Shown piece by piece: positions 1-64,000 of a DNA stretch of 64,000 bases. Every line of letters begins with the position of its first letter. Position 1 is the first letter of the stretch. The notes beneath the pieces were generated by a model. It was given only the letters and a program-made list of their open reading frames with translations. It searched no databases and was not told the DNA's origin. Source of the stretch: Acidobacteriota bacterium (GTDB lineage Bacteria > Acidobacteriota > Terriglobia > Bryobacterales > Bryobacteraceae). The stretch covers positions 1 through 64,000 of the forward strand of contig JACQZR010000189.1 in assembly GCA_016213775.1 (NCBI GenBank). The letters run 5' to 3'. A program made the position numbers and the translations under genes.

Positions 1-170
1 GCCCCCGTGCATAAGAAACAACTACTGACACATCTACGGCTGGCGGACAAGCGACTGGGCCTGCTCATTAATTTCAACGTTGTGCTCATCAAAGACGGCA
101 TCACGCGCATCGCCAACGGGATGCCAGATTGATATCTCGCAGAGCCCGCCAAGAACGCCAAGCCTTCCAG

Positions 171-518
171 TCATGGAATACCTTGCGAGCACCCAATACA
201 TCTCGTCGGTCTGAGGCGGAGCCTCGCTAGATGTTCGGCCATGACGTCGTCTTTGCGCTGTCCTTTGCGGAAGTGCACCATCGGAATCTCTTTCTGTTTC
301 GCCTATCGTTCCATGCCCGCCACGAAACTCTTCGTCATCGGGTCCATCAGGGCGGAGGAAGCAAACGGGTGGCCGCGATGACTGCGGAAAAACTTCACCA
401 CACCGCTCTCGCACTGCAAAGCGGGAACGTATACGTTGAGGTACATCCGGTCGATGCACTCCAACTGGAAGGTGACGTGATGACTGAGGATTTCGGCTAC
501 GCTTTGTGGTACGCTCAT
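171..518 (-). pseudogene. Remnant of a conserved hypothetical gene with an in-frame stop
   Basis: The minus strand reads a 71-residue N-terminus starting at 518 (MSVPQSVAEIL, then a segment containing ECIDRMYLNVYV and FFRSHRGHPFASSALMDP). A TAG at 303-305 interrupts it, and the same frame then continues with KQKEIPMVHFRKGQRKDD and MAEHLARL down to about 221. From memory this matches a widespread bacterial protein of unknown function of several hundred residues, in which these two blocks are continuous. After LARL the similarity stops and the frame closes at 171. The gene therefore carries a nonsense mutation and has lost most of its C-terminus. No function is assigned. Confidence 0.6.
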
Positions 519-1020
519 TTCCGGCTCCGGTACGGCTCCGGTCCTTCGGGATCGACTGCCACCTCGGTGGCTATATCATTGGTAAGAACTGCTTGCAGTT
601 CTTCACTGTCGGCCGGAGCCATATTCAGAATTAGGAACGACGGGCGGATCGCCGTACCTTTCACCGGGTGGGCGTGGTTTTCTTGGCATGCTTGGCGTGC
701 TTGGCGAGAGATTGTGTTTTGACGTTAATTTGGTCAGAAGGACGTCGCGCTGCGATGGACCCGTATTCTCGCGGCGGGAGTGAGGGCGATTGCGTTTTTC
801 CGGACTTCGATCTTCACGGTCCGGGTGGGAGACCAGGATCTGGGCGTGGGGACGGTGAGTTTTCTCCAAGTGATTCTGGGTGCGGTGGACAGGGCGGTAG
901 ACAGGGCGGTAGACAGCCGGAGGGCGTCAGGGCGAGCGCAGGAAATCGACCAGATAGGGGTAAGCGGGCTCTCTTACGAGAAGGCCTATGTCGCACTGCC
1001 TGCCTACTGCCTGAGCGTTG
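519..1020. other. Non-coding stretch, no gene seen
   Basis: Only short overlapping open frames with no recognisable protein features occur here. The sole structure I see is a small tandem repeat at 882-917. It lies between two decayed loci and is probably degraded accessory DNA. Confidence 0.4.
882..917. repeat. Three tandem copies of a 12-bp unit
   Basis: The unit GCGGTAGACAGG is repeated at 882-893, 894-905 and 906-917. The first copy has one difference (TGG for TAG) and the last ends in C instead of G. It lies in a stretch without a convincing gene. Confidence 0.7.
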
Positions 1021-1206
1021 ATGCAGAACCTTCCTGTTGACGATCAGAAACGCCTCGGCGAATCGTTGGTCGCCTTGCGTGACATGAAAATGCCGGAGAG
1101 CGTGAAGCTTCGCATACTTGCCGTGTACCTGATGAACGCCGTGGGGCCGGATGCGCTCAAGGCGGCCATCAGATCTCTGGAGAAGGACCTTCGTCCTGAT
1201 CCATGA
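1021..1206 (+). CDS. Small hypothetical protein (61 aa)
   Basis: A short frame begins at ATG 1021 (a TTG at 1018 is also possible) and encodes a mostly helical, charged peptide starting MQNLPVDDQKRLGESLVALR. It has no signal peptide and no motif I recognise. There is no clear ribosome binding site. It converges on and overlaps the 3' end of the broken CHAT-NTPase-TPR gene. It could be a real small gene or the tail of a decayed larger one. Confidence 0.3.
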   Translation: MQNLPVDDQKRLGESLVALRDMKMPESVKLRILAVYLMNAVGPDALKAAIRSLEKDLRPDP

Positions 1207-4200
1207 CCGGATTGTCAAGACGAGCTAACAGTTTGTAGATCTGCAATTGCGCGGGCACGCTGTCCTGGAGATTCTGCAAACTCGCGAGGGCGGCAACCGC
1301 ATAGTCGCGGGCAGGGAGACGGCGCTGCACCATGGATAGATGTTCAGCGATGTTCTTGCGGGTGTGTGCGGCGCGGATTTCGTCGCCGAGCCGCTCGGCA
1401 ACCTTCAGCGCAATCTGGAAATGTTCCATGGCTACATCGAAGTAGCTGCTGGTCTGGTCACCCCAACCGGCAACGAGATGGTCTGATGGCGGTTTGGGCG
1501 GCCTGAAAGTGACCTTCGTACAACTCTCGGTGGGGAGTCGGAGGGAGCAGTTGGACAGCGTCACTGAAGTAGCGATAGGCAGTACGGATTTCCTCTGTGA
1601 TCCGTCCCACCCAGTTGGCAAAATCGTCTTTGTCGCGTGGCCGGTTCTCGCGATGGTTGGCAGCGTACCACCGTTCCAGCCAAAGGGCTCCCAATTGAAT
1701 GTAGTCCCGCGCCCTCCCCAGGCGATCGCCCTCGGCGCGCAAAGAGAGATTTTGCCGAAGATAGTGATCGGCTTTGTCGAAGTCGCGAGGGTGGAGAGCC
1801 CGATAGACACCTCCCAGATTCTGGCTCAAGGGAGCGAGCAGGCTAGGATCGTTTAGCAGCGTGGCCAGCCGGTGAGACTCCTCATAGACAGCGATGCATT
1901 CCCGGTCTTGATGTCGGGAATGCAGGCTGCCATAGTTCATCAGCGCCTGGCAGAGCCAGCGGATTTCGCGCCGGTCATCGCGAGACCGCACGCCGGGATC
2001 TTTGACTACGATGGCCGCCGTGTTCGCACGATGGTGGCGCAGGATTACGCGTGAGGCCCGCCCCGCCTCGTCCAGGCGGCCCAGTTCGTGACAGACAACA
2101 TGGTACATTCCCAAGATGATCGCGGCCTGTTCCTCTCGTCCGGGGATGAGCTCCAGGGTAGCGGGGTGGGTAAAGTCAGAGAGCATCTCCGTGATGATGG
2201 TGAGCCACTGCTGGCGGTCGCCTTTGTGCTGATAGAAGGCCAGTTGCAGACCTTGGGCTATGATGACGCAGTCCTTCCACATGGATCGCGCCCTGGCAAA
2301 CTCCGTCCGTATCGCGCTGCGATGGGCGCGCCTTGTCGCGAAGGGAGCGGATAGCGGGCTCGAACAGGGGGTGAACATGCCAAAACACACCTTGCTGCTC
2401 AGTCATCAGGCCTTCCGAGGCGCACTCGCGGCAAAGCGCTTCCCATTTCCGCCGCTCGGAGTCGAACGCATTGGGAGTGCGAACGTCGAAGATGGGGAAA
2501 ATAAGCGAGATGATCCGGCCACGATAATAACCGAGGATTCGGAGCTTTCTCGCAAGCGCGGAACTATCCTCCGCGCCAGGTCTGGTGATGAGTCTTCGTC
2601 CTGCCAGACGAACTGCTGCCAGTTCCGGCGCATCGGGGTGCTTCCAATCATCTTTCCTAGCCGAAGCGACGAAGGCAGCGGGTGACTCCGCGGACGCCTC
2701 GACATCGCGCCCGGCAACTAGCAGGGCAGCGGGGTTGCCGCAAGCCCATGTCAATACAGGAGCCCAGAAATGCGACGAGCCTGGGTGTGCGGGATTGACA
2801 GTAGTATGGGATTCGAGCAGCCGCAGGGCATCGGAATCAGAGAATCCGAGAGCAAAGATCTCGGAAGGTCTGTTGCCGAGCCACTCCTTGCCCGTGACTC
2901 ACGTGGTGAACAGCCAGCGGCATCGTGGCGAATCGAAGAATTCGACGACTTGGCGGAGATTCCGCCAGTGAGCCTCGGCGTAGCGGGACGATCGCCCCTG
3001 CGCTGAGCCGATGGTTTCGTCGATTCCATCCCAAACCCAGATCACTGGCCAGTCGAACAGGACATCGCGCAACGCCGCCATTTTCCAGGATACGTCTTGC
3101 AGCCCAGCCCAATTGTAGCCGGCGTCAATCAATTCCGAACTCATGACAGAGGCGACATCCTCGGCGAGAATCTCCGCCGTCAGGGTCTCACGGGCACTCG
3201 ACCAGATGACCCGGTAGACGCCCGCACTAGAGGAATACCAGGAAGCGAATTCCCGCGCGAGGGTCGTCTTCCCAGATCCAATCATGCCGGTGACAAAGAG
3301 CACTTGCGTGTAGTCAAAGACGCGGTCGATGTGGAGAATCGCATCTTCCTGACTGCGCGAGAGGACAATCCGGTTGCGCTGGTGCATCGCCGGATCAGCT
3401 TGCGCAGAGTGCCTAAGACCGCTGCGCTCATCCACTAGGCGAACGGGTTTCTTCTGGAGCAATACGGGCACCGGCCAGTCCTGCAAGCCGGCGTCCATCT
3501 TGCGAGACGACAGCCTCGTTGGCAGCTAGAGAACGCCTGGCCAAGGTCACAGCCTCTGAAAGGGCGCGCCCGCGCATCAACTGCTCATACATGGAACTCA
3601 GGAATTGGGCGGCGCTCTCCACATAGACGGAGTATTGCATCGCAACAACGGCATGCACGCCGGCCCGCACTAATTCTTCACCGAATGATGCCACGCCGGT
3701 TGTGTACCCCGAGCGGCACGCATTGAGGATAACGGCGCGAACACCCGCTCCGGCGAGCAAAGGTCCAAGGTCAGCGCCACTCGCCTAAAGCGGGCCAGCC
3801 TGAATTCTGGTAACGCCGGGTTCGAAAATTTCCTTTTCCAGAAGGACGTACCCTCTCGGTCCACCAGCCGGCGGGGAAGTTACCGTTTCGAATTCAGCAA
3901 CCGCATCATCATCAAGGAACTCGCCGTGACAATCGAAATGCACCAGGTCCCAGGCTTCGCCATCCCCGAAGTACTGTTCCAGCACCCAACGAAGCTGTTT
4001 GAATGTGGGCGGTCGTAGAACCGACAGTCCAATGGGAACGGGGCTGGCCATCAGTTGAAACAGTACCCGCCGGGCAACTGAGTGGTAGCCGACGTCTTCC
4101 CCCAGATACGGCCTGCGGATAACGATCAACGCGCGCGGCCCCTGCGCGCGTCTGCCATCCGCGGCGGGGACATTCCACCGGATGATCCTGTGGAACTCGC

Positions 4201-4609
4201 AACAGCACAACGCAAGGGGTTCGCTGTCAGGCGGGCGGATCAGTTCCCACGGAATACGTCCGGCCTCCGGAGAAAGAGCCTCGATCTCGATCCGCAAATC
4301 AGCCAGGCACCCCGAAACCGCTTGCCACGCTTCGAACATGTCGCGGCCGGGTCCAAAGAGGCTGATGAAGAGTTCCTCGCCGATCTCATGCATACGCCGT
4401 TCCACGCGGCCGGCGATCTGGGCCGCGGGGTCAAAAGGGGAATCGACGAACTGCTCCCAATACCAACGAAGGTCCTCCCAATCAGCGGCTGCGAGGTGGA
4501 AGCTGAGCGTTCCTACCCATGTGGTCACCGGCTGGTCCTGGCGTTCGATGTCAGCGGCAACCTCATACTCGTGGCTGCTCAACGCGCGAACCGAGAGGCG
4601 CATGACCAT
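1169..4609 (-). pseudogene. CHAT protease-NTPase-TPR protein, broken by two stops and about three frameshifts
   Basis: Joining frames on the minus strand from ATG 4609 gives a protein of roughly 1,140 residues. The N-terminal part carries a CHAT (caspase-like) domain with both halves of the catalytic dyad visible, LVHFDCHGEF (His) and VILNACRSG (Cys). A STAND-like NTPase follows, with Walker A GMIGSGKTT and a Walker B-like segment VIWVWDGID, and then helical TPR-like repeats. Breaks: TAG at 3785-3787, a frameshift near 3490-3510, TGA at 2899-2901 (after RWLFTT, where NTPases often continue with Arg, so CGA to TGA fits), a frameshift near 2300-2340 and another near 1470-1500. A -10-like TAGACT at 4617-4622 lies 7 nt before ATG 4609, which supports that start. 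In family terms such proteins act as sensor/effector proteases in signalling or defence. The gene is divergent from the TPR gene at 4667. Confidence 0.8.
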
Positions 4610-4652
4610 AGCCGCAAGTCTAACACCGGCTGTTTTGCTGAACGGTCGGCTG

Positions 4653-4658
4653 TAAGAT
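4653..4658 (+). promoter_or_regulatory. Putative -10 box of a leaderless TPR transcript
   Basis: TAAGAT lies 8 nt before ATG 4667 and there is no purine-rich ribosome binding site between. A matching box, TAGACT at 4617-4622 on the other strand, serves the divergent CHAT gene. This is a short-motif inference. Confidence 0.4.
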
Positions 4659-4666
4659 AAGGAATC

Positions 4667-5221
4667 ATGGCGCAATCGCGAGTAGATCTGGGTGTTGCAC
4701 TGGCGAAGCAGGGCAATCCGGAGGAGGCCCTGCGGCAGTTCGATCTTGCTATTGCAGAGGATCCATCGGACGCAGTTGCGCACGCCAGCCGAGGGAAGGA
4801 CTTGGGCATGCTGCAGCGGCTCGCGGAAGCGGCCGCCGCATACGACAAAGCGGTGGAACCAGTTCCCGATGACACAGCAATCATCTACAACCGAGGCACG
4901 GCAATGCTGAAGATAGGACGCTTCGGCAGAGCGCTGCGCGACCTCGAGACCGCTCTGAAACAAGATCCTCTGTTCGCGCAGGCTCATGTGAATCGCGGAA
5001 GCTGTCTACTCAACATGGGGCGTGAGGATGATGCGTTGGAAGCATTCCTGACCGCTGCGCGGATAGATCCAAATCTCAGAGAAGCTCACGTGAATTCCGC
5101 CATTCTGTTCTACAAAACCGGCAAACTGCTCAAGGCGCGGGCACACTTCGAGAGAGCGGCTGAATTGGGCGATCAGCAGAGCGCCAGGGTGCTGCAGGCA
5201 CTGGCCAAAGCGAGTGGCTGA
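4667..5221 (+). CDS. TPR-repeat protein (184 aa)
   Basis: The protein is almost entirely tetratricopeptide repeats of 34 residues (for example GVALAKQGNPEEALRQFDLA and NRGTAMLKIGRFGRALRDLE, with the Gly/Ala-Tyr-Ala pattern), about five in tandem. It has no signal peptide or membrane segment, so it is probably a cytoplasmic protein-protein adaptor. It starts 57 nt from the divergent CHAT-NTPase-TPR pseudogene. The two may have formed a functional pair, in which case this gene could be an orphan partner; that is inference. Confidence 0.75.
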   Translation: MAQSRVDLGVALAKQGNPEEALRQFDLAIAEDPSDAVAHASRGKDLGMLQRLAEAAAAYDKAVEPVPDDTAIIYNRGTAMLKIGRFGRALRDLETALKQDPLFAQAHVNRGSCLLNMGREDDALEAFLTAARIDPNLREAHVNSAILFYKTGKLLKARAHFERAAELGDQQSARVLQALAKASG

Positions 5222-5244
5222 TGCACAAGGGCTCCGGGGACGTG

Positions 5245-5250
5245 TAGAGT
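5245..5250 (+). promoter_or_regulatory. Putative -10 box, leaderless sulfatase transcript
   Basis: TAGAGT ends 7 nt before ATG 5258, with no Shine-Dalgarno sequence between. It fits the pattern seen at many starts in this window. Confidence 0.4.
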
Positions 5251-5257
5251 ATCACTC

Positions 5258-6655
5258 ATGATCACTCGCCGGGCTTTCTTCCCCGCCGCAGCCGGATCCC
5301 TGCTCCAGGCGCAGCGTCCCAGCCGCAAGATGAACGTGGTGATGTTCATGACCGACGATCACGGGGCTTGGGCCATGGGGGCGTATGGATGCGGCCAGAT
5401 GCACACACCCAACCTCGATAAGCTGGCCGCCGGCGGTGCGCGCTTCACTCGCGCCTTTGCGTGTACTCCGGTATGCTCGCCGAGCCGCATGACGTGGATC
5501 ACCGGCCGCATTCCTTCGGTCCATGGCGTCCAGGACTGGCTCGTGCCCGACGACAGTTTCGGCGTCAACACGAAGCTGTGGCTGGAGGGGCACAAGCCGT
5601 ACTCGCAAGTGCTGGCGGATAACGGCTACACCTTGGGCATGTGCGGCAAGTGGCATATGGGCAATGACGACAAGCCGCAACATGGATTCACCTTCTGGTC
5701 CACCGTGCCCGGCGGCGGCGGCCCGTATCGCAATCCGGAGTTCGTCAAGAACGGCAAGCGCGGCGTGATCAATGAATATAAGACCGACGCTGTGGGTGAT
5801 TCAGCGCTTGAGTTCCTGGACACTGTAAAGGACAAACCGTTTTATCTGCTGATGCCGTTCTATGCACCCCACACGCCGTTTGAATACCAACCGGAAAAAT
5901 ACCGCGAGCACTACAACGATACGTCGTTCTCGTGCTTTCCCAACACGCCGGCGCATGCCTGGCAGAATCGCGGCCTGCGCGCCCATCACGGCAACAAGGC
6001 GAGCATGCATGCCTATTCGGCATTGATCAGCGGCGTCGATGCGAACGTCGGGCGCGTCATCAAGAAGCTGGAAGAAATGGGCGTTCGCGACAATACGCTG
6101 ATTGTGTTCACGGCCGATCAGGGGTGGAACGCGGGGCATCACGGCGTATGGGGAAAAGGCAACGGAACCTGGCCTTTCAACATGTATGAAGAGTCCATCC
6201 GTGTGCCGCTGATTTGGAATCATCCGGGCAAGATCGCGCCCGGCCAGGTGTTGACGCCCATGGTATCGAGCTACGACTACTACCCGTCGATTTTGGATTA
6301 CCTTGGCATTCAGGCGCCGCGCGATCCCAAACGGCCGGGCCGCAGCTATGCGCCGTTCCTCCGCGGAGAGCGTCCGGCATGGGACAACCGGTTGTACTTT
6401 GAATACTCGTTCGTGCGAGGGGTTCGATCGGAGACGCTGAAGTACATCCGCCGCACACCGGAGTGGCCGAGCGAGTTGTACGATCTCGAGCGTGATCCCG
6501 GGGAGACAAAGAATCTGGCGGACGATCCGCAGTACCAGACGCTGCGGCGGTCGTTGGATACGGATCTCGATCAGTGGTTCGCCAGGCATGGAGCCCCCGT
6601 ACAGGATCAGTGGCGTGGCACTACGAAGCAGAAGCTCACCGTATACTCGCGGTGA
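5258..6655 (+). CDS. Sulfatase, type I formylglycine-dependent (465 aa)
   Basis: The family hydrolyses sulfate esters. The sequence shows the N-terminal metal-binding region (VVMFMTDDHGAW, with Asp33-Asp34) and the sulfatase signature CSPSR at residues 73-77, followed by MTWITGRIPSVHG. Cys73 is the residue normally converted to formylglycine. HMGNDDKPQHGF and GHHGVWGKGN supply further active-site residues. The N-terminus MITRRAFF plus an Ala-rich stretch looks like a short twin-arginine-type export signal. Length is normal for the family. The substrate cannot be read from sequence; polysaccharide sulfate is likely given the surrounding outer-membrane receptors. The GMC pair follows 12 nt downstream. 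Confidence 0.9.
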   Translation: MITRRAFFPAAAGSLLQAQRPSRKMNVVMFMTDDHGAWAMGAYGCGQMHTPNLDKLAAGGARFTRAFACTPVCSPSRMTWITGRIPSVHGVQDWLVPDDSFGVNTKLWLEGHKPYSQVLADNGYTLGMCGKWHMGNDDKPQHGFTFWSTVPGGGGPYRNPEFVKNGKRGVINEYKTDAVGDSALEFLDTVKDKPFYLLMPFYAPHTPFEYQPEKYREHYNDTSFSCFPNTPAHAWQNRGLRAHHGNKASMHAYSALISGVDANVGRVIKKLEEMGVRDNTLIVFTADQGWNAGHHGVWGKGNGTWPFNMYEESIRVPLIWNHPGKIAPGQVLTPMVSSYDYYPSILDYLGIQAPRDPKRPGRSYAPFLRGERPAWDNRLYFEYSFVRGVRSETLKYIRRTPEWPSELYDLERDPGETKNLADDPQYQTLRRSLDTDLDQWFARHGAPVQDQWRGTTKQKLTVYSR

Positions 6656-6667
6656 TATGCTCTCCAG

Positions 6668-8296
6668 ATGGCACGAACACAATTCGACGTCTGCATTGTC
6701 GGCAGCGGTCACGGTGGCGGCATCGCGGCGTATGTCCTATCCACCGCGGGATTAAAGGTCGCCCTCGTTGAGGCGGGCCAGCGGCTGCGTGCAGGCCTGG
6801 ATTACGGCAAACACACCGACCCCTACGATGTATTGGAAGAGCGATTGAAGAAGGGCTTCCGCAACCCCGTCGAGAGTCTGTTTGGCGACCGCCGCGAGCG
6901 GGACCATTTCACTCCGGTGGGTGACAACCCGAATCATGGATTGCTCAAGGCGCTCGGGGGACGCTCGCTTTGCTGGGCTGGTCATACGCTTCGGTTTGGA
7001 CCTGGCGACTACAAACAGTGGCCGGTTTCGTATGACGAGGTAGCGCCTTATTACAGCCGCGTGGAGCGCTTCATGGGTGCCTATGGCATGAAGGACGGCC
7101 TGTGGAACATGCCCGATGGGGAGTTCCTCAAGGGCGTGCCCATGCGCTGTTCCGAGTCGCTCTTGAAACTCGGTGTGGATCGGCTCAAGGCCAAAGGACG
7201 CAAGGCCGAGCTGGTGGCGCTGCGGAAGGCCATGCTGACGCAGCCGCATGCCTCGGGGCGCAATCAGTGCCACTTCTGCGGCAAGTGCGGCAATTGCTGT
7301 GTCGACGCCAAATACACCGCGGCGAACACGGCCATTCCCGCGGGGCTGAAAACCGGCAACCTGACGGTGCTGACGGACTCCACCATGGTGCGCATCCTGT
7401 TGAACAGTGATGAATCGAGAGTGGCCGGCATCGAGTTTCGCAAGTCCGATGGCACGGCGGATCAGGTGGACTGCAAGGCGCTCGTCTTGGCATGCAGCAG
7501 TGTGGAGACAGCCCGGCAGTTGCTGGCAACGCGCACGAAACGCTTTGCAGCAGGCATCGCGAATGGCAGCGGCCAGGTGGGGCGCAATCTCACCAGTCAC
7601 TTCGGGCACACCGTGGTGGGACATTTTCCGCAAGTGCGCTCCCGCGACACCTCCGCCGATGAAGGCACCGGCTACTATCACAGCCTCCTCACGGCACTGT
7701 ATTGGGAACAGCCAAACAAGGATTTTCAGGGCACGTACCAGGTGCAATGTGGCGCCGGCTATGCTCCCGATCGAATGATGGTGCGCGACGTTCCAGGCTA
7801 CGGGGCGGCCTTCAAGAAAGAGTGGATCGACCGCAACATCTGCCAGGCCGGAATGAACATGCAGGGGTCTCTGCTGCAATCGCCGCGGAAGTATGTGGAT
7901 CTCGACCCGGAAAAGAAGGACCGGTTTGGCGTGCCGCTCCCTCGCGTGCATCTGCACTATGAACAGAACGACCTTGCCATGGCACGCGATTGCATGGAGC
8001 GCTGCTGCGAGATCATTGAAGCCGGCGGCGGCAAAGTGATCGCCAGGCCGGAGATTGCCGCCAACCGCCTTGTGATCGACTACAACCACTGGGTGGGAAC
8101 CGCGCGCATGGGTCGCGATGCCAAATCATCGGTGGAGAATACCAACGGGCAGTCGCATGAGCTGAAGAATCTGTTTCTGGCGGACGCCGCGGTGTTTCCT
8201 GCGTATCCGGAGAAGAATCCGGTGCTGACGATAGCGGCGCTGAGCTGGAGAATGTCGGAGTTCCTGGCCGCGCAGGCCAGGAAAGGAGCGCTGTAA
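6668..8296 (+). CDS. GMC-family FAD oxidoreductase (542 aa)
   Basis: An FAD-dependent alcohol/sugar dehydrogenase of the glucose-methanol-choline superfamily. The Rossmann dinucleotide motif is GSGHGGG at residues 12-18, followed by LVEAG. The C-terminal GMC domain has HWVGTARMG at about residue 474, containing the catalytic-base His, and NPVLTIAALSWR. A Cys cluster (CHFCGKCGNCC, around residue 200) is typical of the gluconate-dehydrogenase-like subgroup and may bind metal. No signal peptide is seen; these enzymes are often exported with their small partner. The next gene begins directly after the stop codon, so the two are almost certainly co-translated subunits. A second such pair lies at 56233-58415. 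Confidence 0.88.
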   Translation: MARTQFDVCIVGSGHGGGIAAYVLSTAGLKVALVEAGQRLRAGLDYGKHTDPYDVLEERLKKGFRNPVESLFGDRRERDHFTPVGDNPNHGLLKALGGRSLCWAGHTLRFGPGDYKQWPVSYDEVAPYYSRVERFMGAYGMKDGLWNMPDGEFLKGVPMRCSESLLKLGVDRLKAKGRKAELVALRKAMLTQPHASGRNQCHFCGKCGNCCVDAKYTAANTAIPAGLKTGNLTVLTDSTMVRILLNSDESRVAGIEFRKSDGTADQVDCKALVLACSSVETARQLLATRTKRFAAGIANGSGQVGRNLTSHFGHTVVGHFPQVRSRDTSADEGTGYYHSLLTALYWEQPNKDFQGTYQVQCGAGYAPDRMMVRDVPGYGAAFKKEWIDRNICQAGMNMQGSLLQSPRKYVDLDPEKKDRFGVPLPRVHLHYEQNDLAMARDCMERCCEIIEAGGGKVIARPEIAANRLVIDYNHWVGTARMGRDAKSSVENTNGQSHELKNLFLADAAVFPAYPEKNPVLTIAALSWRMSEFLAAQARKGAL

Positions 8297-8818
8297 ATGG
8301 ATCGCCGAAACCTGTTTCAGATTGTGGGTGCGACGGCGGCTGCCGGTCCCGTGGAGGCCATGCAGCGCGCGTTGCCGTATGTGCCAAAGTTTTTCAACGG
8401 CGATGAGGCCTTCCTCGTCGAGCGGCTAGCCGACATTATCATTCCCAAGGACGCCAAGTCAGGCGGCGCGGCCGATGCTGGCGTAATCAAGTACATCGAC
8501 CTCGTCGTTCACTATGGCGAGGCAGGGCAACAGCAGGCCTGGCGGAACGCGATTGCGGCGGTGGAGACGGATGCAAAGAAGCGCTTTGGCAATGGGTTTC
8601 GCCGGATCTCGCGTGAGCAGCAGGAGGAGATTCTCGCGGCGATGGCGCGCGATGAGGACCAGCGAACCGACGTGTTGGGGCGTTTCTTTGTGAACCTCAA
8701 GAGGCTGACCGTCGAGGCGTACCATTGTTCCAGCCTGCACTGGAAGCAGAATCTGGGACGGGGGTTGTCGGTCGCCCGGAGCGAGTTTCCGGGCTGCGAG
8801 CATAAGTCCCATGCCTGA
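8297..8818 (+). CDS. Gluconate 2-dehydrogenase subunit 3 family protein (173 aa)
   Basis: The small subunit of a membrane-associated FAD dehydrogenase. The N-terminus MDRRNLFQIVGATAAAG resembles a twin-arginine signal that would carry the partner across the membrane. The body has the family pattern LVERLADIIIPKD with an Asp-rich segment and an alpha-helical core. The start codon abuts the stop of the GMC gene, indicating translational coupling. The C-terminus is short and ends in a polar tail. The function is known only by association: it stabilises or exports the catalytic subunit. Confidence 0.85.
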   Translation: MDRRNLFQIVGATAAAGPVEAMQRALPYVPKFFNGDEAFLVERLADIIIPKDAKSGGAADAGVIKYIDLVVHYGEAGQQQAWRNAIAAVETDAKKRFGNGFRRISREQQEEILAAMARDEDQRTDVLGRFFVNLKRLTVEAYHCSSLHWKQNLGRGLSVARSEFPGCEHKSHA

Positions 8819-8845
8819 AGCTGGCCTGCGTCCCCGACAGGGGTA

Positions 8846-8873
8846 TTGACTTTCGCGCGTGGGCTGGTAGGCT
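8846..8873 (+). promoter_or_regulatory. Promoter-like sequence facing into microprotein cassette A (plus strand)
   Basis: TTGACT at 8846-8851 and TAGGCT at 8868-8873 are separated by 16 nt. The flanking GTATTGAC and a downstream TGGAGGG are conserved at the same places in copy B (49678-49706) although the spacer differs. Transcription from here would be antisense to the 23-aa peptide gene. No experimental evidence is available. Confidence 0.4.
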
Positions 8874-8886
8874 GAATGGAGGGAAA

Positions 8887-8908
8887 CCCCGCCCGTTGGC
8901 GGGCGGGG
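8887..8908 (-). terminator. GC-rich hairpin after microprotein A
   Basis: CCCCGCCC and GGGCGGGG form a strong hairpin 12 nt downstream of the stop codon of the minus-strand 23-codon frame. On the minus strand it is followed by TTTCCC, so it could be a weak intrinsic terminator. Copy B has a hairpin at the same place with a different sequence. Confidence 0.5.
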
Positions 8909-8920
8909 TAAGTTTACAGC

Positions 8921-8992
8921 TTAACCAAAGCGAATCGTGAAGACGATTCGCCCGATTCTCACCGTAAAGCTTGCGCGTATGCGGATGTGCAT
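8921..8992 (-). CDS. Microprotein A, 23 aa, basic
   Basis: ATG 8992 to TAA 8921 encodes a 23-residue peptide beginning MHIRIRASF and ending FTIRFG, very basic, with alternating hydrophobic and Arg residues. The Shine-Dalgarno AAAGGAGGT (9002-9010) precedes the ATG by about 9 nt. Copy B at 49751-49822 has the same length with 11 of 23 identical residues. Many nucleotide differences are synonymous (Ile ATC/ATA, Ser AGC/AGT, Gly GGG/GGA, Arg CGA/CGT, Arg CGC/CGT, Gly GGT/GGC), the signature of a translated, constrained frame. It could be a type I toxin, a leader peptide or a signalling peptide. I do not recognise the family. Confidence 0.65.
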   Translation of the reverse strand: MHIRIRASFTVRIGRIVFTIRFG

Positions 8993-9003
8993 TCGGGTTT
9001 ACC

Positions 9004-9064
9004 TCCTTTCCCGGGGCTTGACTCACGGTTGCAGCCGTGAGTCCCCCGGTCAGGAGAAAGGAGC
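9004..9064 (-). promoter_or_regulatory. Conserved hairpin sequestering the microprotein A ribosome binding site
   Basis: Read on the minus strand, CTCCTTTC (9064-9057) pairs perfectly with GAAAGGAG (9011-9004), which contains the Shine-Dalgarno sequence. Inside are CCGGGG/CCCCGG (9045-9050 with 9012-9017) and a terminal CCGTGAG/CTCACGG hairpin. A TCCTGA bulge lies on the 5' arm. Stems are conserved in copy B, while the apical loop differs. Such a fold would block translation until opened by a ligand, heat, a protein or RNA processing. Confidence 0.65.
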
Positions 9065-9369
9065 GCTCCCAAATGCGTTCCGCACCTGCGGTATCCCTCC
9101 GAGAATATAGTGGCGTCTGAAGGGGATTCCTCTCATCCCACTTTTGCCAGTTCCTTTTTTGGCCACGGCGCATCCACCGTCAACCAAAATGGCCGTGGCG
9201 TCCCTCGCTCAAACAGAAAGGGGTATTGCGAAATAGGAATAGCAATCGTCCAGGACGGACAACAGGTAGGTCACACCAAAAGAAAACCGCCCAAACCGGG
9301 CTACCGCAAAACCAGCTCCGGCACAGGCTCAGCCGAAGCTTCCTGACGGAACCACGCAGTCATATAGTC
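9065..9369. other. Intergenic region with no recognisable gene
   Basis: Between the microprotein leader and the end of the glycosyltransferase gene I see no coding signal. A minus-strand TATATT at 9105-9110 could be a -10 box for microprotein A, but no good -35 accompanies it. Confidence 0.35.
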
Positions 9370-10323
9370 CTAGCCAACACGCCGCCGCGCCATTATCTCC
9401 CGCCGCTTCGCCCAGGCCCTCCGCCAGCACTTCGCCAGATGCCAAAACGCCGGCAGCGATCGCAGTTCGTAGAACAAACACCCGCCCAACACCAGCACAT
9501 CTCGCGCCGTCACCGACAGGAAATACTCCGTGTACATGTTCGCAGTGGTGTTCTTGATCCGCATCAGAAAACGGTTCTTCACCGAGTGCATGTTGATCAT
9601 CGGCGACAGCGTCCGCCGAACCTCCGGCACCACTGTCCGCACGTGATACGCAACCGCATGTGGAGTGTACAGGCACCGCCACCCCAACAACTGCGCCCGC
9701 CAGCTCACATCCGCGTCTTCCCGATACGCAAAGAAGTCCGGATCAAAGAACCCGTCCCCTTGCGAAATATCCAGGATCATCTCGCGCCGGTACAGTGCCG
9801 CCGCCCCGCTCGCCCCAAACACATACTCGGCCTGGTCAAACTGCCCCTCATCCGCCTGGTGCCACCCGCGGTCGAAATGCCTGAAGTTCGGTGTAAAGTA
9901 GATGCCCGCCGAATCCAATTGCGGCCTCCTCAGCGGCGTGAAATCCGGCCCGATGCGCAGCAGTTTCCCGCACACGCTCCCGATCCGCTCATCCACCTGC
10001 GCCGCGTCCACTAGCCGCCTGATGAAGCCCGGCATTAGCAGCGCGTCCGGATTCAGCGTCAACACCCAGTCCCCCGTCGACGCCTCTATCGCCTGATTCT
10101 GCGCCTGCGCAAACCCCACGTTCCGCTCATTCCGGATCACTCGCACGCGATCGGCGAACTCCGCCAGCACCAGCCGCGTCCCGTCCAAAGATGCATTGTC
10201 CACCACCACCACCTCCAGCGGCCGGTAGGCTTGACGGAGCACGGCATCCAGACAGCTTGCGATGTATCGGGAGCTGTTGAACGTCACGATTGTGACTGAG
10301 ACCGAGGGGGGCTTCTTACTCAT
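9370..10323 (-). CDS. Glycosyltransferase family 2 (317 aa)
   Basis: A GT-A fold inverting transferase that moves a sugar from a nucleotide-sugar to an acceptor, probably in rhamnan, O-antigen or exopolysaccharide synthesis. The start ATG 10323 gives MSKKPPSVSVTIVTFNSSRY, the usual GT2 opening. VVVDNASLDGT and LNPDALLMPG (the DXD-equivalent region) follow, and FFAYREDADVSWRAQLLGWR carries the catalytic-base ED motif. The C-terminal 80 residues are helical and basic, possibly membrane-associated. A longer upstream frame exists but has no homology. The gene stands alone, divergent from the sigma-factor operon. Confidence 0.85.
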   Translation of the reverse strand: MSKKPPSVSVTIVTFNSSRYIASCLDAVLRQAYRPLEVVVVDNASLDGTRLVLAEFADRVRVIRNERNVGFAQAQNQAIEASTGDWVLTLNPDALLMPGFIRRLVDAAQVDERIGSVCGKLLRIGPDFTPLRRPQLDSAGIYFTPNFRHFDRGWHQADEGQFDQAEYVFGASGAAALYRREMILDISQGDGFFDPDFFAYREDADVSWRAQLLGWRCLYTPHAVAYHVRTVVPEVRRTLSPMINMHSVKNRFLMRIKNTTANMYTEYFLSVTARDVLVLGGCLFYELRSLPAFWHLAKCWRRAWAKRREIMARRRVG

Positions 10324-10364
10324 TTTCCGCTTCCGACTGCTAAGACCTTGACAGGGCGGATTTT

Positions 10365-10433
10365 CACTACACCAGATTAGTATTTTTTTCCTCCAAAGAG
10401 CACTCTCAAAAAATATTTTTTTGAGGTGTAGTG
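10365..10433. repeat. Inverted repeat around an AT-rich core between divergent genes
   Basis: CACTACACC (10365-10373) and GGTGTAGTG (10425-10433) are perfect inverted repeats enclosing about 50 bp with T- and A-runs (10382-10389 and 10408-10422). It lies between the glycosyltransferase start and the sigma-factor gene, where an operator or overlapping promoters would be expected. Confidence 0.6.
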
Positions 10434-10455
10434 GATTCCCACCCTTCGTGGGTCT

Positions 10456-11067
10456 TTGAATCGAAGTGACGCGTTTACGCTCATGTGGTCCAAACCGTTT
10501 CACAAGGAACTAATATGGGTTGGAACGGAACGGACCTCAGTGGAAACGTTGCAGGATCAAGTGGCGCGGCTGTTTGAGGAGACCAGAGAGGACGTGTACC
10601 GTTATCTACTCACCATCGGGCTCTATCCCCCGCAGGCGCAGGAGACCGTCCAGGAAGTTTTCCTCCGTTTATACGCCTCTCTTAAAAAGGGCGAAGACAT
10701 TAAGAATGTGCGGGCGTGGATCTTCCGCGTCGCGCACAACGTTGGCCTCAAGGTCAGGGCCAAACAGAGTGGATTGCCGTTCGACCCGGAGTTGGAAGCC
10801 TCGCTCGCCAGCCCCGCTCGCAATCCCGAACAGAGTTTGCTCGAGCGAGAAAAAACGGTTCGCTTCCACCGTGCCGTGGAAGGTCTTTCCGAGCAGCAGC
10901 GGCGTTGTCTCTCGCTGCGGTTGCAAGGGTTGCGGTACCCCGAAATCGGGGAAGCGTTGGGTATCAGCGCGTCGGCTGTCAGTGAGTTCCTCCGCCGCGC
11001 CGTCACACGCTTAAAGAAGGTTGGCGGCTCCGCCAAAACGGACTCCGCCGAAGAGGGTAAGGCTTGA
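10456..11067 (+). CDS. ECF-type RNA polymerase sigma factor (up to 203 aa)
   Basis: Sigma-70 region 2 is seen in ARLFEETREDVYRYLLTIGL, ETVQEVFLRLYASL and NVRAWIFRVAHNVGLK. Region 4 is seen in LSEQQRRCLSLRLQGLRYPE and IGEALGISASAVSEFLRRAV, the helix-turn-helix that contacts -35. Region 3 is lacking, as expected for the extracytoplasmic-function group. The true start may be later than 10456, for example a GTG at VETLQDQ. The next gene encodes its probable zinc-finger anti-sigma factor, and a TonB receptor follows, so the operon probably couples an envelope or substrate signal to expression. Confidence 0.88.
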   Translation: MNRSDAFTLMWSKPFHKELIWVGTERTSVETLQDQVARLFEETREDVYRYLLTIGLYPPQAQETVQEVFLRLYASLKKGEDIKNVRAWIFRVAHNVGLKVRAKQSGLPFDPELEASLASPARNPEQSLLEREKTVRFHRAVEGLSEQQRRCLSLRLQGLRYPEIGEALGISASAVSEFLRRAVTRLKKVGGSAKTDSAEEGKA

Positions 11068-11069
11068 GA

Positions 11070-12755
11070 ATGCTTAGCGCCAATCACATCAACGAGGAAA
11101 CCCTCCTGCGCTACGCCGATGGCGAACTGCCGTCGCAGCAACTTCCTCAGGTGCGGGATCACCTGTCCAGTTGCTGGCATTGTCGTGCCGCCCTCGATGA
11201 ACTCCAGCAGGTTATTACGGAATGCGCTCGTCACCACCAGACGATATCTGATCATTTCCCTTCTCCACCTGCTCCCTGGTGCGACATCCGCAAAGGCTTT
11301 GCCCAAGTGGATGCCGCGCTAGGGAGCCGATCTTTCCTCGAGAAGACAAGGCAATGGTTCTCCGCTGGTTTCGTGTCGAGACCGGTTCGATGGGTCCCCG
11401 CCGTGGCTGGCCTCGCCGCCCTCGCCCTCATCGTCCAGCAGTTCATCAACGTGCCGTCCGCCAAGGCAGCGGAGATCCTCCGCCAGGCCGTTACGGCATC
11501 CGAATCGCGGCCCAACCTGCCGCGTAAAATCGAAATTCGCGCCCGCGGCCGCAATCTCACGCGCATCGTAGCTGCCCCTCTTCCGGTTACGAATACTGCC
11601 GAGGCTGCGGCCTTTGCCGAAGTGGAGTCCCTCTTCAAAGCAGCTCACTACAACTGGGACGATCCCCTTAGCGCAAGGTCTTTCAACGATTGGCGCAACA
11701 CGCTCCATTCCAAGTCCGATGAAGTACTCACCACCGGCGCCGGCTACGAAATTCGCACCACCGCTGAAAACAACGAAATCACTCTCGCCACTCTGAAATT
11801 GCGCCAGGCCGATATGCGCGCCATCGAAAGCACTCTCCGCTTCCGCAATGACGACGTCGTCGAGATTCGCGAGATCCCGCAAGATCCGGTGCTCTCTTCA
11901 GTTCCTCCAGCCGGGATGAGCAGTACGCGGGCTGCTTCACCCGGTTCGGCGAAACTGGAGGGAGCTCCGGCAACTACTTCTACTCCGGCCTCCGTGTACG
12001 AAGAGCTTCAGGTTTGGGCCTCTCTCCACCGCATCGGCGCAGACCTCGGCGACCCCGTCGAAGTCTCCCGCGATGGCCAACATATCGTGGTTCGCGGCAT
12101 CGGGGTACCTCCTGCCCTCCAAGCCAGAATCCGCCAGGAGTTCGCCGCCAACAGCCGCGTCGATATTCAATTCGCCGATCCCGCATCCAGCCTCCCGGCT
12201 ACTGAGCCGCGCCGCGTGAACACCCCTGCGGCGAATCCCGAGCTCGTCAAAGTGCAGGAGCAGATCGCCCGCTATATCGGCGGAAGAGCCTCTTTCGATC
12301 AATTCACAGACGGTGTGCTGCGCGAAAGCGAATCGCTGCTTTCCCACGCGCACGCACTCCAACGCCTCGCACAGCATTTTCCCTCCGAGTCTGAGTCGCA
12401 GCTCAGTGCCGATCAGCGGCATCTCCTCCAGAGCCTTTGCCAGGATCATGCGGAGACCTTGTGGCAGAAGATCGCGGTAATTCAGGCTAGAATGAATCCG
12501 GTGTTGGCCTCCCTGGGTGTGTCGAACTCCGGCGTCAACCTGGATGCCGCAACTTCGTCGTCGGGCTCCGCATCCTGGCAGATGGAAACGGATGAAATTC
12601 TCCGCCAGGCCCGTAACACCGATTCCCTCCTCGCTGTTATGCTGATAGGTGCAACGGGTGACGCCTCGCTGGAACGGCTGCCGCAACGGGTCTCACAAGA
12701 CCTCGCGGCACTGAAGGCCAAAATCTCTTCCTATCGGAGCCGGCGCACCCAGTAA
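11070..12755 (+). CDS. Anti-sigma factor with zinc-finger domain and long extension (561 aa)
   Basis: The first 45 residues form an anti-sigma zinc finger: HINEETLLRYADGELP then HLSSCWHC, the HxxxCxxC ligands at residues 31, 35 and 38. One transmembrane segment follows (WVPAVAGLAALALIVQQFI, about residues 110-128). The remaining 430 residues are a predicted periplasmic part without a motif I recognise and are much longer than in ordinary anti-sigma factors. An alternative TTG start at 11064 overlaps the sigma stop. The gene should sequester the upstream sigma factor and release it on an envelope signal. Confidence 0.8.
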   Translation: MLSANHINEETLLRYADGELPSQQLPQVRDHLSSCWHCRAALDELQQVITECARHHQTISDHFPSPPAPWCDIRKGFAQVDAALGSRSFLEKTRQWFSAGFVSRPVRWVPAVAGLAALALIVQQFINVPSAKAAEILRQAVTASESRPNLPRKIEIRARGRNLTRIVAAPLPVTNTAEAAAFAEVESLFKAAHYNWDDPLSARSFNDWRNTLHSKSDEVLTTGAGYEIRTTAENNEITLATLKLRQADMRAIESTLRFRNDDVVEIREIPQDPVLSSVPPAGMSSTRAASPGSAKLEGAPATTSTPASVYEELQVWASLHRIGADLGDPVEVSRDGQHIVVRGIGVPPALQARIRQEFAANSRVDIQFADPASSLPATEPRRVNTPAANPELVKVQEQIARYIGGRASFDQFTDGVLRESESLLSHAHALQRLAQHFPSESESQLSADQRHLLQSLCQDHAETLWQKIAVIQARMNPVLASLGVSNSGVNLDAATSSSGSASWQMETDEILRQARNTDSLLAVMLIGATGDASLERLPQRVSQDLAALKAKISSYRSRRTQ

Positions 12756-12766
12756 AGGGGTCGCGC

Positions 12767-15757
12767 GTGCGGTTTCCGGGGAACATCACGGGTTACGCTC
12801 TCCTCGTCTCGCTGTTCCTCCCACACGCCCACTCCCAACAATACACCCACCTTTCCGGCCTTATCCGCGATCCCACCGATGCTGCCGTTCCCCACGCCTC
12901 CATCACCGTCGTCAGCGAAGACACCGGCTTCCGCCGCTCCGCCGAATCCAATGGCGATGGCGCCTACGTCGTCGCCTCCCTCCAGCCAGGACTCTACAAA
13001 ATCACCGTTCGCAAAGAGGGATTCCGGACCGTAATCCAGCTCGGCGTCAAACTCGATGTCGCCCAACCCTCACGCGTCGATTTCATTCTCCCCCTCGGTA
13101 GCCAGCAGGACGCCATCACCGTCGAAGGCACCCCCGCCCCCGTCCACACCGACGACGCCAGCGTCGGCACCCTCGTCAGCCGCGACCAGGTAGAGCGCAT
13201 GCCCCTTAACGGCCGCGGCATCCTTTCCCTGCTCGAACTTGCACCCGGAACCATCGTCACTCCTGCTACCCGCGGCGAAGCCGGTCAATTCACCGCGAAC
13301 GGCCAGCGCCCCAACATGCACTACTTCACCGTGGATGGCGTCAGCGCCAACACAGGCGTCAGCGGCGGTGGCTCGGCCGCCCAGGTCAACGGCGGTGCAC
13401 TCCCCGGCATGACCGCACTCGGATCCCTCCACAACCTCGTCCCCCTCGAAGCCCTCGATGAGTTTCGCGTCCAAACCTCCACCAGTTCCCCCGAATTCGG
13501 CCGCCTCCCCGGCGCGCAGATCACTCTCAGCTCCCGCTCCGGATCGAACGAGTTCCACGGCTCCGTCTTCCACTATTTCCGCCACAATGTGTTCGATGCC
13601 AACGACTGGTTCGCCAACCGCGCCGGGGAACGCCGCGCCGCCTTGCGCATGTTCGACTACGGCGGCTCACTCGGCGGCCCCATCCGCCGTGACCGTACGT
13701 TCTTCTTTCTTTCCTACGAAGGCATGCGCCTCAAACAGCCCTTCGCCTGGCGCACCCCTTCGCCTACCGCCGCCGTCCGCTCGGGAGCTAGCCCAGGTGT
13801 GATGGCTGCTTTGAACCTGTTCCCGGTTCCTAATGGACAGCCCCTCACTGAAGGATTGGCGGAATGGACAGGGCGCAACAACCGTCCCGCAAGCCTGGAC
13901 ACAGGTGGCCTCCGCATCGACCATGCCCTTACTTCACGCGTGAGCCTATTCGGACGCTACCAGGAGTCCCCTTCTCGCAACGAATTCGGCAATACGCAGA
14001 TTAGCGCGCTCGATCTGTCCTCGCGCAGTGTCACCATGGGCGCGAATGCCCGCCTCAGCCCGCGTGTCATCCTCGATGCCCGGTGGAACTACTCGCGCTC
14101 GGCGGCCGATTCTCTCTGGCGCTCCGCTACCCCGGCCGCCAATTCCCGCTGCGCTCTGGAGCCTGTGGCCAACCAGTTCTTTGGCGAGCCAGGTCTCTGT
14201 GACATTCTCCTCCGCGTTCAGATTGCCGGCGTCGGCACAGCGGTCCACGGACCCGAACCCGACCGCCAACAATCGCAATGGCACATTCTCCCGTCGGCTG
14301 TGGCAAACTTCGGGGGACATCAGCTTCGTCTCGGAGCCGACTATCGCCGCATTCGGACAGCAAAGCAGGATTCCGCCCGCGCCTTCAGCCTCATCGCGGA
14401 TAACTTGCGCGAGCTACTCACTCTCAACCAGAACCTCTGGCGGGCCGCCGCCGACCCCGTCAGCGCCACAGCCTTGCTCAAGGAGGCGTCTCTGTTCGCT
14501 CAGGATACCTGGCGTATCGGCTCGAAACTCACGGCAACCTTCGGGGTCCGCTGGGAGTTTGCCGCTACACCTGAAGCGACGATCCTCGGCTACGACACCC
14601 CCGATCTGCTCCCACCAGCCGGCTTTGAAACCGTTTGGTCCGATCAGGGCTCGAACATTGCTCCCCGGGTCGGCATCGCGTTCAGTCCTCGCGCCGGCAG
14701 CACCGCAAGTCGTGGCGGTTTCGGCATCTACTTCGATTCCAGCCTCAGCATCGGTACCGATCTCGTCAACGGAGGCCCGTTCACCCTTGGCCAGTTCATC
14801 AGCGCCCGAAACGCTCCTTTCTCCACGCAGCTCCGCTACGGCTTTCTTCCTGGCCTCCGGCTGCCCATTATCCGTCAATGGAATGTCTCTCTCGAGCACG
14901 CCTTCCGAGGTCGAGAAGTCGTCACCGCAAGCTACGTCGGCTCCACCGGCCGGCGCCTCCTTCGCCGCGAAATCGGAGCAGACTCCACTGATTCCAACCA
15001 AATCGTCGTCGCCACCAACCACGGCCAATCCAACTACCACGGCCTCCAGCTCCAATACCGCCGCAAACTCACCCACGGCCTCCAAACCACCGCCTCCTAC
15101 TCCTGGTCCCACTCCATCGACGACAGCTCATCGGATTCCTCCCTCCACTGGGCGCGCAACGGCCTCTCCGCCCTAACCGACCGCGGCCCCTCCGATTTCG
15201 ACGTCCGCCACAGTTTCTCCGCCGCCGCAACTTACGAGTTAAACCGCAAAGGCAAGTGGGCGCTCGACGGCATCTTTCGCGCCCGCACCGGCTTCCCCAT
15301 CTCAGTCCTCAACAGCGAAAGCTCCCTCGGACTCACCTTCGCCAACATCTACCGTCCCAACCTCATTCAAACGGTCCCCCTTTGGCTCAACGACCGTAAT
15401 ATCCCCGGAGGCCGCCGCCTCAACCCCGCCGCCTTCGAAATCCGCCCCTCCACCCAGGGCAATCTCGGCCGCAACGCCATCTACGGCTTTGGCATGTCGC
15501 AACTCGACCTCGCACTCCGCCGCGAATTCCCCTTCAAGGACCAGCGCCTCCTCCAACTCCGGCTGGAAGCCTTCAATCTCTTCAACCAGACCAACTTCGC
15601 CGACCCCATCCGCTTCCTGTCCAACCCCTTGTTCGGCCAACCCCCGTCAATGTTGAACCTGATGCTCGGCACCGGCAGCCCCGGTAGCGGCCTCACCCCC
15701 ATCTTTCAAACCGGCGGCCCCCGCTCCATCCAACTCGTCATCCGCTACCGCTTCTAA
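12767..15757 (+). CDS. TonB-dependent receptor, Oar-like (996 aa)
   Basis: An outer-membrane beta-barrel importing large substrates. It starts with GTG 12767 after AAAGGGG. A signal peptide (ALLVSLFLPHAHS) is followed by a carboxypeptidase-regulatory-like beta-sandwich (LSGLIRDPTDAAVPHASITV to about residue 105). The plug (VERMPLNGRGILSLLELAPG, FTVDGVSAN) and a long barrel ending in Phe (QLVIRYRF) follow. It lies 11 nt after the anti-sigma gene, so it is the output or sensor of the sigma switch. The substrate is unknown, perhaps oligosaccharides or peptides. Confidence 0.9.
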   Translation: MRFPGNITGYALLVSLFLPHAHSQQYTHLSGLIRDPTDAAVPHASITVVSEDTGFRRSAESNGDGAYVVASLQPGLYKITVRKEGFRTVIQLGVKLDVAQPSRVDFILPLGSQQDAITVEGTPAPVHTDDASVGTLVSRDQVERMPLNGRGILSLLELAPGTIVTPATRGEAGQFTANGQRPNMHYFTVDGVSANTGVSGGGSAAQVNGGALPGMTALGSLHNLVPLEALDEFRVQTSTSSPEFGRLPGAQITLSSRSGSNEFHGSVFHYFRHNVFDANDWFANRAGERRAALRMFDYGGSLGGPIRRDRTFFFLSYEGMRLKQPFAWRTPSPTAAVRSGASPGVMAALNLFPVPNGQPLTEGLAEWTGRNNRPASLDTGGLRIDHALTSRVSLFGRYQESPSRNEFGNTQISALDLSSRSVTMGANARLSPRVILDARWNYSRSAADSLWRSATPAANSRCALEPVANQFFGEPGLCDILLRVQIAGVGTAVHGPEPDRQQSQWHILPSAVANFGGHQLRLGADYRRIRTAKQDSARAFSLIADNLRELLTLNQNLWRAAADPVSATALLKEASLFAQDTWRIGSKLTATFGVRWEFAATPEATILGYDTPDLLPPAGFETVWSDQGSNIAPRVGIAFSPRAGSTASRGGFGIYFDSSLSIGTDLVNGGPFTLGQFISARNAPFSTQLRYGFLPGLRLPIIRQWNVSLEHAFRGREVVTASYVGSTGRRLLRREIGADSTDSNQIVVATNHGQSNYHGLQLQYRRKLTHGLQTTASYSWSHSIDDSSSDSSLHWARNGLSALTDRGPSDFDVRHSFSAAATYELNRKGKWALDGIFRARTGFPISVLNSESSLGLTFANIYRPNLIQTVPLWLNDRNIPGGRRLNPAAFEIRPSTQGNLGRNAIYGFGMSQLDLALRREFPFKDQRLLQLRLEAFNLFNQTNFADPIRFLSNPLFGQPPSMLNLMLGTGSPGSGLTPIFQTGGPRSIQLVIRYRF

Positions 15758-15913
15758 ACACCGAAACCTATTGATCTGACACGGAGGCAAGCGGAAGCAT
15801 CAGTTGCCTTGGCACACACATCAAGCAGGATAGAAGCTCTCACTCGATGAACTTGCGCTCCTCGCGAAGCGTGGCAGGTATCCGCCGATACTCTACCCTG
15901 AAAAGAGCAGAAG

Positions 15914-16132
15914 GTGGAATTCGGCCGGTCCATCGGTATGCCCTATTGTCGGAATCTCGGCGACGGGCTCTGGGAGGTACGAAGCGACGTGACGGATGGA
16001 AAGATTGGGAGGGTGATTTTCTGCGTGACGAAAGGCCGCATGGCGTTGCTCCATGCCTTCATCAAGAAGACGCAGAAGACGCCGCCGCAGGATTTGAAAC
16101 TCGCGCTCAAACGCATGAAGGAGGTGCTCTGA
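15914..16132 (+). pseudogene. Truncated HigB/RelE-like toxin (DUF891 type)
   Basis: The 72 residues starting with GTG 15914 match only the C-terminal two thirds of Gp49-like toxins: VEFGRSIGMPYCRNLGDGLW, then EVRSDV, GKIGRVIFCVTKGRMALLH and FIKKTQKTPPQDLKLALKR. The usual N-terminal 35-40 residues are absent and a TGA sits in frame at 15899-15901. The stop overlaps the antitoxin start (TGATG), so the toxin-first order of the operon is preserved. It is probably inactive unless the short form retains activity. Confidence 0.7.
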
Positions 16133-16419
16133 TGGCGAGGAAGAAAGGTAAAATCGGATCGTCCTTCGATGACTTTCTGGCTTCACACGGTGTGCTGGAA
16201 GAGTGTGAGGAACTGGCTATCAAACAAATACTCGCCGACCAGATCAAGGCTGCGATGGAGAAGGACAGCATCACCAGGTCCGCCATGGCCGAACGGATGC
16301 AGACCAGCCGCCGCGCCCTCGACCGGTTGCTCGATCCAAAGAACACCAGCGTGACGCTGCACACGCTGCAGCGGGCCGCCGTCGCGGTCGGACGGCAATT
16401 GAGGTTGGAACTACTTTAG
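16132..16419 (+). CDS. XRE-type antitoxin (95 aa)
   Basis: A helix-turn-helix protein of the HigA-like group: KDSITRSAMAERMQTSRRAL, DRLLDPKNTSVTLHTLQRAA and VAVGRQLRLELL. It binds and neutralises the RelE-fold toxin and represses the operon. The ATG overlaps the toxin stop by one base. It looks intact although its partner is truncated, so it may persist as an orphan antitoxin. Confidence 0.8.
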   Translation: MARKKGKIGSSFDDFLASHGVLEECEELAIKQILADQIKAAMEKDSITRSAMAERMQTSRRALDRLLDPKNTSVTLHTLQRAAVAVGRQLRLELL

Positions 16420-19400
16420 CGGTACGTGATCCACATCGGACTCACCCACACCAACTCCCCGTCCGCCTGCTCCCCGCGAACATAGTAGTAGCTCTGCCGG
16501 CCCTTCGTCGCATTCGCATCGCGCCACGTAAAATCGACATTTTTCGTCTTCGGCTCCACCGTATAAGCGTACTTGCCGTCCTTGATCACATGCACCTTGG
16601 CGAATGGCGCCATACCCCACAACTTCACGGAAATCGCCGGCGCTTCCGTAGTGGTGAATTCCTCCCCCATAAAGTGACTCCCTGACCGCACATCCGCCAG
16701 AATGTTCTCGGTCGATCCATAGACGCGCCGCTTGTGGAACGCCTCCATGATCCCTTCCCGCGTCGGCTTGGTCACCCACAGGTTGCAGTACGACATGTGC
16801 GTCGAGATGTGATCGCTCGATGCCTGGAACGCCAACTTGTAGCCCTTCTCCAGGGCCAGCGAGACGAAGCCCAGCGGACGCCATCCACCAATCGAGTCCT
16901 TGGAATTATTCGAGCGCGGCGCATCCGGCATCTCGTAATTCTGCCGGTCGCCCTGATAGATCTCCACCACCGGCTCGACGATCGGATCGTTGTCGCGCCA
17001 GTCGGTTCCCATGTTCGTCCCCGACGTGTGCATCGCCACGATGCCGTCAAATTTGCGCAGGTACTTGTAGAGCATCTGGGTATCGGGAGCGTGCGTGGGC
17101 GGCGAATCGTCAGCCATCTTCTGCAAGCGAGGCAGCGGCCGCACGCCGCGCCGCGCCATCACCGTATTGCGATGCCCCTCCGGGTAGGTGACGCTGCGCT
17201 CATAGGAGAACATCGGCACAAATCGCGTTCCCAGCTTGTAGGCGTCGGTCAGCTTCTGCATTGTCCACCACGTGTACTCGCGTCCGCCACCGTTGTCGTG
17301 ATCGCAGCAGCCGCCCCAATCCATCGCAGCCGCGTCCACCATGTAGCGGTAGGCATCGATGAGCGGGCCGTCCCGTCCACCGTCGTTCGACATCTCGGTG
17401 TGGCGATGGAACTCGCCGCGCATGATCTGCAGCTTCTCGCCGCCGAGCGCCGTGCGGTAGTCGTGCATCTGCTTCACCTGCGCTTTCTCGGCTACGGCGT
17501 CGGAATCGGACGGCTGCGTGCGCGCGGAATTGTCAGCCTGCAATGCCGGCGTCCGGATTCCGGTGCCGGCCGAGAACAGCGCCGCATAGATATCGGAGTT
17601 CAGCGTTGCCTGTGGGCCCGCGGCTTTCTTGCCCTTCTTCGCGGCAGTCTGCAGGCCGCCTTCCGCGCCACCGCTCTGACGGCCGTCGCTCGCCGCAATC
17701 AAAATCACCTGACCCTGTCCGATCGGTGTCAATGCGGCGCGCGCATCCAGCCAGTAATCCGAATGCGGCACCGGAACCGGCCCCTTCCAGTCGTTGCCCT
17801 CCAGCAACAACACATGCTGCGTCCAGGCACTTCCCAAAGCTGTGAATCCCGCCGAAGGCGTGCGGAACGACAGATACACCACGCCGTTCGCATCGGCCGT
17901 CAGGCGCGGAAATGCATTGAGCGGCGTCGGGCCGGTTTGCGGTGTTCCGCTGGCCGGGCGCATGCCGGCGAGTTTCGGATCGGGCAACTGCACCGGCGTG
18001 GTTGGCGCCGCTTTCAACTGCCGCCGCCGCAGCGCCGCCGCACCTGCCGCGCGCCCGGGCATCGCCTCTTTGAGATCTGCGGTCGTGGTCATGGCCTGCT
18101 GACCCTGGAAGCACCGCAACCGGATGTCGTGGTCCTGATACAAAGCCACACCGCTTGTCTCATACGCGCCGAAATCCTTACCCCACTTGACGCCCGAGGC
18201 CTCATACGCCGCCCACAACCGGTTCTGTTTGTCGTAGGCAACCGACACGCGCGCTTCATAGAAAGTGCTCGCCGCAATCGCCACTGGAGCTTCCTGCTTG
18301 ACGCCGCCGTCCCACTTCATCCGCCGGAAGTAGACGTCGTAGTCGCCCTTATCGTAGGTGTCCCACGCGACGGCCACTTCGCCGTTCGGCGCTGCTGCAA
18401 TAGACGCGTCCCAATCGCTTCCCTGCGCGGAATTCGAAACTACACTCTCCTTTGTAAACCCATCGCCACTCTGGGCCGCGACGAGAATGTCGAGGCTGTT
18501 GCCGCGGAAGCCCTGCCAGGCCACCCACACACGGCCTTGCGCATCGGTGGTGGCAACCGGATTCACATCGGTGCCCGCGTCCGTAGTGACTCGCACTTCC
18601 TTTCCCCAACTGCCGTTGTTGTAGGCCTTCGCGTAGATGTCGTAAATGCCGTTCAGGTTCGCTGACCAGAACACCCAGGTCCGCTTCTGTCCATCCACCG
18701 CGACGGCTGTGCGCATCACGTCCTGTCTTTCCGCCGAAACGGGCATCGGAGCGCTCCAGCTTTTCTGCGCCTTGTTGTAACGCAGCATCATCACCTGATC
18801 GCCGCCCGCGGGCCGCGCCAGATAGTCGAAGCTCGCCGGCTCACGATCCATCTGCCCGCGCGTCTCCAGTTCAGGATTGGCATGGTGGAAGTTCACATAC
18901 GTGACCCACACGGCATCATCGCCATTGGCAACCGCCGGATAGTCCTGATCGTCGGCCGACCGCGTCAACCGCGTCACCGTGGGAACACGGTCCACCATTA
19001 CTCGCCCGTCGAGGAAGCTCTTTTCCTCGCCAAACGGAATTTCTTTCGCGGTGAAAGCGAACGTGCCCTGAGTGGTCTTCAACTCCACGCGCGCCGCCGG
19101 ATCGTCTTCCGCCAGATTCACCAGCACGCCATTCGGAAAGATCCCCTCGGCCTTCTTCTTACGCCCATAGGACACGCGGGTGGAAGCTCGCCACGTAAGT
19201 CCGTTCACGCGATCGCCGTCGGCAAATCGCCAGCCCGCCACCGAGGCAATCCGGCTCGGCGACGACACGGTGCCGTCCCAGGTGGTGACGCTCCGGTCGC
19301 CGACACCTAACAACACACGGAAGGTCGGGCCGGCTCCGGGCTGCGCTGCCGCTGCACCGGGAGTGGGACGTTGCGGATACAGAGTCCACGTGGCGGCGCC

Positions 19401-19442
19401 AACCAGAATCAAGGCCGCGCCAAAAAGCCAGATTCTCTTCAT
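16416..19442 (-). CDS. Secreted or anchored beta-propeller protein with PHP-like phosphoesterase domain (1008 aa)
   Basis: The N-terminus MKRIWLFGAALILVGAATW is a signal anchor. Residues of about 150-460 contain repeats such as NPVATTDAQGRVWVAWQGFR, SIAAAPNGEVAVAWDTYDKG and ARVSVAYDKQNRLWAAYEA, a sialidase-like propeller. The C-terminal third has a PHP-type metal site: RGEFHRHTEMSNDGG, WGGCCDHDNGG and HRNTVMARRGVRP, a group often annotated DUF3604-like. A beta-sandwich ends the protein. Metal-dependent hydrolysis of a phosphoester is the family expectation; the substrate is unknown. Its 3' end overlaps the antitoxin end by 4 bp convergently. Confidence 0.75.
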   Translation of the reverse strand: MKRIWLFGAALILVGAATWTLYPQRPTPGAAAAQPGAGPTFRVLLGVGDRSVTTWDGTVSSPSRIASVAGWRFADGDRVNGLTWRASTRVSYGRKKKAEGIFPNGVLVNLAEDDPAARVELKTTQGTFAFTAKEIPFGEEKSFLDGRVMVDRVPTVTRLTRSADDQDYPAVANGDDAVWVTYVNFHHANPELETRGQMDREPASFDYLARPAGGDQVMMLRYNKAQKSWSAPMPVSAERQDVMRTAVAVDGQKRTWVFWSANLNGIYDIYAKAYNNGSWGKEVRVTTDAGTDVNPVATTDAQGRVWVAWQGFRGNSLDILVAAQSGDGFTKESVVSNSAQGSDWDASIAAAPNGEVAVAWDTYDKGDYDVYFRRMKWDGGVKQEAPVAIAASTFYEARVSVAYDKQNRLWAAYEASGVKWGKDFGAYETSGVALYQDHDIRLRCFQGQQAMTTTADLKEAMPGRAAGAAALRRRQLKAAPTTPVQLPDPKLAGMRPASGTPQTGPTPLNAFPRLTADANGVVYLSFRTPSAGFTALGSAWTQHVLLLEGNDWKGPVPVPHSDYWLDARAALTPIGQGQVILIAASDGRQSGGAEGGLQTAAKKGKKAAGPQATLNSDIYAALFSAGTGIRTPALQADNSARTQPSDSDAVAEKAQVKQMHDYRTALGGEKLQIMRGEFHRHTEMSNDGGRDGPLIDAYRYMVDAAAMDWGGCCDHDNGGGREYTWWTMQKLTDAYKLGTRFVPMFSYERSVTYPEGHRNTVMARRGVRPLPRLQKMADDSPPTHAPDTQMLYKYLRKFDGIVAMHTSGTNMGTDWRDNDPIVEPVVEIYQGDRQNYEMPDAPRSNNSKDSIGGWRPLGFVSLALEKGYKLAFQASSDHISTHMSYCNLWVTKPTREGIMEAFHKRRVYGSTENILADVRSGSHFMGEEFTTTEAPAISVKLWGMAPFAKVHVIKDGKYAYTVEPKTKNVDFTWRDANATKGRQSYYYVRGEQADGELVWVSPMWITYR

Positions 19443-19681
19443 AAGAGGGGTTCTCCTTCGCCCACTCTATCGCAATGGCGCGGTTGGCGCCGGATTCCAG
19501 GCAGGCGATCTCGCGTATGATGCCGACGTTGGGCACCCCCGGGAACATCATCGGGGAACGAGGACACAAAGCAGCTTCATAGCGTTTCTTCCTCCTCCTC
19601 AAGTCAAGCCTACATTGTCTCCCCGGTTGACGAAGCGAATGCCGCGAGCCCGGCTGAGCTTCAAGCAGAGCTTGCGAGTGA

Positions 19682-19687
19682 TACAGT
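19682..19687 (+). promoter_or_regulatory. Putative -10 box, leaderless esterase transcript
   Basis: TACAGT ends 6 nt before ATG 19694 with no ribosome binding site. A weak TTCAAG (19660-19665) lies 16 nt upstream. Confidence 0.4.
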
Positions 19688-19693
19688 CGAGCG

Positions 19694-21184
19694 ATGCGAA
19701 ACATGCTCGCGATCGTCGCAATGGCGCTATCGGCGGCACCGGTCTATTCCGCATCGTGTGAAAGCCTCGCCCAATTGAAACTTGCGGATACCACCATCAC
19801 GACCGCCACCAACGTCGCGGCGGGCTCCTTCATCCCTCCCAACGCCCCAAACTCAAGGCCAATTGGCGATCTGGCGGCCTTCTGCCGAGTCGCAGCCACA
19901 CTGAAGCCAAGCAGCGATTCCGACATCAGGATTGAGGTGTGGATGCCCGCGGCTGGTTGGAACGGCAAGTTCATGGGCGTGGGTAACGGTGGCTGGGCCG
20001 GTCAGATTTCCTATGCCGCTCTGGTCACTGCATTGAAAGACGGATATGCCACCGCGAGCACGGATACCGGCCATGAAGGTGCCTCGGCGCGCTTTGTTCC
20101 CGGTCATCCGGAGAAGCTTGTCGATTTCGCCTACCGCGCGGTCCCCGAAATGACGGTGAAGGGCAAAGCGATCACCGCTGCCTTTTACGATCAGTCTGTG
20201 AAGCGGTCGTATTGGAATGGCTGCTCCACCGGTGGACGACAAGGTATGAAAGAAGCCCAGATGTTCCCAGGCGACTATGACGGCATCATCGCAGGTGCTC
20301 CGGCGAGCAACTGGGTGGCGCTGATGACTGGCATTGTGTGGGGCGCGCACGCGGCCCATAGGAATGAGCCCGGCAATCTCACAGAAGCGAATCTGGCACG
20401 ATTGCACGACGCCGTTCTGAAAGCCTGCGATGCGTCGGACGGCCTAAAAGACGGGGTCCTCGAGGACCCGACGCGCTGCAAGTTCGATCCGAAAGTACTG
20501 GAGTGCGGCAGCGAACCGGGATGCTTCACTCCCGCGCAAGTCGCGGCCGTGCGGATGATGTACTCAGGTCCTGTCAACCCGCGAACCAGGCAGATGATCT
20601 ACCCCGGGATGGTTCCCGGGAGCGAGCTCGGCTGGGATCCCGCCGTGGGTCTGCAGCCATTGGGAATCGCAGTGAGCCACTTTCAGTACGTAGTCTTCAA
20701 CAACCCGAAGTGGGCGTATTCGCAACTAGACTACGATTCCGACGTTGCGCAGGCCTGGAAACTGGATACGGGTTTGATCACCGCGATGGATCCAAACCTG
20801 AAACCGTTCTTCGATCGCGGAGGCAAGCTGCTTCAATATCACGGTTGGAACGACCAGCAGATCTCGCCGCTGAACAGCGTGAATTACTACAACAGCGTTT
20901 TGAGAGCGCTCGGAAGACGGGCCAGCCAATCTTCCTACCGGCTCTTTATGCAGCCGGGTGTCAAGCACTGCCGCGGCGGCAACGGAACCGATCGTTTTGA
21001 AGCCGTTCGAACGTTGGAGGAATGGGTGGAGCAGGGAAAAACTCCCGAGCGCATCTTATCCACACACATGACCGGCGGAAAGGTGGACCGGTCAAGACCG
21101 ATGTGCCCTTATCCGCAAGTGGCGGTGTACAAAGGCAGCGGGAGCACGGACGACGCAGCAAATTTCGTTTGCCGTTTACGCTGA
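19694..21184 (+). CDS. Tannase/feruloyl esterase family hydrolase (496 aa)
   Basis: A secreted alpha/beta hydrolase releasing phenolic acids from plant esters or related aromatic esters. A signal peptide ends at VYSA. The nucleophile elbow is GCSTGGRQ with Ser178. The neighbouring Cys177 is expected to form a disulfide with the Cys beside the catalytic His (GVKHCRGG), the CS-D-HC motif of this family. The acidic residue is in HGWNDQQISP. FPGDYDGIIAGAPASNWVAL is the highly conserved lid-adjacent block. Length is normal. It stands alone and suggests use of plant-derived aromatic esters. Confidence 0.9.
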   Translation: MRNMLAIVAMALSAAPVYSASCESLAQLKLADTTITTATNVAAGSFIPPNAPNSRPIGDLAAFCRVAATLKPSSDSDIRIEVWMPAAGWNGKFMGVGNGGWAGQISYAALVTALKDGYATASTDTGHEGASARFVPGHPEKLVDFAYRAVPEMTVKGKAITAAFYDQSVKRSYWNGCSTGGRQGMKEAQMFPGDYDGIIAGAPASNWVALMTGIVWGAHAAHRNEPGNLTEANLARLHDAVLKACDASDGLKDGVLEDPTRCKFDPKVLECGSEPGCFTPAQVAAVRMMYSGPVNPRTRQMIYPGMVPGSELGWDPAVGLQPLGIAVSHFQYVVFNNPKWAYSQLDYDSDVAQAWKLDTGLITAMDPNLKPFFDRGGKLLQYHGWNDQQISPLNSVNYYNSVLRALGRRASQSSYRLFMQPGVKHCRGGNGTDRFEAVRTLEEWVEQGKTPERILSTHMTGGKVDRSRPMCPYPQVAVYKGSGSTDDAANFVCRLR

Positions 21185-21335
21185 TCCAACAAAGCGCTGA
21201 ACGCCGGCCATTCCATGCGACGTTCGTGCATGGATCATCCCGTGTCGAGTCAACAGATCGCCCGTTAACCACCGGCAAAGGGGCTGGGCTCGGAGACTTA
21301 GCCTACCTGTTCCGAATAGACGGTACGCAGGCGAT

Positions 21336-22877
21336 CTATTGCACGTTAATGGCACTGAACGCAGCCGCAACAGCATTGTATTCCGGCGATCCTGCACCGT
21401 AGAGAGCAGTGGCTGCGTTGAGGGCGGCGGTTCGACCACCGTGGTAATTCGTCGAAGATGTCATGTAGTCGGTCAATGCCTTGTACCAGATCGCGCCGGC
21501 TTTTGGACGACCAATGCTGCTGACATTATTGCCGTTGCATTTGCTCGTTCCGCCGTTTGCGAGCAGATAAAACATGTGGTTGGCTGGGCCGGAGGAGTAA
21601 TGAACGTCCAGTGTTCCCAGATTAGAGGACCAACATGCGGGACTGCGGCCGTCTTTAGCCGGATCATCCATGTAGCGCAGGGCCTTGTTCTGGGTAAAGA
21701 TGCCACCAGACCAGTTTGCGCGATAGATTCTCTCGCCGATCCAATAATCGCCCGTGTCCTGCGCGTTGCCCGCGTAGTATTCCACCAGCGTTCCGAAGAT
21801 GTCGGACGTAGCTTCATTCAAGCCGCCAGATTCCCCTGAATAGGTCAGGCCCGACTCCCTTTCCGTGACCCCGTGAGTCATCTCGTGCCCGGCAACGTCG
21901 AGGGAGACCAGTGGCAGGAACGTACTTCCCCCATCCCCATAGGTCATACAGAAACAGGAGTTTGACCAGTACGCATTCTGGTAGTTGCGGCCGAAGTGCA
22001 CGCGGCTGTATGTGGATTTGCCGGCGCCATCTATGCCGTTTCGGCCAAAAGTGTTCTTGTAGTAGTCCCACGTCTTCATCATGCCGAAATGCGCATCGGC
22101 GGCCGCCGTGTCCGGATCACTGGAGTCGGCGATATTGTTTCCGAACTGATTCGCAGGGTCGTCAACGAGCACACCGGAGCCTCCCTGTTTGTTCCTCATG
22201 TCGACTGTCCTGTTGTTTGCCCGCGTTGTGTCCAACAGCGTATAGGTGGTGCCGGTGAAGTTCGTGTCCAGGTTTACGTTACCCGAGAACATCGTTAGGC
22301 CAGCGCCAACAGCAGCCGTCGTTTCGAGTGAATCGAAGCTCCACACCACCGCGCCGGTGACCGCATCGACGAAAATGTCCCAATGTCCGGGCTCGTCTAC
22401 GTCATTCTCCACGGCAATCTTGAAGTGCCAAACCAGACGTTCCACCGCGCTGCGCTCTCCCCTCGCCAACACCTGGAGGTCGCCGCTCTCCACATCCGGT
22501 TTTCCCCGAAGCCCAAGCCCGGTGGAGGCAATGTTAAGGGCAACTCCACGACCCACGCGCGGGCTCACGCCGATGGTTAGCCCCTTTTGAATGGAATCCG
22601 TTACGGTTACCTCGCCGCCTGGCCCGACGTGAGCGATTGCGTCGCCCTCGAAGACGCTGACGTTTCGAAAGTACTGCGAGAACCGAATGTGAGTGACGCC
22701 CTGTGGGTCTCTCCGGCTCTTCTTTTCTTTCAACTGATTATCCGCGCCCAGACCGTATGCGCCGGCATTCGCCTGGAAATGAGCCTTCGCTTGCGCCACA
22801 GCCACCTGGTCCTCGGGTCGAACTTGCCCCCACAGGATCGCTGACGCGAGAAACGTACCCACAAAGAACTTCACCAT
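21336..22877 (-). CDS. M4 thermolysin-family metalloprotease (513 aa)
   Basis: An extracellular zinc endopeptidase made as a pre-pro-enzyme. The start ATG 22877 follows GGAGGAGG. Residues 1-17 are a signal peptide. An FTP/PepSY-type propeptide follows (HFQANAGAYGLGADNQLKEK, WDIFVDAVTGAVVWSF). The catalytic domain has HEMTH at 331-335, the third zinc ligand in GGLNEATSD (Glu355) and a DVHYSSGPANHMFYLL block with the active-site His. Length is typical. A longer upstream frame in the same phase lacks homology. It has one of the clearest ribosome binding sites in the window. Confidence 0.93.
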   Translation of the reverse strand: MVKFFVGTFLASAILWGQVRPEDQVAVAQAKAHFQANAGAYGLGADNQLKEKKSRRDPQGVTHIRFSQYFRNVSVFEGDAIAHVGPGGEVTVTDSIQKGLTIGVSPRVGRGVALNIASTGLGLRGKPDVESGDLQVLARGERSAVERLVWHFKIAVENDVDEPGHWDIFVDAVTGAVVWSFDSLETTAAVGAGLTMFSGNVNLDTNFTGTTYTLLDTTRANNRTVDMRNKQGGSGVLVDDPANQFGNNIADSSDPDTAAADAHFGMMKTWDYYKNTFGRNGIDGAGKSTYSRVHFGRNYQNAYWSNSCFCMTYGDGGSTFLPLVSLDVAGHEMTHGVTERESGLTYSGESGGLNEATSDIFGTLVEYYAGNAQDTGDYWIGERIYRANWSGGIFTQNKALRYMDDPAKDGRSPACWSSNLGTLDVHYSSGPANHMFYLLANGGTSKCNGNNVSSIGRPKAGAIWYKALTDYMTSSTNYHGGRTAALNAATALYGAGSPEYNAVAAAFSAINVQ

Positions 22878-23055
22878 AGCCAACCTCCTCCTGTTTTCCC
22901 CGATTTGTCTCGGGCCGATGTTTGAGATCGCATACACCTCACACCTCTGGAAGTGAAATTTCCGGGCGAAATCCGTCACGACCCGAGAAGGTAATTGGGG
23001 AACTCCAGGATTCTGCACGGCGCGAAATCGGCGGTCGTGGTGAAACAGCTGGCGT

Positions 23056-23988
23056 TCAATGGGACCCGTAGGGCGGCGGACTCCAGAATTGCAGCGCGCC
23101 GGCGGCCGTCCCAAACGCCAGGCGATTCCGCACAGAGTCGTAGACCAGATTGCTTGTCGTAACAGCCGAGGCGATCTCGCGTCTCTCTCCGCTGCCGGCG
23201 TTCCAGAGTTGCACCGCGCCCCCCGATGCGGCGTAGGCCACCCAACCCGTCTTGCCAAGCACCACAATGGTCCTGACATACCCGTTCACGGGCGCGGAAG
23301 CCCGCACAAACCCGCGCGTCTCCAGGTCCCATACCAACACGCGTCCGTCCTGGCTTCCCATAAACACGCGATCCCCATCCACTGCAATCGGCCCGAACGG
23401 GATGAACTCGCGCTCCCTGGTAAACCGTGCGATCAGCCGCCCGGTTGCGTATTCCCAAATCCCAGGCCAATGTCCCGCCGCCAGAAACGTCCGCCCGTCC
23501 GGAGCGAAAGCGACTTCCCCATAGATCGTCGAGCAGCAGGCTTTGGGCGTGATACGCCCGTCCGCAAGATTCACAACGGCGATCTCGCCTCTACCCGTGA
23601 CCGTCAGCAGCGCGGCCTCCGTGGGGTGACGGCGGATAGTTCCGTAGTTCGCTCCATCGCCCCGCAACACACGCCGCGTCTTGCCTCCGCCGAGCCCGCG
23701 GAGGACGAGGTTGCGGTTCGCCACCACCAACGCGTTCTCATCCAACAGCAGGTCCTTCAGCGCGCCGTCCCGCTCCTCCATCTCCTGGACCACGTTCGCG
23801 CTCCCGGCATCCCACACTAGGATGTGGCCCGGCGAGGTTCCGGAGACGATAGTTTTGCCATTGCCGCTAATTGCGATCACCGCTATGCTGCGCGATTCCG
23901 GACGCACTGGCAGCCGCGATACTCCGAACCACACTCCCGCGCCCACTAATAAAGCGAGCCCGAGCGAAAGTGTGATCTGCCGTGTCAC
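23056..23988 (-). CDS. Membrane-anchored WD40-like beta-propeller protein (310 aa)
   Basis: One N-terminal transmembrane helix (ITLSLGLALLVGAGVWFGV) is followed by propeller blades: IAISGNGKTIVSGTSPGHIL then VWDAGS, GSQDGRVLVWDLETRGFV and AASGGAVQLWNAGSGERREI. It probably faces the periplasm. Its ATG overlaps the stop of the larger propeller/phosphoesterase gene (ATGA), so both are made from one mRNA. It probably acts as a binding scaffold; no enzymatic residues are evident. Confidence 0.72.
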   Translation of the reverse strand: MTRQITLSLGLALLVGAGVWFGVSRLPVRPESRSIAVIAISGNGKTIVSGTSPGHILVWDAGSANVVQEMEERDGALKDLLLDENALVVANRNLVLRGLGGGKTRRVLRGDGANYGTIRRHPTEAALLTVTGRGEIAVVNLADGRITPKACCSTIYGEVAFAPDGRTFLAAGHWPGIWEYATGRLIARFTREREFIPFGPIAVDGDRVFMGSQDGRVLVWDLETRGFVRASAPVNGYVRTIVVLGKTGWVAYAASGGAVQLWNAGSGERREIASAVTTSNLVYDSVRNRLAFGTAAGALQFWSPPPYGSH

Positions 23989-26672
23989 CGGTTCCGGTGC
24001 TGCTCCCGCAGAAACGCAGGATCGTCCATCCGCGGGCCGGGCTTTGGATCCAGCGGATCACGCGCGGTGGCCGGATTGAATACCTGCGTCGCCGCCGGTT
24101 TCAGTTCATAAGGCGCGAAATCGGGCGTCGCGGTGAAACAGTCGCTGAGGTCCGACGCCGACGCGTCAAACAGATTCAACGCCGGAATCCCCAGCAGTCG
24201 AAACACCGTCTTCAACATCCCGGGAAAGCTGGCGTTCACATGAGACACGTAGTTCTTCTTCGCATACGGGCTGGCAATCATCATCAAGGTCCGGTGCGAA
24301 TCGATGTGGTCGACGCCGCCCTGCGCATCGTCTTCCGTGATGAACACGGCCATGCTCTTCCACCACGGCGATCTGCTCAGGTACTCCAGTATCCGCCCCA
24401 TTGCATAGTCGTTGTCGGCGACGTACGAGGCCTCGTGAGGATAGCCGTCCTCGGGCCGCGGCTTCGCCATGTGATCGTTCGGCAAGTGAATGAACACCAG
24501 CCGTGGAAACGCCTGCCCGCCTTTCACAAACAGCCTCTCCACATCGGCAATGAACTGCGTCGCGCGGTATTGATCGGGGATGTTCGTGTTGTACTGCGGA
24601 TAATCGCGGGCCGTGTTGCGGTACAGCGGATCCGGCATCGGAACGTTAGTGAAGAAGCGCGCGCCTGTCGGCTTTAACCCAGGCCCTTCATCCACGCCCG
24701 TCAGCTCAAAGCCCTCGCCGTAGTTGCGGAACGGAATCCCGTGCCGCTCCAGATGGTGCCACAGCGTCCCCGCCTCCAACTGATCGTCCGGGTGCACGCT
24801 CGAATTCGACCCGACGTTGCGCAGCCGTCCCGGTGCAGTGGTCGGCATACGGAAATCCTTATTCTTGCCGCCGGCCATGATGGTGGTCTCCAGCCAGGGA
24901 TTCGGATAGCTTCCGACTAGCCAATGGTGCCCATCCACGCTCATCTCCGAATCGGCGTAGAAATTGTCGCTGAACGCGTACCGGCGCGCCACTTCGTGAT
25001 GGTTCGGTGTGATGCTGACGCCACGCAGACTCAACCGCGGCTTTAACCCTGGGGATCGCGTCCGCCCTTCCACAGTGCCGCTGGCCGCCCCAAACCTCGC
25101 CAGGTCCCAAACCCCGGCCGCCGGCCCATTCGATGCATTCGCAATGTCGCCGAAGACCTCGTCGTAGGTGCGATTCTCCTTCACCAGGATCACCACATGC
25201 CGGATCTCTTCCGGCAGCGGCAGCGGCTTCGTCTTCGACGGCAGAAAACCGTTATTGGCATAAACCTTCTGCGTGTGACGCGCCAGTTCGCTCTCATCCG
25301 GCAGCGGAAAAACAGTCAGCACGCCACGCCGCATGTCGCCCTGGAACGTGCGCGTGGTATGTCCCTCCCGCGCCGCATTCGGTCCCGTCCCGTGGCCCTT
25401 GGCATTCGCCACATGTACCGTATCCCGATCAATCACTACCTTTGACGGGAACCACGCCGCCGGAAGCTGGCCGATCACCTCGCCCTTCTTCGTGTCGATC
25501 ACACCAACGGCGTTAATCCCCGACTCCGCCACCAGCAGCCAGCCCGACGCGGCGTGCAGCGCCATCCCAATCGGCATCACTCCGCGCACCTGCTCCAGTC
25601 CCGGAATCCGGATCTGAATCTCGCGCACCACCTTGCGCGTCGACGCATCGATTTCGGTGATGGTGTCGTTGTGGGCATTCGATACGAACACACGATCCCT
25701 GGTGGCCAGCACCCCCGAAGGACTGCTTCCCCCGAAGCTCCGCTCGCCAAACGGCAGCCCCGTTCGGATATATTCCTCAATCTTCGGCGCCGCCGGATTC
25801 TCCACATTCACAAACGCCACCGAGTTCGATTCCACCGCATTCGGATCGCCCAGCGCCGGCACGTCGATCATCTCGCCGGAAACGCTCATCCGCCGCACTC
25901 CATTGCGTGCCTCCGGAGAGGGAAATCCGAACGCCGGGAACGGTAGCCCCGTACGGATAGGATTCTTCGGGTCCGCGCCCGGCAGCGGCTTGTATTCGAA
26001 CATCCCGACGTGGGTCACGTAAGCGCGCCGCCCATCGGGCGACAGCGCCACCGCGAACGGCATGAATCCCACTCGCAGGCTCGCCACATTACGCCTCTTC
26101 CTTGTGTCGAACACCACCAGCCGGAAGTTCGCCTGATCCACCACGTATAGCAGCCCGCGCTCGCCATCATAGGCGAGATCGCCGGAGAAGCTGTCCTTGT
26201 AGCCGTCCGTGTTCAGCCGGAAAAGGTGCTTCTTGCGCCCGGTCTTCAAATCGAGCATTCGGACACGACCCGTCCCACCCTCGCTCGCATAGACCGTCCT
26301 GTCGTCCTCAAAGGCGACACCCATGAAGACGCTCGTCCAGTCCTCATCATCATCGCCGGCCTTCTCCACTTTGTACGGCTCGATGGTCTGGGTCCGCCAT
26401 TTGTTCCGGCCAACATCCTGCAGCACCGTCATCGAATAACGCCGCGGCCCGCCGTCGGAGCTCACAATGGTCTTTCCGTTCGGGCTTACCGCCAGTCCGA
26501 ACGGACCCGGCCCCGTGCTGTACTGCCTTCCCAGCGGTGAGAGAACCCGTCCACCGGGCAGAATGCTCTCAGCTCCAGGACGGCGCACGGCCGGTCTCGT
26601 TCCCGCCGGCGCGCTGTAGTCAGCCGCCGCCAAATCCCATGTCCAGACAACCAAACAGAACAGGAGTTGCAT
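23985..26672 (-). CDS. YncE-type propeller fused to an alkaline-phosphatase-superfamily phosphoesterase (895 aa)
   Basis: A signal peptide (MQLLFCLVVWTWDLAAA) and an N-terminal seven-bladed YVTN/YncE-like propeller (PFGLAVSPNGKTIVSSDGG, PFAVALSPDGRRAYVTHVGM) are followed by a phosphoesterase domain from about residue 500. That domain opens with HVVILVKENRTYDEVFGDI, then HHEVARRYAFSDNFYADSEM, SVDGHHWLVGSYPN and VFITEDDAQGGVDHIDSHR, which hold the metal ligands. Relatives include acid phosphatases and phospholipase C-like enzymes. It is the first gene of a two-gene operon. Substrate unknown; secretion suggests phosphate or phospholipid scavenging. Confidence 0.85.
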   Translation of the reverse strand: MQLLFCLVVWTWDLAAADYSAPAGTRPAVRRPGAESILPGGRVLSPLGRQYSTGPGPFGLAVSPNGKTIVSSDGGPRRYSMTVLQDVGRNKWRTQTIEPYKVEKAGDDDEDWTSVFMGVAFEDDRTVYASEGGTGRVRMLDLKTGRKKHLFRLNTDGYKDSFSGDLAYDGERGLLYVVDQANFRLVVFDTRKRRNVASLRVGFMPFAVALSPDGRRAYVTHVGMFEYKPLPGADPKNPIRTGLPFPAFGFPSPEARNGVRRMSVSGEMIDVPALGDPNAVESNSVAFVNVENPAAPKIEEYIRTGLPFGERSFGGSSPSGVLATRDRVFVSNAHNDTITEIDASTRKVVREIQIRIPGLEQVRGVMPIGMALHAASGWLLVAESGINAVGVIDTKKGEVIGQLPAAWFPSKVVIDRDTVHVANAKGHGTGPNAAREGHTTRTFQGDMRRGVLTVFPLPDESELARHTQKVYANNGFLPSKTKPLPLPEEIRHVVILVKENRTYDEVFGDIANASNGPAAGVWDLARFGAASGTVEGRTRSPGLKPRLSLRGVSITPNHHEVARRYAFSDNFYADSEMSVDGHHWLVGSYPNPWLETTIMAGGKNKDFRMPTTAPGRLRNVGSNSSVHPDDQLEAGTLWHHLERHGIPFRNYGEGFELTGVDEGPGLKPTGARFFTNVPMPDPLYRNTARDYPQYNTNIPDQYRATQFIADVERLFVKGGQAFPRLVFIHLPNDHMAKPRPEDGYPHEASYVADNDYAMGRILEYLSRSPWWKSMAVFITEDDAQGGVDHIDSHRTLMMIASPYAKKNYVSHVNASFPGMLKTVFRLLGIPALNLFDASASDLSDCFTATPDFAPYELKPAATQVFNPATARDPLDPKPGPRMDDPAFLREQHRNR

Positions 26673-27005
26673 ATACAGTTCTCAAGGTACCAGTAAACAC
26701 ACCCCTATGCGGGTATCGATCACCACCACATAAGAGTTTTGATGTAGTACAGGATGCGGGATTGTTCTTAGTACAAACTTCCTTGTAGATTAATTCTTCG
26801 GTCGCAGCACTATATCAGAGAGAGCCTTCAAAACAGGTTGCGAAATGGAAAATAAAAGCGAAAGTAAATACAACCTGAAGGAAATTCTCAATCTGAACCG
26901 GAAGCCCGCCAATCGAGCCGCTCGATTCGCTGCAGTTCGGCTTCCCTTATGCGCGCGTGCATCGGTTATCGACCGCAGCGCGGAAACTCGGGAGTGGGAT
27001 CTGAC
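26673..27005. other. Intergenic region between divergent operons
   Basis: About 330 bp, notably AT-richer than the genes (26740-26870). It must hold promoters for the phosphoesterase operon (minus) and the sigma-54 activator operon (plus). A short repeat TAGTACA occurs at about 26745 and 26770. No sigma-54 type -24/-12 element was recognised. Confidence 0.35.
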
Positions 27006-28070
27006 ATGTTCTCTAGCGTCCAAGCTTCGCAACAAGTGCTGGTTGGGGATTCGTCCCGTACACGGCAGCTCATGCGGCTCATCGACAAGGTGGGTGAGAG
27101 TCGCTGGCCGGTCCTGGTTTTAGGAGAGACCGGCACAGGTAAAGAGGTGGTCGCCAAGTCCATCTATCAAAGGAACCCTGCTGGGCCGTTTGTCACCATT
27201 GATTGCTCTTCATTGGTGGGTACCATCATGGAGAGCGAGCTGTTCGGCCACGCCAAAGGTGCTTTTACCGGGGCTGCCGGCATGAAGACCGGGCTCATTG
27301 AATCCGCCGACGGTGGCACGGCATTCTTCGATGAAATTGGCGAACTGCCATTGGAAATGCAGGCGAAGCTGTTACGCGTGCTGCAAACCAAAGAATTCCG
27401 CCCTGTCGGGTCGCTCCAGTCGCGCCGCTCTGATTTCCGCATTATCGCCGCCACCAACCGCGATCTGGCCAAGGAGGTTGAGCGCGGCACCTTCCGCCGC
27501 GATCTCTACTATCGCTTGAACGTCGTGTCGCTGAAGCTGCCTGCCCTGCGTGACCGCAAGGATGACGTCCCGCTGCTGGTGGACCACTTCCTGCGGTTGC
27601 ATGGTCGCGGCCACCGCCTGGCCCAGGAGGCCTTGGACGCTCTCGTTGCCTACGATTGGCCGGGAAATGTCCGCGAACTCGAAAACTGCGTGCAGAACAT
27701 GGTCGCCATCCATACCGGCCCACTCCTGACCGTCAGTGACCTGCCCTCCTGCTTACAAAACCACATCGCCGCCCGCCGCGCCCAATCCATGTCCGTTGCC
27801 GTCGGATCCACAGCGCCCGCGATCGCATTGCCAATGCCCGCCGTGGCGCCGTCCCTGCCGCAACCCATGCCTGTGGCCTCCAGCTCGTCTCCATTCGCCG
27901 ACAGGCTTGCCTCCAGCGCGCCAGTCATCCCCCTGCACGACGTGGAGAAGAATGCTATCGTCCACGCCCTCGAGTACACGCGGGGCGACCGTGGCGTTGC
28001 CGCGACTCTGCTCGGCATCGGCCGCACCACTTTGTACCGGAAACTGAAGGAGTATCAATTAGCGTGCTAA
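27006..28070 (+). CDS. Sigma-54-dependent transcriptional activator lacking a receiver domain (354 aa)
   Basis: An AAA+ activator that remodels RNA polymerase holding sigma-54. From ATG 27006 the AAA domain begins almost at once: Walker A GETGTGKE (40-47), the sigma-54-contacting GAFTGA loop (85-90), Walker B GGTAFFDE (to residue 110), then FRRDLYYRLNVVSLKLPALR and GNVRELEN. A Fis-type helix-turn-helix is at the C-terminus (GVAATLLGIGRTTLYRKLKE), after an Ala/Pro/Ser-rich linker. There is no N-terminal receiver or sensor domain, so control may come from partner proteins such as the next gene. A longer frame from 26949 is possible. Confidence 0.88.
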   Translation: MFSSVQASQQVLVGDSSRTRQLMRLIDKVGESRWPVLVLGETGTGKEVVAKSIYQRNPAGPFVTIDCSSLVGTIMESELFGHAKGAFTGAAGMKTGLIESADGGTAFFDEIGELPLEMQAKLLRVLQTKEFRPVGSLQSRRSDFRIIAATNRDLAKEVERGTFRRDLYYRLNVVSLKLPALRDRKDDVPLLVDHFLRLHGRGHRLAQEALDALVAYDWPGNVRELENCVQNMVAIHTGPLLTVSDLPSCLQNHIAARRAQSMSVAVGSTAPAIALPMPAVAPSLPQPMPVASSSSPFADRLASSAPVIPLHDVEKNAIVHALEYTRGDRGVAATLLGIGRTTLYRKLKEYQLAC

Positions 28071-28128
28071 ATAGTCTGAGAATTATTTCCACCTGCCGCC
28101 ACTAACCAAATGGGTGGTGCAAACTAGA

Positions 28129-29082
28129 ATGACCGATCGTGCAATCCGAGTCCTGCTGATTGACGGGCAAATAGAAGATGCCCACTGGGTGGAAGAGCTT
28201 CTCGCCGACCTTTCCGAGAGCCGCTTTGCCGGCGGCTGGCGTCACGGCGTGGAGATCTTCCCGATTGACCGGCTCTCTGACGCCCTTATCATACTTGGCG
28301 ATTCCGGTTCCCGCCGGCAGATTGATGCGGTTCTGCTCAATCCCCGACTGCCCGATAGCAACGGGCTCCATTCCCTCCTGAAAGTCCTCGCCTATGTTCC
28401 CGAGATGCCTGTGGTCGTCCTTTCCGATGTCGATGATCCCGACCTTGCCGTGAGCGTGATTCGCGCCGGAGCCCAGGATTTCCTCGCCAAAACCGAATTG
28501 GACAGCGTTCCGCTGGCCCGCGCCCTACGGCTCGCTGTGGAGCGCGGGCGCATTGTCCGTGACCTTCGCGCTACATCCCCCCGCGACGAAGTCACCGGAC
28601 TGCTCAACCGCAATGGATTTCTCAGCGCCTGCGCGCAGGATATAGAGACTGCCCATCGTTTGCGCCTCTCGCTGACCGTTGGCGTTTTGGAAGTAAGCGG
28701 AATGGACAAAGTGGCGAAACAGTACGGCCGCGAAGACGCCCACCTCGCCTTGATGGAAACCGCCGATATGCTGCGGCAGGCCGTCTCCGAAGAACGGCTT
28801 CCGCTGGCCCGCATCGCCCCGGGCCGCTTTGCCTACAGTGCCCTCGCGGCCTCCCCCGCCGATGCGGAAGTGCTCCATACCGGCGTGGAGCGCCGTTTCC
28901 GCTTGTTCCTCCAGAAGGTGAACCGCGGCGCATTGACCATTCGCGGGTCCGCTGCCCGACTCGATCCTGCCCGCCCCACTTCGTCCGAGGATCTGCTCAC
29001 GTCCGCTGAACGTGCGTTGTGCGAGAATATGGGGCATCTTGCCGCCGCCACCGCAGCCAATAGCGCTCGACGCAACTTATAG
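28129..29082 (+). CDS. Receiver-GGDEF-like protein with both active sites degenerate (317 aa)
   Basis: Residues 5-145 resemble a CheY receiver (IRVLLIDGQIEDAHWVEELL), but the phosphoacceptor position reads LLNPRLPDSNG, with Asn71 where Asp is usual. Residues 155-310 resemble a diguanylate cyclase (DEVTGLLNRNGFL), but the GG[DE]EF signature is replaced by APGRF (230-234). It is therefore probably not phosphorylated in the normal way and makes no cyclic di-GMP; it may act as a scaffold or nucleotide sensor. It lies between a receiver-less sigma-54 activator and a glycosyltransferase and overlaps the latter. An in-frame GTG at 28114 is an alternative start. Confidence 0.78.
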   Translation: MTDRAIRVLLIDGQIEDAHWVEELLADLSESRFAGGWRHGVEIFPIDRLSDALIILGDSGSRRQIDAVLLNPRLPDSNGLHSLLKVLAYVPEMPVVVLSDVDDPDLAVSVIRAGAQDFLAKTELDSVPLARALRLAVERGRIVRDLRATSPRDEVTGLLNRNGFLSACAQDIETAHRLRLSLTVGVLEVSGMDKVAKQYGREDAHLALMETADMLRQAVSEERLPLARIAPGRFAYSALAASPADAEVLHTGVERRFRLFLQKVNRGALTIRGSAARLDPARPTSSEDLLTSAERALCENMGHLAAATAANSARRNL

Positions 29083-30082
29083 TCTCGGCCGCAACCTGAG
29101 CGGGGTCGGGGTCTACTCGCGGGAGCTTCTCACCGCATTAGCTGCGCTTCATCCCGGCCAGCCCTACCTGTGGGCCTACCGACCGCACCGGTTCTTCAAG
29201 TCGTTTCAAGCCAAATTGCCGCCAAACTGCGGACGCCGTCCCCTGCTCGACAACTGGCTGCCTCCCTGCGGGCTCTTTCACGGCCTCAACCAGCGGCTGC
29301 CCGCCGCCCGCGCCCCTCGCATGGTTGTCACCTTCCACGACCTGTTTGTCATGACCGGCGAGTACTCCACCCCGGATTTCCGCGCCCGGTTCATCCAACA
29401 GGCAAAGGACGCCGCTGCCCGCGCCGATTTCATCATCTGTGTATCGGCGTTCACCGCGGCCCAGGCGGAGGGTCTGCTGGGCGTCCCCAAAAGCAAGCTG
29501 GGTGTCGTGTGGCATGGCGTTCATCCGGTGGCCGACCCTCCCCCCGACGCGCACCGCGAGCCCATCGTCCTCCACGTCGGCGCCATCCAGGCTCGCAAGA
29601 ACATCGTCCGGTTAGTCGAAGCGTTTGAATTGATGCCTCCACCGTGGCGTCTGGTGCTCGCCGGCTCCTCCGGCTACGGCTCCGCGGAGATCGTCCAGCG
29701 GATTGCCGCCAGCCCCGCGCGAACGCGGATCCAAGTCACCGGCTACGTTAGCGATGACACTCTCCGGAGTTTGTACCAGAAAGCCTGGATGCTCGCCTTT
29801 CCTTCCCTCGATGAAGGGTTCGGCATCCCGCTGCTGGAGGCGATGGCGCACGGTCTCCCCATATTAACTTCCAATCGGTCCGCCCTCGCCGAAGTGGCTG
29901 CCGGCAGCGGCCTCCTGGTCGACCCCTTTCGATCCGACGACATAGCCGCCGGCATGTCCAGGCTCGCCTCTGATTCCCACCTGCGCGCCGAACTGGTATC
30001 CGCTGGCCGGCAAAAAGCCGCCTGCCATAGTTGGACCACCGCTGCCCTTTATACCTGGGATTACTGGAACACCCTTCGCTGA
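29012..30082 (+). CDS. Glycosyltransferase family 4 (up to 356 aa)
   Basis: A GT-B fold retaining transferase. LDATYSLGRNLSGVGVYSRE is the N-terminal acceptor-side motif. The C-terminal donor domain shows VLHVGAIQARKNIVRLVEAF, YVSDDTLRSLYQKAWMLAFP and the E-x7-E motif SLDEGFGIPLLEAM. The start is uncertain: upstream in-frame codons from 29012 overlap the previous gene, while a TTG at 29039 (LPPPPQPIALDATY) fits the family better. The overlap indicates co-translation with the degenerate receiver-GGDEF gene, pointing to a regulated exopolysaccharide step. Confidence 0.83.
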   Translation: MRCARIWGILPPPPQPIALDATYSLGRNLSGVGVYSRELLTALAALHPGQPYLWAYRPHRFFKSFQAKLPPNCGRRPLLDNWLPPCGLFHGLNQRLPAARAPRMVVTFHDLFVMTGEYSTPDFRARFIQQAKDAAARADFIICVSAFTAAQAEGLLGVPKSKLGVVWHGVHPVADPPPDAHREPIVLHVGAIQARKNIVRLVEAFELMPPPWRLVLAGSSGYGSAEIVQRIAASPARTRIQVTGYVSDDTLRSLYQKAWMLAFPSLDEGFGIPLLEAMAHGLPILTSNRSALAEVAAGSGLLVDPFRSDDIAAGMSRLASDSHLRAELVSAGRQKAACHSWTTAALYTWDYWNTLR

Positions 30083-30135
30083 TGTTCGCCATCCAGATGC
30101 TGGGATAGCGACCAGGTCTCTTGTGGAGCGGGGAT

Positions 30136-30450
30136 CTAAGCGGCTATCTCTCGTAGCACCTCAGGGTGCTTTTCTGCGACCTGAATCAAGGTCTTCGCCG
30201 CGCCGCTGGGAGTACGGCGTCCTTGCTCCCACTGCTCCAGTGTGCGACGCGATACGCCAAGTAGCGAGGCGAATTGCGCCTGTGTCAACCCCGACTTCAG
30301 GCGCGCCCTAACGACTGGAGAACGAGGCTGGACCAAAGTCCGCTTTCCCCGGCCTGCCTTGATCCCCGCAACTCCTTCCGCGACCTCTTGCCAGACGTCG
30401 CGGCTGGCCTCCAATCGGGCCAGTGCCCGCGCGGTCAGTTTCTTAGCCAT
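30136..30450 (-). CDS. XRE-type antitoxin, NadS/HigA-like (104 aa)
   Basis: The C-terminal half is a helix-turn-helix: LKSGLTQAQFASLLGVSRRT, LEQWEQGRRTPSGAAKTLI and QVAEKHPEVLREI. It follows the toxin with an 8-bp overlap (toxin ends at 30443), the usual toxin-first order for this type. The antitoxin should bind the RelE-like toxin and repress the promoter at 30764-30792. Confidence 0.85.
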   Translation of the reverse strand: MAKKLTARALARLEASRDVWQEVAEGVAGIKAGRGKRTLVQPRSPVVRARLKSGLTQAQFASLLGVSRRTLEQWEQGRRTPSGAAKTLIQVAEKHPEVLREIAA

Positions 30451-30757
30451 GCTCGAAGGTCTCCTTCAGTTCTTTGAGAATGTGGGCGGGAACATTCTCG
30501 GTCTTCGCCTTCGCATAGAGTGTTAGCATCCAAAACTGGTTCGGCTCATAACGCACGTAGTAGATCACTCGTAACCCGCCACGTTTTCCCGTCCCGCCCA
30601 GTCGCCAGCGAAGTTTTCGCACACCACCCGAACCAGGGACGGCTTTTCCGGCTTCCGGATGTCGCATCAGGAACTGCTGCAACTCGCCAAATTCGTCGTC
30701 ATCGAGGTAGTACACCCGGAACCGTTCGAAGGCGGGCGACTCGATAAACTCGAACAC
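30443..30757 (-). CDS. RelE/HigB-like toxin (104 aa)
   Basis: A compact RelE-fold mRNA interferase: FEFIESPAFERFRVYYLDDD, then PEAGKAVPGSGGVRKLRWRL, GTGKRGGLRVIYYVRY and MLTLYAKAKTENV. The basic KLRW...GKRGGLRVIYY core is the catalytic surface of this group. It starts with GTG 30757 immediately after a strong promoter, with no leader. Length is typical and it appears intact. Confidence 0.86.
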   Translation of the reverse strand: MFEFIESPAFERFRVYYLDDDEFGELQQFLMRHPEAGKAVPGSGGVRKLRWRLGGTGKRGGLRVIYYVRYEPNQFWMLTLYAKAKTENVPAHILKELKETFEHG

Positions 30758-30763
30758 CTTTCC

Positions 30764-30792
30764 ATACTACGCCTTTGGCGTATCCCTGTCAA
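30764..30792 (-). promoter_or_regulatory. Consensus sigma-70 promoter of a leaderless toxin-antitoxin operon
   Basis: On the minus strand TTGACA (30792-30787) and TAGTAT (30769-30764) are separated by exactly 17 nt, and the GTG start of the toxin lies 6 nt after the -10 box. This is the best promoter match I found and predicts a transcript beginning at or next to the start codon. Confidence 0.65.
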
Positions 30793-31079
30793 ACAGTACC
30801 CGCGCCCGTGCGCCCATGCACGTAGTCTTACGTTCTTGATCATTACCCTCATTGCGTTCCAGTTCACTGACGGATACGACCGGCTTCGGCTTATGCTCAG
30901 CCGGTGACTCTTCAGCCTGTCCATGTCGGGCGATGAAGAGGTTCTCCAGCGTCGTCGCGTCGGTGGTTGTCAAAGAATGAGCTTTTGATCACTTACCCGC
31001 AACGATGGGACTACAATAAATTGGGGAGGCCCCTCTGGCGCAACTTTTTTCCCGCGCCACGGGTTTCATACAAACGCCA

Positions 31080-34000
31080 ATGTCCCGGGTAGTGTCTTTC
31101 TTTATCTTGATCCTTGCGGCCTTACCGGCCTTCGCTGCCACTTTCGGCACCGTCACAACGGTTGTCGGCAGCGTTTCCGACATCCTCCTCGACGAGCCGC
31201 GCCGCCGCCTCTACGCCGTCAACACTAACGCCAACCGCCTCGAGATCTTCTCCCTTCCGCCGAATCCCATCCGTATCATCGGCACCGTCGCCCTCGACTC
31301 CCTCCCGCTCACGATGGCCATGTCTCCCGACCGCAACACCATCATCGTCACATGCCACAACGCCTCCTCACTCAACATCGTTGACCTCAACACCCTCCGT
31401 GTCATTGCCCGCCCCAACGTGCCGGCCCGTCCGGAAGGTGTCGCCATCGGCAACGATGGCCGCGCGCTCGTTTCCACTATCGGTACAGGCCCTAATAACT
31501 CCCAAAACACGTTGTTGGTCTTCGATCCCTCCACCGGCAAGCTCGACAACGTCGTCATCGTCCCCCCGACATCCCAGGCGCCTCCGGGATCCCCTCCCGC
31601 CGGCCGCGCCTTCCTCGCCAATCGCAGCATGCTCGTCCCTACTCCCGATGGCAGCCTCATCGTCGGCGTCAACATTCCCAACAACACCACCCGCACGGTG
31701 TTCGTCTACGAAGTCGCCTCCGGCATCGTCCTCCGCAGCCGCACCATCAACAATATTTCGTCCGTTCTGACGGTATCTCCGGACGGGCAGAAATTCATGT
31801 CCGGCCTCTCTCTCTTCGATATCAACACCCTGGAAGTGCTGGCGCAACAGAACCTCGCCAACGCTCCCTACCCCATTCCCAACAACACCAATTTCAACAC
31901 CACCACCAACCAGGGCGGGTCCGTGTTCGCTCCCGACGGCCAGAACCTCTACGCCGCTTTTAATGTGGCTCCCACCCAGAATCCGCCCGCGCGGCCCAAT
32001 ATCTCCCAGTTGATGGTGAACGATCCCGACAATCTCCTCATCAAGATCGGCTTCCAGATGGCGGAGAACCTTTCCGGAAAGATGCTGATCACTGAGGACG
32101 GGTCCACCATATACGCCATTTCCGAGTCAGGCTTCATGCAGATCCCCATCGGCTCAGCCGATCGCAATCCCATCCTCGACCTCTCCGATACGGTTGCCTT
32201 CCTCGCCAACGACCAGTGCGGAGTCACAGCCGATCAGCGCCGCACCACCGTGCAGGCCAGGAATATGGGAGCAGGCCGCTTGACCGTCACCGCCACCGTT
32301 CTCCAACAGACCGCCACAGGTCCAGCCGCTCTTGGTGGCGCCGGTGGCGCCGGCGGAGGCATCATCGGTGGCGGCGTCATCATTGCCCTCCCTGGTATTC
32401 TCCCAGGCGTTCCCGGTCAGCCCGGTGTCAATGTCGGAGGCACCGTCAACAACGCCACCAACGCGGTCACCCAAACCGCCCCAATAACCCGCACCACTAA
32501 CACCCAGGAGGGCGCGGACATTGACCTCCAGTTCAACATGATTAATACCCGTACCACCGGGACCGTCTCCCCGTTCCACGATTTCCTCATTCAATCCGCT
32601 CAGGCCATCAATATCCCTCCCCGGCTCCGTGTCTACCAGAACAACCACGACGCCGAAGCCTCCACCGACATCCGTACCATCCCTATCGGAATCTCCGCCA
32701 ACGAAGCGTTGGAAGACATCACCTACGATGCCGTTCGCAGCCGCGTCTACATCGCCAATTCCGGCAGAAACCGCATTGAAGTCTTCGACGCCCGCACCAA
32801 ACAGTTCATGGCGCCCATCAAGGTCGGCCAGCTTCCGCGCTCCATGGCACTCACACCCGACGGCGGTACCCTCTATGTCGCCAACAGCGGCGGCGAAAAC
32901 ATCAGCGTCGTCGACCTCCTCGAAGGGCGCGTTTCCGGCCGTCTCAAGTTCCCTCCTCTCCCCTTCAATGCAACGTCCGCGCTCGTTACCCCTCGCGTAG
33001 TTGTGGCTACCACTCGCGGCCCGCTTGTTGTGATGAGCAATGGTTCTCTCTGGCGCGTCGTCGGCAACGACCTTGTCCCCCGCGCCATCAGCCCGGTCAT
33101 CGGAACCGCTACCCTTACCAATCCGGTCTCCGCCGTGGCTACTCCCAACGGCGAATACGCCATCGTCATGGCTGGCAACGGCAATGTCTACCTGTACGAC
33201 GCCGCAGCGGACGAGTTCGTCCAGGCCCGCCAGATTTTCACCAATCCCATCCAGGGCTACTACGGACCCATCGCGGCCGGTCCCAATGGGCGCTATTTCC
33301 TCGTCAACGGAACCGTCCTCAACCCTGCGCTGACGCCCGTCGGCTCGGCTGGCGCTATTCAGATGGCGGGTGGACGTGGCGGCGCCACGACAACCGTCGC
33401 TCGCCCCATTTCCAGCGTCGCCGCTGTCAGCGCCAATCAGTTCCTTCGATTCGCCCAACCCATCCAGCAGCAACAGCAGGCCGCCATCGGACTTAACCCC
33501 CAAAACAACGCGCAGGCCCTTGCCGCTCTCGGTGGCTCCGCACCAGTGCTGGAACTCGCCGATGCCTCCAGTGGCAATGCCATCCGCCAGTTCACCACCA
33601 TCGAAGGACCCATCACCTCCACTAACGGAACCAACCGCGCCAACATCTCCGGCCGCCAGCTCACCGTGGATCCCCAGGGCACCACGGCGTACGTCATCAC
33701 CACCAGCGGTCTGAGCGTAGTTCCACTCAACGTCGCCCTCCCCGCCGACCGCCCCGTCGTAACACCTCAGGGTGGCATCCTCAACGCCGCCAGCGGCAAG
33801 ACAACGGTCTCTCCAGGCAGCCTCATTTCCATCAACGGACGCAATCTCGGCGATACCGCGAAAGCGGACGCTCCGTATCCCACCGTCCTCGGCGGCGTCT
33901 GCGTCACAGTAAATAACCAACCCGTTCCGCTCGTCAGCACCTCGGCTACCCGGATCACGGCGCAGCTTCCTCCTACACTTGCCGCCGGACGCTACCCGCT

Positions 34001-34478
34001 CGTTGTCCGCGCGGTCGAAAAGAAAACTTCCACCCAAATCCCCTCGACGGTTACCCTCACCAAGTACGCCCCCGCCGTCCTTGTCGATCCCGACACCAAA
34101 CAGGCCTCCATTTTCTTCGCCGATTCCAACCGGCCGGTCACCACCCGCGAGCCCGCCACTCGAGACAAGCGGCTCATCATCTACGCCGTCGGCCTTGGAC
34201 CGACAAAACCCGTCGTCCCCGCGGGAGCCATCACTCCCAGCAGTCCGGCTTCGGTCACCGATCCCGTTTCCGTCTACTTTGGCGATCCGCGCTACAAGCA
34301 GGCTCAGGTGATTGTCGAAAGCAGCCAGCTTGCCCCGGGAATGGTGGGTATCTATGCCATCCGCATATATGTCCCAGGGGAGCACATGAATGGCAACAAC
34401 CTCGATGTGACGATTCGCGTCGGTGGTGTCGACAGCCCCACCAAAGGCCCCCTCGATCCCACCATCTCCCTCAAGTGA
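31080..34478 (+). CDS. Secreted YVTN beta-propeller protein with Solibacter-type C-terminal domain (1132 aa)
   Basis: A signal peptide (VVSFFILILAALPAFAATFG) is followed by two propeller regions: DEPRRRLYAVNTNANRLEIF and, at about 540-640, SRVYIANSGRNRIEVFDART and GGTLYVANSGGENISVVDLL. Between them is a Gly-rich stretch around residue 425. The C-terminal 230 residues open with GGILNAASGKTTVSPGSLIS and INGRNLGDTAKA, the pattern of the domain common at the ends of acidobacterial secreted proteins, with IIYAVGLGPT. No catalytic residues are evident; a cell-surface or adhesion role is possible. Codon third positions are extremely C-rich, which creates a long antisense open frame. Confidence 0.75.
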   Translation: MSRVVSFFILILAALPAFAATFGTVTTVVGSVSDILLDEPRRRLYAVNTNANRLEIFSLPPNPIRIIGTVALDSLPLTMAMSPDRNTIIVTCHNASSLNIVDLNTLRVIARPNVPARPEGVAIGNDGRALVSTIGTGPNNSQNTLLVFDPSTGKLDNVVIVPPTSQAPPGSPPAGRAFLANRSMLVPTPDGSLIVGVNIPNNTTRTVFVYEVASGIVLRSRTINNISSVLTVSPDGQKFMSGLSLFDINTLEVLAQQNLANAPYPIPNNTNFNTTTNQGGSVFAPDGQNLYAAFNVAPTQNPPARPNISQLMVNDPDNLLIKIGFQMAENLSGKMLITEDGSTIYAISESGFMQIPIGSADRNPILDLSDTVAFLANDQCGVTADQRRTTVQARNMGAGRLTVTATVLQQTATGPAALGGAGGAGGGIIGGGVIIALPGILPGVPGQPGVNVGGTVNNATNAVTQTAPITRTTNTQEGADIDLQFNMINTRTTGTVSPFHDFLIQSAQAINIPPRLRVYQNNHDAEASTDIRTIPIGISANEALEDITYDAVRSRVYIANSGRNRIEVFDARTKQFMAPIKVGQLPRSMALTPDGGTLYVANSGGENISVVDLLEGRVSGRLKFPPLPFNATSALVTPRVVVATTRGPLVVMSNGSLWRVVGNDLVPRAISPVIGTATLTNPVSAVATPNGEYAIVMAGNGNVYLYDAAADEFVQARQIFTNPIQGYYGPIAAGPNGRYFLVNGTVLNPALTPVGSAGAIQMAGGRGGATTTVARPISSVAAVSANQFLRFAQPIQQQQQAAIGLNPQNNAQALAALGGSAPVLELADASSGNAIRQFTTIEGPITSTNGTNRANISGRQLTVDPQGTTAYVITTSGLSVVPLNVALPADRPVVTPQGGILNAASGKTTVSPGSLISINGRNLGDTAKADAPYPTVLGGVCVTVNNQPVPLVSTSATRITAQLPPTLAAGRYPLVVRAVEKKTSTQIPSTVTLTKYAPAVLVDPDTKQASIFFADSNRPVTTREPATRDKRLIIYAVGLGPTKPVVPAGAITPSSPASVTDPVSVYFGDPRYKQAQVIVESSQLAPGMVGIYAIRIYVPGEHMNGNNLDVTIRVGGVDSPTKGPLDPTISLK

Positions 34479-34593
34479 CACCGGCCATTTACCCCGTACT
34501 TGACCCAGGGCCCTAGTAAGTTGCGCCTGGTAATTTGGGAATCTTGTTTTGATCGCAGTTTTGTGTTGAAGTTGAAGAGAGGCCGAAAATCCA

Positions 34594-36903
34594 ATGATCT
34601 CCAAGCGCTTGGTGTGTGTTCTGTTGCCCGCCATGGTGGTGTCGCTCTCCTGCGTCTCCGCCGAGAAGCAAAAACTCAATTATGTCAACCGGGGTAACGA
34701 GTACTTTAAGAACGGAAAGTACAGAGAAGCCGCCATCATGTACAAAAGCGCCCTCAAAAAGGACCTCAAGTACGGCGAAGCCTATTACCGGTTAGCGCTC
34801 ACCGATGTCAAGCTCGGCCGCCTTCAGGAAGCAATGTCCGATTTTCGTCGTGCTCTCGACCTCCAGCCCGACAACATGGAAGCCGCTTCCAACCTCGCCG
34901 ATATCTACATGCTCGCCTACATGGGCGCCCGCAAAGCCGCCGACCAGGAGCCCTGGAAGAAGCTCCTCATTGAAGTCCGCGATATGATGGCCAAAAAGGC
35001 CACCAACAGCTTCGCCTATCACCGCCTCCGCGGTGTCGTCGGCGTCATTGAAAGGAAGAACGACGTCGCCATCGACGCTTTTGCCGAATGCCTCAAGCAG
35101 AAACCGTTCGACCAGCGTGTCCTTGTTCCATACCTCGAAGCCCTCTTTGCCTCCGGTCGTTTTCCCGATGCCGAACAGCTCGCCCTCGAGGCCATAAAGA
35201 AGGATCCCAGCTACGCCCAGGCCTACGACTGGCTCTACCTCCGCTACGCCGGCCTCAAACGCGTCCAGAATGCCGAGAAAATCTGGCAGGTGAAAGTCGC
35301 CAACAACCCCAAACAGGCGTTCTATGTCCGCCAGCTCGCTTACCACTACTTCCTCACCAATCAGCGCGATCAGGCCAGGAAAGTCCTCGAACCCGTCTCC
35401 TCCAACACCGCCGACTTCCCCCTGGGTAACATCCTCGTTGGCGACTTCTACATGAGCATCGGTGACGTCGACAACGCCGTCATCCATTACGAAAAGGGCA
35501 TCAAGAACGAGCCCAAGGAAAAGATCCGCTATCAGAAGAAGATCGTCGAAACCCTCGTCCATCGCGCCCGCAATCACGAGGCCATGGAACTCGTTCAGCA
35601 GATCCTCAAGGAAGATCCGAAGGACAACGAAGCCATTGCGTTTAAGGCCGCCCTCTGGCTTCAGGAAGGCAACAAAGACAAGGTCGCCTCCGCCATCCAG
35701 GAGTTGAACTCCGTTATCCAGAAGAACCCCGACAATGTCGTCTTCCGCTATAACCTCGGACGGGCTTACGTTGTCGATGGCAAAGTCGATGCCGCCATTG
35801 TCCAGTTCCAGGAAGCCCTCAAGTACGACCCCCGCTACACTCCGGCTCGTCTCGCCCTCGCCAATATCCACGTCAGCAAGCAGGAATGGTCAAAAGCCCT
35901 CCAGGCCGCCGATGAAGTCCTTTCCTACGACACCCGCAGTCTCCCTGCCAGCCTCCTCCGCGCCGCCAGCCACCTCGGCATGCGCGATGTTGTCACCGCG
36001 CGCCAGGAACTCGGCCAGATCCTTCAGTTCGCCCCAAACAACCCGGACGCTATCTACAACCTCGGCGTCCTCAACTTCAGCGAAAAGAAATGGGCCGAGG
36101 CCAGCGCCTCTTTCAGCCAGTTGCAGAAAGTTGCCCCCAACGATCCCCGCGGGCTGATCGGCCAGGCGGAAGTCCTGAGCAACACCGGCAAACACGCCGA
36201 CGCAATCAAGATTTTTCAGGATGACCTCGCCAAGAATCCGGAGCGTATCTTCTTTCGCCTCGCGCTTGCCAATACCGCCGTCCAGGGTGGCAAATTCGAC
36301 CTCGCCATTGACGAGTACCGCAAGCTCCTCGATAAGAATCCCAAGAACTTCGACGTCCAGATCCGTCTTGCCGAAACCTTCCGTCTCAAAGGCGATATCA
36401 AGACCTCCATTGCCGAGTTCCAAAAGGCTCGCGAGATTCGTCCCACTGACCCAACAGCCTATCAGCAGCTCGCCATGCTCTATGAGAGCCAGAACCAGGC
36501 CAGCCAGGCCAAGCCGCTCTATGAGCAGATCCTGAAAATCCAGCCCGACAATCCCATCGCCCTCAACAACCTTGCCTACATGCTCGCCGAACAGGGCACC
36601 GATCTCGACCAGGCCCTCACCCTCGCCCAGCGGGCCAGGGCGAAACTACCTCAGGCCCCCGACATCGCCGACACCCTTGGCTGGATCTACGTCAAGAAAC
36701 GCCTCACCGATCAGGCCATCCGCATCTTCAGGGAAATCTCCGAAAAGGATCACAAGAACCCTATCTTCCGCTACCACCTTTGTGTCGCCCTCGAACAGAA
36801 GGGTGACAAGCCGACCGCGAAGAAGGAGTGCGACCTCGCCCTCAAGAATAACCCCGACAAAAACTTCGAATCCAAAATCAGGGAGCTGTTGAGCCGCCTC
36901 TGA
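34594..36903 (+). CDS. TPR-repeat lipoprotein (769 aa)
   Basis: The N-terminus MISKRLVCVLLPAMVVSLSC ends in a lipobox (LSC, Cys20), predicting a lipid anchor. About 18 tetratricopeptide repeats follow, for example RGNEYFKNGKYREAAIMYKS, NLGRAYVVDGKVDAAIVQFQ and DTLGWIYVKKRLTDQAIRIF. Size and architecture resemble the PrsT-type TPR lipoproteins found with exosortase/PEP-CTERM and exopolysaccharide loci. The next gene is of an exosortase-associated protease family, which supports that link, but no exosortase is present here. It probably scaffolds envelope assembly. Confidence 0.8.
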   Translation: MISKRLVCVLLPAMVVSLSCVSAEKQKLNYVNRGNEYFKNGKYREAAIMYKSALKKDLKYGEAYYRLALTDVKLGRLQEAMSDFRRALDLQPDNMEAASNLADIYMLAYMGARKAADQEPWKKLLIEVRDMMAKKATNSFAYHRLRGVVGVIERKNDVAIDAFAECLKQKPFDQRVLVPYLEALFASGRFPDAEQLALEAIKKDPSYAQAYDWLYLRYAGLKRVQNAEKIWQVKVANNPKQAFYVRQLAYHYFLTNQRDQARKVLEPVSSNTADFPLGNILVGDFYMSIGDVDNAVIHYEKGIKNEPKEKIRYQKKIVETLVHRARNHEAMELVQQILKEDPKDNEAIAFKAALWLQEGNKDKVASAIQELNSVIQKNPDNVVFRYNLGRAYVVDGKVDAAIVQFQEALKYDPRYTPARLALANIHVSKQEWSKALQAADEVLSYDTRSLPASLLRAASHLGMRDVVTARQELGQILQFAPNNPDAIYNLGVLNFSEKKWAEASASFSQLQKVAPNDPRGLIGQAEVLSNTGKHADAIKIFQDDLAKNPERIFFRLALANTAVQGGKFDLAIDEYRKLLDKNPKNFDVQIRLAETFRLKGDIKTSIAEFQKAREIRPTDPTAYQQLAMLYESQNQASQAKPLYEQILKIQPDNPIALNNLAYMLAEQGTDLDQALTLAQRARAKLPQAPDIADTLGWIYVKKRLTDQAIRIFREISEKDHKNPIFRYHLCVALEQKGDKPTAKKECDLALKNNPDKNFESKIRELLSRL

Positions 36904-36965
36904 GGCCTTCGCGCCCAGCTTCGCTTTAGTAACGCGGACGCACACAATTCTCCCCTGTGGTTGCC

Positions 36966-37625
36966 ATGCGAAATCCAACCGTCGCCTACACCGCCCCATT
37001 CCTGTTGTTTCTGGTTTTCCTCAGCCTGGATGGAAAACTCGGACTCGCCCCCGAAGTCGAATACCCGGTTCGCGTGATCTTCGTGGCAGCCGCCATCTGG
37101 TACTTCTCTCGTGGCGTCCTCTCGTTCAAGACCGTGCAACCCGCCATTACTGTTGGCGTGGGGATTCTCGTCTTCGTCCTCTGGGTCGCGCCCGATCTCC
37201 TCTTCCCCGGCTACCGCGCCCATTGGCTTTTCTCCAACTCCCTCACCGGGGCGGCCCCCACTCCCGCGGGCGGCTACCAGCACCTTCACCCGGTCGCCAT
37301 CCTGTTTCGCGTCATCCGCGCCGTGATCATTGTCCCGATTGTCGAGGAGCTCTTCTGGCGCGCCTGGATCATGCGCTGGCTCATCAAACCGGATTTCCTG
37401 AGCCTTCCGCTCGGCGCTTACAACGCGCAGGCCTTCTGGATCACCGCGGTACTCTTCGCGCTCGAACATGGAGCCTTCTGGGATGTCGGACTCATCGCCG
37501 GCGTGCTCTACAACCTGCTCATGGTCCGCACCAGGTCCCTTGGCGACTGCATTCTCGCTCACGCCATCACCAACGGCATCCTCTCCGCCTACGTCATCTA
37601 CACCGGCAAGTGGCAGTACTGGTAG
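36966..37625 (+). CDS. CPBP-family intramembrane protease, exosortase-associated type (219 aa)
   Basis: A multi-pass membrane protein (about six helices) with the CAAX/Abi motifs: EELFWR (Glu127-Glu128, Arg132), a second motif around His168 (FALEHGAFWDVGLIAGVLYN) and His199 (ILAHAITNG). These glutamates and histidines form the presumed catalytic site. The FWD..LIAGVLYN and ILAHAITNG pattern resembles the 'CAAX prenyl protease-related' family found beside exosortases. A GTG at 36957 is an alternative start. It lies about 60 nt after the TPR lipoprotein gene in the same orientation. Confidence 0.8.
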   Translation: MRNPTVAYTAPFLLFLVFLSLDGKLGLAPEVEYPVRVIFVAAAIWYFSRGVLSFKTVQPAITVGVGILVFVLWVAPDLLFPGYRAHWLFSNSLTGAAPTPAGGYQHLHPVAILFRVIRAVIIVPIVEELFWRAWIMRWLIKPDFLSLPLGAYNAQAFWITAVLFALEHGAFWDVGLIAGVLYNLLMVRTRSLGDCILAHAITNGILSAYVIYTGKWQYW

Positions 37626-37664
37626 AACCAGCCCCCGAGTGCGACAATAAGAGATTCAACTCTC

Positions 37665-38468
37665 ATGGAAATACTCACTCCCGGGGCACATGCCTCTAAT
37701 GCCAAGATTGTGCTCTTTGACTTCGACGGAACCCTCTCCGTCATCCGTTCCGGTTGGGTGGAAACCATGGTTCCGATGATGGTGGAAGTCCTCGCCGAGC
37801 TCAACACAGGCGAAAAGGAAGAGGACCTCACCGAGCTCGTTCGCGAATACGTCGGACGCCTCACCGGCAAGGACACCATCTACCAGATGATCGAGCTCGC
37901 CACCGAGGTGACCAGGCGCGGCGGCACTCCCCTCGATCCTCTCGTCTACAAGCGCCGCTACCTCGACCTCCTCTGGGTCCGTATCAAAGACCGCGTCGAA
38001 TCTCTCGCGGCCGGCAAAGCCAACCCCGAACAGTACCTCGTCCCCGGCGCCCGTGCCCTCCTCGAATCCCTCAAGGAACGCGGTCTCAAGATGTATCTCG
38101 CCAGTGGTACCGATGATGCCGACATGAAGCGCGAGGCCCAGCTCCTCGACGTCGCCCGCTACTTCGACGGCGGATGCCACGGCGCCCTCGACGCCTATAA
38201 GAGCTTCTCCAAAGGCATCCTCGTCCAGCGCATCATCGACTCGGCTGAAGCTCGCGGTGAACAGTTCCTCGCCTTCGGCGACGGCTTCGTCGAAATTGAA
38301 TGCGTCAAGAAAGTCGGCGGTCTCGCCGTCGGTGTCGCCACCGATGAGCCCGAATGCCTCCGCGTCGATGAGTGGAAGCGCAAGCGCCTCGTCGGCGTCG
38401 GCGCCGACTTCATCGTCCCCAACTTCCTCGCCCTGGACCACCTCAATGCAACCCTCTTCCCCAATTGA
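37665..38468 (+). CDS. HAD-superfamily hydrolase (267 aa)
   Basis: Motif I is LFDFDGTLSVIR, with the nucleophile Asp of DFDGT. A helical cap (about 35-120) follows, then motif II in KMYLASGTDDADMKREAQLL and motifs III/IV with the conserved lysine region and AFGDGFVEIECVKKVGG. It is a phosphatase of the phosphoglycolate/beta-phosphoglucomutase type and probably dephosphorylates a sugar phosphate. It starts a co-directional cluster with a deoxyhypusine-synthase-like protein, two sugar kinases and an isomerase. Confidence 0.85.
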   Translation: MEILTPGAHASNAKIVLFDFDGTLSVIRSGWVETMVPMMVEVLAELNTGEKEEDLTELVREYVGRLTGKDTIYQMIELATEVTRRGGTPLDPLVYKRRYLDLLWVRIKDRVESLAAGKANPEQYLVPGARALLESLKERGLKMYLASGTDDADMKREAQLLDVARYFDGGCHGALDAYKSFSKGILVQRIIDSAEARGEQFLAFGDGFVEIECVKKVGGLAVGVATDEPECLRVDEWKRKRLVGVGADFIVPNFLALDHLNATLFPN

Positions 38469-38480
38469 CCGCCCGCATGC

Positions 38481-38602
38481 CGCATCGACACTCATGTCGA
38501 TGCCCTGCAGTTTGTACATTCCGCCGTCGTGTGGGGCGGCCAATCCTGGCCGCGGCTGGCCTTTCAGGCCAGCCATCGCATCGACACTCATGTCGATGCC
38601 CT
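38481..38602. repeat. Direct repeat of 26 bp flanking a dispersed palindromic element
   Basis: A 26-bp sequence (38481-38506 and 38577-38602, containing the inverted repeat CATCGAC/GTCGATG) occurs twice, 96 bp apart. Between the copies, 38531-38575 holds a 45-bp element with the palindromes GGCCAATCCTGGCC and GGCTGGCCTTTCAGGCCAGC plus a final C. The 45-bp element recurs at 51685-51730. It lies directly upstream of the deoxyhypusine-synthase-like gene. Confidence 0.8.
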
Positions 38603-38615
38603 CCGCGTAAACGCT

Positions 38616-39575
38616 ATGCCCTCCCGCTACCCCCAATTCGATCGTGCCCGGCTCTCCGTACTCCCCTTGGCCGAGCGCATCCACGACCTCCCTCTCGCCC
38701 GCTGGATCTCCCTCGACGATCCCACCCCCGAGTTCACCCACCCCCAACTCCCTGAACTCGCCGCCCACATCCAAATCGCCAAAACCAATTCCGCCTCGCG
38801 AATCCTCATGATGGGCGCGCACCTCCTCCGCGCCGGCGTCAACCGTCACATCATCGACCTGATGGAGCGCGGCATCCTCACCCACATCGCCATGAACGGC
38901 GCCGGCGTCATCCACGACTACGAAATTGCCCGCATCGGCGCAACCACTGAAAGCGTCGCCCGCTACATCCGCTCCGGCCAGTTCGGCCTCTGGAACGAAA
39001 CCGGCGAGCTCAATGATTGGATCCGCGACGCCGCCCGCTCCGGCGAGGGTCTCGGCGAAGGCGTCGGCCGCCGCACTCTCGAAACCGGCTGGCCCCACGT
39101 CGATCTCAGTGTTCTCGCCGCCGCCTACCGCTGCTCCGTTCCCGTAACCGTCCACGTCGGCATCGGCTACGACATCCTCCACGAACATCCCAATTGCGAC
39201 GGCGCGGCCCTCGGCGAAGCCAGCTACCGCGACTTCCTCATCTTCGCCAAAACAGTCGAAAACCTCGAAGGCGGCGTCATGCTCAGCTTCGGTTCCGCCA
39301 TCATGGCCCCCGAAGTCTACCTCAAGGCCCTCGCCATGTCGCGCAACGTCGCCCACCAGCACGGCGCAACCATCCGCGACTTCACCACCGCCGTGTTCGA
39401 CCTTGTCCCCATCCGCGGCGACATCCACAAGGAACTCGACAAATCCGACCCCGGCTACTACTTTCGCCCTCACAAAACCATCCTCGTCCGCACCGTCGCC
39501 GATGGCGGGCGCAGCTATTATTTTTGTGGCGACCATCGCGCCACCTTCCCCGCATTGCGCAAAATGGTTCTATGA
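38616..39575 (+). CDS. Deoxyhypusine-synthase-like protein (319 aa)
   Basis: The sequence shows the NAD-binding and active-site layout of the deoxyhypusine synthase family: ASRILMMGAHLLRAGVNRHI, LTHIAMNGAGVIHDYEIARI, VTVHVGIGYDILHEHPNCDG and GSAIMAPEVYLKAL. A C-terminal DPGYYFRPHKTILVR carries a lysine at a position compatible with the catalytic one. Bacteria lack the eIF5A substrate of the eukaryotic enzyme, so the reaction is probably different. The ATG 38616 follows the repeat. Its stop overlaps the PfkB start (ATGA). Its place in a sugar kinase/isomerase operon suggests an NAD-dependent step on a small carbohydrate or amine. Confidence 0.75.
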   Translation: MPSRYPQFDRARLSVLPLAERIHDLPLARWISLDDPTPEFTHPQLPELAAHIQIAKTNSASRILMMGAHLLRAGVNRHIIDLMERGILTHIAMNGAGVIHDYEIARIGATTESVARYIRSGQFGLWNETGELNDWIRDAARSGEGLGEGVGRRTLETGWPHVDLSVLAAAYRCSVPVTVHVGIGYDILHEHPNCDGAALGEASYRDFLIFAKTVENLEGGVMLSFGSAIMAPEVYLKALAMSRNVAHQHGATIRDFTTAVFDLVPIRGDIHKELDKSDPGYYFRPHKTILVRTVADGGRSYYFCGDHRATFPALRKMVL

Positions 39576-40564
39576 CGGTTGCCGAAATCCTCCAGCAGTT
39601 CCCGTCGCGCCGTGCCCTTGTGGCCGGCGACATCTGCCTCGACCGCTGGTGTACCTACGATCCCGATGAGGCTGAGCCCTCTCGTGAAACCGGCATCCCC
39701 CGTACCGCCGTCATCGCCACCGAGACCACTCCCGGCGCCGGCGGCACCGTCGCCAACAACCTCGCGGCCCTCGGCTGCGGTGAGATCGCCGTCCTCGGTG
39801 TCATCGGCAACGATGGCAACGGCTACGAGCTCCGCCAGGCCCTCAAAGCTCGCGGCATCCGCTTGGATCTCCTCATCGAAGCGGACGGCTGGTCCACTTT
39901 CACCTATACAAAACTCCTCAATCGCGAAACCGGCAACGAAGACCTTCCCCGCATCGACTTCATTAACACCCGCCCTCTCCCCGATCTTCCGGAACGCCGC
40001 GTCGCTGCCGAACTCCTCGACGCCGCCCCCGATTTCGACGTCATCCTCGTTTCCGATCAGGCCGAAACCAACGCCGGTGGTGTCGTCACCGCCGCCGTGC
40101 GCGATGCGGTCTCCCAAATCGCCCTCCAGTACCCCGAAAAGGTCGTCTGGGTCGATTCCCGCCTCCGCCCCGAACACTTCCGCTACACCGTCGTCAAGCC
40201 CAATGAGGATGAAGCCGCGGCCGCCTGCCGCCGCGTCTTCGGCGAAGTCGACTACGCCCGCCTCCGCGCGCACACGCAGTCCCCGCTCCTCATCGTCACC
40301 CACGGCAAACGCGGCGCACTACTCCACACGACCGCCGCCGATCCCCAATGGATCGACTCTATCGCCATCGACAACCCCATCGACATCTGCGGTGCAGGCG
40401 ACAGCTTCTCCGCCGGCGCATCGCTCGCCTACTCCGTCACCCGCGACCCCGCCGCCTCCGCCAACATCGGCAACCTCGTCGCCTCCATCACTATCATGAA
40501 GAAGGGGACCGGCACCGCCACCCCCGCGGAAGTCCTGATTGCCTCCGCCCATCCCACGTCATGA
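39572..40564 (+). CDS. PfkB-family sugar kinase, HldE kinase-domain-like (330 aa)
   Basis: A ribokinase-fold kinase: RALVAGDICLDRWCTYDPDE (N-terminal signature of the heptose-7-phosphate kinase group), TPGAGGTVANNLAALG (substrate-binding GG) and DICGAGDSFSAG, with the catalytic Asp. The resemblance to the RfaE/HldE kinase domain, together with the downstream SIS isomerase, suggests a heptose-like or other phosphosugar pathway. It overlaps both neighbours by 4 bp, so the cluster is translationally coupled. Confidence 0.85.
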   Translation: MTVAEILQQFPSRRALVAGDICLDRWCTYDPDEAEPSRETGIPRTAVIATETTPGAGGTVANNLAALGCGEIAVLGVIGNDGNGYELRQALKARGIRLDLLIEADGWSTFTYTKLLNRETGNEDLPRIDFINTRPLPDLPERRVAAELLDAAPDFDVILVSDQAETNAGGVVTAAVRDAVSQIALQYPEKVVWVDSRLRPEHFRYTVVKPNEDEAAAACRRVFGEVDYARLRAHTQSPLLIVTHGKRGALLHTTAADPQWIDSIAIDNPIDICGAGDSFSAGASLAYSVTRDPAASANIGNLVASITIMKKGTGTATPAEVLIASAHPTS

Positions 40565-41418
40565 ACACCCTCGCCATCGACATCGGAGGCACCAAATTCA
40601 CCGTCGCCATCTTCAACGGCGAAACGATGCTCCACCGCGAGTCCCAATCCACAGACCGTGAAGGCGGCCGCGACTGGATGCTCTCCCGCATACAGCAGAT
40701 CGTCTCCACCTGGGCGAGCGAAACACCCATCCACAACTGCGGCATCGGCTTCGGCGGCCCCGTCAATTTCGCCACCCAGCGCGTCACTCTCTCCACTCAC
40801 GTCGGCGGCTGGCAGGATTTCGACCTCACCGGATGGGTCCAATCCACGCTCGGCATCCCCGCTATCATGGACAACGACGCCAACGCCGGCGCGCTCGGCG
40901 AAGCCCTCTACGGCGCTGGCAAGGGCTACACCCCCGTCTTCTATATGACCCTCTCCACCGGCATCGGCGGCGGCATCATCCACGAAGGCCGCATCTGGCG
41001 CGGCGCCGATTCCTACGCCGGCGAAATCGGCCATCTCACCATCCGTCCCGACGGCCCGGATTGCCTCTGCGGCTCCCATGGCTGTTTCGAGCGTATGTGC
41101 TGCGGCCTCTGGCTCGAGAAGGATCACGGCCGCCCCGCCCACCATCTGCTCAACGACCCCGCCTTCGTCAACATCTACGTGGTCGATCTCGCCCTCGGCC
41201 TCAAAGCCTGCATCATGCTCCTCAACCCCGCCCGCATCGTCATCGGCGGCGGCATCGCCAAAGCAGGCGACAAGCTCTTTCTCCCGCTCCGCCGGGAACT
41301 CCGGAATCAAATCACATCCTGGTCGCGCGCCCGCATCGACGTTGTCCCCGCCGCTCTTGGCGACGACTCCATCCTCTACGGCGCCCTGGCGCTGGCCAAT
41401 GAAAGGACTACCCAATGA
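40561..41418 (+). CDS. ROK-family sugar kinase (285 aa)
   Basis: The phosphate loop LAIDIGGTKFTVAIF opens the protein. NDANAGALGEALYGAGKGY holds the catalytic Asp and LSTGIGGGIIHEGRIWRGA follows. The ROK zinc motif is GHLTIRPDGPDCLCGSHGCF, close to the usual CxCGxxGCxE with Phe-Glu. Such proteins phosphorylate hexoses or N-acetyl-hexosamines. It lacks a helix-turn-helix, so it is an enzyme and not a repressor. It overlaps PfkB and the SIS gene by 4 bp each. Confidence 0.88.
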   Translation: MNTLAIDIGGTKFTVAIFNGETMLHRESQSTDREGGRDWMLSRIQQIVSTWASETPIHNCGIGFGGPVNFATQRVTLSTHVGGWQDFDLTGWVQSTLGIPAIMDNDANAGALGEALYGAGKGYTPVFYMTLSTGIGGGIIHEGRIWRGADSYAGEIGHLTIRPDGPDCLCGSHGCFERMCCGLWLEKDHGRPAHHLLNDPAFVNIYVVDLALGLKACIMLLNPARIVIGGGIAKAGDKLFLPLRRELRNQITSWSRARIDVVPAALGDDSILYGALALANERTTQ

Positions 41419-41978
41419 ACTTCCCTCAAACCTACAAACAGGACCTCACCAAGACCATCGACACCATCGACGTCGACAAGGTGCAACAAGCCATCGACAT
41501 GTTCCTCGAAGCCCGTTCGGCTGACAGGCAGGTCTTCGTCTTCGGCAACGGCGGCAGCGCCTCCACCGCCTCCCACTTCGTCTGCGACATGGTGAAAGGC
41601 GCAAGCTTCAACCGCCCCACCCGCTTCCGCATCATGGCCCTGACAGACTCGCTCCCCACCATCACCGCGTATTCCAACGACGTCGCCTACGACGCCATCT
41701 TCCTGGAGCAACTGAAAAACTTCGCCCGCCCCGGCGATCTTGTCATGGGCATCAGCGGTTCCGGCAACTCCCCAAACGTCCTCCGCGCCATGGAGTACGC
41801 CAATTCCATCGGCTGCAACACCATCGCCCTTACTGGCCGTGACGGCGGCAAACTCGCCGGCCTCGGCAAGCTCAACATCCACGTCCCCAACCCGCACATG
41901 GGCCGCATTGAAGACGCCCACATGATCGTCTGCCACATGATCTGCTACTACTTCATGGACACGGAATCAACAAGATAG
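41415..41978 (+). CDS. SIS-domain phosphosugar isomerase, GmhA-like (187 aa)
   Basis: VFVFGNGGSASTASHFVCDM and VMGISGSGNSPNVLRAMEYA are the two phosphate-binding signatures of sedoheptulose-7-phosphate isomerases. HMGRIEDAHMIVCHMICYYF closes the protein. With the PfkB kinase this resembles the first steps of ADP-heptose synthesis. The last residues (DTESTR) are foreign: a 25-bp stretch of the gene end is repeated at 43221-43245, where the frame would read on to DTEK and stop 7 nt before the next operon gene. An insertion has replaced the original tail. Confidence 0.88.
   Translation: MNFPQTYKQDLTKTIDTIDVDKVQQAIDMFLEARSADRQVFVFGNGGSASTASHFVCDMVKGASFNRPTRFRIMALTDSLPTITAYSNDVAYDAIFLEQLKNFARPGDLVMGISGSGNSPNVLRAMEYANSIGCNTIALTGRDGGKLAGLGKLNIHVPNPHMGRIEDAHMIVCHMICYYFMDTESTR
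41938..41962. repeat. Left copy of a 25-bp direct repeat (att-like)
   Basis: The 25 bp that encode the segment before the SIS C-terminus (centre CTACTACTTCATGG) recur exactly at 43221-43245. GAA follows after one differing base in both copies. Confidence 0.85.
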
Positions 41979-42074
41979 CCTTGCAGAGTGTCTATTGCTT
42001 GTTGCAGGCGGTACACCGTTGGCGACAATGGAGTTCGATTGCCATCACAACCGATATTGGTCATACTGGCCATG

Positions 42075-42238
42075 ATGGGAACGGACAAGCCGATACTGAA
42101 CTTCGTAATCGACACTGACTGCTGAAGCGGGTCGATGACTTCAGGTTCAAACACCGCTTTTCCACGCGAGCCGCTGCGGTCAAGTGGCTGCTGGAGTGGG
42201 CGCTGAAGCAGAAGCCGGCACCGGAGAAGGGGGAGTAA
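42075..42238 (+). pseudogene. Ribbon-helix-helix (CopG/Arc-like) protein, one-base frameshift
   Basis: Starting at ATG 42075 the frame reads MGTDKPILNFVID and then stops. Skipping to the next frame at about 42118 continues with LLKRVDDFRFKHRFSTRAAA and VKWLLEWALKQKPAPEKG, the typical end of short RHH antitoxin-like DNA-binding proteins (about 54 residues). A one-base deletion explains the break. It lies inside the inserted segment just upstream of the methyltransferase. Confidence 0.7.
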
Positions 42239-42244
42239 GGTCCC

Positions 42245-43138
42245 GTGAAGCGCATCGTCCAGTTCGCGATCTTCGCTGTTCCATTATTCGCGCTCGTATT
42301 TGGAACGCGTCAGTACAGCATCGCGGCGTATCGCTACCTGGCCGGCAAAACGGGCGGATGTAGTTTCCCACTTTCGATGGAAGCCGCTACGGTGTCTGCG
42401 AAACAAGCCGGTCGCCTGCGGGCTCTTGCTGCCGGTTCGCGGGTCATGAAACGAGAGGGGCAACTCGTTCTTATGAGCACGCCTCGTGGACAATGGTGGA
42501 TCAGCGCCGGCAGTGAACAGGCACTCTACCTTGAACTCGCGGAACAGGAGCGCGACATTTACCGCACCGGCGAATATGTTCAGCCGGGCAACCTTGTGTT
42601 GGATTGCGGCGCTAATATCGGAATCTTCGCTCGAACAGCGATTAACCGTGGCGCCCGGGTGATTGCCATCGAGCCCGTCCCTATAACTCTGGAGGCGCTG
42701 CGGCGGAATTTAAAGGCCGAGACTGAGGACGGAAGGCTCATCATCTACCCAAAAGGCATCTGGGATAAGAACGATGTTCTCCATATGAACCTGGACGAAG
42801 CGAACCATGCGGCCGATAGCTTCATCCGCCCGCGTGGTACCGGAACAACGCTATTGTTGCCCCTGACTACAATCGACGCCATGGTCGAGGAACTTCATTT
42901 GGAGCGGGTGGACTTTATCAAGATGGACATTGAAGGGGCGGAACGAAGGGCGGTCGTCGGAGCGCGGGAGACGATCAGGCGCCATCGGCCGCGGATGGCG
43001 CTCTGCCTGTATCACCTGCGCGACGATCCTGCTGCCATTCACGGTGCTGTCAACCTGATCGACCGTAATTATCAGTCGCGCTGGCAATGCGAACAGACGG
43101 ACGTTGCCATCAACCCCCAAGTCGCATTTTTCTATTGA
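42245..43138 (+). CDS. FkbM-family methyltransferase with N-terminal membrane segment (297 aa)
   Basis: The SAM-binding motif I is NLVLDCGANIGIFARTAINR, followed by VIAIEPVPITLEALRRNL. The FkbM block VDFIKMDIEGAERRAVVGAR contains the conserved DIEG, and a C-terminal PRMALCLYHLRDD follows. The first 20 residues (IVQFAIFAVPLFALVFG) form one membrane segment or signal. It starts with GTG 42245. Codon use is less C-ending than in the flanking operon, consistent with acquisition as part of the insert. The probable role is O-methylation of a surface glycan. Confidence 0.82.
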   Translation: MKRIVQFAIFAVPLFALVFGTRQYSIAAYRYLAGKTGGCSFPLSMEAATVSAKQAGRLRALAAGSRVMKREGQLVLMSTPRGQWWISAGSEQALYLELAEQERDIYRTGEYVQPGNLVLDCGANIGIFARTAINRGARVIAIEPVPITLEALRRNLKAETEDGRLIIYPKGIWDKNDVLHMNLDEANHAADSFIRPRGTGTTLLLPLTTIDAMVEELHLERVDFIKMDIEGAERRAVVGARETIRRHRPRMALCLYHLRDDPAAIHGAVNLIDRNYQSRWQCEQTDVAINPQVAFFY

Positions 43139-43220
43139 GGCGTTGGTATATTCGAATGGCTGCCAAACCACATCAGGCGTAAAATGTTCTCGATGCCCCC
43201 AAGCGAAACCAGCCTAACCG

Positions 43221-43245
43221 TGATCTGCTACTACTTCATGGACAC
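43221..43245. repeat. Right copy of the 25-bp direct repeat, original end of the SIS gene
   Basis: Identical over 25 bp to 41938-41962. Followed by CGAAAAGTAG, it would encode DTEK and a stop. The ATG of the aldo/keto reductase-like gene comes 7 nt later, an operon-like spacing. Confidence 0.85.
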
Positions 43246-43262
43246 CGAAAAGTAGCTCTCCG

Positions 43263-44006
43263 ATGCCGCCCCCCCGGCTCTGTGTCTCGGCCACCTATCG
43301 TCCCGGTGTGCGGACGCTATGCCGCGCACTCGACGAAGGCGTCAACTGCTTCTTCGGCTTCCCCATCGACACGCAGTTCACCGCCTTCGCCCGCTCCCTC
43401 ACCGCGGACCAGCGCGACAGAGTCACGTTGGCCACCGGCGGAGCGAATTGGATCGTCGGCCACGCACCATTCCGCCGCGCCCTCGACAACGCCTTGCGCC
43501 GCCTCCGCACCGATCGCCTCGATATCTTCTTCTACCTCGGCCTCCTCAGCGCCAACCACTTCCCCGCCTCAATTCAGGACGAGCTCCGCACCCTCCGCGC
43601 GACGGGCAAAGTCCGCTCCCTCGGAGTATCCGCGCACGACACCGCCTTCGCCGCCCTGCTAGCCGCGCAAGGATTCCCCGATGTGCTGATGATCCGCTAC
43701 AACGCCGCCCGTCGAGAAGCCGATTCCGTGCTGTTCCCCAACCTGCCGCCCAATCCACCACGCCTCTTCGCCTTCACCGCCACTTACTGGACCCGCCTCC
43801 TCCGCCGTCTCACCGCCGCGCAGTGCTACCGCTTCGTGCTCTCAAACCCCGCGGTCGATACCGTCCTCACCTCACCTCGCAGCGAAGCCGAACTCGTCAC
43901 CACCATCCGAGCCATCGAACAAGGTCCCCTCGACGACGAAGAACTCCAATGGATCCGCCGCACAGGCGACGAGATCCGCGCCGCCTCGCCGTGGTTCCTC
44001 GACTGA
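43263..44006 (+). CDS. Aldo/keto-reductase-like protein (247 aa)
   Basis: Residues show the aldo/keto reductase TIM-barrel pattern: LCRALDEGVNCFFG, then FRRALDNALRRLRTDRLDIF then FYLG, TGKVRSLGVSAHDTAFAALL, and a late VLSNPAVDTVLTSPRSEAEL where NADPH is normally bound. It is shorter than usual (about 280-330) and the canonical D-Y-K-H residues are not all obvious, so activity is uncertain. It was probably the sixth gene of the carbohydrate operon before the 1.3-kb insertion. Confidence 0.72.
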   Translation: MPPPRLCVSATYRPGVRTLCRALDEGVNCFFGFPIDTQFTAFARSLTADQRDRVTLATGGANWIVGHAPFRRALDNALRRLRTDRLDIFFYLGLLSANHFPASIQDELRTLRATGKVRSLGVSAHDTAFAALLAAQGFPDVLMIRYNAARREADSVLFPNLPPNPPRLFAFTATYWTRLLRRLTAAQCYRFVLSNPAVDTVLTSPRSEAELVTTIRAIEQGPLDDEELQWIRRTGDEIRAASPWFLD

Positions 44007-44011
44007 AGGCA

Positions 44012-44077
44012 CTTACGGCTTTCTTACCGTTTCCTTACCGCCCGCTAACACGCCCATTGACGATTCGGCCTTATAGT
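44012..44077 (+). promoter_or_regulatory. Four 11-bp direct repeats and -10 box before a leaderless start
   Basis: CTTAC occurs at 44012, 44023 and 44034, and CTAAC at 44045: an exact 11-bp period. This is the layout of sites for winged-helix response regulators such as PhoB/PhoP. A TATAGT -10 (44072-44077) lies 7 nt before ATG 44085. No -35 consensus is present, so an activator is likely to be needed. Confidence 0.6.
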
Positions 44078-44084
44078 GGGATTC

Positions 44085-45131
44085 ATGAAAACTCTTTTGC
44101 TGCTCGCTGTCTCCGCCGGTTTGGTGCTGGGCCAAACCAGCAATCGCGCGGCCGTGCGCACTACTGGCCAGTTTGAACAGGATGGCTATGTCGTCTATAG
44201 CATCTATGTGGCGAGCGGCCAGGAGGACCTGGAGCAGTTGTCCATCAGCGCCGCGCTTCCCGCCGGTACGCGGTACCTGGAATCGGTGCAAACCCCCTTG
44301 GAAGCGACCTACGAAGGGGTGCGGAGCGACACTGTTTCGTGGAGTGTGGGCAAGCTGGAACGAGACACTGTCATGGGGCCATTCGTCTTTCGTATCAAGC
44401 TCGACGGAACCGTGAGCGAGGTACCTGCCACCATCCAGGCCGCGGTTGGCTATGAACGCCCCGTCCCGGAGCTGGTGGAATCACCCGCCCCCCAGGGGAC
44501 ACTGATTCCGCTGGCGAACACGGGTTCCATCTCCTTTGATCAGCGCGGAACTCTCAACGCGAGCGGAGCGAACGGGCCGGTTCCGGTTGGCGATACGGGC
44601 GTCGTGCTGTTCATCCCGGAGGGAGCCGTGTCGGAGCGGGTCACCCTGACCTTCACCCGTCTCAGCGTCGGCGCGAACAAGCTGCCAACCACCGATCCGC
44701 CGACCTGGTGGTGTTCGTTGTACCAGATCACTTCCGAGCCGCAGGTGCGATTTGCGAAGTCGATCAGCGTCGCACTACCGGCGCGCCGTGCATTGACTCC
44801 AGGAATCGAGACATCGGTTTTCACCACCAATGACCTGGACAACTGGCAAAAGGCCGCAGGGTCCCCTTCGCTGAAGATGCCGGCTGAGCGCTCCATCGGA
44901 TTTGGGACCGGTGGGTTCAGCCAGTTTGGCGGCGGATGCATCTCCCAGTTCGGCTTCACCTCGTGCGGCTTCAGCACAGGATTCGGGTTCGGCGGTTTTG
45001 GCGCGTTTGGCTACGTCGAGCAGGACAATCTGAAAGGCAAGGTAACGGGAAGCACGATTGGTACTTCTGCCATCGGAGCGCTGACTACGCCCCCCAGCAT
45101 CAACACCGTCCTGATTGGGGCGCGTCCGTAA
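44085..45131 (+). CDS. Secreted protein of unknown function (348 aa)
   Basis: A signal peptide (MKTLLLLAVSAGLVLGQ) leads to a first domain resembling conserved repeat/DUF11-like beta-sandwiches (EQLSISAALPAGTRYLESVQ). A second region resembles a ZU5-like fold (GDTGVVLFIPEGAVSERVTL). The C-terminal tail is rich in Gly and Phe (FSQFGGGCISQFGFTSCGF). It is likely a surface or extracellular structural protein. Its promoter carries four 11-bp repeats. Its last 32 bp overlap the end of a convergent Uma2 gene. Confidence 0.6.
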   Translation: MKTLLLLAVSAGLVLGQTSNRAAVRTTGQFEQDGYVVYSIYVASGQEDLEQLSISAALPAGTRYLESVQTPLEATYEGVRSDTVSWSVGKLERDTVMGPFVFRIKLDGTVSEVPATIQAAVGYERPVPELVESPAPQGTLIPLANTGSISFDQRGTLNASGANGPVPVGDTGVVLFIPEGAVSERVTLTFTRLSVGANKLPTTDPPTWWCSLYQITSEPQVRFAKSISVALPARRALTPGIETSVFTTNDLDNWQKAAGSPSLKMPAERSIGFGTGGFSQFGGGCISQFGFTSCGFSTGFGFGGFGAFGYVEQDNLKGKVTGSTIGTSAIGALTTPPSINTVLIGARP

Positions 45132-45699
45132 CGCATCCAGTGTATTCAGGAAACAGCAGCCCTACTTCACACTCAAACCCCGGCAGCAAGGGCGTAGTGA
45201 GAAGGTCCTTCTCGCGCAGAACTGTCTTCCCACCAAAACCACCGGTCCGCAAGGACCGGTACACTTCAATCATCTTGGCTTCCGGATCGGCGATCCAATA
45301 CTCCGAAACGCCGTTCTCGCTGTAAAGAACACGCTTCACGTTCCGATCGCGCTGCTCGTTCCTCGAGCCCTGTGATACTACTTCCACCACCAGCTCCGGC
45401 GCGCCACTCAATTGCACGCTCGCGATGGTGCGCTTGCGTTCATTTGTGTAGAAGACAAGATCGGGGATCACCCCGTTGAACTCATCAAAAATGACTCCAA
45501 TCCCCGCTAGCACTTCTCCTATCTTGTTCGTCTCCAGATACAGGCGCAGCCGGAAGCTCAACTCCATAAGGAAAGACTGATGCAATCTGGATGGTGATGT
45601 CGACACGTGCAACTCCCCGCTGATCACCTCATACCGGTTCCCGTCCTCCGGCATGGATTCGATATCGCTCACCGTCAGCATCAGTTCGCGTGGGCTCAT
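45100..45699 (-). CDS. Uma2-family putative nuclease, copy 1 (199 aa)
   Basis: A PD-(D/E)xK-fold protein: YEVISGELHVSTSPSRLHQS, IGVIFDEFNGVIPDLVFYTN (acidic PD), PELVVEVVSQGSRNEQRDRN and RVLYSENGVSEYWIADPEAK. The biochemical role of this family is unproven. Compared with copy 3 (46908-47465) it ends not at LLFPE but 14 residues later (through YTGCVTDAP), reading into the convergent gene; the ancestral stop seems lost. Promoter TAATAT lies 7 nt before the start, leaderless. Confidence 0.8.
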   Translation of the reverse strand: MSPRELMLTVSDIESMPEDGNRYEVISGELHVSTSPSRLHQSFLMELSFRLRLYLETNKIGEVLAGIGVIFDEFNGVIPDLVFYTNERKRTIASVQLSGAPELVVEVVSQGSRNEQRDRNVKRVLYSENGVSEYWIADPEAKMIEVYRSLRTGGFGGKTVLREKDLLTTPLLPGFECEVGLLFPEYTGCVTDAPQSGRC

Positions 45700-45719
45700 A
45701 GCGACAATATTACCACCGG

Positions 45720-46545
45720 CTATCTGCCGAAATACCCGCTCAACTCCAACACCAGATCCGTCCTCCGGTACGCGTATACATCAATGCTCCCGAACGGCCC
45801 CGCCGCCACGATCCCGGCGTTCGTGGCCACCTGCCCTTCAAACGCATTCAACAACGAAGCATTCGGCTGCGGCTGACCGGTGGGCCAGACGGTAAGAAAC
45901 GGCATAGGCCCGAATGGGAGCGCAGTGGCATTCAACGCATAGGTCTTGGCACTCAGCGGAATACCGTTACACGTCGGCGCGAACGGAGATTGTCCGCCGT
46001 GTTGCTGACGCGGCACTGCTGGATCGGGTAGTACGACAAGCCGTTCTGTCCATCGTCCGCCGCAAAGTATCCCGTGATGTCGACAATCAAATCCGTGGCA
46101 TCGAACGCCACCACGTCAATGCTGCCATCAGCGCCCGCAGGGAGAATCACACTGTTCGCCAGAATCCTGCCAGCGGGCGAATTGATGCTCGAAACGTTCG
46201 GCGTCACCGCATACGCCTTCGCTGATGCTCGTACCGGACAGCCCGTCGAACTCCGCACCGGAATCCGCCGGCTCGTATTCGCCAAAAGCGAACCTGGTCC
46301 GCCGAAATACGTGCCTGCCGCCAGTCCTGCCGGGGTGACGCGCACTTGCGTCCCGGTCACCGATAGCCAGGCGCCTCCACTCTGCGTGGCCGGCTGCAAG
46401 GTGTACGGTACTGCATAGCCCGAATAGATCTGAAGCGTCGCTGTGTTCGGATCGCCGGGCTGAGTTGTATTCGGAAAGTTGAGAACCGTTGGGGTTCGAA
46501 TGCCGGAAGCGTGCACAGGAACAGGAGCAGAAATGCGGTCCACAT
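45720..46545 (-). pseudogene. Secreted domain-repeat protein with two frameshifts
   Basis: A signal peptide MWTAFLLLFLCTLPAF is read in one frame from 46545. The mature part (RTPTVLNFPNTTQPGDPNTA then LQIYSGY) continues in a second frame to CRVSNTADN near 46000. A third frame then gives SPFAPTCNGIPLSAKTYALN, LTVWPTGQPQP and, finally, SGYFGR with a stop at 45720. The repeated unit (SSINSPAGRILANSVILPAG, VDITGYFA) is common in Solibacter-like secreted proteins. Frameshifts near 46500 and 46000 break it, unless these are sequencing errors. Confidence 0.7.
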
Positions 46546-46565
46546 TGCAGCCCCACTCTGGCAGG

Positions 46566-46875
46566 TTACTCAGGAAATAACAGCCCTAATTCGCACTCGA
46601 ACCCCCGGCAGCAGCGGCGTAGTCAGAAGGTCCTTCTCCCGAAGAACCTTCCGCTCGCGAAATCCACCCGTCCGCAAGGACCGGTACACTTCAATCACCT
46701 TCGTTTCCGGATAGGCAACCCAGGAAGCTCCTCCACCACCAGTTCCGGCGCGCCGGTCAATCGCACGCCCGCGATGGAAACAAGATCGGGGATCACCGTT
46801 GAACCATTAAAAATGACCCCAATCCCCGTAACCCTGATCATCGCTCACCGTCAGCATCAGGTCGGGTGGGCTCAT
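46566..46875 (-). pseudogene. Uma2-family gene remnant, copy 2, with internal deletions
   Basis: The start (MSPPDLMLTV) and the end (a PGSSG-like segment to LFPE stop) match copies 1 and 3, but about 250 nt are missing in at least three places, including the YSENGVSEYWIADP core and the EDGNRYEVISG region. It keeps the same upstream GATATT -10-like box. It lies between two intact copies. Confidence 0.8.
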
Positions 46876-46907
46876 TGCAACAATATCCGCCTCACTTTAG
46901 CATCAAG

Positions 46908-47465
46908 CTATTCAGGGAATAATAACCCGACTTCGCACTCGAACCCCGGCAGCAAGGGCGTCGTCAACAGGTCCTTCTCCCGAAGGACTTTCCGCTCCCC
47001 AAATCCACCCGTCCGCAAGGACCGGTACACTTCAATCATCTTAGCTTCCGGATCAGCGATCCAATACTCGGAAACCCCATTCTCGCTATAGAGCACACGC
47101 TTCACGTTCCTGTCACGCTGTTCGTTCTTCGAACCCGGTGAGACGATCTCAACCATCAATTCCGGCGCACCGGTCAGCCGCACACTCGCGATCATCTTCT
47201 TGCGTTCGTTCGAGTAATACACGAGGTCCGGAATCACCCCGTTGAACTCATCGAAGATCACCCCCAACCCGATCATCAACTCGCCGATAGGATTCCGGTC
47301 CAGGTACAACTGGATTTGATGGAACAGTCTCCCCAACAGTCCTTGATGCAATCTTGATGGTGATGTCGACACATGCAGATCCCCACTGATCACCTCATAC
47401 CGGTTCCCGTCCTCCGGCATGGATTCGACATCGCTCACCGTCAGCATCAGTTCGCGTGGGCTCAT
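46908..47465 (-). CDS. Uma2-family putative nuclease, copy 3 (185 aa)
   Basis: Nearly identical to copy 1 in the N-terminal 40 residues (MSPRELMLTVSD) and in the C-terminal half (RVLYSENGVSEYWIADPEAK), with more differences between. It shows the putative nuclease residues VIPDLVYYSN and PELMVEIVSPGSKNEQRDRN. It ends at LLFPE. The -10-like TATATT at 47472-47477 is 6 nt before the ATG, matching the TAATAT of copy 1. The function is unknown; the family has spread by local duplication. Confidence 0.82.
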   Translation of the reverse strand: MSPRELMLTVSDVESMPEDGNRYEVISGDLHVSTSPSRLHQGLLGRLFHQIQLYLDRNPIGELMIGLGVIFDEFNGVIPDLVYYSNERKKMIASVRLTGAPELMVEIVSPGSKNEQRDRNVKRVLYSENGVSEYWIADPEAKMIEVYRSLRTGGFGERKVLREKDLLTTPLLPGFECEVGLLFPE

Positions 47466-47484
47466 AGCGACAATATACCACCGC

Positions 47485-48156
47485 CTACTTCCGGCCAGAA
47501 TACTTGTTCAACATCTCCAGGATTTTCCCCGCCGACGCCGGCGGCTGGTTGCCCCCGAAGATGGCGTCCTTGTTCTCCATGTCCTTCCCGTACATCCCTT
47601 TAATTGCATCCTTGTCCGGCCGCAGCGTCGCCCCTTGCAGCGAAATCCCCGCGAACACGCCTCGCGACCGCGACCACGTCAGCAACTCCGCCCGCATCGT
47701 CGCATCCGTCTCCGCCGACGCCGTGCGTCCCACCGGACCCGCTGCCGCCGACGCATCGCCACCCACGGTGAATTTGCTGCTCAACAGCCGGTTCACCCCG
47801 CCCTCATTCATCACCAACATCACTACGTCCGTCTCCGACCCGCCAATCTGGAACCCGACACTTCCGCCTTCCACGCGCACAGCACCCGGCCCGGCCCATC
47901 CCGGCCCACCCTTCTTTCTGCAAAACACGAACCCGCGGCCAAACTTCGCCCCGATAATGAAAGCGCCTTTCTTGAGCCCGGGCACAAACACCGCGCAAGC
48001 GGCCTTGTCCAGCAGGTCCTGAGGAATTTCCTTGTCCTTCACCCCCATGATCTCAGAGAACATCGTGGCCGTATTTTCCAGCCGCTTGTCCTCGTCCGCT
48101 CCCGCAAACAGCAGCCCGCTCAAAACGGGCAATAAGATAAAGTTCCGCGTCCTCAT
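47485..48156 (-). CDS. SYLF (Ysc84-like) lipid-binding protein, secreted (223 aa)
   Basis: A signal peptide (NFILLPVLSGLLFAGA) leads into a SYLF domain: LENTATMFSEIMGVKDKEIP, LLDKAACAVFVPGLKKGAF, IIGAKFGRGFVFCRK, VGFQIGGSETDVVMLVMNEG and LLSSKFTVGGDASAAAGPVG. These blocks define the family; it binds phosphoinositides in eukaryotes and its bacterial role is unclear. The start ATG 48156 is preferred to the upstream one because of the signal peptide and a TATGAT box 6 nt before it. It is divergent from the MATE gene. Confidence 0.87.
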   Translation of the reverse strand: MRTRNFILLPVLSGLLFAGADEDKRLENTATMFSEIMGVKDKEIPQDLLDKAACAVFVPGLKKGAFIIGAKFGRGFVFCRKKGGPGWAGPGAVRVEGGSVGFQIGGSETDVVMLVMNEGGVNRLLSSKFTVGGDASAAAGPVGRTASAETDATMRAELLTWSRSRGVFAGISLQGATLRPDKDAIKGMYGKDMENKDAIFGGNQPPASAGKILEMLNKYSGRK

Positions 48157-48232
48157 ACGCCTATCATAGCCTTTCCCACATCCCTCCGCCGCCTGCTCCA
48201 ATCACCACTTGGCGGTGGGTTATACTCGATGG

Positions 48233-49633
48233 ATGGAAGCCGCCTCGCCACAGTCGTTGTGGGACTCCATCCGCGAGGCCCTCCGCGGTTCCCGCCGCGA
48301 CCACACCGCCGGAGATCTCGGCCACTCGATTCTCGTCCTGGCCATCCCGATGATCCTCGAGATGGCGATGGAATCCCTCTTCGCCATCGTCGACGCCTAC
48401 TTCGTCTCGGGCCTCGGCACCGACGCCGTCGCAGCCGTCGCGCTCACCGAATCCCTTATGGCGCTCCTCTATGGCCTCGCCATCGGACTCAGCATGGCCG
48501 CCACCGCCATGGTCGCCCGCCGCATCGGCGAAAAGGACGAAAAAGGCGCATCCGTCGCTGCCGCCCAAGCCATCCTCCTCGGACTCTTCCTCGCCGTCCC
48601 CATCGCGATCCTCGGCTTCATCTTCGCGCCCAACCTACTCTCCATCATGGGCGGCCAGCCCAGCGTCATCGCCACTGGCGTCAACTTCACCCGCCTCATC
48701 TTCTGCGGCTCGGTCTCCATCTTTCTCCTCTTCCTCAACAACGCCATCCTGCGCGGTGCCGGCGACGCCGCTTACGCCATGCGCGCCCTCTGGATCGCCA
48801 ACATCCTCAACATCGCACTTAACCCCTGCCTCATCCTCGGACTCGGCCCTTTCCCCCAACTCGGCCTGCTCGGCTCCGCTGCCGGCACCACCATCGGCCG
48901 CGCTTCCGGTGTCATCTTCCAGCTTTGGATCCTCTTCGGCGGCACATCCCGCGTCCATCTCCACTGGTCCGAAATGCGCGTCCGCTGGGACATCCTCACA
49001 CGCCTCATGCGCGTCTCCGTCACCGGCATCGTCCAGTTCCTGATCTCCACCGCAAGCTGGATGGGCCTCATCCGCATCACCGCGACTTTCGGAAGCGCCG
49101 CCCTCGCCGGATACATGCTCGCCATCCGCATGGTGATCTTCGCCATCCTCCCCGCCTGGGGACTCTGCAACGCTGCCGCAACCCTTGTCGGCCAGAACCT
49201 CGGTGCCGGAAAACCCGAACGCTCCGAGCAAGCCGTCTACCGCGCCGGCCTCTACAATATGTTCTTCCTCGGCGCCATCGGTCTGTTCTTCGTCATCTTC
49301 GCCGAACCCCTGATGCACATCTTCTCCCACGACCCCGAAGTAATCCGCCTCGGCAGCATCTGTCTGCGCACCATCAGCTTCGGCAATCTCTTCTATGCGT
49401 GGGGCATGGTCGGCATGCAGGCGTTCAACGGTGCCGGCGACACCATGACCCCGACAATCATCAACTTCATCTGCCTCTGGATGCTCCAGATCCCCATCGC
49501 CTGGGCGCTGTCGCACGCCGGAGGCATGGGTCCAACCGGCGTCTATACCGCAGTCCCAATCGCCCAAGCCATCCTCGCCGCCGTCGCAATGATCATGTTC
49601 CGCCGCGGCTCCTGGAAGCGCAAGAAAATATAG
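48233..49633 (+). CDS. MATE-family multidrug/metabolite efflux transporter (466 aa)
   Basis: Twelve predicted membrane helices in two MatE halves. The first is ILVLAIPMILEMAMESLFAI then VDAYFVSGLG and the second ILTRLMRVSVTGIVQFLIST then ASWMG. Such proteins exchange cationic drugs or metabolites for sodium ions or protons. ATG 48233 is chosen over the TTG at 48209 because a TATACT box (48221-48226) sits 6 nt before it. The C-terminus is short and basic (RRGSWKRKKI). A microprotein cassette lies just downstream on the other strand. Confidence 0.88.
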   Translation: MEAASPQSLWDSIREALRGSRRDHTAGDLGHSILVLAIPMILEMAMESLFAIVDAYFVSGLGTDAVAAVALTESLMALLYGLAIGLSMAATAMVARRIGEKDEKGASVAAAQAILLGLFLAVPIAILGFIFAPNLLSIMGGQPSVIATGVNFTRLIFCGSVSIFLLFLNNAILRGAGDAAYAMRALWIANILNIALNPCLILGLGPFPQLGLLGSAAGTTIGRASGVIFQLWILFGGTSRVHLHWSEMRVRWDILTRLMRVSVTGIVQFLISTASWMGLIRITATFGSAALAGYMLAIRMVIFAILPAWGLCNAAATLVGQNLGAGKPERSEQAVYRAGLYNMFFLGAIGLFFVIFAEPLMHIFSHDPEVIRLGSICLRTISFGNLFYAWGMVGMQAFNGAGDTMTPTIINFICLWMLQIPIAWALSHAGGMGPTGVYTAVPIAQAILAAVAMIMFRRGSWKRKKI

Positions 49634-49677
49634 TGCTCGCATCCACGGCGACTCCCCCGCCCGCGTGTTCAGGTGTA

Positions 49678-49706
49678 TTGACATTCCCTCGTTCGCTGCG
49701 TACTCT
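49678..49706 (+). promoter_or_regulatory. Promoter-like sequence facing into microprotein cassette B (plus strand)
   Basis: TTGACA (49678-49683) and TACTCT (49701-49706), 17 nt apart, precede TGGAGGG. GTATTGAC and TGGAGGG are shared with copy A at 8844-8884, whereas the sequence between them differs. Transcription would run antisense through microprotein B and its ribosome binding site. Confidence 0.45.
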
Positions 49707-49717
49707 GGTCTGGAGGG

Positions 49718-49743
49718 GAGCCCCACCCATCAAGGTAGGGCTC
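49718..49743 (-). terminator. Hairpin after microprotein B
   Basis: On the minus strand GAGCCCTACC pairs with GGTGGGGCTC (10 bp, one G-T pair) around a 6-nt loop, 7 nt after the stop codon. No T-run follows, so termination is uncertain. The structure sits where copy A has a different GC hairpin, so the fold is conserved and the sequence is not. Confidence 0.5.
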
Positions 49744-49750
49744 GTGGCTC

Positions 49751-49822
49751 TTAGCCAAGACGAATCGTGATTGCGAAACGTCCGAGCGTCAGTCGTATAC
49801 TGACGCAAATGCGTATCTGCAT
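49751..49822 (-). CDS. Microprotein B, 23 aa, basic
   Basis: ATG 49822 to TAA 49751 encodes 23 residues beginning MQIRICVSI and ending ITIRLG. The Shine-Dalgarno AAAGGAGGT lies 6 nt upstream. Residues identical to copy A include M1, I3, R4, I5, S8, G14, R15, T19, I20, R21 and G23; most others are conservative (V/L, I/L, I/F). Its context matches copy A: it converges on the end of a plus-strand gene (here the MATE transporter) and is preceded by the same hairpin. Confidence 0.65.
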   Translation of the reverse strand: MQIRICVSIRLTLGRFAITIRLG

Positions 49823-49829
49823 TGGTTAC

Positions 49830-49892
49830 CTCCTTTCCCGGGGTTTGGCTCACGGGGTTCAGACCGTGAGTCCCCCGGTCAGGAGAAAGGAG
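49830..49892 (-). promoter_or_regulatory. Conserved hairpin sequestering the microprotein B ribosome binding site
   Basis: CTCCTTTC (49892-49885) pairs with GAAAGGAG (49837-49830), CCGGGG (49878-49873) with CCCCGG (49843-49838), and CTCACGG (49870-49864) with CCGTGAG (49855-49849). The loop differs from copy A in length and sequence while every stem is kept. Confidence 0.65.
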
Positions 49893-50017
49893 TTATTCCC
49901 CGCGCCTGCCTTCCCCGTTCATGCTATGATCCAAACAGGGCAATCCACGGCTGGGCTTTGACTGGATTCTTAGAGTCCATCCGTCTCCCCGAGAGCAAAC
50001 TGAAGAGGGCGAGGATC

Positions 50018-50701
50018 ATGAAGTCTGCAAAAATTCTTGCTGTTTCCGCAGTGCTGGCCACCGCATCCTATGGTGCCGGTCTTGGCAAATCGGCGCTGCA
50101 TGGTGAATACGTGGAAGCACGCACGGCCGACGTTTTCACCGGCCCCTGCTTCGCAAACTCCGAAGCCGGCCTCATCGGTGAATTGGCCGTTATGGGCTGG
50201 CGCGTCAACAAAGGCGTCGTTGACGGCGTCAAGGTCGATGGCCTCGCGGTCGTCGGCGTCGTCCGCGCCAATGCCACCCTCGGCGACATCCACGCGAGTG
50301 CCTACCCCGTGAAATCAGTCCTCATCGTCGACGAGCGCGCCAACCCCGAGCAGCGCCTTGCCCTGCAAGCCCTCGCTAAGCGTATGGGCGGCGACCTCCT
50401 CCAGGACGTCGTGAAAGTCCTCTACGCTCCGGTCGACCTCACCATCGACGGCGGTAGCATCCACGCAGCCAAGGCCACCCTCAAGGCCGGCGGCCTCGCC
50501 GAAATCACCACCCGCGCCATTCGCGAAGGCGATCACATCTGCACCAACGAAGAAGTCTGGTATCCGCCACTCACCAAGCTCGACCACGCCATGCCCGCCT
50601 ACGCCGTGTCCCACAAGTTCCAGGGCGAAGGCCTCGACACCCGCTGGTCCAGCCCAGATAAGCGCAGCGCCTTCCTCGGCACCTTCCAGCTAAACGACTA
50701 A
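50018..50701 (+). CDS. DUF1326-like secreted protein (227 aa)
   Basis: A signal peptide (MKSAKILAVSAVLATASYG) is followed by a domain beginning LHGEYVEARTADVFTGPCFA, the opening of DUF1326 proteins, with a conserved Cys and Asn (GPCFANSE). The rest includes DGLAVVGVVRANATLG and HICTNEEVWYPPL. The family is of unknown function, sometimes linked to heme or metal handling. ATG 50018 is chosen for the signal peptide and GAGG upstream; an earlier in-frame start at 49958 is less likely. A bidirectional terminator follows. Confidence 0.78.
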   Translation: MKSAKILAVSAVLATASYGAGLGKSALHGEYVEARTADVFTGPCFANSEAGLIGELAVMGWRVNKGVVDGVKVDGLAVVGVVRANATLGDIHASAYPVKSVLIVDERANPEQRLALQALAKRMGGDLLQDVVKVLYAPVDLTIDGGSIHAAKATLKAGGLAEITTRAIREGDHICTNEEVWYPPLTKLDHAMPAYAVSHKFQGEGLDTRWSSPDKRSAFLGTFQLND

Positions 50702-50734
50702 CCGATCTTTGTCCCGTTCGCAACACTGTTTCAG

Positions 50735-50762
50735 AAGAGGGCGGATGCTGTTCCGCCCTCTT
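50735..50762. terminator. Bidirectional rho-independent terminator
   Basis: AAGAGGGCGGA and TCCGCCCTCTT form an 11-bp stem with a 6-nt loop, between two convergent genes (50701 and 50768). A T-rich tract follows on the plus strand. Confidence 0.8.
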
Positions 50763-50767
50763 ACTGT

Positions 50768-51616
50768 TTATGCCAGCGCACTCCTGCAATACTCATAGCA
50801 CTTCTTTACTTCCGACACCGTCTCCACGCCCTTGTATTCGTACTCAATCATCGCCGGAATCGGATACTTCTTCGTCTTCAGTACCTGCAGCACTTCCTTG
50901 ATCTTTGTGTCCCCCTGCCCAAACACCACGTTGTCCCCCTGATCCCGCTTCCGGTCCTTGATGTGCAGCGTCACAATCCGCTGATGGTGCTTCTCCAGAT
51001 ACTCCACCGGATCGAAATTCGCTGCCGTGAAATGCCCGATGTCCAGGTTGACAGCAATGTACTTCGACTTGCCCTCCATCGCCTTCGCAAAGCTCTCCGG
51101 CGTGGCAAATTCATTTTCGGAAACCCGTGAGTGATTATGCATCCCAACCGGGATCTTCGCCTTCCGCGCCGCCCCGTCAATCCGCGCCGCCGTCGACACA
51201 TTCGATGACGCCGTGATGCACTTTGCCCCCAGCGCCTTCGCAAACTCGAACCCGCGCGCAATCTCATCATCGTCGAAGTTATCGCGGAAGCTGTAGTTGT
51301 ACGCATACAACACAATCCCCGCCGCCTTGAACTTCTCCCGGATCTTCGTGAAGTGGTCCAGCCCCACCGTCTTCCGCCACATCCGCAATTCCAGCGGCGT
51401 GATCCTCTTCCCGCCCATCTCCGCCGGCTCGGCATGCCCCTGCCACATTTCACAGTAGCCGATGCCGATCTCCTTCATTGCCGCGATGGCATCATCCAGC
51501 TTCCGGTCGCGAAAGCTATAGCTTTGCACCCCTACCATCACGCCATTGATCTTCGGCGCCGCCGCGAGCAAGGCCGGCGCCGCAATCGTCTGTGCGAACA
51601 CACGTCGAGTCAACAT
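50768..51616 (-). CDS. Sugar phosphate isomerase/epimerase-like TIM-barrel protein, exported (282 aa)
   Basis: The N-terminus MLTRRVFAQTIAAPALLAA is a twin-arginine-like signal. The rest follows the xylose-isomerase-like TIM-barrel pattern: GVQSYSFRDRKLDDAIAAMK, ALGAKCITASSNVS, IPVGMHNHSRVSENE, VNLDIGHFTAANFDP and RIVTLHIKDRKRDQGDNVVF with metal-binding His/Glu/Asp. ATG 51616 is supported by TACTAT 8 nt upstream. Periplasmic members probably act on imported sugars; the substrate is not clear. Confidence 0.82.
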   Translation of the reverse strand: MLTRRVFAQTIAAPALLAAAPKINGVMVGVQSYSFRDRKLDDAIAAMKEIGIGYCEMWQGHAEPAEMGGKRITPLELRMWRKTVGLDHFTKIREKFKAAGIVLYAYNYSFRDNFDDDEIARGFEFAKALGAKCITASSNVSTAARIDGAARKAKIPVGMHNHSRVSENEFATPESFAKAMEGKSKYIAVNLDIGHFTAANFDPVEYLEKHHQRIVTLHIKDRKRDQGDNVVFGQGDTKIKEVLQVLKTKKYPIPAMIEYEYKGVETVSEVKKCYEYCRSALA

Positions 51617-51684
51617 AACCCAAAATAGTATCAAGTTCTTGTGGGGGCAGACGTCCCCGTTTGCGCTCTGGAGTTTGCCGTCTT

Positions 51685-51730
51685 GTGGGGCGGCCAATCC
51701 TGGCCGCGGCTGGCCTTTCCAGGCCAGCCA
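51685..51730. repeat. Dispersed palindromic element, second copy
   Basis: The 46 bp differ from 38531-38575 by one inserted C. Both carry GGCCAATCCTGGCC and the hairpin GGCTGGCCT/AGGCCAGCC. This copy lies upstream of the isomerase-like gene and beyond the end of the TonB receptor. Confidence 0.8.
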
Positions 51731-51762
51731 CTCGCGGGGCCCCCTGAGTTCATCAGTGGCCA

Positions 51763-54700
51763 TCAGAAAAGCAGTTTCAACGCGAACTGCACCACTCGCG
51801 ACTGATTCGCCATCGCACTCACAACCCCAAACGAGGGGTTGCCCTGCGCAATATTCGGCGGATCAAACCGCGGCGTGTTGAACAGATTGAAGAACTCCGC
51901 CCGGAATTGCAGATTCACCCGCTCCGTCAGCCGCGTATTCTTCAACGCCGACAAATCCACATTCCGCGCCGGACCCGTCCGCAGCCCCGAATACGTCCGC
52001 GCCGAATTGCCAAACGTGTACGCCGGCGCTGTCGTGAACTGCGCAATATCAAACCACCGCTGCACCGTCGGATTGTCGAGCTTCGCGCTCACCCCGGTCC
52101 AATTCGGCCGCTGTCCGCCGCCCTGCGAGAACGTCCCGTTATTCGCGCTGTTGATCCCCAACGGCGCACCCGTGTACCCCAGCACAATCAGCCCCGTCTC
52201 CCATCCGCCAAACGCCTTCCCCACAAAGTCCTTCCGCCCCTTGAACAACGGCACCTCATAGACCGTGTTGAAGATGAACCGGTGCGTCTGATCCAGCGTC
52301 GACGGTGCACGCTCCCCACGCAGATTGTGGTTGTTCTGGAAGCCAGCGCCTCCCAGCACCTCGCCTGCGAACGCCCCAATCCCATAATCCATCGACTTCG
52401 AGTATGTATACGATCCCAACACGGTCAGCCCGCTCGAATAGCGCCGCTCCGCCTTCGCGGTCAACGCATGGTAAATCGAGCTCGACCATGTGGCGTTCGC
52501 CGAAGTCACGGCGTCAAACTGCGGATAAGGGCGTAATAGTTGCGCCTTGCTCACGGTGCGCTGTGCCAGGATCCCGGACGTGATCTGTCCAAAAAACGGA
52601 TTGGCAACCTGCGTCCGCAAATCATCCTTCAACGCCAGCGCCGATTCCGGAATCTGATTCAACGTCTGGTTTTGCGGGAACTTCAACCCGTGGCTACCCG
52701 CGTACCCCACCTCGAACAACACCCTTCCCGGGAGTTCCCGCTGAATATCGAAGTTCCACTGCACGCTGTACGGCGTCACATTGCCCCGGTTCGTGAACGT
52801 CACCGCCTGTCCCAAGAGCGTCGCCGCACCCAGACTGCTTCCCGTCGGCGCAACCAGTCCCGCCGGATACGGATTTCTCAGGAAATTCAGCGGAGTCAGC
52901 CCGTCCAGGCTCGTCACCATCGTCGTCTGCGCCTGGAATCCCGAAATCCCAAACGCCGTCGAACCCGTCCCGATCCCGGTAATGCTCGAAAAGAACAGTC
53001 CTGTCCCGCCGCGAATCACCGTCTTCGGCGTCACCTGCCACGCAAATCCAAACCGCGGCGCGAAGTTGTTCCCGTCCACAATCGTGTTTGTGCGCGGCAA
53101 TCCACCCACACCAACAAACGTCAAAACCCCGCGCGCATCCACGCCGTTCAACGGCGCTCTCGCCGAGAAATCAAAATTCGTCAGTTGATTGAAGCGGTCC
53201 GTGCGCGGCGTCTCCATCTCCCACCGCAATCCCAGATTCAACGTCAACCGCGTCGTCAGCCGGTAGCTGTCCTGCAGGAACAACGCGTAGTACTTGGTCG
53301 TCGTCGCCAGCGCCGGCACCGGATTCACGGTGCTGCCCGACACTGTCCCCAACAGAAACGAAGCCAGTGAATGCCCCGCCGTCGCCGTCGCCTGCGCCCC
53401 GTTCGGCCCTTGCGTGAACGCCTGGTTGAAATTGAAGATCGGCGTATTCGCCCCCGTTTGCAGGGTGTTCAACTGGATCGCGCGGTAATCAAAACCCGCC
53501 TTCAGCGTATGCTTCGCCATCGACTTCGACATTGTCGCCTGCGCCGAATGCGACGTGTTCCCCAGCAGAATAATGTCCGTCGAGCCCAGCGTCCCGCCCG
53601 TGATGATATTCGGAATCGACGACTGCGTCGTATATCCCGTCAATGTGAAATTCGGAAACGCCCGCGGTACCAGTTGCGGACCAAATTCCCGGGGGAAGCC
53701 CAGCGTCGAAATATCAAAAGGCTCGCTGAACGCCGTCCGCGTGTTTGACAACCGCGTCACCGAATACCGGAACGTCCCTAATAACGTCGGCGTAAACGTG
53801 TGCGTGTCCTCCACCACCGCATTGCGCCGCCCGAAGGTCTGCGGCCCCGTCCCCGGAGACCCAGGATTGTCGCGCCCATACGGCGCCGCGCGCACAAACG
53901 GCGAATCATCGGCCGAATAGCGCGCGAACACACGGTTCTTATCGTTGAAGTAGTGGTCTCCACGATAGCTCACGCTGTCCTTGTTCACGCGGTTCCCATC
54001 CACACGCGCGTAATTGTTCACGCCCGTATTCGCATTCGTCGGCGCCGCATTCGCCGCCGGAAAATACTTCGACACATTGCGAGCCACCGGATCAATCCGC
54101 CCCGCCGGAATCACGTTCCCCGCAAACGGCTGCCGCACGCCATTCGCCGTCGTCAGCGGATCGTAGATCGTGATCAGCGCGCCACCTGCATTCCGCATCC
54201 CGCTGAAGTCGCCTGTCAGCTCCGTTGTCCGCGGCGTCGTCCCCAGAAAAGTGATCCCCTGCACAAACCGCACCGATTCGACACTGACAAAGAAGAATGT
54301 TTTATTGCGCCCGTTGTAAAGCTTCGGAATCAACACCGGTCCACCCAGCGTCCCGCCGAATTGGTTGAACTTGAACGGTGGCGGCTTCTGCCCCTTCGAG
54401 TTCGCGAAAAAGTCATTCGCGTTCAATTTGTCGTTGCGCAAAAACTCATACAGGCTTCCGTGAAACGCATTGCTTCCCGATCGCGTAACCACGTTGAACA
54501 CGCCGCCCGACGCGCGCCCATACTCCGCTGCAAAACTGTTCGTTTCCACCTTGAATTCCTGCACCATGTCCGGATTCGCATTGATCACAGGCTGGTTCTG
54601 CGATGCCGCCGAATTTGGTGCTCCATCCAGTAGAAACTCATTGGCACTCGCCCGCTGGCCGCCAATCGCGTACGACACGGTGCTGATCTGGTCCACCACC

Positions 54701-55200
54701 AACTGGTTGACTCCGCCGGAAGGCCGCACCCCCGGCACCAGCATCGCCAACGCATAGGTGTTCCGCCCCAGCAACGGCAACTCTGTCACCTGCTTGCTCG
54801 ACACCACCTGTCCCACCGTCGCCGATTCGCTCTCCAGCACGATACTCTGCGCCTGCACTTCCACGCGATCGCTCACTTGCCCAACAGCCAACGCCAGATC
54901 CAACCGCGCTGCCTGATTCACCGACAGCTCTAAGCCATCCTGTTGCAGCGTCTGAAAACCCGCCTTTGTGACGCTCACGTTGTAGCGCCCCGGCAACAGC
55001 GCCGGTACAGTGTACAAGCCCTGCTCATTGGTCTCGACGGCAGTTTCCATATTGCTCGCCGTCGAGAGCACGCGTATCCTTGCTCCAGGAACAGCCGATC
55101 CCGTTTGATCGGTAATCCGCCCCGTGATCGAAGCGGTTTGCGCGAACGCGGAGGCTGCGCACAAAGCTGTCAATATCAGCACCCTGAATGTGGTCAACAT
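51763..55200 (-). CDS. TonB-dependent receptor, Oar-like (1145 aa)
   Basis: ATG 55200 gives a signal peptide (VLILTALCAASAFAQ), then a carboxypeptidase-regulatory-like domain (ITGRITDQTGSAVPGARIRV, LPGRYNVSVTKAGFQTLQ). The plug (VTELPLLGRNTYALAMLVPG, NEFLLDGAPNSAASQNQPVI) and a barrel of about 800 residues ending in Phe (FALKLLF) follow. It is the second large receptor in the window and not beside a sigma factor. The isomerase-like gene and the palindromic repeat lie downstream. Likely oligosaccharide or peptide uptake. Confidence 0.92.
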   Translation of the reverse strand: MLTTFRVLILTALCAASAFAQTASITGRITDQTGSAVPGARIRVLSTASNMETAVETNEQGLYTVPALLPGRYNVSVTKAGFQTLQQDGLELSVNQAARLDLALAVGQVSDRVEVQAQSIVLESESATVGQVVSSKQVTELPLLGRNTYALAMLVPGVRPSGGVNQLVVDQISTVSYAIGGQRASANEFLLDGAPNSAASQNQPVINANPDMVQEFKVETNSFAAEYGRASGGVFNVVTRSGSNAFHGSLYEFLRNDKLNANDFFANSKGQKPPPFKFNQFGGTLGGPVLIPKLYNGRNKTFFFVSVESVRFVQGITFLGTTPRTTELTGDFSGMRNAGGALITIYDPLTTANGVRQPFAGNVIPAGRIDPVARNVSKYFPAANAAPTNANTGVNNYARVDGNRVNKDSVSYRGDHYFNDKNRVFARYSADDSPFVRAAPYGRDNPGSPGTGPQTFGRRNAVVEDTHTFTPTLLGTFRYSVTRLSNTRTAFSEPFDISTLGFPREFGPQLVPRAFPNFTLTGYTTQSSIPNIITGGTLGSTDIILLGNTSHSAQATMSKSMAKHTLKAGFDYRAIQLNTLQTGANTPIFNFNQAFTQGPNGAQATATAGHSLASFLLGTVSGSTVNPVPALATTTKYYALFLQDSYRLTTRLTLNLGLRWEMETPRTDRFNQLTNFDFSARAPLNGVDARGVLTFVGVGGLPRTNTIVDGNNFAPRFGFAWQVTPKTVIRGGTGLFFSSITGIGTGSTAFGISGFQAQTTMVTSLDGLTPLNFLRNPYPAGLVAPTGSSLGAATLLGQAVTFTNRGNVTPYSVQWNFDIQRELPGRVLFEVGYAGSHGLKFPQNQTLNQIPESALALKDDLRTQVANPFFGQITSGILAQRTVSKAQLLRPYPQFDAVTSANATWSSSIYHALTAKAERRYSSGLTVLGSYTYSKSMDYGIGAFAGEVLGGAGFQNNHNLRGERAPSTLDQTHRFIFNTVYEVPLFKGRKDFVGKAFGGWETGLIVLGYTGAPLGINSANNGTFSQGGGQRPNWTGVSAKLDNPTVQRWFDIAQFTTAPAYTFGNSARTYSGLRTGPARNVDLSALKNTRLTERVNLQFRAEFFNLFNTPRFDPPNIAQGNPSFGVVSAMANQSRVVQFALKLLF

Positions 55201-55272
55201 GGTGACGGTAATCTTATTAGCGCCACCAGCCATTGTCAAACCGGCCCGTCACTCGCTATCCTGCTTGCTGCC

Positions 55273-56223
55273 ATGCACGCCATCCAACACCGCGACATCC
55301 ACACCAACGGCATCCGCATGCACATCGCCGAAGCAGGTTCCGGCCCTCTCGTCATACTCTGCCACGGCTTCCCGGAATCCTGGTATGCGTGGCGTCACCA
55401 ACTCGCCGCTCTCGCCGAAGCCGGCTTCCACGCCGTCGCCCCCGACATGCGCGGTTATGGCCAAACGGAACAACCAGCCGCGGTCGAGGCCTACGACATC
55501 TTCCAGCTCACCGGCGACATCGCCGGTCTGGCGCACGCTCTGCACGCGGACCGCGCCGCCATCGCCGGCCACGATTGGGGAGCCGTAGTGGCGGCACACT
55601 GCGCTCTCTTCCGCGCCGACCTCTTTCACTCCCTCGCGCTCGTAAGCGTTCCCTATCAACCGCGCCGCGCCGTCAATCAAACCACCTGGGAACAGCAAAC
55701 CTACCCTGGCAAAGTCTTCTACCAGGCAATCTTCCGCTCCCCACAAAGTGAGCCCTACTTTATGTCCGATATTCGTGGTCGTCTGCTCGCCGGCCTGTAT
55801 ACCCTCTCCGGAGACGCCGCCCCCGACGACCGCTGGAACCCCGTAATCGACCCCGCTTCTCCCCCGCGCCACGTCACTCCCAAAATGCCGCCGTGGCTCA
55901 GTGAAGACGACCTCTCCTATCTCACCACCGAATACACCCACGCCGGCTTTACCGGAGGTCTCAACTACTACCGCAACATGGACCGCAACTGGACCCTCAC
56001 GCCATTCCTGGACCGCGCCAAAATCGTCCAGCCATCACTGTTTATCGCCGGCGGCCGCGACCCCGTCCTGACCTTCCTCCCCGAAGCCTATCGCGATCTG
56101 GCCATCAACATTCCAAACCTCAAAGCCAACATCCTGATCCCTGACGCGGGCCACTGGACCCAACAGGAACGCCCCGCCGAAGTCAACCACCACCTGGTCT
56201 CTTTTCTCCAATCTCAGTTGTAG
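55273..56223 (+). CDS. Alpha/beta hydrolase, epoxide-hydrolase-like (316 aa)
   Basis: The oxyanion segment HGFPESWYAW (31-40), a nucleophile Asp101 in GHDWGA, Asp263 in GGRDPV and His294 in DAGHWTQQE make the Asp-Asp-His triad of soluble epoxide hydrolases. The cap domain (135-240) supplies tyrosines such as those of NYYRNMDRNW. A role in epoxide detoxification or carbon use is likely. It is cytoplasmic, has no signal peptide, and is divergent from the TonB receptor. Confidence 0.9.
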   Translation: MHAIQHRDIHTNGIRMHIAEAGSGPLVILCHGFPESWYAWRHQLAALAEAGFHAVAPDMRGYGQTEQPAAVEAYDIFQLTGDIAGLAHALHADRAAIAGHDWGAVVAAHCALFRADLFHSLALVSVPYQPRRAVNQTTWEQQTYPGKVFYQAIFRSPQSEPYFMSDIRGRLLAGLYTLSGDAAPDDRWNPVIDPASPPRHVTPKMPPWLSEDDLSYLTTEYTHAGFTGGLNYYRNMDRNWTLTPFLDRAKIVQPSLFIAGGRDPVLTFLPEAYRDLAINIPNLKANILIPDAGHWTQQERPAEVNHHLVSFLQSQL

Positions 56224-56232
56224 GCGCGTCAG

Positions 56233-57873
56233 CTACAACTCGCCGCGTCGCGCCGCCTCAATCATGTACCCGCTCGCACGATACGCCAGTGCCTGAATGG
56301 TCGCCGTCGGCTGCTGGCGCGCCGATGTCACAAAATTGCTCCCATCCACCAGGAACAGATTCTTGACGTCGTGCGACTGGCTGAAGGCATTCACCACCGA
56401 AGTCCTTGCATCGTGCCCCATGCGGCATGTCCCCATCAAATGCACCGACATCCCGGGCTTCTCGTTCAACTTGCCCCACACCTTCTTCGCACCCGCCGCT
56501 TCCAGAATTTCGATCTGCTTCTGCCAAAGCCACTTCGCACACTTCACATCATCCGCATGGTAATCGAACGTGATCCGCGCCGCGGGCAGTCCCCACGCGT
56601 CCTTCACCGCCGGATCGAGCGTCACATTGTTTCGCTCCATCGGCAGCGACGGCGAATGCCCCACAATCATCATCGTCCGTGGAAAGTACCACGCCAAAGC
56701 CTTCTTGAACTCCGCACCCCAGCGAGGCACGTCCGGCGGCAACCCGCCCAATCCAAAACTCGCCGGAAACGAACCGAACCGCGCGTCCATCGCGCCGCCA
56801 CCGTAAAACCCCCGTTTCGGATCGCAATCATAATAATCCTGCAACACCCGCGTCGCGCGAATGCCCTTATAGTCGTTCAGCGGATGCTCAAACACACACT
56901 GCACGCCGGCCGAGTTGTCCCACATGAGACACTTGCCCAACATGCCGCTCGAATTCGCCAACCCGTGCGGAAACCGGTTGGTCTTGGACATCAGCAACAG
57001 GCGCGGCGTCTCCACACCATTTGCGCAGACCACCACAGCCTTCGCCCGCTGTAACACCTCACGCCGCCGCGCATCAAAGTACACCACGCCTGTCACGCGC
57101 CCATCGCGCGCCATCTGAATCCGCCGCGCGTAGCTATTCGGCCGCACCTCGCAGCGCCCAGTCTTCTCCGCCATCGGAATCACCGTCGCCAGCGTCGACG
57201 ACTTTGCCCGCATCTCGCATCCGAACCACTGACAGTATCCGCAATGCGTGCACGCCCCACGCCCGTGATACGGCTGCGACAGAATCGCTACCGGCGCAGG
57301 ATACGGATGCAGCCCCAGCTTCCGCGCGCCTCGATCAAACAACACACCCGAGGACTTCACCGGCATCGGCGGCAGTGGATACGGTCCCGACCGCGGAGAA
57401 TCAAACGGGTTCGCCCCCGCCAATCCGGACACGCCCATATCGCGCTCGGCCTTCGCATAGTGCGGTTCCAGATCGGCATACCGCAGCGGCCAGTCTGCAA
57501 ACGCAGTACCCGGTATTGCCCCCCACGACGACCGTTCGACAAAATCGCTTTCATGAAACCGCCAGTAATTGGCGGCGAAGTGTACCGTGCCGCCACCCAC
57601 CTGCCGGCCATACGCGATCGCCTTGAAGTTCACCGCCGGCTCGTTCTCGCTGCGGCGGAACGTCACCGGCTGCTGCTTCTGATCGTTGGTTAGACCCTGG
57701 TGCCGCACATAGTGGATCTCATCGTGCGTGAAATCCTTCTCGCGCAGATACGGTCCCTGTTCCAGCACCACAACGCGAAACCCGGCCGCGGAAAGCTCCT
57801 TCGCGACAACGCCCCCTGCCGCGCCCGCGCCCACCACCACGAAGTCGACAACCTCCGACGGCCGGTACTTCAC
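56233..57873 (-). CDS. GMC-family FAD oxidoreductase (546 aa)
   Basis: VDFVVVGAGAAGGVVAKELS (dinucleotide motif at 15-21) opens the protein. ACTHCGYCQWFGCEMRAKS is the Cys motif of the gluconate-dehydrogenase-like branch. The C-terminal SVHLMGTCRMGHDARTSVVN and LFLVDGSNFVTSARQQPTAT contain the catalytic His and Asn. It oxidises an alcohol or sugar, passing electrons to a quinone or cytochrome. The start overlaps the stop of the small-subunit gene by 4 bp (ATGA). This is the reverse gene order to the pair at 6668-8818. Confidence 0.9.
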   Translation of the reverse strand: MKYRPSEVVDFVVVGAGAAGGVVAKELSAAGFRVVVLEQGPYLREKDFTHDEIHYVRHQGLTNDQKQQPVTFRRSENEPAVNFKAIAYGRQVGGGTVHFAANYWRFHESDFVERSSWGAIPGTAFADWPLRYADLEPHYAKAERDMGVSGLAGANPFDSPRSGPYPLPPMPVKSSGVLFDRGARKLGLHPYPAPVAILSQPYHGRGACTHCGYCQWFGCEMRAKSSTLATVIPMAEKTGRCEVRPNSYARRIQMARDGRVTGVVYFDARRREVLQRAKAVVVCANGVETPRLLLMSKTNRFPHGLANSSGMLGKCLMWDNSAGVQCVFEHPLNDYKGIRATRVLQDYYDCDPKRGFYGGGAMDARFGSFPASFGLGGLPPDVPRWGAEFKKALAWYFPRTMMIVGHSPSLPMERNNVTLDPAVKDAWGLPAARITFDYHADDVKCAKWLWQKQIEILEAAGAKKVWGKLNEKPGMSVHLMGTCRMGHDARTSVVNAFSQSHDVKNLFLVDGSNFVTSARQQPTATIQALAYRASGYMIEAARRGEL

Positions 57874-58415
57874 CGCGTACCCTCGGCATCGTAGTAACCG
57901 AAAGGTGGCTCAAAGATCATCTTGTCTTCTACGCCGATGTGCGTCCACCCCACCTTGCCGCGATTGCCGCCATAGCTCGGCGGTCCGCTGAATCCAAGGA
58001 TCGTGTGCGTGCGCAACGCCTCAAAGAAAGGTGTTGTTTCGATACCCTGCAACAGCGCCACTGCCTGTTCGGACGCAAGCCCCGCAATCGACGCCGACAA
58101 TGGAAACGCCGCCCGCCGCCGCTGCTGCAAGTCGGCCAGGCCCGCGCGATACACCTCGCGCTGCCCTCGATCCCACGAGGCCAAAGCCCGGTCAATAAAG
58201 TACACCGCCCCAGCCTCTTTCGCCCCGGGCGTGTCATCGGAAGGAATGATTTGCGAAACCAGCGCTTCTATCTCAGAAGCATCCGCTGCGGAAAGGTACT
58301 CCAGCTTCGTGCCACCGGCCGCCGCATCATGCGCGTGTTGCCACGCCGCCGCCAACTCCTCGGCACTCGCCAGCCCCATCAAACCCAACGCCAGATCCCG
58401 TCGTGAAATCGACAT
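57870..58415 (-). CDS. Gluconate 2-dehydrogenase subunit 3 family protein (181 aa)
   Basis: A twin-arginine-like N-terminus (MSISRRDLALGLMGLASAEE) carries the pair across the membrane. LSAADASEIEALVSQIIPSD is the conserved core and PPSYGGNRGKVGWTHIGVED the characteristic C-terminal block. It is the upstream partner of the GMC gene and overlaps it. A -10-like CATAAT lies 6 nt before the ATG. It matches the short gene at 8297 in role but is more complete at the C-terminus. Confidence 0.88.
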   Translation of the reverse strand: MSISRRDLALGLMGLASAEELAAAWQHAHDAAAGGTKLEYLSAADASEIEALVSQIIPSDDTPGAKEAGAVYFIDRALASWDRGQREVYRAGLADLQQRRRAAFPLSASIAGLASEQAVALLQGIETTPFFEALRTHTILGFSGPPSYGGNRGKVGWTHIGVEDKMIFEPPFGYYDAEGTR

Positions 58416-58432
58416 GGGATCATTATGGCAGG

Positions 58433-58636
58433 CTAATCCGTGTAGCTCTCCTCATTCGAACGCATGGCCAAGCCCGGAAGCAGCAGAAACACCGCGCCCA
58501 GGATCTCCCGCATCGTGATCTGCTTGTTGTCGGCTGGATCGATGAGGGCGACGCTGAGCAAGATACCGACACCTAAAGCGACCGAGAAACAACACGCGAT
58601 GGGACTAACTCTAAGAAGTTCTAGTACTCTGTTCAT
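58433..58636 (-). CDS. Small membrane protein (67 aa)
   Basis: ATG 58636 follows a clear GGAGG. Two hydrophobic segments are visible (IACCFSVALGVGILLSVALI and ILGAVFLLLPGLA) joined by DPADNKQITMRE. No family is recognised. It sits just upstream of the GMC operon on the same strand and could be co-transcribed. Confidence 0.55.
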   Translation of the reverse strand: MNRVLELLRVSPIACCFSVALGVGILLSVALIDPADNKQITMREILGAVFLLLPGLAMRSNEESYTD

Positions 58637-58728
58637 CGAAGTCCTCCTGAATCCATTTTCATGGTACTCGGAGCTTTTTGGGATCAAGGAAAAACCCTTG
58701 TTCGCCCACGGAAATCACCTTAAGTGTT

Positions 58729-59049
58729 TCAGTACCGTTTCATACGGCTGCGGATCCGCTTCGCCAGTTTCTCAATCTCTTCGGTCTTCTTCACCAACCC
58801 CATGCTCAACACGTGCCGGTCGTTCTTCTCCAATTCCGCCTTCAGATCCTCCGACATCTTCACCAGATCCGCCGCGTCTTTCAGATTCTGTTTGTGGTCC
58901 GCCTTCAGAATCTCCTCTGTTTGCGACCGCCCGTCCGGCAGCCGTACCGGTTCGTCCTTCTTCTGTCCCTGCCCGGACAGAAAGGCCATCCCTGCCAATA
59001 GCAAACCCACGCTCACGATGCGGAAAACAGGACTCATAAAAGCTCGCAT
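58729..59049 (-). CDS. Small secreted helical protein (106 aa)
   Basis: Start at ATG 59049, with AAGGA about 10 nt before; 59058 or an earlier ATG is possible. A signal peptide or anchor (FRIVSVGLLLAGMAFLSG) precedes a long charged helical region (KKDEPVRLPDGRSQTEEILK, DLVKMSEDLKAELEKNDRHV) ending in a basic tail. It may be coiled-coil. No function assigned. It is divergent from homoserine dehydrogenase, 18 nt apart, so promoters overlap. Confidence 0.5.
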   Translation of the reverse strand: MRAFMSPVFRIVSVGLLLAGMAFLSGQGQKKDEPVRLPDGRSQTEEILKADHKQNLKDAADLVKMSEDLKAELEKNDRHVLSMGLVKKTEEIEKLAKRIRSRMKRY

Positions 59050-59067
59050 TGTTATCATATCCTTTAC

Positions 59068-60372
59068 ATGCAACAAGTGAATGTCGGTATCGTCGGGTTG
59101 GGCAATGTCGGAATGGGGACGCTCACCATCCTGGCGGAAAACGCCGCTGAAATCTCAGCCAAACTTGGCTTCCAACTACAAGTGACGGCCGTGTGCAGCC
59201 GTTCGGTAGCAGAAAAAACGCTTCCCCCTGGACTCGAAACCGTCCTCCGCACCGCCGACTGGCACGATGTGGTCAACGATCCCAACATCCACATCGTAGC
59301 CGAGCTCGTCGGCGGCACCAGTATTGCCAAGGAGATGATCGATGCAGCCATCGCCGCGGGCAAGTCCGTCGTCACGGCCAACAAGGAATTGATGGCGTTA
59401 CAAGGCCCCGGCATCTGGGATCGCGCCATCGCCAGCGGCATCAACCTCGCCATGGAAGCCAGCGTCGCCGGGGGGATTCCGATTCACGCCGTGCTGCGCG
59501 AAGGCATCAGCGGCGACCGCGTCGTCGCCCTCCAAGGCATCCTCAACGGCACCAGTAACTACATCCTCACCGAGATCGAAAAGCACGGTACCGATTTTGC
59601 CGTAGTCCTTGCGGAGGCGCAGCGACTCGGTTACGCGGAGGCCGATCCTTCCGCCGACATCGACGGCTACGACGCGCGATCGAAACTCGCTATTCTCGCA
59701 GCGCTCGCCTTCGGCCTTCAGGTGGTCCCGTCCGACATCCACACCGAAGGCATCCGTCGCATCGGCCCGATTGATTTCCAGTACGCTCATCGCCTCGGCC
59801 ACACCATCAGACTGGTTTGCGCGGCACGCCGCACGCAGGACGGCGTCTTCCTCTCCGTCCGGCCGGCGCTCATCGCGCAGTCCACCATCCTCGCCAGCGT
59901 CCAGGGAGCCTACAACGCCATCTGGGTGCGCGGGCAGTACGGCCAGGACACGTTCTATTACGGACGCGGAGCCGGCCCCAACCCCACTGGTGTCGCCGTG
60001 GTCAGCGACCTGATGCGTGTCGCCCGCGAGATCCGGTCGGGAAGTCCCCAGCGTGTGTCGCCCTTCGCCCACGAGCGCCTCGCCACCAACCGCCCGCTGC
60101 CCATCGAACTGCAAAAGAGCGCCTACTACCTGCGCTTCCGTGTGCAGGATCGCCCCGGAATCATCGCCGCCCTCGCCAGCATTCTCGCCGAAAAGCACGT
60201 CAGCCTCGACGCCGTTCTGCAGTTGCCCACCGAGGACAAACACAACCTGCCCTTCGTCATCACCATCGAACCCTGTGAAGAGAAGGCCGTCGCCGAAGCC
60301 GTCGCCAAGATGGCTACACTGGATTTTATGGTGGAGCCGCCGCTCGCTCTGCCAATGGAGAGACCGCTATGA
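59068..60372 (+). CDS. hom: Homoserine dehydrogenase with ACT domain (434 aa)
   Basis: Reduces aspartate semialdehyde to homoserine with NAD(P)H in threonine/methionine biosynthesis. NVGIVGLGNVGMGTLTILAE is the Rossmann motif (GxGxxG at 10-15), TANKELMA the cofactor contact, EASVAGGIPIHAVLREG and GILNGTSNYILTEI the catalytic block, and LGYAEADPSADIDGYDARSK the substrate site. A C-terminal ACT regulatory domain (about 350-430, RFRVQDRPGIIAALASILAE) allows amino-acid feedback. The stop overlaps the next start (ATGA). Confidence 0.95.
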   Translation: MQQVNVGIVGLGNVGMGTLTILAENAAEISAKLGFQLQVTAVCSRSVAEKTLPPGLETVLRTADWHDVVNDPNIHIVAELVGGTSIAKEMIDAAIAAGKSVVTANKELMALQGPGIWDRAIASGINLAMEASVAGGIPIHAVLREGISGDRVVALQGILNGTSNYILTEIEKHGTDFAVVLAEAQRLGYAEADPSADIDGYDARSKLAILAALAFGLQVVPSDIHTEGIRRIGPIDFQYAHRLGHTIRLVCAARRTQDGVFLSVRPALIAQSTILASVQGAYNAIWVRGQYGQDTFYYGRGAGPNPTGVAVVSDLMRVAREIRSGSPQRVSPFAHERLATNRPLPIELQKSAYYLRFRVQDRPGIIAALASILAEKHVSLDAVLQLPTEDKHNLPFVITIEPCEEKAVAEAVAKMATLDFMVEPPLALPMERPL

Positions 60373-61019
60373 AGATGTCCGCCCTGCTCTTGATCCTTTC
60401 GTGCGCCGCCTGGTCACAGGTCGCCACCAACGCCAACACCGGTTATCGTACCGAGGAGGGGCGAGCCCGTCTCGCCAATACCCTCGCCGCCAGCGATCGC
60501 GACGGCCGCCAAAAGCCCGTCGAGCTCGTCGCAGCCATGCAGTTGAAGCCCGGCCAGACAGTCATCGACCTCGGCACCGGCGTCGGCTACATGCTGCCCC
60601 ATCTGGTGAAGGCCGTCGGACCCACTGGCAAGGTCATCGCCATGGACATCTTTCCTGACTTCCTCAAGAAAGCCCGCGAGGCTGCCGCCAAAGACCACCT
60701 CACCAACGTCGATTTCGTCCTCGGCACCGACCAGGACCCCAGGCTCCCCGCCGACTCCGCCGATGCCGTCCTCATCCTCGACGCCTACCACCACTTCGAC
60801 TATCCGGAGAAGTCCCTTGCAGGCATTGCCAAAGCCCTCCACCCCGGCGGCAGACTTTTCCTCGTCGACTTCTACAAGAGCGGCTTCCGCGACCCCGCCC
60901 ACATCCGCCTCGATCAGGCCGACGTCATCAAGGAAGTGGAAGCCAACGGCTTCACCTTCGAGCGCAAAATGGACCATCAGGAGAAGGTCCAGTACATCGC
61001 CGTCTTCCGCAAAAAGTAG
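60369..61019 (+). CDS. Class I SAM-dependent methyltransferase with signal peptide (216 aa)
   Basis: KPGQTVIDLGTGVGYMLPHL is the SAM motif I and GKVIAMDIFPDFLKKAREAA motif II; LILDAYHHFDYPEKSLAGIA and LHPGGRLFLVDFYKSG follow. The first 17 residues (MKMSALLLILSCAAWSQ) look like a signal peptide, unusual because SAM is cytoplasmic. Similar exported members occur in this lineage, and the substrate is unknown. It starts inside the hom stop (4-bp overlap), so it is translationally coupled to it. Confidence 0.8.
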   Translation: MKMSALLLILSCAAWSQVATNANTGYRTEEGRARLANTLAASDRDGRQKPVELVAAMQLKPGQTVIDLGTGVGYMLPHLVKAVGPTGKVIAMDIFPDFLKKAREAAAKDHLTNVDFVLGTDQDPRLPADSADAVLILDAYHHFDYPEKSLAGIAKALHPGGRLFLVDFYKSGFRDPAHIRLDQADVIKEVEANGFTFERKMDHQEKVQYIAVFRKK

Positions 61020-61038
61020 CGGCTTCAGTGGCCCGCGT

Positions 61039-61362
61039 TCAAGCCGTCTTGAGCCGCTTCGGCGGTCGCCCTGCGGGCACGAACTTGACCTCTAGCCGTT
61101 GCTTCAGCGCGTCCGCAATCCTCTGCAGCATGGTAAGGGAGTGCCCCTCGTAATCGGCATCCTCGAGCCTGGCAATCACGGGTTGTCTGGATCCGACGAG
61201 GTCCGCAAGCTGCCGCTGAGACAGGCCAGCCTTGGTCCGCGCGTCATAGATCATTTGGGCAACCTGCAGGTTGAAGCGCGCCTCCCCAATTCCGGCTTTG
61301 ACAGCGGCGCTTTCAGCGGTGACCTTCTCCAGAATCTTTAGGGCGTTCTTCGTTCTTCCCAT
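61039..61362 (-). CDS. XRE-type antitoxin (107 aa)
   Basis: A helix-turn-helix domain at about residues 35-90: MIYDARTKAGLSQRQLADLV, GSRQPVIARLEDADYEGHSL and LQRIADALKQRLEVKFVP. The ATG lies 2 nt after the toxin stop, so it is the second gene of a toxin-antitoxin operon. It probably binds the 8-bp repeats at 61762-61777. Confidence 0.86.
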   Translation of the reverse strand: MGRTKNALKILEKVTAESAAVKAGIGEARFNLQVAQMIYDARTKAGLSQRQLADLVGSRQPVIARLEDADYEGHSLTMLQRIADALKQRLEVKFVPAGRPPKRLKTA

Positions 61363-61364
61363 AA

Positions 61365-61748
61365 CTATGCTTCTTCCTCAGAATAGGTGTGGCGCTCCTG
61401 GTCCGCCTCGAACACTCTCTTCCGCCGGAGAGCGCGCTCGATATCAGACTCGGGCACCAGGTCTTCTTTCACCAAGGCGTGAGCCAGAACCGCCAGGCTC
61501 CTCCCGTAGAAGAAGTAGAGGATCCGATAATTCACACGCCCCTTTCGGATGCGCAACTCGTGGATCCCGTCCCTGAGAAAATCTGCCAGCGGCCTTCTCA
61601 GTTCGTGCCCCAATTCGCCGAGCCGTTCGATTGCGGCAATGCAAGTCTCGTAAGTCTTCAGGTTCGAGCAGCGAAGCTCCTTCAGCCAGTCGAGCACCGG
61701 AACCTCCTCCTCAGCTTCCTGGTAAAAGACAACCTCTACACGAGGCAT
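61365..61748 (-). CDS. RelE/HigB-like toxin, DUF891 type (127 aa)
   Basis: Motifs of Gp49-like mRNA interferases: EVVFYQEAEEEVPVLDWLKE, RRPLADFLRDGIHELRIRKG, RVNYRILYFFYGRSLAVLAH and ALVKEDLVPESDIERALRRK. It is intact, unlike the related locus at 15914. It precedes its antitoxin and starts after GGAGGTG. Confidence 0.88.
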   Translation of the reverse strand: MPRVEVVFYQEAEEEVPVLDWLKELRCSNLKTYETCIAAIERLGELGHELRRPLADFLRDGIHELRIRKGRVNYRILYFFYGRSLAVLAHALVKEDLVPESDIERALRRKRVFEADQERHTYSEEEA

Positions 61749-61755
61749 CCAGGCT

Positions 61756-61777
61756 CACCTCCACAATATCACAATAT
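61756..61777 (-). promoter_or_regulatory. Ribosome binding site and tandem 8-bp operator-like repeats of the toxin-antitoxin operon
   Basis: CACAATAT is repeated exactly at 61762-61769 and 61770-61777, continuing into the palindrome ACAATATTGT (61771-61780). On the minus strand GGAGGTG (61762-61756) lies 7 nt before ATG 61748. The arrangement suggests autoregulation by the antitoxin. Confidence 0.55.
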
Positions 61778-61804
61778 TGTTATCACCGGACAAGTAAGCG
61801 AACT

Positions 61805-63895
61805 CTACTCGCTGTTCACCGTTACCCGGCCACGCAAGTTCTTCCGCACATCGTCCGCGTAGTAGTGCACCGTCTTAAACCGCCGGCCTGAATACAGCGG
61901 CGCCTGATCCAGATGATGGGGTGACTTCGGGTCGGCGCTCTGCCCAAACACCAACTGCGATCCCGCGCGCAAACGTTTCCCAAACTCCACCACCGCGACA
62001 TACGTGTTGCCCCTCGTCCCATAGAGCTTCTTCTGATTCCGCGGTTGCGACGCATAAAAGTTGAACACGACCCCAACCGTGCCGGGCGCGCCTGGGACAC
62101 CGAAGCTCGCCCGCGTATCCGAGAACGGCTCCTGGCGTCCGCTTGTGTGCACGCGTTGCATGCGGTTGATTTCGCCCCAACCAACACGCCACTTACCAAA
62201 ATCCTTCTCCAACCCGCTTGCCGCTTTCGCAAACAGCTCCGGCGTGAGAAACGCCTCATTGTCGTTCCCACGACCCCGCGAAAGAAACGCCGCCATGAAC
62301 AGCGCCATCGGCACGGACTCAACAGTGCTCCGCCCATCCCAGGCCAGAAACATCTCCACCGCTTCTTTCAGCTTCGCGCCCCGCTCCGGATTCGCCTGCG
62401 CCCATGCCGGCCAGAGCTTCCGCAGATTCTCCTGTTCACGCCCCGCCAGGTAGATCCCCGTATCCAGCGCCGCATCGCTCCATTCCTCGAACGTGAACCT
62501 CTCGCGCGACGTCAGCACCTGCCTGCTGCGCTTCGAACGGAAGTTGTCCAGTTCGGGAACGAAATAGGCAGGCCACGTCGCGCCGGTGCCCGGATCTCCC
62601 GCTGCAAACGAAGGATTCGAATTGCAGTTTTGCAGATAGCCGGAAGCGGGATTGACGAACTGCGGCAGATCCGCAAACGCGTGCAGACCCTCCCACTCGG
62701 TCTTGGGGTCGGCGCCATCCACATCGCGCGCCCAGTCCCTGCTGCCATCGCGCTTCGGAATTGCATTGCCGTGCAGGTAGAAGATGTTGCCCTTGGCATC
62801 GGCGTACATCGTGTTCGACCCCGTGATGGCGCGCTGGCTCATGACCTTCTGAAAGTCAGGCAGCGACTTCGCCTTCGCCATCGCCACGCGCTGCCGCATC
62901 AGGTCCAGGGGCGTCCGGTCCACACCTCGGGTCGCCAGCGGATGCCCATCGCGCACACCGCTGATAGGCCCGTGATGCGTGCGTCGCATCTTCACCACCG
63001 CCTTCTCGATGGCATCCCCCTTGCGCACCGGAATCTCAGCAGTCCACGATTCCGCCTGCCGGTACGCCGTGCCGTAGCGATAAGCCATGGGATCGCCGGC
63101 GCGGTCAAATGTCTCGCGGTAAACATCGACAATATCCGCGTTGTTGTTCGTGTGACACCAGCCGTAGGAAGCGGTGAAACCCGACCGGATGTAGGGCGTG
63201 CCGAGAATGGCAAAGCCGTTGACACGCAGCCCCTGCTTACTCTCAAGCTGCGCCTCAAACCGCTGACCGCCTCCAAAGAAGCCCACATGCGGATTCAGAA
63301 AAAGCATCGCCTTGCCCGAAGCACTCTTCTTCGGCGACACCGCCCACATGTTGGAGCCATCCTCGTCCTCACCCGCTTCCGTCTCCAACGGCACGGTGGC
63401 GAGCATGGGGAACTCGCGCGCGACATCCTCGCGCCGCACGCCTCCCGCATACAAACTCGGGCTCCCATCCTGAAACGCCAGCACGTGCCAGCCCTCCATC
63501 CGGGTCAACAAGCGCGCCTTCTCCGGATGCTTCTTCAAATACGCGTTGTACCCGGCTGCGAACGCATCGCACATCGACCGCAGATCAGGAGACGCGCTCG
63601 CATAAGCCTTCTTCGCCCGCTCCTCCACGCGCCACAAGCGATAGTGAATATCACCGGCAAGCCCGCGAACACCATTCATCTCCGCGGCCCGTCCCAGCGC
63701 GCGAATGTAGTCTTCCTCCAACTGCCAGAAGTTGTCCTCAGCCTGCGCATAAGCAAGCCCAAACGTAACATCGGCATCGGTCTTCCCATAGATGTGCGGA
63801 ACACCGTACTCGTCGCGAAGAATCTCAGCCTGGTAACCGGCGGCCCACACCGGGGCCGCAAACAAGAGGAGCGTTGCAAGGCGCATGAAGACCAT
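61805..63895 (-). CDS. Penicillin-acylase-family N-terminal nucleophile hydrolase (696 aa)
   Basis: A secreted amidase made as a precursor that cuts itself: a signal peptide (RLATLLLFAAPVWAAG), an alpha chain (EILRDEYGVPHIYGKTDADV, FGLAYAQAEDNFWQLEEDYI), then the beta chain beginning at Ser181 in DEDGSNMWAVSPKKSASGKA, which would be the nucleophile. LNPHVGFFGGGQRFEA and TASYGWCHTNNNADIVDVYR follow. Relatives act on acyl-homoserine lactones, N-acyl amides or beta-lactams; the substrate is not predictable. ATG 63886 is an alternative start. Confidence 0.88.
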   Translation of the reverse strand: MVFMRLATLLLFAAPVWAAGYQAEILRDEYGVPHIYGKTDADVTFGLAYAQAEDNFWQLEEDYIRALGRAAEMNGVRGLAGDIHYRLWRVEERAKKAYASASPDLRSMCDAFAAGYNAYLKKHPEKARLLTRMEGWHVLAFQDGSPSLYAGGVRREDVAREFPMLATVPLETEAGEDEDGSNMWAVSPKKSASGKAMLFLNPHVGFFGGGQRFEAQLESKQGLRVNGFAILGTPYIRSGFTASYGWCHTNNNADIVDVYRETFDRAGDPMAYRYGTAYRQAESWTAEIPVRKGDAIEKAVVKMRRTHHGPISGVRDGHPLATRGVDRTPLDLMRQRVAMAKAKSLPDFQKVMSQRAITGSNTMYADAKGNIFYLHGNAIPKRDGSRDWARDVDGADPKTEWEGLHAFADLPQFVNPASGYLQNCNSNPSFAAGDPGTGATWPAYFVPELDNFRSKRSRQVLTSRERFTFEEWSDAALDTGIYLAGREQENLRKLWPAWAQANPERGAKLKEAVEMFLAWDGRSTVESVPMALFMAAFLSRGRGNDNEAFLTPELFAKAASGLEKDFGKWRVGWGEINRMQRVHTSGRQEPFSDTRASFGVPGAPGTVGVVFNFYASQPRNQKKLYGTRGNTYVAVVEFGKRLRAGSQLVFGQSADPKSPHHLDQAPLYSGRRFKTVHYYADDVRKNLRGRVTVNSE

Positions 63896-63929
63896 TCAAC
63901 CGCAAACGGCAGGCCCCGCGCGATTCTTC

Positions 63930-64000
63930 TTAAAACGTATACCGCAACGCGAGCTGCACAATCCGCGCCGAGGCATCGCTCTGGGAAGCCCCCACGTAAT
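63930..64000 (-). CDS. C-terminus of a TonB-dependent receptor (partial)
   Basis: The minus strand from the window edge reads TYVGASQSDASARIVQLALR, then YTF and a stop codon. The terminal Phe and the QLALRYTF pattern are those of Oar-like outer-membrane barrels, as in the two complete receptors. Most of the gene lies outside. Confidence 0.7.
   Translation of the reverse strand, partial: YVGASQSDASARIVQLALRYTF

Follow-up and report, generated by a model that had tools for sequence, protein, structure and literature searches.

The locus studied here raises the question of whether an open reading frame of only 23 codons is a real gene, and, if so, what such a gene might be for; gene finders easily overlook genes of this size. 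It lies in a 64,000-nucleotide stretch of DNA from an acidobacterial genome (hereafter the window), which contains two related elements, copies A and B (Table 1). A first-pass annotation, made from the sequence alone, had placed a 23-residue microprotein gene at 8921-8992, which holds exactly; it left the strand unstated, and this is the minus strand. On the plus strand the same positions read LTKANRED... in frame, without a start codon at 8921. It had also claimed that copies A and B have identical start, stop, length and frame, that eleven residues are identical and that at least seven codons differ only at the third position. All of this was confirmed: 11 of the 23 residues are the same and eight codons show a third-base-only difference, seven of these being synonymous. 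Within the ORF, 47 of 72 bases are identical; synonymous differences number 12 (17.7 sites) and nonsynonymous ones 13 (51.3 sites). The DNA match between the two elements reaches beyond the ORF (115 of 147 columns, E 2e-25). The annotation was silent on the copy number, the tandem arrays, the opposite-strand promoter and the end-paired mRNA that are described below.

Table 1. Positions of the elements of copies A and B in the window
Feature	Position	Strand	Remarks
Copy A microprotein ORF	8921..8992	-	ATG to TAA, 23 codons plus stop; MHIRIRASFTVRIGRIVFTIRFG, then stop
Copy B microprotein ORF	49751..49822	-	MQIRICVSIRLTLGRFAITIRLG, then stop
Copy A Shine-Dalgarno sequence	9002..9009	-	AAAGGAGG, upstream of ATG
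Copy B Shine-Dalgarno sequence	49829..49836	-	AAAGGAGG, upstream of ATG
Copy A leader hairpin, pairing the Shine-Dalgarno sequence	9001..9066	-	MFE -39.1, z -4.05; predicted unpaired probability of Shine-Dalgarno sequence 0.04
Copy B leader hairpin	49830..49892	-	MFE -34, z -3.89
Copy A predicted sense mRNA with paired ends	8876..9104	-	MFE -129.8, z -10.61; transcript ends inferred
Copy A candidate sense promoter GAGAG-N17-CACTA	9108..9134	-	boxes and spacing shared; function inferred
Copy A antisense promoter TTGACT-N16-TAGGCT	8846..8873	+	motif match; would read back over the ORF
Copy B antisense promoter TTGACA-N17-TACTCT	49678..49706	+	motif match
Stretch an antisense transcript must cover to include ORF, Shine-Dalgarno sequence and leader hairpin	8874..9066	+	inferred from promoter position alone
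G+C-rich hairpin between stop codon and antisense promoter	8886..8909		near 5' end of the would-be antisense RNA

Copy number and distribution

Intact copies (20 in all) were recovered from three genomes of one family, 15 of them from the genome of the window (G000), three from G005 and two from G156. The ORF counts 23 residues in 17 copies, 24 in two and 25 in one. A blastn search with copy A gave 14 strong and two weak places in the genome of the window (10.96 Mb, 314 contigs), and matches in two of the 12 genomes of the genus, G000 itself and G005 (three places). Two more copies, both divergent, came to light with an RNA model of the plus-strand core in G156, which belongs to a different genus of the same family. 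With this model, matches were obtained in 3 of 237 genomes of the family, 3 of 257 of the order and 2 of 399 in a sample of the class that did not include G005. Because only the 8 to 13 best candidates per genome were scored in the RNA-model searches, under stricter filters, weak copies may have escaped them.

The 237 family genomes were also searched with a profile of 16 peptides, which gave 18 places in G000, three in G005 and two in G156, plus a single weak place in G234. Copy A, itself a row of the profile, was recovered at 8924-8992 on the minus strand (E 2.4e-9), and the places on contigs C178 (two), C224 and C130 were absent from the blastn list. Confirmed copies are present in 3 of the 237 family genomes, and the same profile yielded no further confirmed copies in a class sample of 389 genomes. 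Left out of the copy count were two weak places on contig C195 (C195:3203, E 0.014, and C195:5648, E 0.63) and two units that are cut by contig ends (the second on C271 and the first on C283, C283:90842). In a wider search, an ORF pattern that fits only part of the copies matched a single record in a collection of 84,980 species (JAFDVS010000081.1, two matches 320 apart), which we take to be G005 itself and not an additional genome; the pattern had no match in a viral contig collection. The exact hairpin pattern matched nothing in the genome or viral contig collections, a tblastn search of plasmids and phages with a single peptide (the copy on C28) gave no match at E up to 1, and copy A had no blastn match among plasmids.

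Weak profile matches in G234, G402, G408 and G270 were rejected: the strict form of the opposite-strand promoter (see below) is absent within 400 nt on both strands, and by eye, without folding, no family-like leader could be recognized. They were taken as chance matches, the least certain being that in G402 (E 5.8e-6 for one genome, with 389 searched). This last match, on contig C38 of a genome from another family of the class, sits inside a longer ORF ending in RRIETIALSFRLG...

Selection on the peptide

The first-pass annotation had inferred purifying selection on the peptide from the comparison of A and B, and considered that a dN/dS near 1, or homologues with disrupted frames, would refute this. 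For the 13 aligned copies of exactly 23 codons, out of the 20 intact ones, we found a pN/pS of 0.455, or 0.394 when G156 was omitted. Not included were the three copies of 24 or 25 codons, one G005 copy with identical ORF DNA (G5_3) and three later finds. The five other frames gave ratios of 0.935, 1.814, 1.079, 0.519 and 1.578 and are interrupted by stops in 13, 6, 9, 8 and 13 of the 13 rows, respectively; the ORF frame is interrupted in none. The reverse frame at 0.519 comes near the ratio of the ORF, yet it is not open. Compared pairwise, the copies differ on average by 0.328 at the first codon position, 0.136 at the second and 0.499 at the third. For codons 2-23 the ratio is 0.483; in 200 column shuffles it averaged 0.95 and never fell below 0.617. 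Considering that the copies are mostly paralogues and that RNA structure overlaps the ORF, the ratio is not a clean dN/dS.

The search for homologues that the annotation had called for bears on the frame as well. Intact ORFs differ in length by whole codons only, and among the 18 uncut places that were found irrespective of an ORF (at a DNA E-value of 2e-11 or better in G000, or with the RNA model) 17 are intact (G000 12 of 13, G005 3 of 3, G156 2 of 2); the two weak C195 places fall outside these 18. Against strict conservation of the frame stand C216, which keeps the early part of the ORF and runs to a different end after 22 codons, C130, which has lost the 3' part, and C195:3203, an apparent remnant of an element with a Shine-Dalgarno sequence and part of the leader hairpin and no ORF. 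Taken together, the substitution pattern is that of coding sequence and the peptide is likely under purifying selection, as inferred from sequence alone; the earlier claim is supported to that extent.

Characteristics of the peptide

The consensus reads MRIRISVSxxLTLxRIVxTIRFG. Asp and Glu are absent from all 20 copies, and Lys plus Arg number 3 to 5. When the hydrophobic moment was scanned from 60 to 180 degrees it peaked at 170 degrees in 17 of 20 copies (0.59-0.75, shuffle p <=0.016), the same copies showing values of only 0.10-0.29 at 100 degrees; the three copies that carry an extra residue depart from this pattern. Given the maximum at 170 degrees, the peptide fits an amphipathic extended strand. 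It would thus resemble an amphipathic cationic strand and not the usual transmembrane helix, as judged from the sequences without structure prediction. The best 19-residue window has a mean hydropathy of 0.49-1.80 over the 20 copies, so that the criterion of a hydrophobic alpha-helical transmembrane segment, for which the usual cut-off is 1.6, is not met; only G156_2 exceeds that value.

The annotation knew of no named family with this sequence, and this held: none of 16 members searched matched Pfam, NCBIfam or PADLOC. The PDB sequences gave no match either, and PHROGs gave weak matches only (phrog_3670 for 4 of 16 members and phrog_21697 for 1 of 16, best E 0.012 each). At the RNA level, no Rfam family reached its gathering threshold anywhere in the window, the best match near copy A being DsrA (24.1 bits against 60 required, E 0.015). 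Cationic beta-strand antimicrobial peptides alternate basic or polar and hydrophobic residues, and the family recalls them in this respect, a general resemblance that does not rest on comparison with any member. Unlike these peptides, the family shows no export signal that we noticed, would be made inside the cell and is under predicted antisense control.

A predicted folded mRNA with a hidden ribosome-binding site

A leader hairpin is predicted for each of the 20 intact copies, with 21-27 pairs and an MFE of -34 to -44 kcal/mol. At least four of the five bases of the Shine-Dalgarno core are paired in 20 of 20, with a predicted unpaired probability of 0 to 0.28. The leaders of six copies for which z-scores were determined gave -4.05, -3.89, -2.35, -3.61, -4.83 and -3.89. 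The shape of the hairpin is kept despite other sequence: the copies on C178 and C224 have different apical stems, and the G156 hairpin pairs CUCUCCC with GGGAGAG where copy A has CUCCUUUC with GAAAGGAG. The string CCTCCTTT was at one point considered as an anti-Shine-Dalgarno sequence and rejected, as it is the complement of the real Shine-Dalgarno sequence; a comparison with 'cuckoo' anti-SD RNAs was dropped on the same ground.

The predicted fold extends to the mRNA as a whole. In copy A, GGAGGGA (9100-9094) would form an end helix with its 3' complement around 8878-8883, and in the fold from the 5' GGAGGG to the 3' CCCUCC both the Shine-Dalgarno sequence and the AUG are paired, none of 200 shuffles being as stable. 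A 5' GAGGG is present in 16 copies, and for 15 of these pairing of the ends over at least five pairs is predicted (z -4.6 to -10.9, 40 shuffles each), the exception being G5_1, whose MFE structure has none. For C202a and the three G005 copies an earlier GAGGG was taken, which made the folded stretches 20-30 nt longer; the copies without a 5' GAGGG (B, C283b and both of G156) were excluded. By eye, C127 shows an apparent matching exchange in the end helix (8878-8883 with 9095-9100 in copy A), AGAGGG with CCCUCU, and C206 and C287 a shifted version of it.

Promoter motifs on both strands

All 18 intact copies of the congeneric G000 and G005 carry the motif TTGAC[AT]-N16/17-TA[CTG][TCG]CT on the strand opposite to the ORF, the -10 box ending 44-47 nt past the stop codon. 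Mean pairwise identity is 91% in the -35 box and 85% in the -10 box, against 35% in the first 11 spacer bases and 62% in the last five, and by eye the TG of an extended -10 is at its usual place in 17 of 18. The fact that 18 of 18 copies match at one place with a free spacer makes the motif look like a promoter that is used, with the proviso that the boxes themselves were part of the search pattern. Judged singly the motif is not strong. In 16 of 18 copies the -10 box agrees with TATAAT in just 3 of the 6 positions, and a stricter promoter scan reported none at A or B. When the antisense promoters of the 20 copies were scored singly, between 0 and 44% of 100 mononucleotide shuffles of their own region did as well. 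Both G156 copies have weak versions only. The pattern TTGACN-N15 to 17-TACNCT has a single match in the window, at copy B (0.06 expected); the TAGGCT of copy A does not fit it.

Upstream of the leader, 15 of the 20 intact copies share a second motif, GAGA[GA]-N17-C[AC]CT[AT], followed 7-9 nt on by GAGGG. The spacing of its boxes is always 17, though 15 to 19 was allowed. It is missing from B, C283b, G5_3 and both G156 copies, and for this reason expression of B and C283b is doubtful. Over the whole genome GAGAG/CACTA with at most one mismatch occurs at 29 sites, against 6 for a reversed control; 13 of the 29 lie inside elements, and 10 of the 16 outside have the start of an ORF of at least 60 codons within 40 nt, compared to 34% of random positions. 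This proximity lends modest support to GAGAG-N17-CACTA as a possible promoter. On C49 and C74 two similar coding stretches (LDREL-PTL-VD-LYR) follow GAGAG-N17-CACTA, a hint that these and the microprotein genes share a class of promoter.

A probable type I-like arrangement and its alternatives

We favour, with moderate confidence, a multicopy family of genes for a 23-residue cationic peptide under control resembling that of type I toxin-antitoxin systems; transcripts, translation and toxicity are all inferred. The arrangement is called type I-like on account of the predicted shut mRNA, the conserved reverse promoter motif, the scattered and tandem copies, the patchy distribution and the decayed members. 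It cannot be called a proven member, since antisense RNA and toxicity are inferred only and the type of peptide differs. Type I toxins are usually shorter than 60 residues with a helical transmembrane segment. A small ORF (<60 aa) with a ribosome-binding site is present (20 intact copies of 23-25 aa), and an mRNA structure that hides this site, which is common among such systems without being universal, is met as a prediction in 20 of 20. For a pairing antisense RNA there is the promoter motif in 18 of 18 copies of two genomes, weak in the third, and no transcript data. Against the type I-like reading, most type I toxins have a hydrophobic transmembrane helix and this peptide, again judged from sequence alone, does not.

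According to this model, the opposite-strand promoter would make a steady antisense RNA over ORF, ribosome-binding site and leader, and this RNA would pair with the sense mRNA, so that translation is blocked or the mRNA marked for decay. The full-length mRNA would itself be translationally shut until processed or refolded. Upon induction of the sense promoter (GAGAG-N17-CACTA), or a fall in antisense RNA, the peptide would be made, and it may then act on membranes as an amphipathic cationic strand and stop the growth of the producing cell. A bolder version, about which we are more doubtful than convinced, holds that this is a lineage-specific toxin-antitoxin-like family of the Acidobacteriota, in which the toxin is a 23-residue cationic amphipathic beta-strand peptide, the mRNA is end-paired with hidden Shine-Dalgarno sequence and start codon, the antisense RNA comes from an extended -10 promoter and the sense promoter, being of a different type, is perhaps tied to an alternative sigma factor.

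The main rival, which remains possible, is a non-toxic regulatory or signalling microprotein whose translation is held by the folded leader and tuned by the antisense RNA. The evidence on ORF, hairpin and antisense promoter fits it equally well, the lack of a classical transmembrane helix agrees with it, and so does the maintenance of many slightly different peptides in one genome. The restriction to 3 of 237 family genomes, the tandem arrays and the decayed copies, however, better fit a selfish or addictive locus. A nonautonomous, MITE-like mobile element carrying the microprotein gene is unlikely, although compatible with the type I-like reading. It is suggested by the varying genes around the copies and their frequent position right behind a stop codon (by eye), by the tandem arrays and by the 10 of 12 genus genomes (G000 included among the 12) that have no match. 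Against it, shared terminal inverted repeats or target duplications were not seen (by eye), five neighbouring proteins were tested and no transposase was among them, and searches of the genus with the flanks of A and B, judged from the hits alone, revealed no element-free site having both flanks.

It is very unlikely that the conserved product is a structured noncoding RNA from the plus strand and the ORF incidental. The plus strand does have the better promoter motif, and stretches of it are more stable than their shuffled versions (z -6.36 and -5.60), but the synonymous-biased change, the whole-codon length differences and the conserved Shine-Dalgarno sequence, start and stop speak for the ORF, as do the copies that were recovered by the peptide profile and missed by blastn; moreover, copy A stands out still further from its shuffles on the minus strand, be it over a longer stretch (Table 1). 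Least likely of all is that the ORF acts as a leader peptide or attenuator for the gene behind it, as a short ORF with a structured leader might suggest: in both A and B the sense ORF is followed by the 3' end of an opposite-strand gene, and no constant co-directional downstream gene was seen (by eye).

Comparison with known systems

The type I-like reading invites comparison with described loci. The full-length hok mRNA is folded and closed to ribosome and antitoxin until its 3' end is cut (PMC4147584, whose reference list also carries the term 'mRNA end-pairing'). An mRNA folded shut and an antisense RNA are what hok/sok of plasmid R1 and the present family would have in common, the end pairing here being merely predicted. 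Unlike the family, hok depends on an upstream ORF, mok, of which we noticed no counterpart, and Hok is larger than a 23-residue peptide; the two are not known to be related in sequence. Zor/Orz of E. coli comprises a tandemly duplicated gene for a 29 aa peptide with an antitoxin RNA, and in the ZorO and Fst mRNAs the ribosome-binding site is hidden in secondary structure, for ZorO in the 5' UTR (PMC8309996). Tandem short peptide genes and a ribosome-binding site hidden by 5' structure are thus shared, whereas ZorO is a hydrophobic inner-membrane peptide (PMC8309996) and OrzO binds its target ahead of the ribosome-binding site; in the present family the promoter is found beyond the stop codon, and a transcript from it would run over the ORF.

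Ibs/Sib of E. coli has five copies, the Sib RNA spans the coding region and the ribosome-binding site, and IbsC counts 19 aa (PMC4147584, PMC8309996). The likeness lies in the multicopy repeat units, the tiny ORF and the antisense RNA over ORF and ribosome-binding site, which is only predicted in our case. The difference is that IbsC is a hydrophobic helix, whereas the family has a basic amphipathic strand and a long hairpin that hides the Shine-Dalgarno sequence; a profile match between the family peptides and Ibs was not found. Ldr/Rdl of E. coli, whose repeats each hold one small ORF together with an antisense RNA, three of the four being arranged in tandem (PMC4147584), is similar in its tandem repeat units with one small ORF each, but Ldr has 35 residues and Rdl around 60 nt, and the transcript here must be longer to cover the mRNA. 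Strong conservation of promoters and ribosome-binding sites within E. coli has been described for three type I loci (PMC11264685).

In the literature searched we found no type I toxin-antitoxin system of acidobacteria and none of three peptide strings of the family; subscription papers were mostly outside this search, so that absence is unproven. If the family is indeed type I-like, it would be, as far as that literature goes, the first described in this large soil phylum, and its peptide would be unusual in design. A single genome holds many natural variants, some of them decayed, which offer a ready set for finding the residues that matter.

Arrays, decayed copies and neighbouring genes

Tandem units occur on C202 (343 bp apart), C283 (315), C271 (316, cut by the contig end) and on C149 of G005 (320). 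The contigs C202, C283, C271 and C243 end inside or near element arrays, and the true copy number is therefore probably above the assembled count. At around 1100-1330 on C224 of G000 a decayed tandem unit directly precedes the intact copy, with the Shine-Dalgarno sequence and an MRISI... start kept and the remaining ORF lost. The truncated copy on C216 retains the antisense promoter motif, which now overlaps its new stop codon.

Copy A is neighboured by a Gluconate_2-dh3 gene and, on the other strand, a family 2 glycosyltransferase gene, and copy B by a MatE gene and a DUF1326 gene. Neighbouring genes vary between copies and no common one was seen, by eye and with only five window proteins searched for their family. 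At 10456-11067 on the plus strand of the window, around 1.5 kb from copy A, lies a gene that by sight, without a family search, looks like one for an ECF-like sigma factor, and the gene after it may, also by sight, encode its anti-sigma partner.
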